Shown piece after piece: positions 1 to 64,000 of a DNA stretch of 64,000 nt. Position 1 is the stretch's first letter. Each line of letters starts with the position of its first letter. The DNA lies in assembly GCA_029339195.1 (NCBI GenBank), contig JAPTJF010000064.1, forward strand, positions 62,001-126,000, written 5' to 3'. The notes under the pieces were generated by a model. That model saw nothing but the letters and a program-made list of their open reading frames with translations. It had not been told where the DNA came from and did not search any database. Source of the stretch: Micractinium sp. NFX-FRZ. Its lineage: Eukaryota > Chlorophyta > Trebouxiophyceae > Chlorellales > Chlorellaceae. A program made the translations under genes and the position numbers.

Positions 1-1230
1 AGGAGGCGGAGCGTGCAGCAGCCAGAGGCAGCCCACCCCACTGCGTGCCTGCCCATCTGACTGCTGCCCTCCCTCCATTGGATCCCGCTTAGCAGACTGC
101 AGCGTACCCGCCCAGGCTGCCCAGGCTGCAGCCTGTCCACTGTTCAAGCTGCCAACACTTCCACCAGGCAGCGTGCCCAGCATGTCACCAGGCCCCCACG
201 CATTCTGCCCTGCTATCTCGCTCCACGCAACCAACCCTGCCCCAAGTACCAGAATTGCCTGCATAGGCGGCCCGCACATGTTCTCATAACATATGGAGAA
301 CGCCACCCGCAGCGTCATGCCTCCTCTCCCACCGTCGCCTTCCCCGCTGCCTTGCCCCCCAGCATCCCCAACTCCGCCGCTGCCTGCGTGCCACCCGCCA
401 CCGCCCCGCTTGGCCAGCAGCGGCGCTGCGTCCAGCTCTACCACATGCGCAGCAGGCTCGCCCCCCCGACCATCTGCCCCTGCGCTGCGGAACACGAAGC
501 CTTCCAGGGAGGAGGCGCGGTGTTTGCGCACCAAGGCAGCGCTGCCGCTGCCGCTGCCGCTGCTGCTGCCGCTGCTGGCGCCGCCGTCACCGCTGCCCTG
601 ACGCCGCACAAAGCTGCCATCTGGCGCCGCCAGCACAAGCGAGTTGTAGATGTGGCCATCTGGCGTGGCCTCTAGCAGTGTGGCGGCAGCGTAGCAGCCG
701 TAGCGTGCGGCCCAGCGGGACAGCGCGCGCAGGCTGGGGCTGCGTGCCACGTCAGACAGCCCCTCAGCATAGTACCAGGCGGTTTCGCACATGAGGTGGC
801 CGGCATTAAAGATCTGCACGGGAGTAAGAGGGCACCAGGTGCACGCAGGTGGGAAATTGGCAGCCCTGAGCGTGCATTGTAAGCGGAGGTGTGGGCAAAC
901 TGGCGCCAGCTGGAGCAGCAGCGGGCCGAGTGCAGCGACGCGCGGCGGGCCGGCAGGCGCTGCCCTGGCGCCAGCATTGATGCTGCATGACCTGTATCCC
1001 AAGCAACCCCAACCTTGCAAGCACACCTCTGGAAGCACCAGTATGTCGAGATGCACCCCACTGCTGCTGCTACCGCCGCCCCTGGCATCCGACAGGTCCC
1101 AGCGCCGCACCCCCAGCCGCTCGCATTCGCGCTCCAGCAGGGCGCCTATGTGAGCCAGGTTCTCCTCAGTTGCTATCGGCCGCGTCTCCAGCTGCAGCGC
1201 AGCCACGCCCAGAAATGGCTCCGCCTGCAT
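1..1230 (-). CDS. Nitrilase-superfamily carbon-nitrogen hydrolase (3' part beyond left edge)
   Basis: Enzymes of this family hydrolyse amides or nitriles with a Glu-Lys-Cys triad. Two exons are visible: 1027-1230, starting at the ATG at 1230 in a GCC-ATG context, and about 282-813. They are joined by a phase-0 GT-AG intron (814-1026), giving LVLPE followed by IFNAGHL. The triad is present: Glu in ILVLPE (residue 68), Lys in LVRKH (about 165) and Cys in SICYEN (about 243). A Gly/Ser-rich insert precedes the Lys. The frame stays open to position 1, but the sequence after CYENM is not nitrilase-like, so an intron probably starts near 282 and the remaining exons lie outside the window. The substrate cannot be told. 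It is head-to-head with the F-box gene. Confidence 0.85.
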   Translation of the reverse strand, partial: MQAEPFLGVAALQLETRPIATEENLAHIGALLERECERLGVRRWDLSDARGGGSSSSGVHLDILVLPEVCLQGWGCLGYRSCSINAGARAAPAGPPRVAALGPLLLQLAPVCPHLRLQCTLRAANFPPACTWCPLTPVQIFNAGHLMCETAWYYAEGLSDVARSPSLRALSRWAARYGCYAAATLLEATPDGHIYNSLVLAAPDGSFVRRQGSGDGGASSGSSSGSGSGSAALVRKHRASSLEGFVFRSAGADGRGGEPAAHVVELDAAPLLAKRGGGGWHAGSGGVGDAGGQGSGEGDGGRGGMTLRVAFSICYENMCGPPMQAILVLGAGLVAWSEIAGQNAWGPGDMLGTLPGGSVGSLNSGQAAAWAAWAGTLQSAKRDPMEGGQQSDGQARSGVGCLWLLHAPPP

Positions 1231-1965
1231 GGCGAGCCTGGCTGCATGGGCGGGTGGTGGGGTGGGGCGCGAGTGGTGGGGCCGGGCAGCGGTGCACGGG
1301 CTGGCTGGCGGTCGCTTCCCCTCGGCACCTTTGCGGCGCGTTGATGGTGCTGCGACTCCCCGAGCTTGCATACAGTGCGCTGGGGGAGATGCGCGCGCCT
1401 CGAGCGAGCGACAGTGTCGGAGCGACAGTGTCGGAACCCTTGGGTAGCCCCGCCGCCACAACCGTCCCCAATCGTGAAACGACGCGCACAAGCCACAAGA
1501 GAACAACTGCGAGACAATTCAGCAACTTGCTGCCAGAACGCCGGTGGCGGCTGCGCGGCAGCGGCAGAGCTTGCCGCGGGCCATCATGATGTGCCCGCGC
1601 TGTGTGCGCGACGGGCTGCATGAGAATATCCAACTTCAAATCCTTGTATGCAGCACCTGCATTGCCGTGGCAGCCATCCTCGACTGGCCGACAGGGGTGC
1701 AGGCAGGCGCACAGGCAGGACGAAAAGCCTCTAAAACTGCTTGCCATCTTGCTCCTCAATGCTAATGGGACAACTGCATGATATGTTGGTGGGATCACTA
1801 GCGTCTACCTGTCCAATTGCCTGGTATGTGCCTGCTTTCAGTGCATCACCGCTTGTGCGGCGGCTTGTGTGGGGCCGCCACCTCGGTGCACCACCGCCCT
1901 CCCGCCTAGCACACACAATCGCTCCGTCTTCCGCGTCCTTACCCATTCAGATTTGCCTTACCGCC
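1231..1965. promoter_or_regulatory. Divergent intergenic region, nitrilase / F-box gene
   Basis: A 735-base gap between two divergently transcribed genes, so it must hold both promoters. A short direct repeat (GAGCGACAGTGTCG, twice, about 1403-1432) is the only pattern I see. No convincing ORF, TATA box or RNA gene was recognised. Confidence 0.4.
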
Positions 1966-3725
1966 ATGGATCCTCGCCGCCGTCGCGCTGCAGCCGCTCA
2001 GCCCACCGCGCAGTCTCCCGGCATCACCCTCTCCGACCTGCCCGACGACCTGCTGGTGCGGGTGCTGGAGCCGCTGAGCCAGTCTGAGCGGTGAGTGTGC
2101 GCCAAGCGGGGCCGCGGGGGCGACTGTAGGCGCCGAGAAGTGCAGGTGTGCCGGGCGGGGGCGCTGCCTCGTTGCAGTGCTGGGAGCGAGCGGTGGTGCC
2201 CCGGCTACTACAGCCTGGTGCTGCTGTCCGTAGCAAGCAATCTCTGACTGGCCTTCTTCCCAAACCCTGCAGGTTGCAGAGCGCCTCCCTGGTCAGCAAG
2301 CGCTTCCACCGGCTGTGCCTGGCACCGGCGCTGCTGCGCACCGTCGCCCTGGAATCCAGGGATGAGCCATCTGACCTTTCCCGCGCCCGCTCCCTTCTGG
2401 ACTTTCTGGCAGCGCACGCGGCGCATGTGCGCAGCCTGTGTCTACCGTTCTTAGGTACACAGCTCAACGACAGCCAGTTTGCTGAGCTGACGGCGCTGGT
2501 TGCCAGCTGCGTGGCAGTCTGCGGGGCGGCGGGCCAGCTGGAGCGCCTATCGCTCTTCGGGGACGTCACCCCCGCCAGCACTGCCTCGCTGCCAACCCTC
2601 ACAGCCCTCCGCACGCTGTCTATTGTGTCAGAGGGCCCTCTGCACCTTCCGGCAGGGCTGAGCAGGTTGACTGCTCTCAGGGACGTAGCCCTGGATGGCG
2701 GCGCTCGGGTGCCCGCCACCCTGCCCCCAGGCCTCACACGCCTGCGCTTTGAGAACGGACGAGAGAGCACGCGGCTGCCCCCCCAGGTGATTTACTGCTT
2801 GCAGAGGGGTCGGGGGGGGGGACCTGCTGCTCTTGTCGTGCCATGTCGGGCAGCCCGCCCGCTGCCCGACTTCGCCTGGAGACACTAGCTGGCAAGGGCT
2901 GCACGTGCCGACCGATCGCCTGTCCCTTTGATTTCCAGCTGCCAAGCAGCCCTTGTTGACATCAAACCCTTCCACCCCCCTGTCTGCCTGCCCGCCTGCC
3001 TGCAGCTCTCCTCGCTCAGTGCGCTGGTGGACCTGGAGGTGGTAGTTGGCAGGGACATGGAGCCACTCAGCTTTGCCTGCCTCTCCGGCCTGCACATGCT
3101 GCGTCAGCTGACGCTCGACGTGCCAGCGGGCAGGCCCATGCGGCTGCCCGACCTGTCAGCGGCCACGCAGCTGGAAAAGTTGGTTCTCGACGACGGGAGC
3201 AGCGGCGCCGCCCAGGCCAGCCTGGAGGAATTTCTGCCTCCTCACCTGACAACCCTGTGCATCAACATCAGCATTCCGAGCATCCCGCCGGCCATCGCCC
3301 AGATGCCGCTGCAGAGGCTGCTCATCTCTGGCCTCACCAGTGCTGACGTGGCCCTGCCGCCCGGCCCCTGGCTGCGCTCCATCCGCTGGCTGGGCCTGCC
3401 CTGGCCCGTGCGAGAGGCCGGGGTAGAGGTGCTTCGGGCGGCTTCCTGGCTGGAGTACCTCCTCGCGGCCGGCACACCACGCCGCTCTAACAAAGAGCGT
3501 TGGCACGCGTTTTGGGAGTTTGTGTCCACCCACCCGCCGCTGTGCTGCCTGGCATTTCTGCTTTCTGAAGATTCGATACCCCTTCTGCCCCTCGTGGACG
3601 CCACGTTCTTGATGCACCACCGCCTCCCGGGCCTGCAGCTGCGCCGCCTGCGGCATGGAGTCGACTTTGTGCACGAGTTCACCTCGTGTGCTGCCATCCC
3701 GCCCGGACCCGGCAACCCCACCTAA
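1966..3725 (+). CDS. F-box / leucine-rich-repeat protein A
   Basis: Probable substrate adaptor of an SCF ubiquitin ligase. Exons 1966-2090, 2273-2786 and 3006-3725 join in phase (2, then 0) to give 452 residues. The F-box lies near the N-terminus (LSDLPDDLLVRVLEPLS) and is split by intron 1, continuing as SLVSKRFHRLCLAP. The rest consists of irregular leucine-rich repeats such as LTALRTLSIV, LTALRDVAL and LVDLEVV, ending in GPGNPT-stop. The ATG sits in CCGCCATGG, a good eukaryotic context. It shares intron positions and long stretches with the gene at 16336-18266. The target protein is unknown. Confidence 0.88.
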
Positions 3726-3848
3726 GCGGAATGCTTTGCCTCTGTTGTCCCACTTTTGCGCTGCTGCTCTCCTTTGCTTGCATGCCCATTGGGCAATGTG
3801 GGGCGAGCCCACATTGGTGCAACGCACGCATGTGGTGAATTCATGCAA

Positions 3849-3879
3849 TGTAACTGCCATATGTTACAGCCTGCTGTAA
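3849..3879 (+). terminator. Candidate poly(A) signals of F-box protein A
   Basis: Two TGTAA motifs (3849-3853 and 3875-3879) lie 124 and 150 bases after the stop codon. TGTAA is the usual polyadenylation motif of green algae. Which one is used cannot be decided from sequence alone. Confidence 0.45.
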
Positions 3880-4200
3880 CTGCTGTTCTCTGCAGCTGCG
3901 GAGGGAGGTCCCCTCCCGCCTGCAGTACTGGCAGCCGTACTGCAGCGAGGCGGCGGCACTAGGCCGCCCCTCGGGCCGTAGCCCGCACTCTGTGCGGTCT
4001 CCGGATCTTGTCTCTCTGCTTTCTTGTCTCCTTGTTTCCCGCCCTCCCACCCTGCAGCGCGGCGCGCTGTTTGCGGTGCAGCGGCGGCACGGCGGCACAG
4101 CCGCCGGCGGCGCGGCGCAGACCGCGGCTGCCCCGAGCTCGACTCATTTGCTTGCTCATTCTTCTGTTGCGTGCGTGCATGCACCTTTCTGTTTGATCTG

Positions 4201-4232
4201 CACCTGCCCATGTATGTAACATGGGGCAGGTG
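4201..4232. other. Hairpin with TGTAA at its loop
   Basis: CACCTGCCCATGT (4201-4213) and ACATGGGGCAGGTG (4219-4232) are inverted repeats that differ by one extra G. A TGTAA motif (4215-4219) lies in and beside the 5-base loop. It could be a 3'-end processing structure of the plus-strand gene or a miniature inverted-repeat remnant. Confidence 0.5.
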
Positions 4233-4669
4233 GCTCTGTTTCCGGACCACCGCCCCCTACCGAGAGTAGCAGCAGCAGAGAACTGCTTGTGCATCCCCTT
4301 CGTGTTTTGCTGAAAGGCTGTTAAGGGCATGGTGCCTGGGCATCATATCTGATGGCTTGCTTTGCGGCACCTGTGACGCCCTCTCTTGTTGTTGCACATT
4401 GTGCTGCTTTGAACGGGGGGTGCCACCCCCTTTGTTTTCCTGCACTGTCTCGTTTTGCTGCCTCTCGGCACCTCCCGTTCCATCAGGCTGCTCCAGTGCC
4501 CACCACCATTATACCGTTGTGCTGACCGAGTTACAACCTTTTCGCCGATCCTTTGCTCTTTAGTTGGCCCGCCAAACCTCCTGTAAACCTGCCTTCCCAC
4601 TGTACACCAAGCAACGTGCAACAAACTGTCCCCACTCTTTCCCTGTAAAGCTGCGGGCTGTGCACTTCA

Positions 4670-4674
4670 TTACA
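4670..4674 (-). terminator. Candidate COG6 poly(A) signal (TGTAA)
   Basis: TTACA on the plus strand, that is TGTAA on the minus strand, 203 bases past the COG6 stop codon. Confidence 0.5.
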
Positions 4675-4876
4675 GGAGTGCAGCTCTGAGGTCGAAGCAC
4701 TGCGCATCACGGCAGCATTGCAAGCGGTTGCAGACGAGCTGAGCGCAGAGGCAGGGTAACAGGGTATGGTGATTGCTGCCCAGACCCAGCAACGCAGAGG
4801 CTGTGATGGAAAGCAGCATAGCATGCCCTCCTTAAGCGCTTGGTGCCGGTGTGGCGAAGGGATCCATGTGCCGTGC

Positions 4877-7800
4877 TCACACCACGCCGAGCAGCGTGCG
4901 CACGTGTGCCGGTGTGTGCCGCACCGCCTCTGCCACTGCCGCCTGGGCGTACCCGCTCCCAGGGTCCACGAGCACAGCGTGCACTGCAGCAGTGGGGACG
5001 GGGGGTGGGGGTAGGGGGAGAGGCCAGGCGCGCCAGGCAGGCGATGTGAGGGCAAAAGAGTGACGGGGGAGTGTGGCTGGGGGATGGGTGCGCGACAGCA
5101 CAAGCTTCGTGGGTTGGGGGCACAGCGGCAGGGCTGCGGGGGACGCAGCAGCAAGGACGGTTCCAGCCAGCTGCGGCGGAGGCCCTTCCTGTGCGGCAGA
5201 GGCCCTTCCTGTGCGACCGAAGGCGGCCCTGCCTGTGTGGAAGGCCCCGGTCCCACCCCAAGGCGCCAGAGTGCCACCCCACAAACACGCCCCGTCCCGA
5301 CATATGCCATGGTCTCGCACCTGCCGATCAGACGTGCCCAGCCCCTGCCTGCCCGCATGAGTGCCTGCCAGCCACTGCAGAGCCCGCAGCCCACGGCTCT
5401 GCCCCGCCCCAGTTCCCAGCCCCCTTTAAAGCCCTGCCCCGCCTCAGTTCCCAGCCCCCTTCGAAGCCCTGCATCCACACCCTGCCCTGCCCTTTCCACA
5501 GCCTTGGAAGCCCCGGACCCACCTGCCGCGTATGTGTCTGCCAAAGACTGCAGGACACGCTGCACCGCCTCCGCCTTGAGGCGGGGCACCTGTGGGGACC
5601 AAAGGGGGGGCGGGATGGTGGGGGAGGTGGGAACAGGTGTGGGGAGCGGGCGGGCGGGCGGGCGGGCATGCACATCAGCAGCCTAGCGTGCCCCAGCACA
5701 CCTTCATGTCGCCCACCCCATACATGCAGCACTTCGCCACCAGGCCTCCGCAGCATGCCCCACTTTTGGCAGTTTCTTCAAGCACCCCTCACCTCCCACC
5801 CAGCAACCACGCCCACCCACTACATCCTGCTGCCAGTGTGCCCCTACCGCGCACCCCCCACCCCACCTGCAGTTTGGGAAGCTCCGGCAGCATGGCTGGG
5901 TCCGACAGGCGGGCAAAGAAGGTGCGCATGGCGCCCGCCACGCGGGACAGCTCCAGCTCCGGATCGCCAGCTGGCGGCTGCCCCGCCTCCTGCGTGGCAG
6001 GTGAGCATATGGGAGAAGTTAAATCCTCTTGGGGATGTGACAAGCTGTAACGACTAGACTAGACTAGATGGGAGCGATGGGGGCATGTGGGGGCATGGAA
6101 GCACTGCAGGCATGGGCGCATGGGGGCACGGCATCATAGAGGCGATGAAGGCATGGGCGCAGGTGTGGTGCCTTGGGGTTGCGCAGGGACAGGGAGACAG
6201 CTGCAGCTCGGCGGCCGACGCCACCTAGCGGCACACACACACCTGGACTTGCTGCACCTGCGCCGCCACCTCCCCCAGGCCGCCGCACTTGCTGAGCGTG
6301 CGGTCCACCTCAGCGCCCACCACCGCCGCCACGTGTCCCTCCAGCGCGTCACTGCAGGGCCCAGCGGGGAGGGTTGGGTGGACCGGGGGGCAAGATATAT
6401 ATTACAGGACAGGGGTGGGGGCCGGCCAGCGTTCGCAGGGAGCGTTCCCGAAACACGCCTGCTGCATCCCCATGCACCCACCCTCCACCCACCGCCCCCA
6501 CCAGCCCAGCCGCCTGCCTGCCCCTACAAGCAGGAAAGGTCACACACTCACTGCAGGGAGCGCGCCTGCGCCAGAGCGCACTCGTGCCCTGCCAGCGGCG
6601 CCGCCAGCACAAACAGGCAGTTCACCAGGAACACGCGCTGGTCCGTGGGGTCCAGGTGGGACCCCTCATCCACGCTGCACCACGCATGGGGGTGGGGCAG
6701 GTGATGTCAACAGGGCACGGGGGGCATAGCGAAGTTTGGCGGACAACGGGACGCGGAGAGCAAGCACAATGCCCAATGGAGAACAAGCAGCAGGGCCATA
6801 GCTATGAGGAAGGCAGCGGGGGGCGGCTGCTGCCGGGACACGTCGGGGTCGAAAGGAAGGCACACGCAGGGTGCCGGCGCCTGTGCTGTCTAACATGTGA
6901 AATAACATGTGCGGCATGCAGCAGTGGGAAGCTCACCGAGAGGAGGCTGCCGGGTTGAGTGCCTCGCTGCTGCGGGAGCACATCTCCGCCAGGGGGTCGA
7001 CCACAGCAGACAGGACGGCTGCAGGGCAGGTGCGGGAGGGAGGGGTCAGCCACAGCAGGCAGGACAGCTGCATGGCAGTAAGCGAGTGGGAGGGGCGGGG
7101 GCAGGGAGCAGGGCAGCAGTTTTGCGTGTGCCTAGGGAGGGAGCTAGGAAATGTACGTCACGCCCACATGCGGGCCGGCAGGCGGGCGGGCGTGGTTGGC
7201 CCACTACTCCCCGCCACACAACGTGCCTCCCCTTTCGCATCCAACGCATTCCAGTTCTCCCTGCCTGCAACTGGCACCCTCCCCCGCACCTGAGAAGTCT
7301 GCATCTGCCGCGCCGCCTGCTTGCTGCTGCTGCTGGTCGTAGGACTGCTCATAGGAGGCAATCAAGTCGGCCGCCAGCTGGGCGCCCTCCACCAGCTGCA
7401 GGGGGGCACATGCCAGAACGGGAGTGTGCAAATTGGGGCGGCTTGCATGGGGGAATGCACACACAAAGCAATATGGTGGCGGGGCAGGCTGGTACCAGGG
7501 GCAAGCGCTGTTCGTGTCCCCAGAACGCTTCACACCATCGCACACTGGCTTCATTCATTCCGTCCTGCGCTCCATGCAGCATGGCCAGTATCCGCTGTGA
7601 AAACACCCGCCCAGCCATCCATTCGCACCGCCACAGCCTGCTACCCACCTGCTGCGGCGGCGCCAGGTCACGCGGCGGCTGCGGCGGGTAGCGCAGCAGC
7701 TTGTCGCCACGCTGGCGCAGGGACTCCTGGAAGGTGCGCAGGGCCATGGCGCGGCTGGACCGAAGCGCCTCTGCGGCAGGCAAAACACATGGGCAGCGGC

Positions 7801-10800
7801 AGCGGCGGGTCAGCACAGGGGGGCAGGGCCAGGGGCGCACTCAACATAACAGGGCATCTACTTCTTCTGATCTGGCTGCACAGACGCCTGCTTGGGGTGC
7901 AGCGGGCCCAGGAGCACTTGACAGCTGTGAGGTGTCCAACCCTCCTCTGCTTCCCTCCCTGCTTTGCCCGCAAGAGCACAGGAAGACGGGCGGGCACCCA
8001 TGCCACCAAGCCCCATTCCCCTGTGCTGACGTCAGGCGTGCACACCCGCACCTGCCAGCTGGCACCCAGGGCTGAACTTGAGTGAGCTTTAAAAAACACT
8101 CCCATGGTTCCCTCCCTGCGCAGCCGGGCACCATCCCCCCCGGGGCCCCTCCCAGCACCAGGCACCTTCCCCCCCAAGCCCCTCCCAGCACCAGGCACCT
8201 TCCCCCCCAAGCGCCTCCCAGCACCAGGCACCTTCCCCCCCAAGCCCCTCCCAGCACCAGGCACGCACGCGCTGTCGCACCTGCCAGCTGGCTGCTCGCG
8301 CCCAGCAGGCCCTCCACGGTGGTCAGGTAGAAAGAAAGCAGCTGGGAGAGGCGGAAGCAGAGCAGCGGCGGGGGGCTGCTCATCAGGACCTGCTCGATCC
8401 GCACCTGCAGAGGGGAGCGAGGGAGGGCGGGCAGGCAGGCAGCAGAGGGAGGTCAGGAGGCAGGCACAGAGTCTGGACTGCGGTCCAGGCGGCGAGGGCA
8501 TGCAGGCGGGGGAGGCAAGAAGGCAGGGGGGGGGTGAGCGGGGGCCCGGGAAGGGGTAGATAGATGCAAACTAGCCTGCCAGAGACCCCCGCATCTCAGC
8601 CTGCGCCATCTGACCTCTCAACATCCCACGCGTTCACCCTCCTTGAGCGGCCAGCTCAGACCGAACACCCTTCTAACCTTGAGCGGCCGGCAGATGGACT
8701 CGAACACCGCGTCCAGCAGCTGCGCAATGGTGGGGGCGCTGTCCGCCCCAGGCCCCAGCCCCAGCTCCCCAAACTGCCCGGCAGCCGCCGAGGAGTATGC
8801 GTGCGGGCTCAGCCCGCCCCCCGCTGCTGCTGCATCGCCGCCGTTGGCTGCACCCCCCGCCGCTGCCGCCGCGCTGCTGCTGCCGTGGTGTGAGCCGCCG
8901 GCGGAGGGAGTCGAAGAGGCATCCCCGCCAAAGAGGGACACCAGGAACTCTTGCTCAGAGGCCAGAGAGGCGTGCACCCAGGCAAGCATGTCTGCAGGAG
9001 GACGGGGCGGGGCGGGACGGGAGAGCAGGCAGGGAGGTGGTGTGAGCCGCCGGCGGTGGAAGCTGAGGAGGCATCTTCTCCGAAGAGGCCCGCAGGAGGG
9101 CGGGGGAGGGTAAGGTGCAGTGGGGCAGGGAAGGGAGGAAAAGAGAGGGTGGGGAGGACGGGACAGGGAGGGTGGGAGGCATAACAGATTGGGCTGATGG
9201 GCTGGGCAGAAGCGAGGGCACCAGATAGGGGGAAGCTTGCCGACCGCCGTTGCCTGTCCCACCACCCCCACACACCCCACGCTCGCCAGCACCCCGACCG
9301 CCCCCTGCACACGCTGGGACAAACCACACTGAGATCCTCTCACCCGACACGTAGCGGCGGGGGTCGTGGGCATGCACCTCGATGGGGCGGGGGCCCCGGG
9401 TCAGCGCCTGCAGGGCGGGCAATTCCCGTGGGCCCGCAGCAGTGGAACGTGTTGGAGCAGAGGGCAGCGGTGGGCGGCGGGCAGGCAGGTCTCAGCCGTG
9501 CACAATGCCATGAGACTCAGAAACCCCAAGTGCAGCGCACATGCTGCGCGCCTGCCTGGCGCTGTCCCCCTGCCTGGGCCTCCCCAACTGATGCCTGCCG
9601 GCTTGCCGGCCTGCCCGCCAGCCAGCCTGCACGTCTGTTGTCCCTCGCATGCAGCCCCGAACGGTTAAGGGTTTAGGTTTTTTAGGGTTTAGGGTTTACC
9701 CTATCGCTACCGCACCTCCCCCTCGACCCACCTTTATGAATCTCTGGAACAGAGCGGTGTGCCGCGCCTGCGCCACCTCCTCCGCGCAGTACCGGAACAG
9801 CACCTGTTGGGGGGGGGCACACGCGCAGGGGGGGGGGGTGGCCAGGGCGTGGCGTCGGTGGCCAGTGGGGTGAGGCAGCCAGGCCTGCCAAAATCACACA
9901 GTTTTCAAAAGCCCTTCCAGGCTGCCTACGTCCCGCTGTTCCCCTCACGGCAAAGCCCACTCGGATGTGTGTGTGCGCCCATGCCCAACAGTCGCCACCA
10001 AAGCCTCCCTGGCCGCCCGGCACACCCACTCAGCATGGCCCATGCCCAGCCCTGGCTACCTAGACTCGCCCGCCCGCCCGCCCATCCTCACCGGCCGCTC
10101 GCGCAGCGCCGCTGCCGCCTGCTGCAGCAGCGGGTTGACCTCTGGTGCATCCGCCTCGCTCAGCGCACGGCACTCCTGCTGCACCCACCTGCAGCGGGGC
10201 GGAAGTGCCATGCCAGGTGGGGGGTGCAAGGCAGGGGGGAGCAGTGAGGTCCGCGCGGGGAGGAGGTGGGCAAGCGGTGCTGGGGCTGCCAGCAGAAGCA
10301 GAGGACAAGTCCACCTGCTGACGGGCATGCATTGCATCACGATTCGGCACATCATAGCGCCGACTGCAGAGGTCGGGCACAGGGCACAGGGGAGGCAGCT
10401 GGTGCAGCAATGCAGGCAGGAGGAGCGGTTCGTGCACAGCGTGCGAACCTGCACAGCCGCTCGTATGCGTTCTCCTGCAGGCTGCCCATTGTGTCCATCA
10501 GCTCCAGGCCTGGAAACAAGTTCAAAATAATTGGGACCAGCTTAGGACAGGTAGCACAGCATAGGCACAGCATAGGCACAGCATCGGCACAGCATGGGCA
10601 GGAGGGGGAGAGGGAGACAGAGGGAGCGAAACCGTGAGAGGCCTGGGAAACGCGAGGACCAGAGAGCAGGTGTGGGTGGCCAGCAGGGCTCTCTGGCAAG
10701 CCGCCCCCGTGCCCGTCACCTCAGCACAACTCCCTGCAGACACCCCACAGCCAACCCCCAGTCACACAGACCACCGCCCTCCATCCCAAGTCCCCCACCT

Positions 10801-12246
10801 GCTCGCTGGTGGTGCGTGCGCAGCAGCGCCTTGCAGTTGGCGTGGATCTGGCGCACGTGGGCCAGGGCGGCGAAGAAAGCGTTGCCCACCTCGTCGCCCT
10901 GCAGTGCAGGCCAATGGCCAGCATGCGGGTGTGCTGCTGCCCGACGGCAACAACCGACGCAGGAAGAGCCACTGCCTGCCAGCCAGCCTGGGCCGCCCTG
11001 CACAAGGCGATGCTGGGCAGTTCGCACCCTGCACAAGGCCATGCTGGGCACGCTGTGCGCAGCTCACCTGCAGCGCCGCCGCCTCGGCAGGCGTCAGCTG
11101 GTACTGCTCCAAAAAGCGGCCAACCAGCTGCGACCGCGTCTCGCTAATCTGTGGGCAGGCACAGGGGGTTGCAGAGCGGGAGGAGGGGCACGGAGAGCAG
11201 GGGCGGTGAGCAGGCGGGCAGGCAGGTTGGAGCGCAGGCTTGTTGTCAACAGCTTGGCATTCAGCCGCTGCCGCCCTGCTGCTGCCCCACTACCACTATC
11301 TGGCGCCTGCCCTGCCTTGCTTCCCCGACCACCTGCCCTGCCCCGCCCCACCTGCAGCCCCCGCTGCAGCTTCTCCATGTCGTGCAGCAGGTCTGCAGCC
11401 GCTGAGCGCGACCCCGCCAGGCTGGCGCCCATGCGCTCGCAGCAGGTGGACAGGGAGTCCAGGTCGGCTTGCACCACATCCAGCATCTGCAGAGGACAAG
11501 ATTGGGCAGATCCTGATTGGCTTGCAGGACTGTGTGCGGTCAAGCAGCGAACCGCGGCAGGATGGCTGGAGCAGTCGGCACGAGGAGGGGGGTGGCACCC
11601 TGCCCAGGCCGCAGCTTGCCCCCGACCCATGGAAGCTTCCTGCCCCTGTGCCGCCGCCTGCGTGCATGCGGCTGCACGTCCCGTCTGTCAGCGCCGCATC
11701 CCATCTACCCGCCGCATGCGTGCAACACACCAACCACTTGCCACCCCTGCAGCGTACCTTGACCACGCTGGCTGCCGCCTCCAGGAATTCCTCATTCACC
11801 GCCACCCCCTGGTTCTCAATTGTGCTGCGCAGCCGGCGGCGTGCGGCGGGCGTGTTCTCAGTATAGAAACCAGACAGGGTGGTCAGGGAGCCCACCACCT
11901 CTGGCGCCTCGGTGCGTGTCTCCATGATCTGCGGCAGGCATCAAAGCAGCACAGGCAGGATGAGTCTGTGACGGGCAGGCGGCGGCACCTGGCGGCGGGT
12001 GGTTGTGCCGCTGTTTCAGGCAGCGGCAGGGCAGCGCGTCCGGCGCGCAGCAGGGGTTGCGTGCGAGGTCACGCAGCAACTGACCGCCTGACTGCAAGAG
12101 GCTGTGCAGCTGGCGCCGATCGTGGCGCTGTTCAGCGGGCAGTTTCAAGCGGTTCTAGCAGCATCCACTTGCAATCTGGACACCTTTTTGACTTTGCGCG
12201 CCAGGCCCGGCGCCAGGGCCGGCGTCGAGGTGGGCGGAGCGGCCAT
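4877..12246 (-). CDS. COG6: Conserved oligomeric Golgi complex subunit 6
   Basis: Lobe-B subunit of the COG tether, which directs retrograde vesicles within the Golgi. Nineteen exons join in phase to 706 residues, close to the family's usual 650-700: 12184-12246, 11758-11928, 11352-11486, 11068-11148, 10799-10898, 10449-10509, 10092-10188, 9732-9803, 9344-9407, 8678-8991, 8281-8404, 7649-7770, 7290-7395, 6937-7018, 6552-6674, 6243-6351, 5867-5989, 5523-5589, 4877-4983. Family landmarks in order are LAPGLARKVKK (N-terminus), METRTEAP, LSGFYTENTP, IHANCKALLRTHHQRAG, RPIEVHAHDPRRYV and VFLVNCLF. An Ala/Gly/Ser-rich insert lies in the exon at 8678-8991. Several introns carry repeats, including a copied exon segment and telomere-like units. 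It is head-to-head with the carrier gene. Confidence 0.95.
8146..8266. repeat. 33-bp minisatellite in COG6 intron
   Basis: Three full 33-base units (8146-8178, 8179-8211, 8212-8244) differ by one base, and a partial fourth runs to 8266. The array ends 14 bases before the donor of the exon at 8281-8404, so it sits at the 5' end of that minus-strand intron. Confidence 0.9.
9037..9095. repeat. Decayed copy of an adjacent COG6 exon segment
   Basis: This intronic stretch matches 8884-8940 inside the neighbouring exon, sharing TGTGAGCCGCCGGCGG and GAGGCAT, with substitutions and short indels. Read on the minus strand it gives GEDASSASTAGGSHH beside the exon's GGDASSTPSAGGSHH. It lies in the intron just upstream of the exon it resembles. 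Confidence 0.75.
9664..9698 (+). repeat. Interstitial telomere-type repeat
   Basis: About 35 bases made of perfect and imperfect TTTAGGG units, the telomere repeat of Chlorella and plants, inside the COG6 intron 9408-9731. Genes continue on both sides, so this is not a chromosome end. Confidence 0.85.
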
Positions 12247-13156
12247 CCTGCTCGCCCTACGCCCCCAAGAGAACTCCAGTTACGATGCACGGATTGTGTG
12301 TTATTTCGGGCGCGCTGGTAGCGGCCCTGATCAATCAATCAACTGGCAAACCCGCCACCGCAGCGCCGCCAGCATGGCGTGGCGGGTGCCGAGGGCCACC
12401 TGCGCATAGCTGCTGGCACCACATCTTTTAGCTACCTTCACACAAGAATGCGCCTGCTGCTGCCGTTTCTTATGATGCTGCAGCACGCCATGTGCTAAAC
12501 GGGTGCATCAATCAGAGCCTCAATCCCTGGGGCAGTGCCCCGCCTGTGCTGCCGTCACCAGGCCGCCAGCCACCGGTGTTGTGATGTGGGACCTTGCAGC
12601 ATCCATTACAATGTCCACAGCACCTCAATGCCCTGCAGCATCCATCATGCATGGCCTGTAACCAACAGAAACATCCCGATAGTCCAGTGGGCACAGCACG
12701 CGGTTCGAAGCTCGGAACAGAGGCAGGTACCTGCCTTCATGCCTGGGCGGTCGCTTCATCTGCTCGCCAGCAAAGTGTGATTCCGTCTGTGGTTAACACC
12801 TTAGCTGGCCCGTTGAATGTTAAATGTACGCAGGTGGTCTTTCCACAAGGCCTAGTCCAGCAATCAAGCAAGGGGCCCACCCACACACATTGCAAAATGG
12901 ACGCCAGGTGGCAGCTGCTCAAAAGGTAGCTCAAACGAAACAAGCGCATCGGCCCACTCTACCCCGTGGCATGCCTTCATCTGCACTTTGTGAGCACGGT
13001 TCTGCTCTTTAGCTCGCCGGCTCTGCGCCGCCATCGCCCTTCGCGCGTCTTCCTCTCTCTTGTAGGGCTGCCGGCGGCGCACACGCAAGCTCACAAGCAA
13101 TCAAAATGCAGATTCTGCCGAACGCAGCTTAAACCGGAGCAGCGCGCGACGCGGCC
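12247..13156. promoter_or_regulatory. Divergent intergenic region, COG6 / mitochondrial carrier
   Basis: 910 bases between two start codons facing away from each other, so it should hold both promoters. TGCAGCATCCAT occurs twice (about 12596 and 12635). No coding exon, tRNA or clear TATA element was seen. Confidence 0.45.
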
Positions 13157-15435
13157 ATGGGCGGCGGCGGCGGTGGCGGCAGCGTGTATGCAGACTATGT
13201 AGCAGGGGCGATTGCAGGGTCCGCCAACATTGCACTCGGCTTCCCAGGTAGATTTTGGACATAATACGTAGCTTACCTGCGCCATATCAGTGCAGCGCTG
13301 GCAAGGAATGCCATTGCTGTCACGCGCCGCTGCCGACAGGGCTGTGCCGTTGCCGCCAAGCGCCTGCTCTCCCTGCCTGTCCACCTTGCGACACGTGGCT
13401 GCTGCTGCTGCTGCTGCTGCTTTGTTGCTGCAGCGGACACGGTCAAGGTCCGGCTGCAGAACCGGCTCAACCCGTATTCGGGAGCCTGGCACTGCGCCTC
13501 ATCCATCTTCCGTTACGAAGGGGTGCGTGGGTGGGCGTAAGGAGAGCATCGCTGGCCGCATGCAGGGAGGGTGCCAGCTGTGGGTTCAGGCAAAGCATTG
13601 CAGCGCTGGCCTCCCCCACAGCCACCGCATCAACCGCCTCTGGGTGCGCAGGGCAGACCAGGCGTGTGCACCCGCCTGGCCCTGGAGTCCTGCTGTCTGC
13701 TTCTTGCGCCGTGCCAACATAGCTCTGCCCGCCGTCCCCGCCACCGTACCGCAGTTTCGGGCGCTGTACCGCGGCATGAGCCCCCAGCTGGTGGGCGGGG
13801 CGCTGGAGACGGGCGTCAACTACGCAGTGTACCAGGCCATGCTGAGCTGGACGCAAGCTGCCACGTCAGCTGGGGGGCTGGCGCTGCCAGAGGCGGCAGC
13901 GGTGCCGCTGTCTGCGGCCACCGCAGGCTGCGTGCTGTCCGTTGTGCTGAGCCCCGCTGAGATGGTCAAGGTGAGGGGCGGGCTGGGTCTGCAGCCGCTG
14001 TGTGTGGTAGCAGTATGTATTATGAGGCTGCTGTCCAAGGTGGGGGGCGGGCTGGGTCTGCAGCCGTGGTGTTTGGGCTCCCGTTGTCCAAGGCAGCTCA
14101 GAGGCGCAGCTGCTGTTCAAGGTGGGATGAGGTGGGGTGGGGTGTAGCAGGGATGGGGCCCGGCAGGCGTGTGTTGGTGGGCGGGGCTGTGGGTGGGCCG
14201 AAGGGTTGGCAAGGCAGCGGCAGGCGGCGAGAGTCGCAGCTGCGCTGTGGGTTGGCGTGAAGCTGATAGTGCTGTTGTGCAGGTGGGCAGAGCGGCAGGC
14301 AGACTATGCTGGAAGTCAGGGGGGCAGTGCCGGCGCAGGTGCCGAGCCCCGGCAACGCCCCACACTCTCCCTGCCTGCGCTTGCCTCACTGCCAGCCCCC
14401 GGCCTCCTAGAGTTACCAACCACACCCTGCCCCCTGCAGCGGGGCGCCACCAAGCGCTACCACTCCCTTCTCGAGACAGCTGTCTCAACTGCCTCCTTGC
14501 TCACTGCCAGCCCCCTGCCTCCCACTGCCATCACACCCTGCCCCCCCCTGCAGTGCCGACTGCAGCTGGGCGGCACTGAGCGGTACCACTCCTACTCGGG
14601 GCCAATCGACTGCCTGCGGCAGACGGTGCAGCAAGAGGGGCTGCGGGGGCTGACCCGGGGGCTTGGGGGCACGATGGCAAGAGAGATCCCCGGCAATGCA
14701 GTGTGTGAGTGGGGAGGAGGCGGGGGGTGGGGGTTGGTGTCAGCGTGGGGCAGAGGCAGAAGGGTGCTGGCTGCCAGTGTGCGGTTGCGCGTGGCAGGTG
14801 CCTTGCTGGCGTGGTGGTGCAGGGGAACTGTGTGGTGGCGGCTTGCTTCTGGCGGCGCCGCTGGCAGAGCCTGCCCCTCACACCTGCCTCCCTCCCCGCC
14901 TCCCACCCACTGCCCTGCTGCCTGCCTGCCTGCCTGCCGCCTTTTGCACCGACCTGGCCCGCACCACAACCCTGACCCCCACCCCTCCACACACACACGC
15001 ACACACACTTGCAGACTTCAGCACCTACCGCCTGCTGCGCCACTGGCTGCCCGGCAAGGCGCCCGACCCAGCAGGCAGCCCCACAGCCTCCTCGCAGCCC
15101 CCCAGCCTGCTGTCTACCCTTGCCAACGCTGGATCAGCTGTTGTGTGCGGCGGGCTGGCGGGCATGGTGATGTGGGCGGTGGTGCTGCCGCTGGACACTG
15201 CAAAGACACGCATACAGACGGCCTACCCTGGCAGCCCATCTGACGTGGGCGTGCTGCGCCAGCTGCGCTTGATCCACAGAGAAGGTGGGATGGGGGGCCA
15301 GGGTTTGGGATGGGGAGTTGGCGGTTTTGTGGTTTTAAGATTGGGAGAGGATGAGTCATCTGGTGGGGAATTGTGGGGTTTGAGGCGGGGATGCAATCCT
15401 GGTTGTTGAGTGCACACTGCAGCCGCTGCACCCCG

Positions 15436-15467
<32 letters not shown>

Positions 15468-15787
15468 GCTGGGCCGGGGCAGGTGGAAGGGGCTGCTGAG
15501 GCCGCTTGTACGTGCTGTCTCAGTGGAGAGCGCAGCCCGCTCTTGTGGGCTGCAGGCACGGGGGCAGCGCTTGCGCAGCAGCTCTCCCTGCATGCATGCA
15601 GACGCAGGCCCACCCTGTGCTTGCCCGCCCGCACCGCCCACCCTCTGCTGCTTCCCCAGGTGGCTTCAAAGCCCTCTACGCCGGCCTCACCCCCACCCTG
15701 GCGCGAGCCTTCCCAGCCAACGCAGCCCAGTGGCTGGCATGGGAGCTGTGCATCCAGCAGCTGCAGCGGTGGGGCGATGACACATGA
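13157..15787 (+). CDS. Mitochondrial carrier (SLC25) family protein, ornithine/BOU-like
   Basis: Inner-membrane solute carrier with three repeats. Exons 13157-13247, 13434-13522, 13755-13970, 14554-14704, 15015-15284 and 15660-15787 join in phase to 314 residues, the normal carrier length. All three signature motifs are visible: FPADTVKVRLQ, SPAEMVKCRLQ and LPLDTAKTRIQ. Each is followed by a Y/LYxG-type segment (ALYRGM, GLTRGL, ALYAGL). The SPAEMVKCRLQ second motif and the AREIPGNAVYFSTY segment resemble the ornithine / acylcarnitine / BOU subgroup. The substrate is not provable from sequence. The start ATG is in GCGGCCATGGG and opens with a poly-Gly run. Confidence 0.92.
14030..14125 (+). 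repeat. Copies of the carrier exon-3 donor edge
   Basis: The true junction at 13970 reads TGGTCAAG then GTGAGGGGCGGGCTGGG. Two decayed copies follow in the same intron: TGTCCAAG then GTGGGGGGCGGGCTGGG (from about 14031), and TGTTCAAGGTGGG (about 14113). The first also keeps the downstream TCTGCAGCCG. Confidence 0.7.
14425..14475 (+). repeat. Copy of the carrier exon-4 acceptor edge
   Basis: CACCCTGCCCCCTGCAG followed by GGGGCGCCACCAAGCGCTAC mimics the true exon-4 acceptor at 14537-14595, where the exon reads GGGCGGCACTGAGCGGTAC. The peptide from the copy, RGATKRYHS, resembles the real LGGTERYHS. It includes a usable-looking AG but leads out of frame. Confidence 0.7.
15439..15467. repeat. CAG triplet run in carrier intron
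   Basis: About nine CAG units in the last intron of the carrier gene, so not translated in the model given. Confidence 0.8.
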
Positions 15788-16335
15788 ACTGATTGGTTGA
15801 ATTGATGAATGTCAGCCGCGGTTGGGACCACGGCTGTCAGGCTCCACACAGCCACAGCCTCGGCCTGCCCTGCCTGGAGCAGCGGCCGCGGGCAGCTGGC
15901 TATTCACAGGAGTTTGAGCAGCAGTGAGCGAGCGTCGCGCGGCCAGTATGATGACGAGCGCTGGCCTGCATGCCAGCACACCGCATACTGTGCCTTTTGA
16001 CCTTGAAATTGCATTTTCCAGATTCATCCGCCCATCCTTCCTCCTTTGCTTGCAGCTGGGCTTGCTCCTTCCTTCCTTGCTTCCTGTCACTGTTTACTCG
16101 ACACCTCATACTTGCTTACAGCTGTGCACCGTGTTTTTTTGGCCCATGTGAGCTAGCGCAGGTGGGGGTGAGGCATCCGGGCCAAAGGAAGGATCGTAGT
16201 GGCAAGCACTGGGGGTGCAAAACGGGAAGGATCGAGGGGGTGAATACTGGAGCGTTGGGAAGGATGCCAGTGAGAGACGGGAGCACCGGGGCGAGGCACT
16301 GCCACAGCAAACGCTGGATTGTTCACTGCCAGCGG
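15788..16335. other. Convergent intergenic region
   Basis: 548 bases between the carrier stop and the stop of F-box protein B. TTACA at 16116-16120 gives a minus-strand TGTAA 216 bases past the F-box stop, a candidate poly(A) signal. Nothing else was recognised. Confidence 0.5.
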
Positions 16336-18266
16336 TCAGAAGGAAGCCAAACCAGGGCCCGTTGGGATGCCAGCGCACTCGAGCACCTCGTGAAAGAACG
16401 TGCCCGCTGTGAGCGCCACGCGGCCCTCCTCATCCGGCAGCGCATGCCGCAGCTGCAGCCCGGGGCGGCGGTGCTGCAGTGCCAGCAGCGCTTGCACAAA
16501 GTTCTGGGGGTATGTGATGTGGTGGGTGCCTTCGGGCATGAACCCCAGGCAGCGCAGGGGGGCATGAGTGGCCACACACTGCCAGCAGGCACGCCAGGCG
16601 CCAGCGCTGCGCACGTCGGGCGTGCCGGCAGAAAACAGGTACTCTAGCCTTGGAGCCGCTCGCAACGCCTCCGCCCCCGCCTCCAGCACCGGCCAGGGCA
16701 CCCCCAGCCAGCGGATGGAGTGCAGCCAGGGGCCGGGGGGCAGCGCAAAGTTGGGGCTTCCGCCCATGCCACACGGGCTTCCCGTGAGGTTGAACTCGTC
16801 ATCGACGTGCAGAAAGAAGAAGCGCGCAAGGCGCGGGAGCCGGGCGATGGCGGGCGGGATGGGCGGCGGGTCGCCTGCATGATCGGCGTCCACGTGAGCG
16901 ATGCACAGGGCCGTCAGGCCTTGCAACTCGGGCAGCACTGCCCCCAGGGCGTCAGCGTCGGCGCTGGTCATGCCCAGGATGACCAGCTGCTCAAGCTGCG
17001 TGGCCGCTGACAGGCTCTCAGGAATGGTGTCTATGATGCGATGGGGTGCCAGGTCCAGCGTCAAGCGCCGCAGCTGGGGCAGGCGGGGCAGGACGGCCAG
17101 GCCGCCTGGCTCGTCCCACCCGCAGTGCAGAAGCTCCAGGCTCGCCAGCGCGCTGAGGGATGACAGCTGCGGGAGCGGGAGGGGAGAAGGGGCGGGGTGG
17201 GATGAAGGCAGGATAGAGACAGTGCCTTTTGCAGTGCATGGCGGGTGCAGGACTGGTGCTCGATTACCACCTGTCCCAGTCTCACAGGGGTCTGCCATGC
17301 TGGGCGTGTAACAAACACAGTGCGGCGTGCAGCAGGCAGGGGCCAGCACGACAGCAGTAGACGCTGGGGCGGGCCACGTCCCTTGGGGCCGCTGGCTCAG
17401 CATGACTGACCACCTGCACCTTCAACACGGCCGCCCCTCCACCCGGCCACCTGGCGGGGCAGCGGCTGCCGATGCTCGGTCTCCAGGCAAAGCCGCGTGA
17501 TGCCGGTGGGCAGGCGCGGGACTGCACTTGTCGAGTCCTCTTCCTGTGCGAACTCATAGCGCCCGAAGCGCCACTCCTGGCAGTCTAGTGACGCGGCACA
17601 CAGGTGGGCATCCCTGAGTGCCTCCAAGCGATCAAGCCCAGCGGGCAGGGGTGTGCCGTCGGGCGGCGCGGCCTTCAGGCTGCGCAGGGCTGTGAGGCGG
17701 GGCAGCCATTCGAGGGAGGCGAGCGGGGTGGGGCGGCTGATGGTGAGCTCCTCCAAGGCTGCTGCGCAGCTGCACAGCGCCAGGCAGGCGGTCACTTGCC
17801 CTTCCAAGGGGTCCATCTCGGGGTCATAGCGGGAAGGCAGGTCCAGATGCAGGGCACGCACGTGACACGCGTGGGCCGCTAGACAGTGGAACAGCGAGCA
17901 AGCACGGGGGAGCGCGGACTCGGGGGTGGCGCGCACGGTGATGGTGTGCAGCAGCTGGGGCGCCAGGCACAGCTGGCGGAAGCGCTTGCTGACCAGGGAG
18001 ACATGCTGGAACCTGAAACAGGCAGGGGAGCAGGCGGGTTGCGCGTTAGCAGGGAGGAGAGGGTCAGATGAGCAGGGCACCTTAGGCCAGCGGGGACAGC
18101 CACCGGCATGAGCGGCAGTTGCCAAGGCTGCGGGTCGGGCAGGGCAGGCTTCACAGCAGGGAACAGCAGCGCTCCGCATTGCTCAAGCTACCCATGCGCA
18201 CCGCTCTTCCTGGCTAGGCGGTTCCAGGCAGCGCAGCAGGAGGTCGTCAGGCAGGTCGGCGAGCAT
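16336..18266 (-). CDS. F-box / leucine-rich-repeat protein B
   Basis: Probable SCF ubiquitin-ligase adaptor, 485 residues from exons 18202-18266, 17451-18012 and 16336-17166, with phases 2 and 0 matching. The N-terminus starts directly with the F-box (MLADLPDDLLLRCLEPPS) and continues after intron 1 as SLVSKRFRQLCLAP. Irregular LRRs follow. It is a clear paralogue of the gene at 1966-3725: both introns fall at identical places, and both proteins share LSSLSAL, ALPPGPWL and SIRWLG. It lacks the N-terminal extension of protein A and has a longer central part. It is in inverted orientation to its paralogue. Confidence 0.88.
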
Positions 18267-18854
18267 TGCGGCGGCCGGTGATGCGGAAACCTTAAAGCGC
18301 ATGCCGTGAGTTATCGATTGCAGGCAGCCGCATGCGCGGCCGTCACTGGGAAGCGGCCGCTGCTGCTACGCACGCTGAGGCGGGAGGGCGCGCCCGGGCG
18401 GCAGCGGTGACGGCAGCGGCCCCGCTCCAGCCACGCACAGACAGCAGGACGGGGCACTGCAAGCTGGCCGGTATAACCCCAAGCCGGCTCCTGCGAATTT
18501 ACTGATAGCGCTGCAACCACCAATCGCTCTCCAACCGCAACAACGTCACGGGGGCAGGGGGGGCCCTGCCTGGGGCATGCCATGCTGTCAGCTGAGCCGT
18601 CGCGGCAGCTCATACCTCGCCCCATGGATTTTGGAGCAGCCACGCTATTTTGAACTGCTATAATTGTCGGTGTTGCAAATTCAACCGGAAGTAGTGTTTA
18701 GGTGCTGCGCATCGCACTGGTGAGCACAGCATGGGTGCACACGGGGCGGGCGGTGAGCACTGGCAGCAGCAGCAGCCGTGCAGAGCGTGGGAGGCAGCAA
18801 GATGTGTGCGCCGCGGCATTGCTGAGCGCAGCCAGTCCATCACACAGGCGCTTC
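18267..18854. promoter_or_regulatory. Intergenic region upstream of F-box protein B
   Basis: 588 bases between two minus-strand genes. It should hold the peptidase 3' UTR and the F-box B promoter. No ORF, repeat or RNA gene could be supported. No TGTAA was seen for the upstream gene here. Confidence 0.4.
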
Positions 18855-21800
18855 CTAGCCCCCGAGCAGCCCCTGGTGCCGCAGCATGGCCGTCGGATCG
18901 GGATAGTACCCGCCGCCTGCCCTGCACAGGCCGTTGCCGCCGCCTCCGCCGCCGCTGCTACCGCCCCCGCTGCTTCCATCCATGCCGCTGCTGCTTGTGC
19001 TCCCACTGCTGCTGCGTGTGCTCCCGCTGCTGCTGCTGGCGGCCAGCAGGTCTTCCACCATGCAGTGTGCCTCCTTGGCTCCCCCAGGCTCCATCAGCCG
19101 GTGGCGCAGCAGCTCCCCCGCCGTGCGGCTGGTGGGGTCGGCTGCCAGGTGGTCCTGCAGATAAACCACGGAAATGATGAAGGAGTCACTGAGTGGGTGG
19201 GGGGAGGGCCAAAGAAATGGCGGAAGAGCTCGCATGGCTGGCCGGGCCTGCAGCCAAAACAACGTGCCAGGCTTGAACGGAGGGAGGGTGGGAGGTGGGG
19301 GGAGGGGAGGTGGAGGTGGCGGAGGCTGCTTGCCACGCTCGCTGCAAACGAAAGCAGTCGGCCGGCTGCACTTTGCTGCGCTGCAGCACGCACCTCCCAT
19401 ATGCGTGCGGAGAGGCACTGCGCGTAGAGGTAGCTGTAGTATGTGGCGCCGTAGCCCACCAGGTGGGTGAACCTGCACAGGGCAATATATGAGCAGGGGG
19501 GGATGGTATTTGGAAGGAGGGAAACGGGGCAAGGGGATATGAGCAGGGGAGGATGGCATTTTGAAGGAGGGAAACGGGGCAAGGCGCAGGGAGGATGGCC
19601 CTCCAGGTGGGTGAACCTGCGTGGGCGGGGCGGGGTGGGGCGGGGTGGGGCGGGATGGGAATGGGGGTGGGTAGCTGGTAGTGGAACGGGTGGGGGTGGG
19701 GGGCCGCGGCTAGCCCACCAGGAGGGCGACCCTGCGGCGAGGATCAAGGTGGGGGAGGCAGCCCACGGGCGGCAGCAGCGTGCGCTTGTGTCGCCCTTCC
19801 CCCCGCCCCCACCCTGCGAGTGCCCCCTGGCGCAACATTGCATAACGTGAGAACCGTCAGTTGGCAGCACTGGCGCTGTTTGGTCACCTGATGTGCGGAT
19901 GGCACCCCTCAGCGTGGCCCAGCGCGCTGTGCTGGCGCATGATGTCAGCAATCTCACGCTGCGCACGCTGCCCTGTGGGCGGGTCGGGCCCGTGCAGCAG
20001 CTGGTCGATCAGGCAGTACTGGAGCTGCAAAAGAGGGTGGGAGAATGGGAGGGTGAGAGAAGGAGGCCGAATGCCGGGGACGGAAGCTGGGGAGGCATGG
20101 GTGACACAGGGGCAGTGCAGGGGTCGGCTGTACATGCTGCTCTTCGTACTGCACAACCCCCCTGCCATCTCCCTTCCTCCTCCCCACCTGCTGCTGCTGA
20201 TCCAGCGCCACGAAGCGCCGGCGGCTGGCCTCCAGCGCACGCAGCAGCGCGGGCGGCAGGCGCTCCCCGGTGGAGCGGTGGCGGGCAAAGAGGGAGAGGA
20301 CGCGGGGGTCGGAGGCAAACAGCTCGAGGGTGTGGGAGGGCACCTCGACCATGTCGAGGGGCCCACGCGTGCCTGCAGGGGGAGATGTTCAAGGAGGGTG
20401 TACAGGGGAATACACGAGTGTGTGAGCGGTCTGAGGCGAAGAGCTCCAGGGTGTGTGAGGAGACCTCAGGACCATGTCGAGGGACCACGAGCGCCTGCCG
20501 GGGAGTGGGAGGGGCGGTGGCAAGCGAAGGGAGTGGGGATCAGGCTGTGGAAGGTAGCAGTGTCAGAAGAGTTTCTGGTGTGTGAGGGGGCACCACCATG
20601 TGCGGAGGGGGCGGGACACGCGTGCCTGCAGGGAAGGGGGCGGCAAGGGAGGTGGGGGTGGGCGTGCAAAGGGGACCAAGCAGATTGTGGGAGCGGTTTG
20701 AGGCAAACAGCTCCCGGGTGTGGGATTGGAACTCAACCGTATCCAGGCGTGCCTTCAACGAGTGGGAGGGAGGGCGGGAGGATGGGGCAAGGCGGTAGCA
20801 TGGTGGGAGAAGGGTGTGGCCGAGAGAAGTTGTGGTGTTGTGCTGCGCTGCGTTGTGCTGCGCTGTCCCACAGAATGGCGCGCCACACCCCTCAGCTCGG
20901 GATGTGGGCATGCTGCGCTCCACCAACTGGGTGCTGCGCCACCCACCGGACAGGTGCTGGAACTCGGTGCGGCTGAGGAGGGAGTTGAGGGCGTGGCCAA
21001 ACTCGTGAAACAGCATCTCCACCTGCGCAGGCGGAGAGCAGAAGAGGAGGGAATAGGCAAAAAGCAATCTCCAAACTGGTGCAGGTGCGCGGCAGAGGAA
21101 GAAAGAACCCATACTTGTATTGTGAGGGTTTAAACTCTACCCACCCAGCAGAATCCTGTCCTGACGATCAACGTGTATATGTGATCAAGCAAGCTAAACA
21201 GGCACGCAGCAGCACCGGCAGCACGACTTCTCGAGCACACCGCTGCTGCCGCTGCTGACAGTGACGGCAGCCAGCGCTTACCTCGCTCACGGCCAGCCCG
21301 CTGTGCTCCGCCATGTTGGCAACCAGGGCCACCACCGGCGTCTGCAGGCCGGGGGGGCAGGCAGGCAGGAGGACAGAGAGCGTGTGCGTTAGGTGCGTAT
21401 TAGCAGCGGAGGCTGCGCCACACCATGGCACACAAGGCCACCACTGGAGCTAGCCGGCCTCCTGCACACCAGCATAGTCACACCACCCAACCACCCACCT
21501 GGTAGCTCCCGTCGGCCAGGCGGCGACCGCAGCGCAGCGTGAAGTGTGCGGCGGAGGGGAACTTGTGGGGGCGGCGGTACAGGTCGAGGTACACGACACC
21601 TAGGAAGCCATCTGCAGGGGTAGTCGGGGGTGTGTGGCCGGTGGAGAGGGATAGCAACTGAGCATACCACAATCAAGCTGAGCTGGAGATGAGATGGGGG
21701 GCAATTGAGCATGCAGCAAGTAAGATGAGAGGCTAATGGGGTTGGTGGCGCTGCAGCCAGACCACCAGCTGCTGCTGAGCGACAGCAGGCACCAAGCTTG

Positions 21801-24768
21801 GTTCTCGCCTACACTTCCACCGCTCACCCACCCACCCGTGTCGTGCGTTGCCATCAGCTTGCGCACGCCAGGCGCCCAGCCCTCGCCTGCAGCAGAGAGG
21901 GAAAGTAGTTGCAGGCGAGATGCAGGCGGGTGGGAGTCACATCAGTAGTTTGAGCGCTGTTGGGCCCATAACAGCCACTGGTTAACTACGCAGCAATCAA
22001 AGGATCCGGCCAGTGGCAGCCCACCCAGCAAGCAGGCCACATCAGCGAAGCGCACTCCCTCTCCACCACCAGCACAGCATCGGCAGGTGTAGCTTGACAG
22101 CTGCCACACCCACAGCCCCGCCCTGCCTTGCCCTCAACTCCTCCAACATTGCATCCATCTCACTCCCCGCGCACCTCCGCCCTGCCCCTTCCCCTTCCGT
22201 GCCCAACTCGCCCCCGCACCAAGCACCCACCTGCCTCCAGCGGCGCCTCCTGCAGCCGCACCCCCATGCTGCGCTCCAGCAGCGCGCTCAGCCCCTCCAC
22301 AACCCGCTCCAGCTCAAAATACTCGGGCAGGGCGTTGAGCTGCGCGGCATCCGCGCCGCTCTTGGCGGCGGCGCACAGGAACTGCCGGTCCCAGGGCTGC
22401 ACCGGCTGCTCTGCTGAGCTGGCGCTGCTTGCACCGCTGGCACCGCCGCCGCCGCTGCCTGCCAGGTGTAAAGATTTGAGCTGCCTGAGCTCTTGCGCCT
22501 CCTGAGCGCACTTGGGGGCGATGGCGGAGGCAAAGCGCTCTAGGAAGGCGAGGACAGCTGGCGGGCGGGAAGCCAGGGAGAAGCTGTCCAGCTGGTAGGC
22601 GGCGTAGGAGGGGAAGCCCATGAGGGAGGCCACCTCGTGGCGCGCCTGCGAAGCGGCAGGGAGAGGATAAGCTGAATGGGCTTGGTCTTGAATGGGAGCG
22701 GTGCCGGTGAGTGCCAGGCGTGCAGGGTAGGGGAGCACGGGTGCTGCATCAGGGCCCCTCCCATCCGTTCAGAGCTCGCCACCTGCATGACAGTGCCGCA
22801 GGCCATCTGCTTCGCCGCGTACTTCATTTGCAACCCAGCCTACCGCACCCATCACGCCTGTTCCTTCACACCCCCTCCCTCCTGAGTTCTGCCTCAGGCA
22901 GCTACCCCTCCTGGGCTCTTCCATAGAGCTTCCCCTGTTGAAGATCTCCCCCTCTGAAAAACAGTCCCCCTCCTGAGCTGTCACCGCCTCTCAAGCAGCT
23001 CACCTCCACCAGGGCATCCAAAGCCGCCAGGTTGGCCGCTGGCTGGGTGTTGCACGCCTCAAAAGCGGCCCGCCGCAGGCCCTCGTCGCGCGCTGAGCGC
23101 AGCAGCGCGTGCAGGGTGGGTGAGTCGGCGGGCGCGGCAAGCCCTGCCAGGGAGCCGCCGCCGGCGAGGCCGCCAGAGGGGGCTGCCAGGGGGCGGAACT
23201 TCTTCTGCAGGCCCAGGGGCAGCTGCTGCACGGCGCCTGCAGGGGGCGGGGCAGGGCAGGGAGAGTGCATGCATGTGTGTGTGCACAGGCTATTTAGGTG
23301 CATGCTAGAGCGCCAGGCTGCCCAGCTGGTTGGACCAAGCATGCCCTGTGTGACCGCCATCCGCAGCTGCTGCCGGAGCCTCCTGCGCGCTGCCAACGCT
23401 GGGCCTGGCACCCCAACGCTACAACCCCGCAACAGCAGACAACAAGCCCCTGCCGCTTGCATGTTCCCGTCACGCCCCGGGCCCTGTTTCGGGACCTCAC
23501 CGGCACCCACCTGCCAGGTGCCCCTGCAGCTGCAGGCTCCCCAGCTGGCGTGGGTCCACCACGTTCTGGGTGAGCGCCATCCCAACCTGGTGCCCCCGCT
23601 GCACCAGCGCCGCCATGCGGTCCCGCTCCTCCCCCGGCAGGTGAACCCCGTACCGCTCAAAGTCCCGACGCAGCATGCGCCCCACCAGGAGCGCCTCCTC
23701 GCTCCAACCGCCACGACCCCCGGTGGGTGCCAGGGGAGCACTGCCGTAGGCTGTGCTGCTGCTGCCGCTGCTGCCGCCGCTGCTGCTGCTTGCGGCGCGG
23801 CTGCGTGGATCGCCGGTGCTGGCCGCTGCCGCAGCTGCGTCGTGCTGCTCCAGCGAGTGTACCAGGGCAGTGTAGATACCGTAGTGGGTGTTGAGCTGCT
23901 GCACATACCCGCTCAGCTCGATGCACACCTGAGGACGGGTGGGCGGGGGCAGGGAGCGTAAACAAGAGCGCTTCAATCACACAAATGCGCAGCTTCCCAC
24001 CCACGCTACACTGCAGCCCCTGCCCAGGCTGCGGCCAGGTTCCTCCCCTTGCCGGCACTCTCCCTTCTTATACAGGCGTGCCCCGCCCTGCAGGCTCCGT
24101 CTCAGCCCCCCACTCGCCTGCTGCGCCTGCTGCCGCCATTCAGGGTCGTCATGCACGTTGCGGCAGAACTCGGCGGCATCCAGCACTTGGCACAGCTGCA
24201 GGGGGGCCATGGGGGTGTGCTCAGAAGGGGGTCGCCTGCTGCAAGCTTGGGTGCTTGCAGGGGACTTGGGAGATATGTGCTCAAAAGCAGGCTGGGTTGG
24301 GTGCACACTTGCAGAAAGAACTCGGCTGCACCCAGCACTCGGCATAGCTGCAGGGGACCGTGTGCACGGTACGCCCTTGCTTCTACAAGTAGATGTGGAG
24401 CCGATATTTTCCTCAAAACTGTTCGCAGGAATGAGGGGCGCTGGCGAGCGGCACGCTGTGGGTGTTCCGGGCGGCAGCTGGTTGCCCTGCAGCCCACAAC
24501 GACGCTTCCCGCACACAGCAACCCTCATACGCACCCCTGCACTTGCTGACTGCCTTAGAAAGGGCCTCACCGTGTCGGAGATGTCGTCCAAGAGGCGCAC
24601 CACCGCCACCGTCGGCGGCGCCTGCACCACCTCCCCCACCAGCCCCTGGCACTGGGTGACGGCGTCGCGGGCCAGGGTTTGCCAGTCGCTTGGGCGGCTG
24701 AGACCTGGTATGCCCGCGAACCCCGCCCGCCCGGGGGACAGCCAGGACGAGAGGCGGCGAATTGACAT
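18855..24768 (-). CDS. MIP: Mitochondrial intermediate peptidase (M3 zinc metallopeptidase)
   Basis: Removes an octapeptide from imported matrix proteins after the first presequence cut. Thirteen exons join in phase to 780 residues: 24571-24768, 24118-24195, 23511-23928, 23004-23236, 22231-22645, 21836-21886, 21499-21611, 21282-21341, 20947-21022, 20188-20372, 19888-20024, 19394-19472, 18855-19154. The zinc site is HEFGH (20993-21007), with the third ligand in the next exon (DMVEVPS). The family segments HLVGYGATYYSYL and the N-terminal DDISDTLCQVLDAAEF support MIP over other M3 enzymes. MSIRRLSSWLS at the start looks like a matrix presequence, though an upstream in-frame Met exists. Intron 2 uses a GC donor (GCGAGT). 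Ser/Gly-rich inserts lie near residue 150 and the C-terminus. Confidence 0.92.
19487..19590. repeat. Tandem duplication in MIP intron
   Basis: Two adjacent copies of about 50 bases, each containing GAAGGAGGGAAACGGGGCAA, in the intron 19473-19887. Confidence 0.8.
19597..19738 (-). repeat. Two decayed copies of the MIP exon-12 acceptor edge
   Basis: The true exon edge (plus strand, about 19457-19477) reads CCACCAGGTGGGTGAACCTG. Copies occur at 19597-19620 (CTCCAGGTGGGTGAACCTGC) and 19711-19735 (CCCACCAGGAGGGCGACCCTG). Translated, the first gives RFTHLEG beside the real RFTHLVG. Confidence 0.65.
20421..20760 (-). repeat. Three decayed copies of the MIP exon that carries a zinc ligand
   Basis: The real exon 20188-20372 begins TRGPLDMVEVPSHTLELFAS. 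The intron upstream of it holds three imperfect copies, at about 20421-20500 (PEVSSHTLELFASD), 20560-20632 (HMVVPPHTPETLL) and 20690-20760 (LDTVEFQSHTRELFASN). Each retains pieces of the CTGCAG-GCACGCG acceptor edge. Frames are shifted by small indels, so none can replace the exon unaltered. Confidence 0.8.
24311..24354 (-). repeat. Decayed copy of MIP exon 2
   Basis: On the minus strand CTGCAG then CTATGCCGAGTGCTGGGTGC encodes LCRVLGAAEFFLQV, beside real exon 2 (LCQVLDAAEFCRNV, 24118-24195). It lies in the intron just upstream of that exon and keeps the acceptor AG. Confidence 0.75.
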
Positions 24769-24773
24769 GGGCC

Positions 24774-24925
24774 GCAAGCGCCGGGCCCCTTGTAGCTTAG
24801 ATGGTGCCCAGTCAAAGATTGATCCAATCCGACTTGGCACAGCCCGGCGACACTCAGTGGGTTCATGCTGCGAGCGCTTCGCTGGCGGGAGCGGCGGCAG
24901 GGCCGGGCACGGCGCACCCAGAAGC
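24774..24925. repeat. Dispersed element, copy A, next to the MIP start
   Basis: About 150 bases similar to 44385-44525: GCAAGCGCCGGGC, TGTAGCTTAG, GGTTCATGCTG and GCTGGCGGGAGCGGC occur in the same order and spacing. Its near edge is 6 bases from the proposed MIP start codon, so it supplies most of the MIP 5' UTR and perhaps promoter. The far side adjoins a MYND remnant, as in copy B. Confidence 0.75.
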
Positions 24926-25012
24926 CCCACCCTATCTGTACCCTCTTTACTCGTTTTAAAAGTTCAGATATTTCATTCACACTGCAATTACATGAGCATA
25001 CGCAATGTGCGC

Positions 25013-25365
25013 TTTACTGTGCAATGTAAAATGAGTTCTCCTGCGCCCGTCTGCTGTGCCTCCCCTGCACCTGCTCTGCATGATGCTGCTGCCGCTCCGC
25101 CGCCAGCACCTGGCACACCCGCCGGTGCCCCGCCCGCCATTAGGAATGTCAGCAGGGCGTGGTGCGATACCTGACAGTGCGGCAGCCTCTGCAGCGCTTG
25201 CAACCATGGCGCTGACAGAAGCCTGGCCCTCCCGGCCTCCAGCACAGGCGCGGGCAATTCAATCAATCTATCTATCAATTACATCTCAAGTCCACGGGGA
25301 GCCAGCAGCGGCAGCGCGGGTCAGCTGCTGCCGTACCTCTGCCTGCTGCTCTGATGGCATGCCCA
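25013..25365 (-). pseudogene. Truncated, decayed MYND-finger gene fragment
   Basis: Minus-strand pieces match the C-terminal part of the intact MYND gene at 39848-44177. About 25310-25365 gives EQQAEVRQQLTRAAAA against the intact EQQAEARQQLARAAAA. About 25090-25205 gives KRCRGCRTVRYRTTPC and AGHRRVCQVLAAERQQ against KRCSGCLSVRYCSTAC and AGHRRVCKALAAERQQ. A stretch near 25245-25300 interrupts the match. Zinc-ligand Cys residues are lost, the frame is broken and there is no 5' part, so it is non-functional. The end TTTACTGTGCAATGTAAAA (25013 on) recurs at 35658. Confidence 0.8.
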
Positions 25366-26224
25366 GAGAGAGGCTGTCATCCGGCGAGCGGCAGGCATGA
25401 CGCCGGCCTTCGGGCGCTGTGCCGCAGGTGCGCAGTGCTGCTGCTGTCGTGGCCGCAGCCGGGCAGGTTGCCGCAGCTCTGGGAGGACTGATCAGTATAA
25501 GGCCACGTCGTCTGAGGAGACGTGTACTTCCGGAAGCGACTGAAGTGGCGTGTGTCTCGGGGCACTTCTGAGTCTTTAATACAAGCTACACTCACGTCTT
25601 GAGCTCGATTTTGTGCTTCTGACTATCACCCGACACCCCGAAAGCTCGAACCACTCTTGAACTCACGAGTGCTTGAGCACTTCCCTGCTGGTTGCCCGGA
25701 TTTGACTGCTTTCCAGGCCTTTTAGTAGCACCAACTATTTGCAACGAACTTACACATGGATGCATCGCGCCCTGGGCGCCTGGCGGCCCGTTCTCGACGG
25801 GCCGCGCCCCCCAGGAAACTCGCCCGACTCGCCATGTGCACTGTCCTCGCCTCAGGTTGGTCCAATAGTTTTCCGACAGTCTGCATGTCGCCCTGCCGCT
25901 TTGGGTTCGGCCATGTATCTTGTGGGATACTGGCTAGTTCCCCTGCGGCCAGTGGCCGTACTGACGCTGCCCGCAACCCTCCCAACCCCGTCCTATGAAG
26001 TGCTTGCGAGCTCCGTGTCTGGCCTTCCAAGGCCGCTGGACGCTGACAGGTGCGCAGCTGGCGGCGCCGCCATGCTGGCGCCGCCGCCACCGCCGCCTGG
26101 CTGCCAGAACACAGTTCAAGGAGAAAGGTGGATAGGTGGTGACGCGAATGCGCTGCAGCTCTCTATCTTACCTCCATAATTGCAACCCTGACAATCCACC
26201 ACGTGCGTCATCCTCCATGCACAG
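25366..26224. other. Upstream region of the subtilase gene
   Basis: About 860 bases before the first certain subtilase exon. A first exon with the signal peptide should be here. One open stretch, from the ATG at 25913 to a donor near 26047 or 26127, would join in the correct phase (2 bases carried), but its peptide is not a clear signal sequence. No other gene was recognised. Confidence 0.35.
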
Positions 26225-29200
26225 GTCGACCCGCCGCGTCCATGCCACGGAGCCGGGCGCCGCTCCAGAGTACGTGCCTGACAGGCTGCTGGTGCAGCTG
26301 CGCCAGCCACCGGCAGTGGCAGGGCAGGCCTCTGCAGCCGCGGCCTCAACCCTTCCCCCTGGCCTGCATGTCGAGCGTGTGCTCGCTACTGGCAGCGGCG
26401 CCAGTGATGGCGATGTGCTCGTAGCTGCTGCGTCAGCGTCCGCACCCGCGCCTGGCAGGGTGCTTCTGTGCTCCATCACTGACGGCAGCAGCGTGGAGGC
26501 CAAGATGAGGCAGCTGCAGGGGCACCCAGGTGAGAGGCTGCGGTGACGGCGGCTGCGGCGGCTGCGGCTGCGGCTGGTGCTGGTGCTGCTGCCGCTGCTG
26601 CTGCCGCTGCTGCTGCTGCCGCTGCTGCTCCCGCTGCCGTGGCTGCTGCGGCTGCTTTCACAGTGTCTCTTCTGGCCGCCGTGCTCAGCACTGCAGCCAA
26701 CGCCCGCTGCCAGCGCTGGCTGTGCAAAGAGTTGCATTGTGTCATGCTTACCACATGGCGGGTGCAGGGGCAGCATGCTTAGCAGCGCCCGTTGTGCCGC
26801 TGGGACCTCAAACGGGCATTCTCGTTCTGAGATGGCCTGCTTGCGTGTACATGCATGCCTGTTGCTGCCTGGGAGCAGGCGTGGAGATAGTTGAGCCCGA
26901 CTACATTTACCGCCTGTTCGACGCCACCCCCACCGCCACCTCAGCATCATCAGCGCTCAGCCACGGCGAGCCCGGTCACGTCACAGTGGCCGGCGCTTCC
27001 CAGCCCTCCGACAGCTTCCCCACAGCCCAGCGTCGCCGCCTGGCAGCCGCCCCAGTCACCCCCAATGATGCTCGCTACTCCTCTCAGTGGCATCTGGCCA
27101 AGGTGTCTGCCCCACAGGCCTGGGCCACCGCCACTGGCGCTGCGGGCACCAAGGTGTGTGTAATAGACACGGGAGCCAAGAAGGGGCACGAGGATCTGGC
27201 AGCCAACATTGCCTCCCTCAACTGGAACAGGTGCGCCCCACAGCGCCGCTGGGCAGCTGGCTTGACTGTGCCGCTGGGCCGCTGGCTGGGCCGCGCTGCG
27301 TGCTGCAGCTGGTTGGGCAGCTGGCTTGGCAGCTGGCTGGGCCGTGCTGCTGGCTGCAGCTGGCTGGGCTGCTGGCTGGCCGTGCTGCTGGCTGGGCAGG
27401 CTGCTGCCATGCCAGGTCTCGTGCAGCCATTGGCGTGCTGCCGTTTGCATGGCATGTGCCACTGGGTGGTGGGCAGTGGCAATGACACCGGCAGGGGCCC
27501 AGGCATTGGGCCCAAGCACCCAGACGGGCAGCACACACACACAATGACGGCGGCAGGGGCCATGCAGTGGCAGCGAACCCCACACTATTGGACCAGCACG
27601 CTCGTTCCACCTGCCCGCTGCCTCGCCCATGCAGGGGTTGCGAGAGGTGCAACGGCAGCGCAAACCCTCTGAGGGAGATGCCCGCTGTGGGCACCCCGGC
27701 TTACTCCGACTACAACGGTGCGCCCGGGGCAGCACGGCAAGGCGCGGGCCTGCCTGCCGCGCCTTGACCTTGGGCATAAGCTTTTGCGATGGCCATGGTG
27801 CATTGTAGCTGGATGGCATGTTCAGTTCAGACACCCGTAACGGCAGAGATCTACATCTGAACCTGCCTGTACCGGCAGCGCCCGCCAGCAGCCCAGCTTG
27901 CCAGTGCATGCCAGAAGGCAGGCTGTCGGGCGGGCGGACAGCCGCTGCACTGTGGCTGTGCCAAGCGCTGAATGAAGCAGCTGGCCTGCGTGCTGCCCCT
28001 GCAGATGTGCATGGCCATGGCACAGCTGTGGCCGGCGTGCTTGGTGCTGTGGGCAACAACAGGAAGGGGGTGGCTGGAGTGAGCTGGAAGGTGAGGTGCC
28101 ACATGGTCACGGGGCGCGCCTGCTGGTGCTTTGGGGCACCTGCACAATCACCCCCCAAGTCTCCCCACACGTGCAACATCACCGCCGCTGCTCCCCCTTT
28201 TCACCCACCCCTGCCCCGCCCACCGCCCCCTGCCCAGCTCTTCCCAACTGCCCAACTCTTCCCGACTCTTCCCAACCCTGCACATCTGACCAACTGCCTG
28301 TGCGCGCCTGCCCGTCGGTGCAGGTGTCCATGCACATCTGCCGCGCCGCCCTGGGGAGCGGGGAGCTGCACCTCAGCGGCATCCTGGACTGCATGGCGCT
28401 GTGCAGGCAGGCAAGCGCTGCCAGCCAGTGCCGCACCGGCTGCATGGCACAGGCTGAGGCCCGGCTGAGGCAGGGCCTTGATGTGATGCTGTGTGTTTGT
28501 CCAATGCCTTGGTTGTGCCGCAGCAGTGCCTGCCACCACGCTCTTGTTTGGCTGCCAGTTCTGGTGCACACGGGAGCTGCCTCCGGCTGCCGAGCTCCCC
28601 TGAGTCAGCAGGCTTCTGTGCCAGCCTTTCATCGACAGGCCTTCATCATGATCGGCCGATGATCGGCCTTTGATTGCATGCTGACGTGTACACGCCCTGT
28701 GTGTGTGTGTGTGTGTGCAGGCCAAGGTGAAGGTGGTATCTGCTTCTTTCGGCAACTACAAGTTCTCCCAGCTGGAGTTCAATGCGGTGAAGGCGCTGAA
28801 CGCGGCCGGCATACTGCTGGTGGCTGCCGCCGGCAACGGTAAGGGGAGGTGCCATACCTGCGTGCATTTAGTGCACAGGGAGTGGCACAGGGAGGCAGGA
28901 GGGGGGCGTGATGCTTTTCAAGCGGCTGCTGTGTGCGCGTGTTGCAACCTCGCCTCCGCAGCTGCCTCCTGCAGCCTGCAGCCTGCTGAGCAGGGGGCGA
29001 TGTGTGTAACCTGCACTGGAGTGCTGTGTTTGAGCCTTTGCTTGCTGCAGCATGCGAATAGAGAGCAACACGGCGTCATCTGCTGTGCTCCGTTTGCACG
29101 CAGACCACAAGGACCTGGATGCAGTGGCAGAAGCCAGCCGCGCCTACCCGGCCTCCTACAAGCTGGCCAATGTCATTGCAGGCAAGCATGCGGCTGCCCG

Positions 29201-32200
29201 CAGCCTTGTTGCCGGTGTGCTTGGCTGAACTCATCAACCTGCCTACACTTATGCAGCCGACTGAGTGCTGGGCTCCGGCGCTGTCAGCAGAGCAGTAGGG
29301 CCCGGCAGCAGCGCTTGGCAGCAGCATCTGGCAGCAGGGCTGGGGGGCGCGTGATGCACAGCAGGGCTGGGAATGCCTGCTGACGCGCACATCATGCTCA
29401 AGCACTTCGTCGTGCTGCATCCATGTGTTGCAGTGGCTGCATCCCTCAAGGACGACTCCCTGGCCTCATTCAGTAACTATGGCAGGTGCGTGAGCTGCAC
29501 ACGCAGCTGCACACAGCCTTTGCCGAACATGCCCTGCAGCTCTTTGCCCCTCACAGCACAGCACAGCACAGCACATTCTCGGCTGCCGCCGCTGCTGCCG
29601 CCGCTACTGCGCGCTGGGCGCATGCACCACCAATGTGCATGGCTTCGCTTGGCGCCAACTGGACCTACCCAACCCCCACACCACATCCTTCACCCTAGCC
29701 CGCACACACTCGCCACACTCCCCATCCCCCGGTACAGGCCTGCAGCTGACTGGTGCCTTTGGCTTCACTTCCAGTTGGCTTCCTCAACCCCACGCCGTCG
29801 GTCTGTAAGCATCATCTTCTTCTCCTTCCTCTTCCCCGGTCTGCAGCAAGGTGGTCCACCTGTCCGCCCCTGGAGACGGGCTACTGACCACCTGGTACAC
29901 CAGCACCACCTCTTACAAGTACCAGTCTGGCACCAGCATGGCCGCACCCCTGGTCTCTGGTGCTGCCGCCCTCCTCTGGTCTGCCAAGCCCAAGGCAACG
30001 CTGGCGGCCGTCAAGTGAGACCCTTTAGTGCCAGGCCACCACACGCTGTTCCTCTGTTACCGGGCCACTGTGGCGTACGTTGTGTCTTTGCCTTCCCCAG
30101 CTGAGCGTAGCTCATGGTGGGTGCGGCCCCAGATGAGTGTAGTGTGCGGTACATCGCCTGGGCACTGCACAGACCTCCCCACTGCCCTGCCACGCCCTCC
30201 CGACCTCTCTCCCTGCTACTGGCCGCTTTAAAGCAAATTTCCCTGGGCGCTACTTCCATTCTAGTAAACTTGTTCGCTTCCTCTTTTTGTGGCGCCCCGC
30301 AGGTCCGCGCTGCTGGCCTCGGTGGACAAAGTGGGCGGCCTGGCTGGCAAGGTATCCAGCGGTGGCAGGCTGAACGTTGCGGCTGCACTGAGCGCCCTGA
30401 CCGGGGGCGGCATCTCCCCGCCTCCCATCTCCCCCCCACCCAAAGTGTCACCCTTCTGGTATCAGCCAGTGGAGCGGGGTGAAGCCGCGGTCATGCAGGC
30501 CGGCTTACGTGAGTTCTGTCACCGTCACGCACAATGCTTTCTTCCAGCGTTAACACCCACACAAGCGCTGCTTGCTCCAGCCAGCCAGCCAGCTGCCATG
30601 CTGCCCATGTGCCAGAGGCCACCCCTTGCACCACTTGTGTGTGTGGCTACCTCAGCCAATCTTCCCACAATATGCCCGTGTGGCAAGGCTCAGTGGCAAT
30701 GGTGCCTTCCACACCAACCACCCTCCTGCTGCAGTCAAGCTTGTGAGGCACGAGCACCAAACCCCCGACACCTGCGCCAGCGTGTGCGGCAAGCGTGGCC
30801 TGCGCAGCTTGAGCGGCAAGAAGGGCGGTGCGGTGTGCCTGGCCGAGATCAACGAAAACGGAATCGACATGCAGGCCTTTGGTGGGTGCTGCTGCTGGGT
30901 TGTGCATGGGGAGGAAGGATGCAGCTGTACAACACAAGTGGGGTATGGGTGGGAAAAGCGGGCAGGCAGGATGGGTGGGTGCGCACGTGGGCGTGTAAGT
31001 GGCGGCGGGTTAGCGGCGCAATACCCGGTGTGCTGACCCCATCGCTCCAACGCCTGGCTGCAGGAGAAACCATTGTCATGAACGAGTGCGTCGGCGGCAG
31101 CCCATGCCTCTACTGCACCTACCGGCCGGGGTTTTCCTGCGTCTGTCACGAGGCAAAGCACGCCGCTGCGCTGACGTGGGCGGCTGCCTGCCCCAAGGAG
31201 GCCCTCCCTGCCATAGCCCCCAACATCTGCCGTGTGCCAGGCGACCGTGGCTCCTCAGCTGGAGGCTTGGTGGGGGGCGCCTGCACCTACTATCACGAGT
31301 CGTTGGGCTTCACAAATGCTACAGGCACCCCAGAGGTGCTCTGCCAGCAGCGTGAGTGGGGATGGGCTCGGGGGAGGGGGAAGAGGGAGAGGGGGAGAGA
31401 ACAAGGCGTTGGTGATGGCAAAGGCTGGGGAGATGGGGAGGCAGGGTGGGGGCTTGGGAGTCGAGCAGGCACCACCAACAGCCAGAGCCTGACTGCCACC
31501 GCAACACGTGCACCGCTGCATCAGGCTTTGATTTTGCCAGCTGGCCCTGCTGCTGCTGCCGCTCCTGCAGTCCCTGCCACCTACCCGTCTACCCCTCTGC
31601 TCACGCCAACCGTCAAGCAGTACCACCTCTGTAAGTTGTGCTTCCTGCCATGCTCCATGCTCTGTCACGGCACTGATAAGGAGGATCAGCCGCAGCAGAA
31701 CATGTTTGAGCACGCCTGCAAGCGGCTTACCAGCCATTCATTTGACCCGCAGCCCCTGCCTTCCCCTCACGGCCATCTATGTACAGACACCATCTATGTG
31801 CAGACACCATCTATGTGCAGACACCCTGGTTCCCACGGAGCTAGGCAGCTGTGAGGTGGCGTGCGGCCGGCAGGGCCTGCTGCCCATCAAGACCGCCGAT
31901 GGGCGAGCCTCAGTGTGCAGGGACATGGGGGTGTGGGAGAGCGACATGCTGATGGGCATGATTGTCACAGGTGCGCTGCTACCACATGCTTATGACTAGA
32001 GTATGACGCTGTTTATGGGGTGCTTGCGTTTTTGGGGGCAGCTTCTATAGGGTGTGTGTCGGTGTTGTGTGCTTGTGGGCCTGCGTAAGTTGGCATGGCA
32101 TGCCTTGTGCAGCAGCTGTGGTGTGTGTGTGTGCGGGAGGGGTAGGGGTCGGGGAGCCTGTGCATTGGCATGCTTGGGGCAGCAGGTGGGCAGGCGGCCT

Positions 32201-35172
32201 TGCTTGCAGCTGAGAACACCTGCTACTAGCAGGCCTCCAGCAGCCTGGCCCCTGGTTTTCGCTGCTGTCGATCCTGCTGAGCTTTGCATCGGACCCCTGA
32301 CGCTGCGTCCATGCTGTGCTTGCTATGCTGCAGGCATGACCGCCAGGACCGGCAGCGGGCACACCGTGTGCAGGTACACAAGCAACTTTCGCAGCCAGCT
32401 CGTAGCCTCTTCCTTCGAGTGTTTCTGCCGGTCATCCAGAGCCCCGCCACCCGCCTGGGTGCCAGGCACCCAGTGCGACGCCGCCGCCCACATGACGTTT
32501 GCGCAGCGGTACATCTGCGGCATGCGCAAGGCAAACGCAGGGGCGTCGGCAGGCTTTACAGGCAACTGGGGCTACGGCATGGGCTACGATTTGGCGGACA
32601 TTGAGAACACGTGCATCACGGCGGCACAGCCGTGGGGTCCCGGCGGCGCCGCTCTCGCCAGGTTCAATGTCAGCACCACGCCGGCTGACGTGTCGCGGCT
32701 GTCTTTGTGCTTTAATGGTGAGCAAAGGGGTGGACATGTGGGGGGTGAGGCAGGGGGCGCGCGGGGGGGGATGGGGGTTGCGGCATGCTGGGGGGATGGC
32801 GTGCATGGGGACTGTGCCGGATGGCACGTGCAGGTGTGCAGACATGTGATGCAGGCATGCTATGCAGGGACGCCCATGCAGCGGCACCATGCGCAAGCAC
32901 CCACACATAATTAATGCACCCTCAAAACCATCCGTGCCGTGCTCTGCCCTGCATGCAGAGTCGATCACGGGTGTGCGCCTGGCCGACGGCGGCAGTCCCT
33001 ACCAGGGCCGTGTGGAGTTCCAGCTTGGAGGCCAATGGGGCCCTGTCAGCCAGATCCTGTTTGACAGCGCGGCAGCCCGGCTTGTGTGCCGCAGGCTGGG
33101 CCTGGCGGGTGGGGTGCCCCTGCAAGGATCTTTCTTCGGCTCCAGCGGGCGCCGCCTTTTGGTGGACGAGGTGCAGTGCTTTCCGGGGCACACCCGCCTG
33201 GAGCAGTGCCGCTACGCCAGCGTGCCATACATGGCAGATGCCGACTACTTTGCCAATCAGGAGGTCGGGGTGCGGTGCAACACAAGTGAGGGAGCGAGCG
33301 AGCGAGGGCCTGCTGCTGCTGCAATTGTCGCTGCTGTTGGGACGCTTGTGTGCGGGTGCGGGGAGAGGGCAACTGTCACACAGTGCCCCCCACGGCGGGG
33401 GTGGGGGCTGGGCGGAGGTGGGGACGGGGCGGGGGTAGGCGAAGCGGGATTACAGTGCTGCTGCTGCGTGGTGCTCAGGCTAAGTGGTGGCAGGTCCATG
33501 CTGAGCTGTTGACACCACCGCACCTGCCTCCGTTCTGCAGTGAAAGTCACCGGCGTGCGCCTCGCCGGGGGCACAGCCCTCCGGGGGCGTTTGGAGGTGC
33601 GGGTGGGCGCCAAGTGGTCAATGGTGTGCAGCGATAACTTCGGCCGGGCCGAGGCTGAGACGGTGTGTCGTGCACTCAAGCTGAGTGGCGGCGCCGTTGT
33701 CAGCAATGCATGTGGGCCGGGCACCCTGCCGCGGCTGGTGAGCCAGATCAGTTGCTCTGGATGGCAGAGCAACCTGGATGACTGCCTGGTGGACGCACCC
33801 AAGGCGGCATACTGCTCCTCTGCTGCGCCAGCAGCGGTCAGCTGTAATGCTGGTGAGCTTGCCGGCGGCCTTGCATGCTGCCGTGCACGCTGCCCTGCAC
33901 GCTGCGGAGCTAGCTGCCTGCTGTGCATGCTGTCGTGCATGCTGCCATGCATGCTGCCCTGCGTGCTGCCGAGCAAGCTGCTGCTGTGCATGCTGCCCTG
34001 CAGCTGCCTTCTCTGCTTGCTGCCCTGCAGCTGCCCTGCTTGCTGCCTTGCATGCTGCCGTGCCTGCCGTGCCCGCCCGCCTTCTTACTGCAGCCGCTAT
34101 AGTGGGCCCACATGTCTGCATGGGCAAAAGCATGACGGCTACATCAGCGCAACGTCCGCTGCTGCTTGATGTGAACACTCGTTATGCGCCCCACGTTTCT
34201 GTGCAGCCGGCACAACCCTCTGGCAGAACACCCTGCTGGGCTCCTCAGCAACCAAGTCCGGCAAGCGTGAGTCAGCAAGCCCTGATGGGCGCTCGTGCCA
34301 GCTGGCATTGACTGTGGTGCAGGGAACGGTTTCTTGCGGGGATAGAGTATGCACAGCGGCATGCCTGCCAGCTAACGCAAACGGGCCACGAAACAACATC
34401 ACAGAAAGTGGTTTCTTGCTAACTATGGACCGGTCGGTTGCACCCCTCGGCCTGCCTGCAGTGGTGTTTGTGCCTCATGTGCAAGGCGACTGCCCCTTCA
34501 CGTGTGGCCTGCTTGGGTTAAAGCCCGTTACCGGGGGCACTGCGGGGCGCAGCGTGTGCCGCATCACCGACCAGGGTCCCATCTCATTTGGTGAGCGAGT
34601 GGGTGCGCATGTGCGCGTGACTGAGCCCGGTGCATGCATTGCTGGGTGACTGACTGAGCACGGTGCATGCATTGCTGAGTGAATGAGCACGGTGCATGCA
34701 TTGCTGAAGGCAGCACACACGAGACACAGCGGGTGGATTGCAACTGTCTTCTGACAACGTGGTGGCTGCTAGTGGCGGGCACACCATAGCACACTTCTGG
34801 GGCATTGGCATCACAATGCGTGGCGCCGCAGCATGGGGGACATGCAGCTGCTGATGCCCGCCCCTGCTGCCCCCTGCCTCTGACGCCTTGGCTGCAGGTC
34901 ACAAATCGGATACAGGGAAGCGCTGCAGTTTTGTGGCTGGTGACAACAATGGCGAGCGGGTTGACTACGACTGTGTGTGCATGGCCAAGGCCACAGCCGA
35001 GGCCTGGGCAGCCAAGTGCCCCACGTCCTCGCCAGTCGGCCCCAGAATCTGCCGCCAGTGGTATACACATGGGGGGGTGTGCCTCACTGGCTGGCTCAAC
35101 GGCGCACAGTGCCAGCTGGCCAGCTTGCCGTACGGCGAGCCGCTGCCCAGCGCGGTGCAGGTGCTGTGCTAG
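26225..35172 (+). CDS. Subtilisin-like serine protease with SRCR and Cys-rich modules (5' end unresolved)
   Basis: S8 protease. Twenty exons join in phase (at least 1,231 residues): 26225-26529, 26879-27230, 27635-27717, 28005-28090, 28324-28410, 28721-28838, 29104-29181, 29434-29485, 29847-30014, 30303-30508, 30735-30881, 31064-31351, 31541-31630, 31821-31970, 32334-32717, 32959-33285, 33541-33852, 34207-34266, 34462-34590, 34898-35172. Order of domains: I9-type propeptide (ending VEIVEPDYIY), peptidase with Asp in VCVIDTG (27166), His in HGHGT (28016), Asn in AAAGN (28835) and Ser in GTSMAAP (29935), a Pro linker, two Cys-rich modules, a Pro/Ala linker between them, two SRCR domains (32959-33285, 33541-33852), and a third Cys-rich module. 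Two introns use GC donors (after 28410 and 29181). The many paired Cys residues suggest secretion, but no signal peptide could be fixed. The substrate is unknown. Confidence 0.87.
26546..26657. repeat. CTG/CGG-rich simple repeat in subtilase intron
   Basis: Imperfect CGG and CTG triplets just after the donor at 26530. They are non-coding in the model. Confidence 0.8.
27247..27405. repeat. GCTGGCTGGGC-type minisatellite in subtilase intron
   Basis: Irregular tandem units built on GGCAGCTGGCT and GGCTGGGC, in the intron 27231-27634. Confidence 0.75.
29742..29846 (+). repeat. Introner-like block, copy A (subtilase intron)
   Basis: The 3' part of intron 29486-29846 matches the 3' part of the FkbM3 intron ending at 61776. 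GCAGCTGACTGGTGCCTTT is identical, and AACCCCACGCC plus CTGTAA and a TCTTCTTC tract follow in the same order up to the acceptor. The host genes are unrelated. Confidence 0.65.
31774..31824 (+). repeat. 17-bp triplicate forming tandem splice acceptors
   Basis: CATCTATGTGCAGACAC occurs three times (31774, 31791, 31808; the first has TACAG). Each copy offers a CAG acceptor. Only the last (exon start 31821) keeps the subtilase frame, because 17 is not a multiple of three. Confidence 0.85.
33871..34065. repeat. GCATGCTGCC-type minisatellite in subtilase intron
   Basis: Many imperfect repeats of about 12-16 bases built on TGCATGCTGCC, filling most of the intron 33853-34206. Confidence 0.85.
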
Positions 35173-35290
35173 TACACGGCTTCCGCTCCAGACTGCAAGC
35201 GCTGCAGTGCAGCATTGGGGCAGGCGTATCTGGCGGCAGTGCGCAGCAGCCACCCGGCGCTGTGTGATGCGGGCTCTTCCCCAAGTGAAT

Positions 35291-35295
35291 TGTAA
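35291..35295 (+). terminator. Candidate subtilase poly(A) signal (TGTAA)
   Basis: TGTAA lies 119 bases after the subtilase stop codon in otherwise AT-richer sequence. Confidence 0.5.
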
Positions 35296-35657
35296 ACTAC
35301 AGTAGTAACTTCTATGCGAAGAGTACGAGCTGAATAATCAATCAAAACCTTGGACCACACACTGCCAGCCAGCCTGAGGCCCGAGCCTCTGCCAGCGGTC
35401 GCCCCCACACGAACTTTTCCACGTGCCATTTTGTGCTCCCCTGTTCCTGTGTGTTCCCTCACTCACATCTCACCGTGCATGTGCACGGTCGGTGCACAGC
35501 GTACTCACACATTGACCCAGCATGCGTGGCATGCAAAGCCTGGACTGACAGCAGTAATACCCCGCACACGTTGCCTTCTCGGCAGCCAGTTTTCTTTGAC
35601 AGCAGACGTGTTGTACAATGCAATTTATTGCTAAACCGAACGCTACACTTGTAAAAT

Positions 35658-35760
35658 TTACTGTGCAATGTAAAAATGTGGTCTACGCCGCCTGCCGTGC
35701 CTCCCCCTGCCCCACTTGCAGCTGGTTTAGGGGGAGGGCGGCGTGGCACGAACTGCCAGG
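35658..35760 (-). pseudogene. Short MYND-family 3'-end remnant
   Basis: TTTACTGTGCAATGTAAAA (35658 on) is shared with 25013, and CTGCCGTGCCTCCCCCTGCC (35692-35711) is shared with 44670-44689. On the minus strand the reading GAGGGTAGG resembles the ends of the other two remnants. Too little remains to name an exon. Confidence 0.55.
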
Positions 35761-36483
35761 CTCCTCAACCGCACCATGCCCAGCACTGCGCAGCCAGGCC
35801 ACAGCTTTGCAAACTCCACCCTCTGACATAAGCATACTCGCACAAGAAAGAATTGAGGAGGCTGGAGGCAGGACAGGCAGGCAGGCCGGGAGGCGGCGGC
35901 GCGCTGGCAGGGCACACAAAGCGGGGAGAGAGGGAGATGCCATTACCTGGACGCGAGAGAGCCGGGCGCAACATAGAAGGAGATGACCAAGGGGGCTTGC
36001 CAAAGCCACAACTGGCTTTCATGGCAATCGTCGTCTGTTGACCAGACCTGCAGGCGATGCCTAGGAGCTACCTGCGACGTTGCCGTCATGGCGGGCGCGC
36101 TGTGCTGCGCCCCCGGCCCGCCCCCATCAATTCACGGCGCCACCAGCAAAGGCACTCCTTCCGACACGCTTTGCTGACTCTATCGCCCACTTCCAGCCAG
36201 CGCGCGCTCCCCGCAAGCCAAGGCACCTGGCCGGATTGGAGTCTTGGCCGGAGCGTCCCCCCCCGAGCGGCTCCCCCGGTGTGACTTCAACGAGAACTTC
36301 AGGACACTACTAGTGCAGCGCGAGGTACGCCAGCGCGCGGCGGCTGGCTGGCCGCCCCACCGCCTGCGGCCACCGCCAAGCATCGCCTTGCAGTCAGCCC
36401 CCATCACTCGTGCCAGGCAGTGCCTCTACCAGGCCACTTCACTCGCCAACACGCCGCCAACTCATGATGCAGGCCCAGAGAAG

Positions 36484-39171
36484 ATGCCTATGCATCAAGA
36501 CAAAGGCGGCCAGGACACGGCGGCGGAAAGCGCCGACCAGCCGAGTCGGCTTCGGCCCACCGTCGGGGGCACACCGGCCCGGCCGCCGCCGCCCGCCACG
36601 CCGGAGCAAGAGGCCGCCCCCCCTCAAGCCTCTGCATCCGAGCCTGCGCCGCGTGCGCGGCGCACCATATTGGCAGAGCCAGTAGCCGCTGCCGCGCCCC
36701 CCAAGCCCGTCGCGGCGCCGGCGAATGGCCAGGAGCCGCGGCTGCCGGCGGACAAGGAGGCGGCCCTGCTGGCCGCCGGCTGGCGCAGCCATGCGGCAGA
36801 CGTGATGCTGCTGCGGCGGATAAAGTTGGCCCAGGAGAAGCAGCTCGAGCTCAAGCCGGCGCAGGCCGCGACGCTGAAGGGCGCGACAAGGGCAGCGGCA
36901 GCAGCATACTACCAAGTTGACGAGGATGAGGGAGAGGGCGGCAGCGAGGAAGGCGAGGGGAAGCTGGGGGCGGCGCTTGATGCCAGCTGCGAGCAGCACC
37001 CGCCCCCCGCCACCTTCCTGGCCCTGAGCCGGCTGCAGCGGCGGGTGGCGGCGGCAGACACCTTCCGCCCAGCCGAGGGGCTGGCGCTCAGCCGGCGCAC
37101 CGACTTCAGCCGGCTGGATGAGGGCACCCGCCAGATGCTGGAGACCGCACCCAGGAAGGCCGCACCCGACGAGGCAAGTGCCAGCGGGCGGGCGGGTGGG
37201 TGGGTGGGACGGCTCTCAGGGGCACCTGGCGGGGCATCTGTGGGCACCTGTGGGCACCAGCCTGCGCATGCTGCGCATGCATACCCTTCCTCCTGCACAC
37301 AATACCTGGCTGCATCATGCCGGCAGTGGTGTGACAGGCACTGCTGTAGGGGGCACCACTCCACACTGTTGCGCACTTGCTGGCCGCCTGCTGCGCCTGC
37401 ATGCCGGCGCTGCTGTTACAGCCGGCCGCCGCTGCCAGCTGGCACCACTGCGGGCACCACTGGTGGCACCACTTCTGCACCACCACTGCTGCTGTCCACA
37501 GGCGTTGGAGGACCTGCTGGCGAGCGGCCAGGTGGAGGGCACGGTGGTGTGCGACGTGCTGTCCCGCCTGCACCGTGTCAGGTGCGCTGTGCTGCGGGGG
37601 GGGCGACAGCTGGCACGCGTACCAGTACAGCTGCGGTATACAGCGCAGCACCGCTCTTTTCTACCCCACTCACTGCCCGCCTCCCCTTGCCTTCCCCTCT
37701 CACAGTACTGCCCTGCCTGTGCCTCTGCCTCACCCACCCCACCCCCGTCCCGCCCCCACCCCTACAACCCACCCTCCTCGCCGCCCCGCCGTCCCTCCCA
37801 GGCTACTCACGCCGCCGGGCCAGCCGGCCCGCAGCTTGGTGGCCCGCCCTGAGGGGCGCCGGCTGCAGACCAACCAGTGGATGGGCGTGTACGTGGGCGT
37901 GGCACGTGCCGCCAAGAAAGTGGACAAGAGCAGCGTGAGTCGGGGGCAGCTGGCATGTACAGCATAATGTGTTGCTGTCCCGGCGTTCCACCTGGCAGCG
38001 CTCCTGCTGCTCTGGAGCTGCCTGGCGCAGCCAGCCTGTTGAGTGTGCTGTCAAGTCGCTGGTGCTCTGAGGCAAAGCCCCGTGCTCAAGCAAAGCATCT
38101 TTGCTCCAAAGCAATGCAATGCATCCTTGCTTTAAAAACAACGCCCCCACCGCCCGCGCCCCGCCCCCTGCTCCCCATCCCGCAGGAGTATCTGTTTGAC
38201 ATCGAGGGCTGGAAGGTGGAGGATGCTGTGGGCAAGGAGTGGCGCTGCGAAGGGCCCAACCTGACGATTGACGCCGCCAAGCGGCGCAACGAGCTGGCCT
38301 TTGCCAACGATGTGCTGGGGGCGTTTGATGGCCAGGGCGGCAGCGGGGAGGCCAACATCGCAGGCGAGGTGAGACCGACCACCCGTTGGAGTGTGCCCAA
38401 CCAATTTTCCATGCACACCTGCCTAACCACCAGGCAACTGTCGCCACAGAGATGCTTGGCCGGCTGGCTGGCCGACTGGTTGCAACCATGGGGGTTGGTG
38501 GCAGAGGAGGGTCGGCGGCGGCCTTATTTCGCGCCACCCAGCCTCAGCGGAGGGCGGAGGGCCAGCACCCCACCCTCGCTCACCTCCACCCTGCGCCCTC
38601 ACGTGCACGCCCCTCCACCCTGCATCCCCTGCCTCCGCTCATGGCAGGTTATCTGGGACCCCATCGGGCGGCGCCCCCATATCCTGTACACCTATGTTGG
38701 AGAGCAGCCGGCAGAGCCCTGGCAGGAGCTGTGCATCAGCTACGGTGACCGCTACTGGGAGGCGGCGGCAGAAAACGTGCTGGCAGAGCACGGCGCCTGC
38801 ATCACACGCGCGGCGCAGGTGGGCAGGGAGGCCGGTGGGGAAGGGAGCGAGGCAGCTGCAGGGGGAGCAGCGCTCGGTTGTGTGTGTGTATTGTGGCGTG
38901 CTGCCTGCCTGCCTGCCTGCCAGTTCCTGCATGCCTGCCAGTGCTTGCCAGTGCCAGTGCCTGCCTGCCTTCCCTCTTCCCTCCTTCATTCAACTCCTCA
39001 CTTCCCCCTTCCCTTTCCTGCCTCCTCCCCTCACCCTGCCCCCAGGCCATCTCTGCCCTGGGCGCTGCCCTGCGCGAGGCGGGCGTGTCCGAGGCTGAGC
39101 TGGCTGCCACGCTGGATCCTGTGGACGTGGCAGCTGAGGAGCACCGGATCTATTGCACGGCTCTGGAGTGA
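36484..39171 (+). CDS. SET-domain-like protein
   Basis: Possible protein-lysine methyltransferase. Exons 36484-37173, 37502-37581, 37802-37934, 38186-38368, 38648-38818 and 39046-39171 join in phase to 460 residues. The first 140 residues are Pro/Ala-rich and low complexity. The C-terminal half has the SET core in its diverged form: LTIDAAKRRNELAFANDVLG in place of the usual RFINHSC-type segment, EANIAGEVIWDP, and ELCISYGDRYWE in place of ELxxxYGxxYW. The classical NHS motif is absent, so catalysis is uncertain. Intron 1 has a GC donor (GAG then GCAAGT) that fits the phase exactly. The ATG at 36484 was chosen as the first in-frame Met; an upstream exon is possible. Confidence 0.72.
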
Positions 39172-39847
39172 GGCAGACGCACGTGTAGACGTCAGGCAGC
39201 CAACGCGCCCGAATTGAGCAGTGCCGTCTCAGACTGTACATTCTGAGACACTGGCAAAGGCTGTGTTGGCGAGTGCAGGGGCAGCACAGGGTGTGCTGAC
39301 CACAGGGTGTGCTGACAACGGAGCAGGGGCGGCGCTAGCGCTTTGCATGCATAGGAGGCGCACCCGGTTCTACGTAAGAACACGTATTCTTTCAGACCCA
39401 AAGCTGGACGACATTTTTTCTTAAATTCAAAACTATTCCAAAACCTTCCCCCTGCGACGATTCACATGTTCAACACCTCCGCACACTGCTGCCCGCATGC
39501 CCCGCCCCTGCATGACCTTGCATTCCTCGATTTGCCCCAACCTCCCTGGGGGGCGATGTGCCTTTGGCGTGCATGCAACAATGCGGGCAAGAGCAGAGAG
39601 AGGCATCCTAGCACTCTTGGGATGCAAGTGAGAAGGCTTCCAGAGGGCGGCTCGGCATACCAGTGGCGGCAACCGCACAGCACTGCATGGGGTGCACCAG
39701 TGGTGGGTCCCTGTTGCATTGTCAAATCCAGAAGTCTCCACCCGCTGACCACATCTTTGAGCGCAGTGCATTACTGCCAGTGTGCAGTGTGCAGATTTAC
39801 AACGAGAGGACAGAGCATGAATGGGCACATCCACAAGAACATGCCAC
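39172..39847. other. Convergent intergenic region, SET-like / MYND genes
   Basis: 676 bases between two stop codons. TTACA at 39797-39801 gives the MYND gene a minus-strand TGTAA 47 bases past its stop. No TGTAA was seen for the SET-like gene. ACAGGGTGTGCTGAC occurs twice near 39285-39316. No coding exon was recognised. Confidence 0.5.
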
Positions 39848-42800
39848 TCAGCTAGCCTCCTGCCCTTGCCCCGCCTGCTGCAGCCTGCGCTGCTGCCGCT
39901 CCGCCGCCAGCGCCTTGCACACGCGCCGGTGCCCCGCCTGCCAGTCGGCTTGTGCACATGCCGTGCTGCAGTAGCGGACAGAGAGGCAGCCGCTGCAGCG
40001 CTTGCAGCCATCCCCCTGCCCATAGCCGGGGCCGCCCTCCAGGCCCACATTGGCGCAGCGCAGGTTGGCGCACGCGCGGGCAGCGGCGGCGCGGGCCAGC
40101 TGCTGCCGCGCCTCGGCCTGCTGCTCCGGCTGCCGATACCAACTGACCAGCGTCTCCGCCAGCTGTTGGGCCGCCGGCATCACCTCCCGCCGCAGCCGGT
40201 CCACCGCCTTGGTGGCCCGGGCGTGCAGCGCGGATGGGGCAATGTGGAAAGAAATCTGCCGCTCGTACCCTGCCCGTATCGGGCGCAGCGTGCCCGCAAG
40301 CTGCTGCTGATGCGCCTCCGCTGCCGCCGGCCAGGCCTCACTGGCTAGGCAGTCCAATTTGTCAAACACAATGCACACACCGGTGTCGAAATCCTGCGGG
40401 GCAGGCGAGGACGGGACCGGAGAGGTGAGGCGCATGCGGGGGCAGCCTGTGGGGAGGGGGCACGCCTGCCAGCAGGGCAACATTAGCTTTGCATGCAGGC
40501 CGCCCCGGCTTTGCACATGTGCGGCTTTGCACATGTATGGCTTTGCACCCCTGTATACACCCCTGGGTGCCTCTAGCAAACCCAAACCGCAGCATGCAAA
40601 GAAGAAGAATACGCCCTGGGGCGTGGGTTGAGGGAGCCAACAGGGGTGTGGACCTCCATGGCGCCCCCACCCCCCCCCCCACACACACACCCACTGGCTA
40701 CCGCAGCATGCAGCTCAGCAGCTCAAAGCAGCGCACATCGGCATTGTGGGGGCGGCCTAAAGGCGCCCAGAGGGAGAGGTTGAGGAGCGCCGACTCCAGC
40801 ACGCCCCGCTCTACCAGCCAGGCCACCGCCAGCGGCCCCTCCGTCTCGCTCAGCAGCTCTGTGCTCAGCGGCAGCTCCGCGGCTGACTGCAGGGCGGGGT
40901 GGGCAGCACACCGGGAGCCTGGGTAGGCGTGTGTATGTGCGTGTGTGTGTGTGTGCAAGGCAGGTGTGTGCAAGGCTGGGTGGGCGGCACAGAAGCTCTG
41001 CAGGCTCTTGCAGGGAAGGGAGGCAGCACAGCGGGAGCAACCCTTCATATGTGGATGTCCCAGCTGTCACTCTTCATACGTGAGTCTCATGTGCGTCCAA
41101 ATAGCAAGGCAGGATCCAGGGCTTGCCCAGGCACGATGCACAAGCGGGGAAGGGAGGTCAATAGAGATGCAAGGCCACATGTAACGTCCCTTCCTGCCCC
41201 GGAGAAAATACAACAACAGCAAGATGCCTCGTGACTTCTCGCTCCCTGCTGGGCCTGCGCCCCCCTTGAGCCCCTCCCTCCCTTGACTTGCCTGCCCCGC
41301 GCTCACATGGAATCCGGAGCAGCCATCAATCAGAAGGACGAGCAGCTGCTGCAGCGGCTCGCTGAGCAGCAGCGCCTCCGGGCAGCAGCGCTGGGCAGCG
41401 GTGAGCATTACTGTGGCTGCCTGCCTGCTGCCCTCACCATCCAGCTGCAGCTTGAGGGCCGTCAAATCGGGCTGCGGACCGGTCAGCACCGGGACCGTTG
41501 CAAGGCAGGCGGCAGCCATGACCGCGACGGTACTGCAGGTGCAGGGGAGTGGAGAAGGGGAGTGGAGAAGGGGAGTGGAGAAGGGGTGTCAGGAAAAGGA
41601 GTTTAGGACCAGCGTAAAGGTGGCCATGGCTGCTTTCAGGAGTGGCCGGGCACACCGGATGCCAGCCACACAGAGCCACTGTGTGGCAATAGCAACAGCG
41701 GCAATGTTTGCAGCACGGGAGCAGCAGAAACAGCGGCACTAGTAACAGCATGGGAGCAGCAGAAGGAGCAGCAGCAGCAGTCCCCGCTCACAGGGTCCCC
41801 AGCCGCTGCTGCTGCCCCACCGCCCTCACCCGGCAAGCGGCGAGTTGTTCACATGGGAGGCAGGCAAATCATACTCCTGAGCCCCGCGCCGCTGAAGGGC
41901 CCGCCCCACGACTATGAAGCCGCTCAGATTCTCAGCCACATCTTGCAGGCACAGCAGCGCGACCAGCAGCTGCCCACGCAGCTCGGCGGCGCTCCAGCAG
42001 CCCGACAGTGCCTCTGGCGGCTGCCAGTGGGCTGCCCGGCAGCACGCCGTGTGCAGCTGCCACACCGCCTCGCCAGCCGCCAGCAGCTCCGGCTCTGCTG
42101 CCTGGAAATGGTCTGGCGAGGCGTTGAGCGCCAGCTGGCATGCCGCAGCGATGCCGCTCCCCGCGTGGACCAGCGTGACTGCCAGATCAGTGATCCGCGT
42201 CCTGAAGCCGGCGGGAGGATCATCTGCCTTGGTGTGCTGCTCAGCCAGCGCTGCCACCTGGGGCAGCACGCGCAGCAGCGCTGCGCCTGCTGTGCACCAG
42301 GCTGCCAGCTCCTGGCAGTTGCTGATGATGCTGGCTAGGTTGCCAAAGCCATCTGCAATGCTGCTGCCGCCGCCACCGCCGCTGCCTCCGCCCGCGCCTT
42401 CCTCCTCGGGATCGATGGCGGTGAAGCAGGCCAGGCGGGGGCACAGCGCGTGTGTGACGATCATGCTCCAGCTGTCGCACAGGAAGTCGCTGGTGTTGAT
42501 CTCCTCACACGGCTCCTCAGGCTCCCTGGGTGCCTCCAGCGTAGCAGCCACCGCCAGCAGGGCGTCTGGCAGGCGCAGCAGCGCCGCCCGCAGCTGGGCC
42601 GCCAGCCGGCGCCAGCGGGGCAGCTGGCCGGGGGCGTCGCGCAGGCGGAGGCACGCCGTGTGCAGCAGCGCGTGCAGGCTATACCAGAATGACACACGAT
42701 CCCAGGGCGTGAAGCCGTCACAGCCGCTGGTGGGTGCATGCGCGATGAGCTGAGCCGCCGTGTGCGCCAGGCGCCACACGACGCTGTTGTCGCCGCCGCT

Positions 42801-44177
42801 GGTCGAGTCCCGCAGGTACGGGCGCAAGCTGGCATGGTGACTGAGCACGGCGGCCGCGTGGTAGGTGCCACCCCAGGAGAAGCCGAGCGGGCGGCGCTCG
42901 ACGGGGAGCTGGGCGGACACTGCGGCGGTGAGCAGCACGCGCAGGGCGATCCGCGGCATTTTGTGGTCCGGGTCGACACTCGAGCGCAGCCCGCTGCTGA
43001 ACGAGGGGTGAGTGTCATCTCGGCTACTTAGGTCTTCCAGCTCGAAAGCAACGGCACACAGAATGGGGAGGTTGACCGCTGCGTTGCCTGCACGGGGTGC
43101 GACCCAAGGCGGCGCGCCAGTCAGCATGCGTGGCACCGAGCGCAGGCAGGCCCAGTCGGTGCTGGTTGGGGCTCAGTGAGTGCGCTGCAAGGTGTCTGAA
43201 TCAACCAAGAGGATCAAGGGAGACGAGGAGGAGAGCGGGTGCTGCAGCAGCAGCAGCATGGGCGATGGCAGCAATGCCAGCAGCTGCAGCAGCAGCAACG
43301 GCACTGTGGGCAATGCCAGCAGCTGCAGCAGCAGCGCCCACAGCAGCAGCACCCACAGCAGCAGCAGCCGCGGCAGCAGCAACAACAGCAGCAGCAGCAG
43401 CATCCACAGCAGCAGCACCAGCAGCACCCACCTGCTGCCAGGTTGTCGCCATGCAGCACGAAGGCAGCATCAGTGGCTGCTGCCAGCCAGGCCAGCAGGG
43501 CACTGGGTGCTGCATGCCCCGCCAGCACTGCGGCGCCGCCCTCCTGGGCGGCCACCAGCACCAGAAGTGTGTGCATGAGTGTTGCCTGCACGTGCAGCAT
43601 CTGCCGGCCGTGCTGCTGTGACAGCTGGCAGGTGCCGCTTGCGCACGCTGCCAGGGCGGCATGCCCCGGCCCCAGCAGCAGCAGCGGCAGGCCCTGGAAC
43701 ATGGTGCGCTGCATGGCGGCATCCAGGCTGCCTGGCTCCAGCGCCCGCGACACGAACGCAGACAGCAGGGTGACAGCTGCCAACAGCCGCTGCTGTGCCG
43801 CATGTGCCGCATCGCCGCCCTTGGCCGCCTCGACTGACAGCTCGGCACTCAGGGAGGCCAGTTGGCTGACGGCGGCCGCGAGGCTGGAGCGGGGGGTGAG
43901 GGGGCAGCGCAAGGGGCAAGTTGTGGGAAGAGTGAGCGAGCGGTAGCTGCTGTTAATACGCTGCTTACTGCAGCCATCACGCAGCCCACGGCAATCACAT
44001 GAGGTAGAGGCACAGAATGGGCAGGGCGCACCTGTCGCTGACGTCGGCCTGCGCCACCTCACCAGCCTGCCACTGGCGGCAGGCCTCTGTCACGCGCTCC
44101 GCCACAGCAGCGGCCTGTGCGCAGCTCTGGTTTGGACTGGCAATGGCTTGCACGAGTTCATCAAGACGACTCTTCAT
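39848..44177 (-). CDS. MYND-type zinc-finger protein
   Basis: About 930 residues from exons 44032-44177, 43432-43883, 41830-43087, 41307-41532, 40702-40886 and 39848-40393. The first five join in phase. The last junction does not: the GT at 40701 leaves 2 bases while the final exon needs none. An earlier donor at PHNAD (GTGCGC) would fit but drops 12 residues, so a microexon or sequence error is possible. A long helical, Ala/Leu-rich region precedes a C-terminal MYND finger: CANLRC, CKRCSGC, YCSTAC, then HRRVC. MYND fingers bind proline-rich partners. The partner here is unknown. This appears to be the intact relative of the three remnants in the window. Confidence 0.82.
43241..43431. repeat. 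CAG/AGCAGC-rich simple repeat in MYND gene intron
   Basis: Imperfect CAG triplets and GCCAGCAGCTGCAGCAGCAG-type units fill most of intron 43088-43431. They are non-coding in the model, although they are open in several frames. Confidence 0.85.
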
Positions 44178-44384
44178 TGTGCCACACTGCAGCGCACGCC
44201 TGCCTGCAGACAGCAGCGGCGCCCGAGAGGGGGCGGTGAGCGACGGCCACAGGCGGTAGGAGGGGGCGCTGCCTGGAGCAGCGCGGACCGCGCCTTTGAC
44301 CCAATTTCAAATCCGAACTCGCAGGTGCAAACAAGCCTGCAGCCGCAGCCCCGAGAGGCCGCACCCCGACAGCCGGGTAACTTT

Positions 44385-44525
44385 GCAAGCGCCGGGCACC
44401 GCGGCGTGTAGCTTAGTTGAGGGTGCGTAGATGACCATTTGGTGCGACTCGGTGCTACAGTCCGGCGAAACACTAAGGGGTTCATGCTGTGACCGCTGCG
44501 CTGGCGGGAGCGGCAGGGCACGCAT
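44385..44525. repeat. Dispersed element, copy B, upstream of the MYND gene
   Basis: Partner of 24774-24925, with the same ordered blocks (GCAAGCGCCGGGC, TGTAGCTTAG, GGTTCATGCTG, GCTGGCGGGAGCGGC). It ends 207 bases upstream of a minus-strand start codon and is followed on its far side by a MYND remnant, exactly as copy A is. Confidence 0.75.
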
Positions 44526-44639
44526 GGCGCACTCACACCTCCTCACTCTCAAGTTTCAAGCTTGCAGGAAGTCGTTGACAGTGCGATGAAAATTGACATA
44601 GGACACACAAAAAAGCAAAGATATGATGCCCTGTGCATT

Positions 44640-44770
44640 GCGATATGAACTCTCTGCCTCATCTGCCGCCTGCCGTGCCTCCCCCTGCCTGTGCTGCTGC
44701 TGGCCGTTCCACTGCCAGCAAGTGGTACGCCCGTCGATGCCTCTGCGCCGATGCCTCTGCCTCACACACT
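44640..44770 (-). pseudogene. MYND-gene C-terminal remnant
   Basis: On the minus strand HRRAYHLLAVERP resembles the intact gene's HRRVCKALAAERQ, with the Cys ligand lost. It continues into GGGGGAGGCACGGCAGGCGG, shared with the remnant at 35690. There is no 5' part and no open frame. Confidence 0.6.
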
Positions 44771-45077
44771 GCAGGCCCACCTGTCTGCACTTGGAAGTCT
44801 GGTCATCTGCCAACAAAGTAGGATGTGAGCAGTAGTGGGGTGTGAGCTTTGAGCCAGGACGGCGCTTGCGGTGCTCAGATGTTACATGTTGATGCCAACA
44901 GCAGAGAAAGAAAGTCCAATACATGCAACGGTTTGAGTGACGAGAGCCGCATGCTCGTAGCCTGGAGCGGCGTGCACACTGCTGGCTGTTGTGGGCGAGG
45001 CGGCCGTAGGTTTGCGGCGGCCCCGTGGTTGCGCCTGAATTCATAGGTGGCCTGGCGGCCCCGTGTTGCGCTCGGTT

Positions 45078-48000
45078 TCACTGCGGCGCCTTGACCGCTT
45101 CCTCCATGAACTCCTTGTTCACGTAGACCTGAAAGCATAAGCAGGGAAGGGAAGGCGAGCCCCCGACTCATCAAACCAAATGCCGCATGCCTGCCACAGA
45201 CGTGGGAAGAACATGGGGCGCCACCTTGCCTGCAATTCGGTTTCCTTGGAGTTTGCTGGGCCGTTGGTTTTGCATGCACCTCCCTGCTGTGCCCTGCCAC
45301 CAGGGTGGCATGCACGCCCGCCTCAAGTGACCACCCGTCCCCGTGCTCCAGCTGGCCATGCACCTTGCTTTCTAAAGCCAGAGGCCGAACTCCGACCCAG
45401 AGGCTGTAGGCAAACAGGTATGAGTGCAGCTGCTTGCCAAGGGACCCTTGCTAGGGACCCTTGCCCAGGGAGGCAGCGCTGCCTAGCGCCAAGCCACTCC
45501 AACACACCGCCCCATCCCAACCTGCAACAATTGCTGGCAGGGCGCTGCCAGCCCTCACTCCATCCTCTTGCCAAGCAGTGCTATCAAGGCGGGGCGGCGT
45601 TGCTGGTTGCCGTGTGCACACCCCGGCCGCACGCTCGCCTGCCCTGCGACCAACCCGCAAGCAAGGGCGCACCTGGTTCCACTGGTTGTGCACCGCCATC
45701 ACAAAGCCGTTCTCCTGCAGCAGCTTCCGCACAGCTGCATCCTTGTCGCGGGCGTGCCCGTTGGCCTCCACTACCATGGTCTTCACGCGGACGCGGGAGA
45801 AGTCAAAGGCCTCGAGCACCTGCAGCAGGGCTCAGTGGCAGGAGGTGACAGGGGCACACGCAAATAATGCCCTGATGTCCGCAGGTGGTGTGCTGCGGGC
45901 AGGGAGACCGAGTGAGCCCGGCGGCGGCGGCGGGGTGGGAGGCGCAGCGAGGTGGCCCTCCCTCCTCCCACAGCAGCTCGCCATGAGCTGCTGCCGCCAC
46001 CGCCGCTGAGCTGAGGCCGCCGTGAGAACAGCCTTCTGCCGTGGCCCCCTGCTGACACAGCCCACCCACCATGAGCTCCGCCTCCTCTACATCCAAGCTC
46101 CAAAAATCTATTTCCTTCACCCCGAACCGCTCCAGGATGTACAGCAGCGGTACGCATGGCACGGTGGGCAGCGTGTTCACGTCATCCACCTGGCAGGCGG
46201 GAGGCAGAGGGCAGTCCAAGTTCTGGGTGTGAGGGGAGGAAGGGCGGGTGTCCCATGTGCTGCTGCCACCCATCCATGTTGCCCCAGCTCACATTACAGC
46301 CGCAGCGCCGCTCAAGCCAGTCAGACACGCCTTGCCCTGAAGCCAATGTTCTCTCACGTCGCACCCGCCCACCTTGATGTTCCATGCCCTCTTGAACCCG
46401 TCAGTCATGAACTCGTAGATTCCTCCCAGCTCCGCCTTCAACAGATGGTGCACCACCTGAAACAGGGTGGGCAGGTGGGTGGGCAAGGTGGGTGGGCAGT
46501 AGGGCGAGGCAATGCTGTCTGCCGATGGTGCACCGCCTGGGGATGTCACGGGTGGGGTCGGGATTGGCACAGGGAGAGGTGGGCAGGCAAACGCAGGCAT
46601 GGCAGGGGACGGGGTGCACAGGGAGGTTGGGCGGGAGGGGGGCATGTGGGGGGTACGAGTGCACTGTGTCAGCTCTCCCACTTTAGCCTGGGATGAAGAG
46701 AGTGGCTGCTGCCCAGCCCACCTCACAGCTCGCCCCTCGGCCGCCCATCCCCAGCACGCGCATGCACCTGGTGCCCACCTCACCTTGAACTCATCACACA
46801 CAGCGGCGTTCACACAGATAGCTTCGGGACGGGCAGCTGCCATCTGCTTGTACGACTCTGCAGCATGAGCCAGGGGAGGGTGAGCAAAGCGGGCTGGGCA
46901 GGGGTGATGAGTGTGTGCTGCGCACGCTTTGCGCACGAGTGCACTGCAAGCGCCCATTGCGCACACTGCGGTTGCGCCCGCCCTGGCAGCCCCCAGCCGT
47001 GCCGGCTGGCTCCCTGGGACCTGCCCCTCTGCGCTCCGACAGATGCATCCTTCCCCCGGCCTAGCACACAGCTACACTGCCCTGAGACTCCTTTGCAATT
47101 GCCCTGCCTGCGCTGCTGCCGCGCTGCAACCCTGCCCTGCTCCGCCGTGCCCCACCCTGCCGCGCCCGCACGCAACCCCGCCCCCGTTTGCCACGCCTCG
47201 ACGTGCACGCAAGGATGTCACCACAAAAGCACAGTCGTGCTTACAGTACACGCACCTGGGTCAGCCTCAATCAGCATCCCCCGCCAGCCAGCCGCCTTTG
47301 AGAGCCAGTATGAGTTGGAGTTGCTGACGCCTGCCGGGGACAAGAGGGAGGGTGTGAATGTGCCTGGTCCAGCTGACGTGCTGTGCTGGAGGAAGAGTGG
47401 TGCATGCGCAGACATGGCGAGGCGAGCAGTGCCAGCAGCAGCAGCTGGCTACACCGCCAGCTGCACCATTCAGCTTCAGGAGGCGCCCTAGCCTCGCCCG
47501 CACCCCCGCTCTCCATATGCGCCGAAGCCCACCCACACTCCCCACTCCCCTGCAACGGTCTCAAATGCTCAGCCACCGTTGGCACCAGCCATCTCCAGAC
47601 AAGCCCAGCCATAACAAATCCACGCCACGGCTTTCCTCCTAGCCGCCTCCTATGCAAGCATCCAGACACGCACCCCCACCTCCCCCTGCCAGCGGCAAGC
47701 TCACCGTCAGCACCGCCCATCTCCAGAAAGAAGCCGCCCGTCTGATTGAAAAAGTAATTTTTCCAAATGTACTCCTCGTCCCCTAGCTGCGCCCTTGTCT
47801 TGAAGGGGGACTGCAGAGGCGGGTTGAGTGAGAGAAGCGAGGCAGCGAAGATGTGGCGGAGTTCGGTGCTGATGTGGCAGGCGTCGCTAGGCACAATATG
47901 TGGCTGGCAGCGCAGCGCATTGGGTTGTAGTGCACGGTGCGCGGCAGGCGGCAGCGTGCCAGTGGGCCGCAGCCGGAAGCAGCATGGTGCAGCAACCCGA

Positions 48001-48750
48001 TGATCCAGCAGGTGGCACCCGGCTGGGGGAGTTACAGGCAGGTGTCGGGGCAGGCGCAGGTACCAAGGAGCACAGAGCCGTGCAAGTGCGCGTGCAAGCC
48101 CACACTCGCAGGCATCTGCCCAATGCGGCGCACACAGCATGCACACACGTGCATGTTCTGCCACCAATCACAATGCCCTGCACCCAGCACGGCGGCTGCT
48201 GCCAGAGGTCTCTGCCAGCACCCGCCCAGCACCCGCCGCCAGGCACTGCTGCTGCCAGCACCTGCTCAGCACCCGCCGCCAGGCAATGCTGCTGCCAGCA
48301 AGCGCCCAGTACCCGCCTCACGCTGCCAGCACCCACCTGGAATGGGTCATCCTGAATGGGCTGCAAGCTGCTGTAGGGGCAGCTGTTGCTGACGCAGGAG
48401 GCCCACTGTGGCAGCTGAATGGGCATGCTGAAATTGGAGCTGGCTGGCGGGCGTGTCTCGGCCCACACGCTGCCGCCGCTCGAGCCGGCGCGGGCACCGG
48501 CGTCTGCTACGCTGCCGCTGCTGCCGCTGCCGTCACTGTCGCCCACAGGCGACTGGTGTGCAAGGGTTGGCTGCCTTCCAGACTTTGCCCCGAGGGTGTA
48601 GGCTCCCTGCAAGCGGGGGCAGAGGGGCGGCTGTTGCCACGCATCCCTGGCGCAGGCGGCGGCGGGTGGCAGCGGGCGGCGGCCCCCAGCAGGGAGGCCA
48701 CGGCCACCGCAGTCGCACCAGGGCGAGCAAAGCTGTCATGGCTATCCATG
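45078..48750 (-). CDS. FkbM-family methyltransferase 1 (5' end unresolved)
   Basis: SAM-dependent O-methyltransferase of the FkbM type. Exons joined in phase: 48337-about 48610, 47705-47810, 47256-47330, 46784-46857, 46373-46456, 46070-46189, 45673-45819, 45078-45128. Landmarks: FFLEMGGADGVSNSNS (SAM loop), GWRGMLIEADPESY (acidic loop that contacts ribose), VDDVNTLP, DFWSLDVEEAELMVL and TMVVEANGHARDKD. The usual DVEG is DVEE here. Upstream of 48337 the protein is Gly/Ser-rich. A first exon with the ATG (perhaps at 48750, MDSHDSFARPG) could not be joined in phase. It is head-to-head with the DUF1995 gene. Confidence 0.83.
46515..46545 (-). repeat. Short copy of an FkbM1 acceptor edge
   Basis: GATGGTGCACCGCCTG repeats, with one mismatch, the true acceptor edge GATGGTGCACCACCTG near 46444-46460, in the intron just upstream of that exon. 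Confidence 0.5.
48205..48340. repeat. Minisatellite at an FkbM1 donor site
   Basis: About three units of roughly 45 bases (CAGCACCCGCCGCCAGGCA, TGCTGCTGCCAGCA) end at the donor of the exon starting at 48337. Partial units contain GCCAGCACCCACCTGG-like donor edges. Confidence 0.7.
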
Positions 48751-49691
48751 GTAGGCCTGGAGATGCCTGGGGAGCCCAGCCTGCCGGTCGCATCGTTCTC
48801 ATTTCTGGGGTGGGGACAGAGCGAGTTCTGCGCTCCAAGGCAGAGCCTACAGTGTCCGCGGAGTCTCAGGGATAATCGTTTTGTGTCCATTGACTTTAGG
48901 ATCCAAGCTCAGCGCGCGCCGCACGTGGTTGAGTTGCCAGCATGTTGTGACGTTCCCGTGAGTGTTCCTGGCCACGGCAGTGCTCCCAACGCTTGATCAG
49001 ACACTCATAGCGTGATCAGCACTGCCTGAGACCGGGTGGAGGGTGGGCGACACCATTACCAATTGGGGGCCCCTGCCGGATCGGCGGCGGCGGCACCGTC
49101 GGCGCACGCAGCTACAGCCAGCGCTTGGGGCACGAGCAAGAAGAAGCTGGTGCTGCTGACGGACGGTCGTGGAAAAAGGAGCTGCATCTGAGGATGCAGC
49201 AGCAGCTGCAAATGCAGCGGCAGCAGAGAGCAGCAAGCGGGAGGAGGTGTGTTGCCGCCGGTGCAGTGGTCGCTTCCGTAAGGTTACGCAAACAGTGCTA
49301 CTGGCAGCCTGCCCAACCTAAGGCATACTTCCCGCGCATCCCCTGTGACACGTGCACTTGTGAAAAAGGGGAAGGGCGGTACTGAGTGGGGTGGGTTGGG
49401 GCAGGCCTGACAGGTGCAGGCAGGCGAGCAGCATGGTGGCTCAGCTGCCCACTCCGCCTGTGTTAAACTTCCAACTGAGCAATTTGAAATGGGCAGTCAA
49501 AGATCAGGTGGGCGTGCAATTAAATAACCCTACCCTTTCGGTCCACCCCTGTGCTCTGCTCTGCTGCCGCCACCTCAGCTTACCTGTGCAAATCGTGTCA
49601 TCTCGCTTGACTCTTGCGCTATCGCAGCCTCGCACGGCTGCTATCAGTAGCTGCGTCTCATAAACGCGAAGGAGCCACGACTTTGGCAACC
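48751..49691. promoter_or_regulatory. Divergent intergenic region, FkbM1 / DUF1995 gene
   Basis: 940 bases between genes facing away from each other. A short Gln/Arg-rich open stretch (49125-49385, plus) has no ATG and no recognisable domain, so it is not called. Confidence 0.4.
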
Positions 49692-52600
49692 ATGGCGACC
49701 CTGCGCAGCGTGGCTTGCGCCAAACCTACCCTGGTGTGCTCCCGGCGCGGATCCTGCGCCTTTGTTGTCAATTCAGCGCTTCGGCTGCCCCAGAAACTCC
49801 CGGCAGCCGAGTGTGCTGCCCAGTTGCACCGCCGCCACCGCCGCCAGCTGGGCGCCGCTGCTGCCGCCCGATCAGTTGCAGCCGCTGCCAGCGGTGCGTC
49901 AGCAGCCACTGCGGCCACCAGTTCCGGGGCTGGCGCTGCAGCCACCCAGCTTCCGCGCTCTCCCGGAGCCATGGTGGACCAGGCAGCGGCGGCGGTGCAG
50001 GCGGGGCTGGATGCCGGGCGGACGCGTCAGATGATCACACTGCTGCTGCCAGTCAATGAGAAGGAGGCGGGTGAGTGCCCCCTCAGCTGACAGCACCTCT
50101 GGCAGCACCTGTTTGAACGGGATACTGCTGCCTGCCAGCAAAGCACCCACCGCTGCCGCTGCTGCTGCTCACGGCTTTGCCGCTGCTGTGCGCTCACTTC
50201 TCCTCGACCGCCCGCTCTTGGCCACTCCTGCTCCCCCCCGCTCCCACCACACCTCTCCTGGATACCTGGGTTCCCCTCCCCTCTCCCCTCCCCCTGCAGA
50301 CTTCAACAACACAGAGCCCCTGGACTACCCCTGCAGCTTGCAGAAGGTGGGCCATCTGCCAGCACTGTGAAGCACATGCCCGCAAGCGGGAGGGCGCCGC
50401 CGGCGCTGCCTACCTGCCCCTGCATCCTGGCAGCCGCGCGCCTCCTGTCCACCGCTCACTTCCCCCTGTCCCCGCCCTCATGGCACAGCAAGCTCCCTGC
50501 CCCCTCCCATCATACAGGCCTGCCTCCTCACTAACTTCTTGTCCCAGGCAGCGCCGGAATGACTGACTACACCTCTCCAAGGTTTCACCGTCTGCTTCAT
50601 CCACTGAATGGCCAAACTTTTTTCTGCAATGTTCCACCGTCTGCTGCATCCTCTGGCCCGCCCCGCCCAGCAGGAGTTCGACACCGCATGCGCCCTCACC
50701 AAGTCGCTCATGCAGCGCCTGCTGGGAGCGGGCACGGAGATCAAGGCCAAACGGATCGATGACGGCGGGGTGGAGGGCGAACCCTGCGGGGGTGAGGCGC
50801 CGCCTGCTGCTGCCGCCACTGCTGCTCCTGTCGATGGTGCTCCAGAAATGTGCTGCCGCCAACTCTTCTGGCAGTGGCGTCCAAACACATTGTTGCCAAA
50901 TTTACGCTGTCTTCAGCTGGGTGGTGCCTGCCCGCCCCCCTCCCTACTGCTGTGCTGTACGACAAAGCTGGTCCACCTCACCCGGCTGCGCTCCACTCCC
51001 CACCTGACCGCCTGAAGCAGCAGCTGCTGCGGCTGTTCAACCCCTGCTCCCACCCGACTTTCCTTTGCAGTCCTGTTTGATGGTGCCAGGCCCTTTGCCG
51101 TCGACTGCCTCACATCCGACCGCCTGCCTCGCATCCGACCGCCTGAAGCAGCTGCAGTCCCCCCCCTCCCCCCCCCGGCCCTCAAATCTCCTTTGTGCAG
51201 TGCTGTTTGACGAGTCCAGGTCATTCCTTGCCGTCGTCTACCCCACCTCCGACCGCCTGAAGCAGCTGCAGTCGTATGCCAAGGAGGAGGGGCGGACGCT
51301 GCTGATTGTGAACCCGCAGTGGAACAATGCGGGCCAGGTGGGGCAGCAGGGGCAGCGGGAGGCAGCGGGGGAAATAGGGGATGGGCTTCCTCCTCTCATG
51401 TGGTTTGCTGTGCGGTGGGTTAGATGGGCAGGGAGGCAGAGCGGCGGTGCGGAACACGTTCAACTCCCGGTCGGGCCCGCCTGGCGCCAGCCCGCCTCCG
51501 CCTGCTGCTTCCGACGCACCGGCTGCTTCCCAAAGTAGTGCCATGGTGGTGTGCCCCACGTTGTCTACAGTGCGCCCTTGCCTCCTCTGCGGGTCACCCG
51601 AGGCGCTGGGCCTGCCCCCTCCCGCCTCTAATCCACGGCTTCCCCCTTGCCCCCTCCCCAGGTCATTTCTGACTTTGGGTTTGGCCCCTGGCGCAAGGCC
51701 GCCGACGACTTCCTGGCGACATTCGAGCCTAGCTACTGCCTCAAGGAGAAGCGCATCGGCAGCCCGGGTGAGTGGGTTGCGGCGTTCTGGATCTCCTTGA
51801 ACCGCGTCTCCTGTTACACTGGCCAACCTGGCATGGCTCAAGCTACTCTTTCACACTCTCTTCACCGGGGAGCGGCACGGTGGGTCAGCCGCTTGAGCAC
51901 AGCTGCCGCCTGAAAGACAAGTGGATTGGCAGCCCAGGTAAGTGGCTTGCAACAGGAGAAGCTCACCGGCAGCCCGGGTGAGGCGGCGGTACAGCATGGC
52001 ATGTACTGCAAGGTGTTGGTCGTGAAACAGGGCCCTTATTCATCACACTGTGCTATGTGCCACCCCAGCACCCATCCACCCGTCCCTGCCCTCCGGCATG
52101 CACGCTGTGCCTGGCGGCAACGCACGCCCTCGCACCCGCCCACCTCCCCTCTTGCCCACTCGGTGCCCACTCAATCCTGAGCCACCCGCCCCCGCATGCG
52201 CAGGCACTGTTGACGCGGCCACCGGCACGCGCTTTGTGTCCGGCGGCGTGATCCGCCTGCTGAGGCGGTACCCCGGGCAGTACGAGGCTCATGCCATGGC
52301 GCCCAACGGCAGCAGCCAGCTGCTGGAGACGGCAGAGGCGGAGCCCGGGTACAAGGTGGGTGCTGGCCTGTGGTAGCGCACAGAGTGGCTGGAAGCACAG
52401 AGTGGCTGGGGTATGTGCTGCGTGTGGGATGGAAGCGCTGCATGCAGCCCGCATCGCTCAGCCCTGCCCACCCGCTGGCCGCTTTGTCTTCACGGATTCG
52501 AGGGAGGCGGCAGAGGTGGAGCCCTGCCTACAAGGTGCAATGTGGCATGGTGCCGAGTGGAGACGCAGCCTGGCTGGTGGCACAGATGCTGTGGGCGTCT

Positions 52601-53120
52601 GTGCCGCCTGCCTGCCGCTGCCCCACCGCCCCACTCGCGTGCGCCCAGCCACACCCGTGCCTGCGCTGGCAGGCATGCTGCCCCGTGCAGCAGCTGATCG
52701 TGGTGGCCAATGTGCAGGCGGCAGGCCAAGCAGGAGGTTTGGTACTGGGCCTGACGTGCGCCTGTACTGCCTGCCCCGTCACATGTACTGCAGGACATGG
52801 ATGCCATGATCAAGCGGGGGCGCGCGGCCAAGCTGGAAATCTTCGCCATCGCCCAAAAGGTGTCTGCCTTTTCCTTTGGCTCCGGCGAGGGCAGCGAGGA
52901 GGACGGCGACCAGGCTGCCGGGGAAGCTGCCGGGGAAGCTGCCGGGGAAGCTGCCGGCGCGGAGGCAGGCAGTGCAGCGGAGCTGGGAGGGCTGACGGAT
53001 GCGGACATTGAGGCAATGGATGCGGCCAGCCTGCGCCGCCTGCTGCTGGCACGGGGGCTGCCGGCCTCTGGAAAGATGAGCAAGCTGAGGGAGCGCCTGC
53101 GGGAGGCGCGGGACGCGTGA
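49692..53120 (+). CDS. DUF1995-domain protein, chloroplast type, with C-terminal SAP motif
   Basis: Proteins with this domain act in the plastid; LPA3 of Arabidopsis, a photosystem II assembly factor, is one. Exons 49692-50070, 50300-50346, 50674-50791, 51201-51337, 51662-51767, 52204-52355 and 52794-53120 join in phase to 421 residues. The first 90 residues are Ala/Arg/Ser-rich with few acids, as in a transit peptide. The domain then runs MVDQAAAAVQAGLDAGRTRQ, VLFDESRSFLAVVYP, LLIVNPQWN, FGFGPWRKAADDFLATFEPS and LLRRYPGQYEAHA. The last 40 residues (LTDADIEAMDAASLRRLLLA onward) look like a SAP helix-turn-helix. Introns 3, 5 and 6 carry copies of flanking exon edges. Confidence 0.85.
50951..51160 (+). 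repeat. Two decayed copies of DUF1995-gene exon 4
   Basis: The real exon starts VLFDESRSFLAVVYPTSDRL (51201). Copies upstream in the same intron: about 50953-51035 (VLYDKAGPP then PPDRLKQQLLR) and 51068-51160 (VLFDGARPFAVD then SDRLP, ending GCCTGAAGCAGCTGCAGTC). The second keeps TTTGCAG before it, so an acceptor is present. Confidence 0.8.
51891..51986 (+). repeat. Two decayed copies of exon 5 end with donor site
   Basis: The real exon ends CLKEKRIGSPG with a GTGAGT donor (51767). The downstream intron has LEHSCRLKDKWIGSPG followed by GTAAGT (51891-51943), then QEKLTGSPG followed by GTGAGG (51951-51986). The first copy has a stronger donor than the real exon. Confidence 0.85.
52500..52534 (+). 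repeat. Decayed copy of exon 6 end with donor site
   Basis: GGCGGCAGAGGTGGAGCC and TACAAG-GTGCAA repeat the true exon end GGCAGAGGCGGAGCC and TACAAG-GTGGGT (52323-52361). The peptide EAAEVEPCLQ stands beside ETAEAEPGYK. Confidence 0.75.
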
Positions 53121-54028
53121 CAGGAGCGCCGCTTGTTTCCTGTTTGTTCTTTGTGCTTGTGTGTTTGCCTTGCATTGTTCCGCCTGCCCTGGTCCCCTGC
53201 TCGGTTTGGTTCCGGGCGCTGCCTGTGAGCGCCCACCCCACGCCCACCAGCGCCGGCGCTGTGCCCATGCTGCAAATGCAACACCAAGCCGGGCCCCCTG
53301 TCGTTCAGTTGATTTCTTTTGCAGCACTTTGACTTATCTCGGCCTGGCCATTTACTTGCACCCGCCTTCATCTGAGTGAGACGAACGATTGAATGCTCTT
53401 TCCAGCACCCTCCAGAGAACTGCACTGCTTTGTGCGACGCTGCATGCTATGTAACACCAGAGTTGCAACATGTGCGTGCCCACAGAGCTGGCAGGCAGGA
53501 GGGCAGGAAGCACGCAGAGCCAGGCGGTGAGCTGGCAGGCAGTGCACCCTAGTAGCAATGGGAGCCACGAGCGACGGAAGGGCTGGCAGGCAGCAGAACG
53601 TATGAGTGACAGAAGCCGGGTGAAGGGCTGGCAGGTGCTAGGCTTGGGCAGTGGCGCTACGCTGTTTTGCAGCAGCGGATGGAGCTGAGGTGCATGCGTT
53701 ACGGCAGGGCATCGTGGGGGGGAGGAAGACAGCAGGCGCGCGTGGTGTGGGCACAGCAGTGCAGGAGCAACAGTTCACACGGACAGGCACGCGGGCTGCC
53801 ACGAAAACGGAGGGACGGAGCGCCGCAGTGAAAAGGCATGGTGTGCTAGGGCTGGGGGGTGCATCTAGTGTGACAGCCACTGTCAGCCCGGCGTCAGAGA
53901 AAGCAGCTGGGGCAGGAGGGCGGCTGCCAGGGGGGGTGTCCAGGTGGCGCTGCACCCAGTGCCCCACCAGGGTGCCTGGGTTTGCGGCAGCAGCACCCTG
54001 CCAGGGTGGCAGGTGCTTGGGTGGCGGG
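53121..54028. other. Convergent intergenic region, DUF1995 gene / FkbM2
   Basis: About 900 bases between two stop codons. A TGTAA at 53450-53454 is a candidate plus-strand poly(A) signal. GAGCTGGCAGGCAG and GAAGGGCTGGCAG each occur twice between 53487 and 53635. No exon was recognised. Confidence 0.45.
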
Positions 54029-57000
54029 TCATGCTCGCTGGCACATGTTTGGCAGGTACTCCCGCCGCACCTCGTTGCCCTCCTCATCCAACGTGATCCA
54101 CACCCGGCTCGCGTCCGTCTCATTGATTTGGTGGTACAACACGGAGCGGTACAGCTCCTGCAGCGGCGGCGGCTGCAGGGTGCGGGGAAGGGCGGGTGGG
54201 CACAAACAGGGTGTAAGTCGCCTGCAGCTGTGTGCACGTGTGGCACAGGGTGGGCGCTGATCGAGCGGTGGAGCACTCCACCGGCGGGGCACGCGGGAGT
54301 GGCGGTGGTGAGGGGGGCAGGGGCAGGGGGGCACACGGGGCGGGCGGTCCACACGGCGGGTGCGGCAGGCAGGCGAGCGAGGCCGGAAGCGGGCGCAGAG
54401 GGCAGGCATGCGGGGGTTAGGGGCGGGCTCCCTGCCGGGCAAGTGGCGCGGGGCAGGCGCTCCCTCCGGCCGGTCAGTCCTCTCTCCACGGGGTCCCGCC
54501 TGCCAGCTGGCCACGTTGCCTGCCTGCTTGGCTGCCTGCTTGCCAAACGGCGCCGCCTTGCCTGCCCGCCCTCCCCACCCCCGTGTAGGAGACACGCAGC
54601 CACTGGCTAGCTGAGTGAGCCCCCGCTACCTGCACCACCTGGCACACTCAAGGTGTACCTGAGCACCCAGCATGACTTCCAAGGAACCAGTTGCGCCAGC
54701 AGCAGCGCCGCACCAGTGGTTGTACCATTCCCAACCAAAGGCTTGCCCACGCCTCACCTCCAGCCCCTGGCACTCCAGTATGTCTGACCGCACAGCAAAG
54801 GCGTTCACTCCCGTGTCATCCACCGCCACAAGGGTGTAGCCCCGCCGCTTCATGATGTCGTGGGTCGCCCAGATGGAGGCCCCAAAGTAGCAGTTCTGCA
54901 GTGAGGGAGCAGCAGCGGGGAGGGCAGCTAGCTTGGCTCGATACATAGAGGCGGGGTTGCCTTGCAAGGGAGGCGTGGGCGGCGGCAGTACGATGAGGGG
55001 GGCAGGAGGCAGGGAGGAGCAGAGGGGGGCAATCAGGGTGTGGGGATGTGCTGCCTGCGGGGGAGGCCCCCAAACGGCAGCTCTGCATCGGTACGAAGAA
55101 GCATGCCAACACATGTGCATGGCATGGGGGCCCCCAATTTGTGTGAGTGGCGGCCCCCGAGAGGGGCCCCTTGAAGGCTTTGAATGGCAGGGGACCCGGC
55201 GCGGGTACATGATGGGCATGCCAGCGCAAGTGACCATCGCAAGCACGCAAGTGATCACCCGGCCAGGTCAGGGAGGTGCGGAAGCTAGCAGGAAGCTAGC
55301 AGGCAGCGCCGCACCCCGGTCCACCGCTGCCTGTCCCCTTTGACCACCACGCGCCGCTCCTCCAAAGGGATGGCTGAATTGACCTGCAAATGAGGCCATG
55401 CATGCAGCGCATGGAGGTCAGCACACGGCGGCGAGCGCACTCGACCTAGGACCAGCCAATCCAACGTTGCCAGGCAGGATGGCGCGTACACGTGCCCCCG
55501 AGGCCGCTTTTTCTTGGGAGGGCCGCATCGGCGTGCAAGGGGCAGTGGGGAGGTGTGCCGCAGCACACGGGGGCGCCACCCCACCCAGCGTACCGCTGCC
55601 AGCTGCACCGCCCGCCGAGCGTACCGCTGCCACCTGTACCGCGCACCGAGCCCACCCCCCTCGTGCACCCACCTCCATTGTGAGGACCCTGGGGCGGTAC
55701 TTGGGGTCCAAGGCGTCAAATACCCAGTAGTCGTCATAATCCAGGTCTGTTGGGGGGGAGGAAAGGCAGAGGAAAACACCCGTTCTTAGCCACTCATCAA
55801 GATATAACCATTTCATGGAGAGTAGCCAAGTGGTCAGGCACCAGAACTTGGAGGGAGGGAGGGGGGAGGCAGAGAGAAGAGGGCAGTCAACGGGCTGTGC
55901 TTCTGCTCACTTCACATGCCTCGGCAGGGGCGGCACGCAAGGTGGAGGAGGACGTCGCATCGGCCAGTCTGCCTCACACTTCTGGAGGGGGCACCGGCCA
56001 GCAGAGCATGAGGCCTGCGGAGAGCAGGCAGCGGGGCTTGCCGCACAGCCTGGCACCGGCACACAGCCACGCAGCAGCACGGCAATGGGTGGGATCATCG
56101 AGGTGGTGGGCTGAGTGGCGCTGCGCGTGCATCAGCAGCACACTTGCACAACACTGGCAGCACACTGGGGTGCATGGGCAGCCTGTTGGCGTGCATGGGC
56201 AGGCAGCCAGGCAGGCAGGCACCAGTAACACCCGCCTCCCGCTCGCACGCCTCCCCATGTCCCGCGCTCGCCTATTGAGAGCACATCGAACTCTGTTGGC
56301 ACCCCGTGCTTTTCAAACAGCTGGTTGATGTTGTCCTGCAGGCACAGCAAGTGCCAGCATGTGCAGGGGCGGTGAGTGTCAGTGTGTGCAGGGGATGGGG
56401 CAGGTGCGGCAGCGGCATGTCAGCGAGTGCAGGGGTGGCGGGGAACAGGTGTCAACTGCAGCATGGCAAGCAGCTGCCGGCGCAACAACAGAGCTGCAAG
56501 CAGTGGCAGGCCATGGCCCTGTGCACGCACACCCTGCTTCTGCACACGCTTCAGCGGCAGCACCCTTGATCTGCAGCACCCTGCTTCTCTGGCTGCTGTT
56601 GCACACGTGACAGCACTGACTGTGCGACAGAGGCGGCGGCGTAAAGGTGGCAACAGCAGCGCTGGTAACGGCTGCTGCTGCCCGGACCAGGCCCTGCGAT
56701 CCCGCCAGCAGCCCGCCAGCAGCCACCCACAAAGCCCTGCTCCTCCCCCCCCCACAACCACAAGTGCCGGCTGCCTCCGGGAGCACCCAAATGAGGGCTG
56801 CGCATGAGTGGCAGACCACAAACACGGACAGCCCGCCGTCAGCATGGCGCAAATGCAACTCTTGCATGCGGCACTGAAAATGCAACACCCACCGGCGAGA
56901 TGCGCTCCTGCTGGAGGTTGATATCTGGGTTGTAGTGGGAGCCATCCATCATTAGGCCCTTCCAGCCCAGCATGCGCAGCACACGTGTGTTGCATTCCAT

Positions 57001-58003
57001 GCCGGCCTCCACGCCAAACTGGGGCCAGCCAGGAGAGGAGGAGGGCGGGAGGAGAGGAGGCAGGGGTCATGCACGCCGGCAGTGCGGAGTGGAAGAGCCA
57101 ACGAGAAGGCAAGCAAGTGACAGTCCCTGGCACCTTTGACAGTGGGGAGGTGCACCGCGGCATGGCGGCACAGGAGCAGAACCAAGGAGCCGTGGGCGGG
57201 GCCCAGGGGCAGCGTGGCGCAGCGAGCGGCGCCCTCATGCAGCCGCAACGGCACAGCACGCACGACGTGCACATGCACATACAGACCACATGCACATGCA
57301 CATGCACATACCACGGTTTGCTCTGTGCACCCAGTGCGTGCCGTCGCAGGCCCAGCGGTGCGCACACACATCAAGGCGCCCCCAGCGGCGATACCCCCCG
57401 CCTCCTGACCTCCACATAATATCGGGACGTGGCCCCAATGTTCCGCAGGATAGCCAGCATCAACCCGTCCTCCCCATTCTGGCTATATATTTTCATGCCC
57501 GCACTCGGGAGCGCCTGCAGCCAGCCCGCGCCGTCGGCAGGCTGGATGCAGCCGGCGCCACCGGCTGGCGGAAGCATGCCGTGGTACGAGGGGTCAGGCG
57601 CATCGCCGCGCACCTGTTGCATGGGAGGCGCGGGTGGGAAGTGGGGGAGGCGGCGGGGGCGGGGCAGACGGATGAGTATTCTACCCGCGGGTGGGGCTCG
57701 CTGGTGTGTTGCACGTTGATAGAACAGGCATCACTTGGCATGCCCCGTGCGCAGGATTTCCTGCAGGTGCAGCCGGGGATCCAGCGCACGGCGCTGTGGG
57801 CGGCGCTGCAGGCGGCACCATCCGTAGCTGCCCCAGTGCCACCGCATACACTCAGCGCTGCCCTCTATCTCTATACTGCTTGCCATGGCATGCCGGTACA
57901 CCGCAGTGCTGCTGTTGTGCCATAGAAAGAGGAGGAGGGCAGCGAGCAAGGCGCCGCCCATCCCCGCCAGCTGCACCGCCGTGTGCCTCTGCCCGGAGTG
58001 CAT
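54029..58003 (-). CDS. FkbM-type methyltransferase 2, membrane-anchored
   Basis: Predicted SAM-dependent methyltransferase of about 350 residues. Exons: about 57735-58003, 57410-57613, 56893-57018, 56272-56335, 55673-55746, 55315-55383, 54758-54895, 54029-54157. All but the first junction match in phase; the exon 1 donor (57735) leaves 2 bases while exon 2 starts in phase 0, so that border is uncertain. The start ATG (58003) leads to one membrane segment, AGMGGALLAALLLFLWHN, as in type II Golgi or ER enzymes. Family landmarks: KIYSQNGEDGLML, YYVEFGVEAGMECNTR, GWKGLMMDGSHYNPD and DVLSIDLDYDDYWV. The intron after 56272 has a GC donor (GCGAGC). Confidence 0.82.
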
Positions 58004-59577
58004 TGAGTCTAGTACTCTGCGCTCCACCGACGCCGAGAGCACAGCCGGCCGCTTGGAGGCTCCTTCGACCGGTTTTTGTTATCATATCCCAGTCTGCTCC
58101 CAGTCTGCTCGGTCGTGCTTGACTTGAGGAGTACCAAAGTCAATCGAGCGCGGTGAGCCGAGCGGTAGGGTGCGGCAAGTAGGTGCAATGGGGCGGGAAG
58201 CTGCGCTGGTGACCACCGCCCGGTCAGGGGCATACTATGTAGTCATCGCACCCTGGGGGCTTCAATGGAGGTCCGTGTGATCGCAGGTACTTAGTAGGAT
58301 GCACTGTGTGACTTGCAACTCCGAGGTGATAAACCTCGCCACATCTACCCCTGTCGTAACCTCGCCAAACAGGCGGCGGTGACGGCGCTCAACTGCAGTA
58401 CCAAGCCTGCGTGGTACTGTGTTGTCTGTCTGGCAGCAGTCAACGCAGAACCGCCGGTCCGTGTTCTGCACTGCCTTGTGACTGGCCGCGTCATCCACAG
58501 CTGCTGCGAGCAAGACTGAGGAGGGCACTGGTCCGGCCGGCAACTCCCACATGGCACGCACATCTGTACAGAGCTTCGGAAGGGCGGGCACCCCTGTAGC
58601 ACCCAGCCCACAGTATCAACAAGCATTGTGGCGGCTGGTAGGCAGGCCTGCTTCTGCTTCTTCCTTCCAGGCATTCAACTGCCATGCGTTTGAGGGCTGC
58701 CTCAACCTGCAGACAGCTGGCTGGCTGGTCTGCATTAGCGGGGGCAAGGTCCCAGCCCGGCAGCTCCAGTCGAGTAGAGTGTTTTTAGTTGGCCTAAGCG
58801 TCATCAGAAGCGGCTTGCAACGTAACGTTACAGCAGAGTTTTGAAGACAGTGGTAAGGGTGGACAACCGTCGCACTGGTGCACCTGTGAAGGCATGTAAA
58901 TCCATCTGCAAGCAGTCATCTGCCTGCCAGCGTGGAATTTTGGAAAGGGCGTGTACACAGGTGCAACACAGCCCTCCACACGATCATAGTTAAGCGCCTA
59001 CATCTACGCGCCTATCTTTGACATGCCCCCGACTGGGTCCTCGCTGCCTCCAGACGCCAGTTTGCTCTGAAGTTGCCCAGCTTGCTGGAGCTCACAATCG
59101 CTTACAGGTGCGAGCTCACAGTAGACTGTGTGCTGCACACATGTGTGTCGCCACAGCGCGTGCACCCCCCCGGCGTCAAGAGCGTCTGTGTGACCCTTTG
59201 TCTGCTATCGGCCTGACAGCGCTGGCCCAGGCCGCTGGAACCGACTCCACCCGTGGTGTATCCCGGCGGCAAGCCTGCGACCCCGACTGGAAGGGAAGCA
59301 GCTGCGGCACCAGGTTGCCGGCGGCGGCACTGGCCTCAGGCTGGCAGTCGGCAGTGAGGCGCTTTTCCCGGCCCCGCTCTTGCTTGCTCCTCAGCATCGT
59401 GCTGAGTTTACCCTGCGCATGCAATGCCTCCTGTTCATTGTGCAGGCAAAGTAGCCGCTCAGCAGGCCTGCAAAGACCACACGCCGCCGTTTCACACCCT
59501 CGCGTCCCCTTGTGTGGGACCCCCGGCCGGCATAGCCTGTGCGCAAGCCAGCACTCTTTACGGACCCCTTGCACAAG
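58004..59577. promoter_or_regulatory. Divergent intergenic region, FkbM2 / FkbM3
   Basis: 1.57 kb between two methyltransferase genes facing away from each other, so it should hold both promoters. Base composition is less GC-rich than the genes. TCCCAGTCTGC is repeated near 58086-58107. Open frames at 59018-59581 and 59176-59574 lack recognisable domains and are not called. Confidence 0.45.
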
Positions 59578-61323
59578 ATGAAGAGCCCAGCGCTTGTGTC
59601 AGCGCTGCTGGTAGCGGGCGTCATTCTGGGTGCTGCATTCTCGCGGTTGGACGTCAGTGGCAACGCGTCGGCGGTGTTGGCGCGTGTGGCGCTTGAACAC
59701 CCCGAAGAGGATCAACGCGCAAAGAAGCATAGGCCGAGCCCCGCGGAGGTCGACTACACGCAACTACTGGTGCGGGGGCGGCGCTTGCGGTGCTTGCGGT
59801 GGCAGCTGCGTGCAGCACCCACTAAGCGCCGCGCCGCCCTGCCATGGCCGCCCCTCCGAGTGGGTGCGTTGGGTTAAAAAGAAAGGGCCCGTGGAGCGAG
59901 TTTCCCACCACTGGCGTCCAGCGCATGCATACGAGCTTCCATGACCGCCGGACGCTCACCCTGCCTGCGTGCCTACGATGGTGTGCAGGCTGCGGGTGCT
60001 GAGGGGAAGCTGCAGGCCGTGATCCAGCAGGCTCGGGAGGAGGCGGCAGCTTTCTGCAGCGAGCACCCAGACCCGCAAGAGGGCGCTGAGGGGCTGGCGC
60101 GCGCCATCGCTGAGGTGCCGGGCATGCAGAACGGCACATTCCCCATGTGGGTGCATGCCACAAATGACTATGTGTCAGGATCGATTCTGGGCTCCCGTGT
60201 GAGTGCGGATGCGCAGCGGTAGGGCGTGTAGTTGGGTGCTTTCATGGGCGAGCCTTAGGTTGGAGGCCTTGCCGGCTTTTTCACATTGTAGTCCGTAGGA
60301 GGGCGCAGCGGGCATGCACTTTGCAGCGCGAGCGGGTTGTTGGGCTTGGTTTCAAGGGCTGTCCCATAAAAAATGTGAAGGGTTGGAGCAGGGGCAGCTT
60401 GGGGACAGCTTAGCATGCGGCACGCCTTGACACGCACCCGCCCACCACTTCCTTTGCTCCCCGCTTTTACCCCATGGCAATACCTTCAAGGAAGGTTTCC
60501 CCTTGGCCTGCACGTCATGCCTGCAGCCGCCTCGCCCAGCCCTGTGTACTGCGCATCCCTGCCCCCGCCCCGCCCACATCCCAGCCTGCAAACGCTGCTG
60601 GCCCGCTTGCTGCCTGGCGCCTGACTTGCCTCTCCTGCCCTCCCACCCTCTTGTCCGTGTTTTCACAGATGTGGGAGCGTGAGGAGACGAAGCGCATCCT
60701 GGGGAAGCTCGAGGAGTACCGCCAGGCACGTGCCTGCATGTGCTTCAAGCACAGATGGTGCCTGTTTGTACGCGTGTGCTGTCCCGACACGGAGTGCCTG
60801 TATGCAGCGGGTCCGTGCTGTGCAGTGTGTCCATCTCCGTGCTGTGCAGTGTGTCCATGCCCCGTCAGTGCCGCCGCCCTGTGCAGCCGTGCTGGCATGT
60901 GGCGCAGCCCAGCTGTGGGCTTCCCCCGGCTGTGCAGTGTGTGAGACGTCACCTCTGAGGCTTGCAACGGGAGGGTGCTCCCCTTGCCACCCCTTGCAGG
61001 ATCACGGGCTGGAGGTGGGGGACACGTGGATGGTGGACATTGGCGCCAACGTCGGATGGGTGAGCGGGTTGCTTTGGGGCTGCCTGCACCGCCCTGTGCA
61101 CGTGTGTTCATGGCCCCCCACACTATCGTGCCCTGCACTGCTGCGCACTGGCGGGGCACTTGCCCACCGACCAGCACGCACCCCACTGCCCGCACTCGCC
61201 CCCCGCCTGCCGCCTCCCTGTCCTCCCCTGCCTCCCCGCCTGCCCCGTGCGCAGCACGGCCTGGTGGCAGCGTTTTCGGGGTACAACGTGATTGCTTTCG
61301 AGCCCATGTCCAGGAACCTGGTG

Positions 61324-61405
<82 letters not shown>

Positions 61406-63999
61406 CTCCTGCTGCTGTTTTTAGATGGCAACGCACGTGTCCAGTGCAGCAGTGAGACACTACAAGCGCACCACTGCAGCAGCACCGACCCGCCTTGACT
61501 CCGACGTGAACTGGGCGCGGTGCAGGGGGTAACGACCAGCACCCGCCACAACCCTCTGCTGTCGCTGCTGATGCGCTGCAGCTGCAGCTACACTCCACTG
61601 CTGAGCTCCTCCCCCGGTGCCCTCCCCCCGCAGGGCGGTGGCAGCTGACTGGTGCCTTTCGCTTGATTTTCCTTTTTCCGGGGCCCAACGGGCCCCAAAC
61701 GTGCATGTCTGTCGGCGTCCTAAACCCCACGCCCTGGGGCTGTAATCTTCGTCTTCTTCCCCCCTCCCCCCCGCAGGCGGCCATCCGGCGCACCCTGTGT
61801 GAGACCCCCCAGCTGCAGGAGCGGCTCACTCTCATACCCAAGGTGCGCATGCTCTGCTGCAACCGTGCGCATGCTTGCGTGCTGCCAACTGCACACGCGG
61901 TTGCCCGGTGTGCAGCAGAGCGTGCTTTTGCATGCCAAATGCCGTGTGTGCATTTGCATGTGGGAAGCTGTGCATGCTCGCCTGCCTGCTGGCGTGTGTC
62001 ATCGAGTGCGTAAAGCTAGGGCTGGATTGCCTGCCTGGGCGTGGGTCAATGGACTACTGGTGCCTGCATGTGCCTGCAGCACGAGGCAAGGCATGCACCT
62101 ATATAGGCACGCCTCTGTTTGCAAGCGCTGCCCCGTTCGTGCTGCAGGGGCTCAGCGACAGTGCGCAGACGTGCAGCATGTATGTGGACCCCCGCAACTC
62201 GGGCAACGGCGTCACCGGCTGCGGCTCGGATGCCCAGAACAGCACCATACCTGGGTGAGCCCCTCCTGGCGTGTGTGCCTGCTCATGCTCATGCTCATGC
62301 TCATGCTCATGAAGGCACGCATGTTTGAGTGCGGCACTGTTGCGTGGTCGGCTGTGTGGTGTGCAAGCAGCGCTGCCAGCTTGACGTGGGGTGTGGGGGG
62401 GGGCTTCCCTGGCGCCACCTCTCTGTTCTGTATGTTTTTCCTCACCAGTCCATGCCCCTCTACCAAAAGGGCGCAGACGGTTGAGGGCTCCTTCGCAGAA
62501 TGCCGATGCCCTCCCTCCTCCACCACTCCCTGCTCCCCGCCACCTGCCTGCAGGTTGAAGAAGATTGGGGAGTTTGAGATGGGGCGGCTGGACGACATTC
62601 TGGGGGCGGGGGCAAACGCAATCCAAGGCAAGGTGGCCCTCGTCAAGATTGATGTGGAGGGCTTTGAGAAAAAGGTGAGGGGAGGGGAGAAGAAGTTGGG
62701 GGAGGGGAGAGGATGGGGGATCAAAAGGGCAAGGCTACAAGGTGTCCAAGTGGCGAGGTGGGGTTAGTGCGACGCAGTGTGGTTGCAATGGTGGAGGGCA
62801 TGACGGCATTGGTCAAGTGCAGTTATGGTGTGTGGATAGCAGGGTGGTGGCAAGCAGGTGGGGAAAGCCTGGAGGATGGGAACAGAGAGTTGTGTGAAGA
62901 CAGGTGCACATGCGGGCTGTTGTGAGCACCAGCTTAAGCGTGCCACTTAACAATACACAAGCGCCCACACGCTCTCTGCCCCGCCGCCCACACTGCTGCG
63001 CAGGCGTATGCTGGCGCAGCGTGCGCCATCAGCACTTTGCAGCCCAAATTCATTTTTGCCGAGGTGCGGCAAGCGGTGGGGTGCGCCATGCGTGGTGATG
63101 CAGCAGGGGCGGGGTACGCGGCGCATGACTTACGCGAGCAGGGGCAGGGGGGTGCCTGTGGATGTGGGGTTAGGGGCAGGGGTAGGGTGCTGCTGCACAA
63201 GACAGCGGTGATGGTGTCTGCTGCACGTACAGGCTAGGTGCTTGCTTGCGGGGGAGCACCATAAACAGCGGTCGCTCTGGTGAGCAGGTAGCAGCACGCC
63301 AGCAAGGGTGCATGTGGGCGGCAGGCAGACGGGAGACCAACAGTTATGTGGGCCGCTCCCGGGCTGCTGCCAGCAGCGACCAGCAGCGGGTGAACAGGGA
63401 AGTGCCTTGGCATCCAGCTTTCTCTGCTGGCCTCACCACTACCCTGCAGATCAATGGACCTGCTCTAGGCTTTGCCGCCAACTCGTCGCCTGAGGAAATG
63501 TTCATGCTGTGTGAGTCAACCAAGCAACCAGCCTCAAGATTGATTACTGTTAGGGCCGAGGAGCGCTCTTGTGGCTTGCCAGCACATGAGCAGCAGGGGG
63601 CACAGGCTGGCGCATGTAGAGCGGCGCTGGCTGCTTGCATTACAGGCCGTGACATGGTGGCAGGCAGCCGGGTTCGCCTGGCTGGCGCGATGCCTATGCA
63701 TGCCACGCATCTGCCTCCTGGCTCCCAAAGCATCCCTTCCACCCCTCCACCCCATCTGAAGAGCACCCACCCCAGCTGCTGCCCGCACAAGAACATCCCT
63801 GATCGTGCCGCCCAGTCATGCCATGCCCTGCCCCGCAGATGACCACATGGGTTACGAGCTGCGCTTTGGCGCCAATGGGTTCAGCGGTCCGCCCGAAAAC
63901 CCCAAGGACGCCACCCTGTCGCGGAGGTCCACGGCGGCGCACCGCGACAGCAATTGGTACCTCACGCGCAAAGCGGAGGTCACACGGGCCAGCTCTTGA
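59578..63999 (+). CDS. FkbM-family methyltransferase 3, membrane-anchored
   Basis: Predicted SAM-dependent O-methyltransferase, 386 residues. Twelve exons, all in phase: 59578-59769, 59989-60198, 60669-60725, 61000-61059, 61255-61320, 61777-61842, 62148-62254, 62554-62674, 63004-63063, 63450-63510, 63839-63999; one further border inside the second exon is not excluded, and eleven are certain. The N-terminus has a signal anchor (ALVSALLVAGVILGAAFS). Landmarks: WMVDIGANVGW (SAM loop), YNVIAFEPMSRNL, MGRLDDILG, VALVKIDVEGFEKK and FIFAEINGPALG. The intron after 60725 begins GCACGT. The intron after 61320 opens with a long CTG run. The stop codon is one base before the window end. Confidence 0.9.
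60813..60860 (+). repeat. 24-bp tandem duplicate in FkbM3 intron
   Basis: Two adjacent 24-base units beginning CCGTGCTGTGCAGTGTGTCC (60813 and 60837), within intron 60726-60999. Confidence 0.8.
61326..61403 (+). repeat. (CTG)26 microsatellite beside a donor site
   Basis: Twenty-six uninterrupted CTG units start 5 bases after the exon end at 61320, inside the intron 61321-61776. Confidence 0.97.
61641..61776 (+). repeat. Introner-like block, copy B (FkbM3 intron)
   Basis: Partner of 29742-29846: GCAGCTGACTGGTGCCTTT is identical, then AACCCCACGCC, CTGTAA and a TCTTCTTCC tract run to the acceptor. Copy B has an extra GC-rich insert (about 61680-61712) with the palindrome GGGGCCCAACGGGCCCC. Confidence 0.65.
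62282..62311 (+). repeat. (CTCATG)5 hexamer repeat in FkbM3 intron
   Basis: Five perfect CTCATG units 27 bases after the donor at 62255. Confidence 0.95.
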
Positions 64000-64000
64000 T

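Follow-up and report, generated by a model that had tools for sequence, protein, structure and literature searches.

Probable intron lengthening by local tandem duplication across exon-intron junctions in the green alga Micractinium sp. NFX-FRZ

Local tandem duplication is treated, in the titles and abstract openings that we surveyed (few of them from subscription papers), mainly as a source of new introns and exons, and we found described there neither an intron-lengthening role nor, specifically, junction-spanning duplication that lengthens green-algal introns. In the potato RdRp gene (PGSC0003DMG402000361), as outlined in PMC4974935, a tandem duplication over an intron-exon boundary made a new intron: the duplicate combined an intron's 3' part with the 5' part of the exon that follows, and the acceptor of the copy was activated together with a cryptic donor. 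Intron creation by exonic duplication, as summarized in PMC3443670 and, for Drosophila, in PMC2891723, is short and local and preserves the protein through splice-site choice, with its source lying within an exon. Tandem and mutually exclusive exons are found by exon-to-gene alignment as exon homologues in the introns of their own gene, with the emphasis in PMC9013439 on duplicates that are spliced. Introners, as outlined in PMC9860276, are mobile families inserted in many genes, which change intron content on a large scale and count green algae among their hosts.

Here, we compare these systems with intron 9 of a gene for a predicted mitochondrial intermediate peptidase (MIP), which lies in a 64,000-nucleotide stretch of Micractinium sp. 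NFX-FRZ DNA (the window) and contains three partial copies of the 5' edge of exon 10. As in potato RdRp, the repeated unit joins the 3' part of an intron to the 5' part of the next exon; unlike in potato RdRp, a new intron is unsupported, and the copy appears to have been absorbed into the old one. As in exonic duplication, the event would be short and local and would preserve the protein through splice-site choice, whereas its source spans an existing junction and the intron is lengthened rather than created. As with tandem exons, exon homologues sit in the gene's own intron, but they are partial, frame-broken edges: intron 9 contains no complete, open, spliceable second exon, the copies reaching about 66 of 185 nt and carrying indels and early stops. 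In contrast to introners, every copy matches its own exon, and a search of the 66-Mb genome with a 340-bp stretch of intron 9, leaving out very common words, recovered the query and the edge of exon 10 (82% identity, E 1.2e-11) and nothing else, rather than many near-identical introns across genes. On our best reading, the type of event is known, its outcome is little described, and new machinery is unnecessary. Judging from sequence comparison, we consider it very probable that introns throughout the sampled genome have grown by local, junction-spanning tandem duplication, with the inner copies decaying.

The MIP gene has 13 exons, on which hand splicing and an HMM gene finder (written by us and trained on 264 kb of this genome) concur, except for 1-2 bases at the edges of exons 6 and 7, which are given as in the HMM model. 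The exon numbering of the initial annotation was correct, with HEFGH in exon 9 and VEVPSHTLELFAS in exon 10. Like M3 peptidases, the gene product combines a Peptidase_M3 domain and an HExxH site with a downstream Glu motif; exons 9-10 match Pfam PF01432 (Peptidase_M3; E 1.1e-21) as well as solved M3 peptidases (best 5l43; E 6.6e-14). We take the Glu of VEVPS to be the third zinc ligand (cf. thimet oligopeptidase Glu502). The most similar protein, 75% identical along the full query, comes from Micractinium sp. CCAP 211/92, ahead of those of Chlorella vulgaris and C. sorokiniana, and because these are its closest proteins, the product is probably a mitochondrial intermediate peptidase. One intron of this gene (24118-24195) has the donor CAG|GCGAGT and is a GC-AG intron, with protein continuity backing the GC donor; such introns are seemingly common, with 32 of 363 donors in the HMM models, a count that the HMM possibly inflates.

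Table 1. Coordinates, within the window, of the MIP gene, its exon-edge copies, and echo-bearing introns of other window genes.
Feature	Position	Strand	Basis
Mitochondrial intermediate peptidase gene (predicted; M3 peptidase), 13 exons	18855..24768	-	hand splicing and HMM, Pfam, homologues
Exon 9, HEFGH zinc site, end ...CTGTCCG|GTGGGTG, phase 1	20947..21022	-	hand splicing and HMM
Exon 10 (VEVPSHTLELFAS), 185 nt; copies derive from its first ~66 nt	20188..20372	-	splicing, alignment
Intron 9, 574 bp, phase 1, with three copies inside	20373..20946	-	HMM, exon-edge test
Copy A (exon-10 5' edge), score 40, with acceptor GCAG| and frame-breaking indels	20428..20494	-	alignment
Copy B, acceptor TGCAG| kept, score 22, most decayed	20553..20625	-	alignment
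Copy C, weak acceptor GAAG| kept, score 30	20695..20752	-	alignment; junction position read from sequence
Exon 2 acceptor-edge copy in MIP intron 1 (source 24165-24204, 90%)	24317..24356	-	alignment
Exon 12 acceptor-edge copy in MIP intron 11 (source 19452-19476, 92%)	19596..19620	-	alignment
Second exon 12 acceptor-edge copy in MIP intron 11 (88%)	19711..19735	-	alignment
DUF1995 gene intron with acceptor-edge copy of downstream exon (z 9.2); two copies at lenient threshold	50792..51200	+	exon-edge test
Intron of the same DUF1995 gene with donor-edge copy of upstream exon (z 6.9)	51768..52203	+	exon-edge test
Mitochondrial carrier gene intron with acceptor-edge copy (z 7.4)	14122..14553	+	exon-edge test

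The initial annotation had described three imperfect copies of exon 10 in intron 9; the number is right, but each copy holds only the first ~66 of the 185 nt together with the acceptor. We scored them by aligning the opening 75 nt of exon 10 locally with the gene-strand sequence of intron 9. Among 1000 dinucleotide shuffles of intron 9, the best scores had a mean of 13.7 (sd 1.9) and a maximum of 22; copies A and C are far past chance, and copy B, which by itself equals the shuffle extreme, is in register with A and C. The copies are spaced at 122, 131, and 127 bp. As had been noted at the outset, they retain parts of the acceptor edge and have lost the frame: AG|G is present at the copied junction in all three, and so are frame-breaking indels. 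Splicing into copy A would lead to a stop after 9 codons and into copy B after 28; for copy C, whose aligned span is 20695-20764, splicing at the AG|GCACGCC junction read from the sequence at 20752 would lead to a stop after six codons (EGTPGYG, then stop), and placing the junction instead at 20765 would give a stop after 3. The self-alignment proposed as a check returned a significant match within the gene (20508-20830 with 20269-20561; 328 columns, 61.6% identity, E 3.6e-17), and in the exon-edge test described below intron 9 was the top acceptor case of the 339 tested (z 14.1). Its own flank scores are modest (8-10 with the exon's own flank, 13-15 between copies).

Among 36 homologous proteins examined, 28 span the exon 9/10 site and cross it directly, passing from a conserved GTR to a single VEVPS-like motif (a variant of it in 2 of the 28); a second copy of the motif occurs in none of the 28, and an extra exon between exons 9 and 10 is unsupported by them. 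The remaining proteins are P0019, P0021, P0022, P0024, P0028, and P0036, in which the site is uncovered, P0029, from which the stretch is absent, and P0034 (ena), which reads otherwise: after exon 9 it continues HLSGGWADGW..., resembling read-through of the intron 9 donor and possibly a gene-model error.

The order of the duplications in intron 9 can be read in more than one way. Alignments of the longer units (scores C-A 40, B-A 30, C-B 20, and 64 for block C-B with block A-exon, over stretches of unequal length) hint that one unit was duplicated first and two units together afterwards. This hint is unbacked by the exon-like 68 nt, which score 37 for exon-A, 17 for exon-C, 16 for exon-B, 14 for A-B, 11 for A-C, and -7 for B-C, copy C being closer to the exon than to A. 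Three single-unit steps would also be compatible with intron 9.

For all predicted introns, we took 60 nt of exon from either side, the start of the downstream exon and the end of the upstream one, aligned each to the intron, and expressed its score as z relative to 60 length-matched pieces of other genes' introns, calling z>3 an echo; apart from the MIP gene, the gene models are our own HMM predictions. With edges shorter than 30 nt dropped, 363 introns gave 339 acceptor and 332 donor tests. Echoes are present in 44 of the 363 introns (about 12%) and in 22 of 59 genes, with 10/79 introns in the window and 34/284 elsewhere. Acceptor edges echo in their own upstream intron in 24/339 tests and donor edges in their own downstream intron in 23/332, whereas the wrong-side controls gave 4/285 (acceptor edge with downstream intron; Fisher p 7e-4) and 2/285 (donor edge with upstream intron; p 5e-5). 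Further controls, for acceptor and donor edges respectively, gave 0/339 and 1/332 with the reverse complement, 1/339 and 1/332 with another gene's intron, and 1/333 and 0/327 with another intron of the same gene. A hold-out of 50 kb, taken from three further contigs and analysed with the frozen model, had 74 introns and yielded 64 tests for each edge; echoes were found at 4/64 acceptors, 6/64 donors, and 0/128 reversed edges, or in 9/74 introns.

Since copies of donor edges are as frequent as those of acceptor edges, the pattern is special neither to acceptors nor to exon 10, and we rejected an acceptor-only mechanism, which the repeats first seen in the MIP gene, all of them acceptor edges, had suggested. 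Recurrence in other genes of the window had been claimed from the start and is borne out by 4 of its 13 genes, as well as by the other contigs and the hold-out. Within the MIP gene, a further repeat of the exon 8 edge (21426-21459) reaches a z of only 2.3. Outside the window, an intron that parallels intron 9 (C64:8034-8538, in the gene C64:7487-9802 of L003; z 8.8) holds up to four copies of the edge of its downstream exon at a lenient threshold. Among the top ten echo genes with a complete start, the MIP gene excluded, six match Pfam families above cut-off (Not3, ABC1, DUF1995, Mpv17, mitochondrial carrier, and Rad51), one falls just under it, and three, including the strongest donor case (L017), have no family.

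The copies lie in direct orientation at the same locus as their source, on the grounds of the reverse-complement edge tests, the distance-from-junction test, and a BLAST-based count of 50 direct and 3 inverted repeats (summed) at 75-600 bp spacing, a count that is blind to spacings below about 50 bp. BLAST culling hides repeats that are this closely spaced. Most copies also reach right up to the splice junction: 22 of 24 acceptor copies start within 5 nt of it, and among donor copies 17 of 23 end that close. With edges shorter than 40 nt dropped, the signal declines over successive 40-nt steps into the exon, from 24/328 to 4/247, 2/147, and 0/84 for acceptors and from 27/321 to 2/241, 0/144, and 0/83 for donors. 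The spacing of 57 copies has a median of 113 bp (IQR 93-132), with 45 of them at 75-160 bp, and shows no reading-frame preference (remainders of three 17, 20, and 20), although later indels blur this count. Tandem matches spaced by less than 60 bp number 32 inside introns and 3 across junctions (summed), a rarity at junctions that is expected, because the unit needs a working intron tail and enough visible exon.

On the intron side, ungapped identity past the splice consensus is 0.31-0.42, compared with 0.26-0.29 at random positions, and these low values first suggested an intron-less source. This suggestion is countered by gapped alignment, in which the flank of a copy on average matches that of its own junction better than the flanks of other copies do (9.8 vs 6.2 for 22 acceptors; 8.7 vs 3.8 for 14 donors), exceeding all 20000 permutations of the anchored test for acceptors and donors alike. 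The test drops copies that are more than 5 nt off the junction or short-flanked, which reduces 24 acceptors to 22 and 23 donors to 14, and the match is an average effect, with mean ranks of 0.68 and 0.73 among other copies' flanks and several own scores of 0-3. In our view, what was copied is genomic DNA spanning the junction.

Once made, the copies decay. Among 63 gaps in 47 copies, 57 are frame-breaking. Relative to the exon, codon positions 1 and 2 have diverged by 16.4%, and position 3, at 19.8%, is only 1.2 times as high; roughly a twofold ratio would be expected of an exon that drifts, and the shortfall may stem from strong codon bias. AG is kept in 16 of 23 acceptor copies, which agrees with the 0.70 predicted by our arithmetic, (1-0.164) squared, and 10 of 19 donor copies retain GT or GC, somewhat under the same neutral expectation, giving no clear sign of either excess retention or purging of the copied splice dinucleotides. 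In the sampled copies, frame, codon-position, and AG/GT counts likewise give no clear sign of retention as coding sequence, and we infer that selection does not favour the copies. Introns with an echo have a mean length of 360 bp, compared with 243 bp for the others (Mann-Whitney p 3.8e-9), and of 314 bp compared with 218 bp in the hold-out. The excess, 118 bp in the main sample, is about one unit in both, although longer introns might catch more duplications, so that length could be a cause rather than an effect. Together, direct orientation, placement in the own intron, junction position, flanks, near-neutral splice-site loss, and length support the earlier idea of tandem exon-edge duplication followed by decay, and the suggestion that this is a general mode of intron growth holds up for this genome, the hold-out behaving like the main sample.

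We propose that intron 9 would have grown through two or three local tandem duplications of DNA, each of a unit of ~120-130 bp that runs from the C-rich intron tail through the acceptor and stops ~66 nt into exon 10. A duplication across an acceptor would not disturb the 3' end, where about 55 nt of intron tail and the acceptor still lead into the original exon; with the outermost acceptor still in use, the protein would be unchanged, and the inner copy would be stranded in the intron and decay. Duplication across a donor would be the mirror image. With units mostly of 75-160 bp, introns would ratchet longer by about one unit per event, and slippage, template switching, or end joining is the presumed mechanism at the DNA level. 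Sole use of the outermost splice site is an assumption, because the copied acceptors score well in our acceptor matrix: the real site scores 9.63, copy B 10.29, copy A 6.90, and copy C 2.79, where predicted sites have a median of 6.5 and a 5th percentile of 2.7. The acceptors of B (20625) and A (20494) are thus candidate decoy sites that could lead to early stops.

The same features bear on several other readings. That copies arise preferentially at junctions, because splicing or transcription (through R-loops, nucleosome edges, or cDNA) favours ~115-bp events at exon-intron borders, is unlikely. It would account for the narrow copy spacing, for the match counts at 90-180 bp spacing (summed: 28 from exon edge to intron, 7 intron-intron, and 4 intergenic), and for the echo rate, which is 24/328 at acceptors compared with 5/159 at points chosen at random within introns and 0/192 at intergenic ones; these intergenic controls are regions left uncalled by the HMM, are small in number, and may include missed genes. 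Yet the junction rate differs from the random intronic rate by odds of only 2.4 (p 0.10), exon conservation lengthens the visibility of a copy, perhaps twofold by our estimate, and the flank match argues against spliced cDNA as a source. Uniform local tandem duplication, together with the longer visibility of the conserved exon half, suffices as a background, and we make no claim for a junction-targeted process for that reason. We regard it as distinctly improbable that the copies are alternative or mutually exclusive exons, or a regulatory poison acceptor, that are partly spliced and tune or diversify the enzyme. The AG kept in all three intron 9 copies, the acceptor of copy B outscoring the real one, and the early stop that each copy would introduce, as a poison site would, are what such a function predicts, but the copies include neither the remainder of exon 10 nor its donor, and the frame is broken in each of them; in the sample, most gaps break frame and the loss of AG is about neutral, and the homologous proteins spanning the site have no second motif.

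An introner or another mobile element family having shaped the intron is a still more remote prospect: introners are found mainly in fast-evolving lineages, green algae being an example (PMC9860276), but the genome search with the intron 9 stretch, very common words left out, returned besides the stretch only the adjoining exon edge, and the sampled copies, too, belong to the exon they adjoin. Chance similarity, or low-complexity C-rich sequence, is hardly credible as an explanation. The introns are indeed C-rich, and at 80% identity over 30 nt, where 942 of 74700 exonic nt match their own introns, 460 nt match the reverse complement of those introns and 186 another gene's introns; in intron 9, however, scores of 40 and 30 exceed anything in the shuffles, and in the z-score test the reverse-complement and swapped-intron controls are near zero. 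With the same 80% identity, exonic nucleotides that have a homologue amount to 0.08% in fly and 0.06% in worm (PMC9013439), and we discarded an excess over these values as an argument, the 1.26% found here standing beside 0.62% for reversed introns and 0.25% for another gene's, and the methods differing.

If introns do lengthen by junction-spanning duplication and decay, a steady supply of duplicated splice sites is predicted. A bolder version, in which such duplication is the main engine of intron lengthening in this algal lineage, fast enough to be still visible in about one intron in eight, and the duplicated sites serve temporarily as decoys that make nonproductive transcripts and tune expression, strikes us as doubtful. 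Conserved exons provide a fixed reference by which old duplications can be recognized after other sequence has decayed, and the rate, unit size, and decay of intron growth are therefore measurable from one genome. For annotators, homology searches would report false partial exons in echo-bearing introns. As a separate observation, MIP intron 11 carries, at 19487-19584 and near the older pair of exon-12 edge copies, a tandem duplication of 50 bp that is young (two copies, 93% match).
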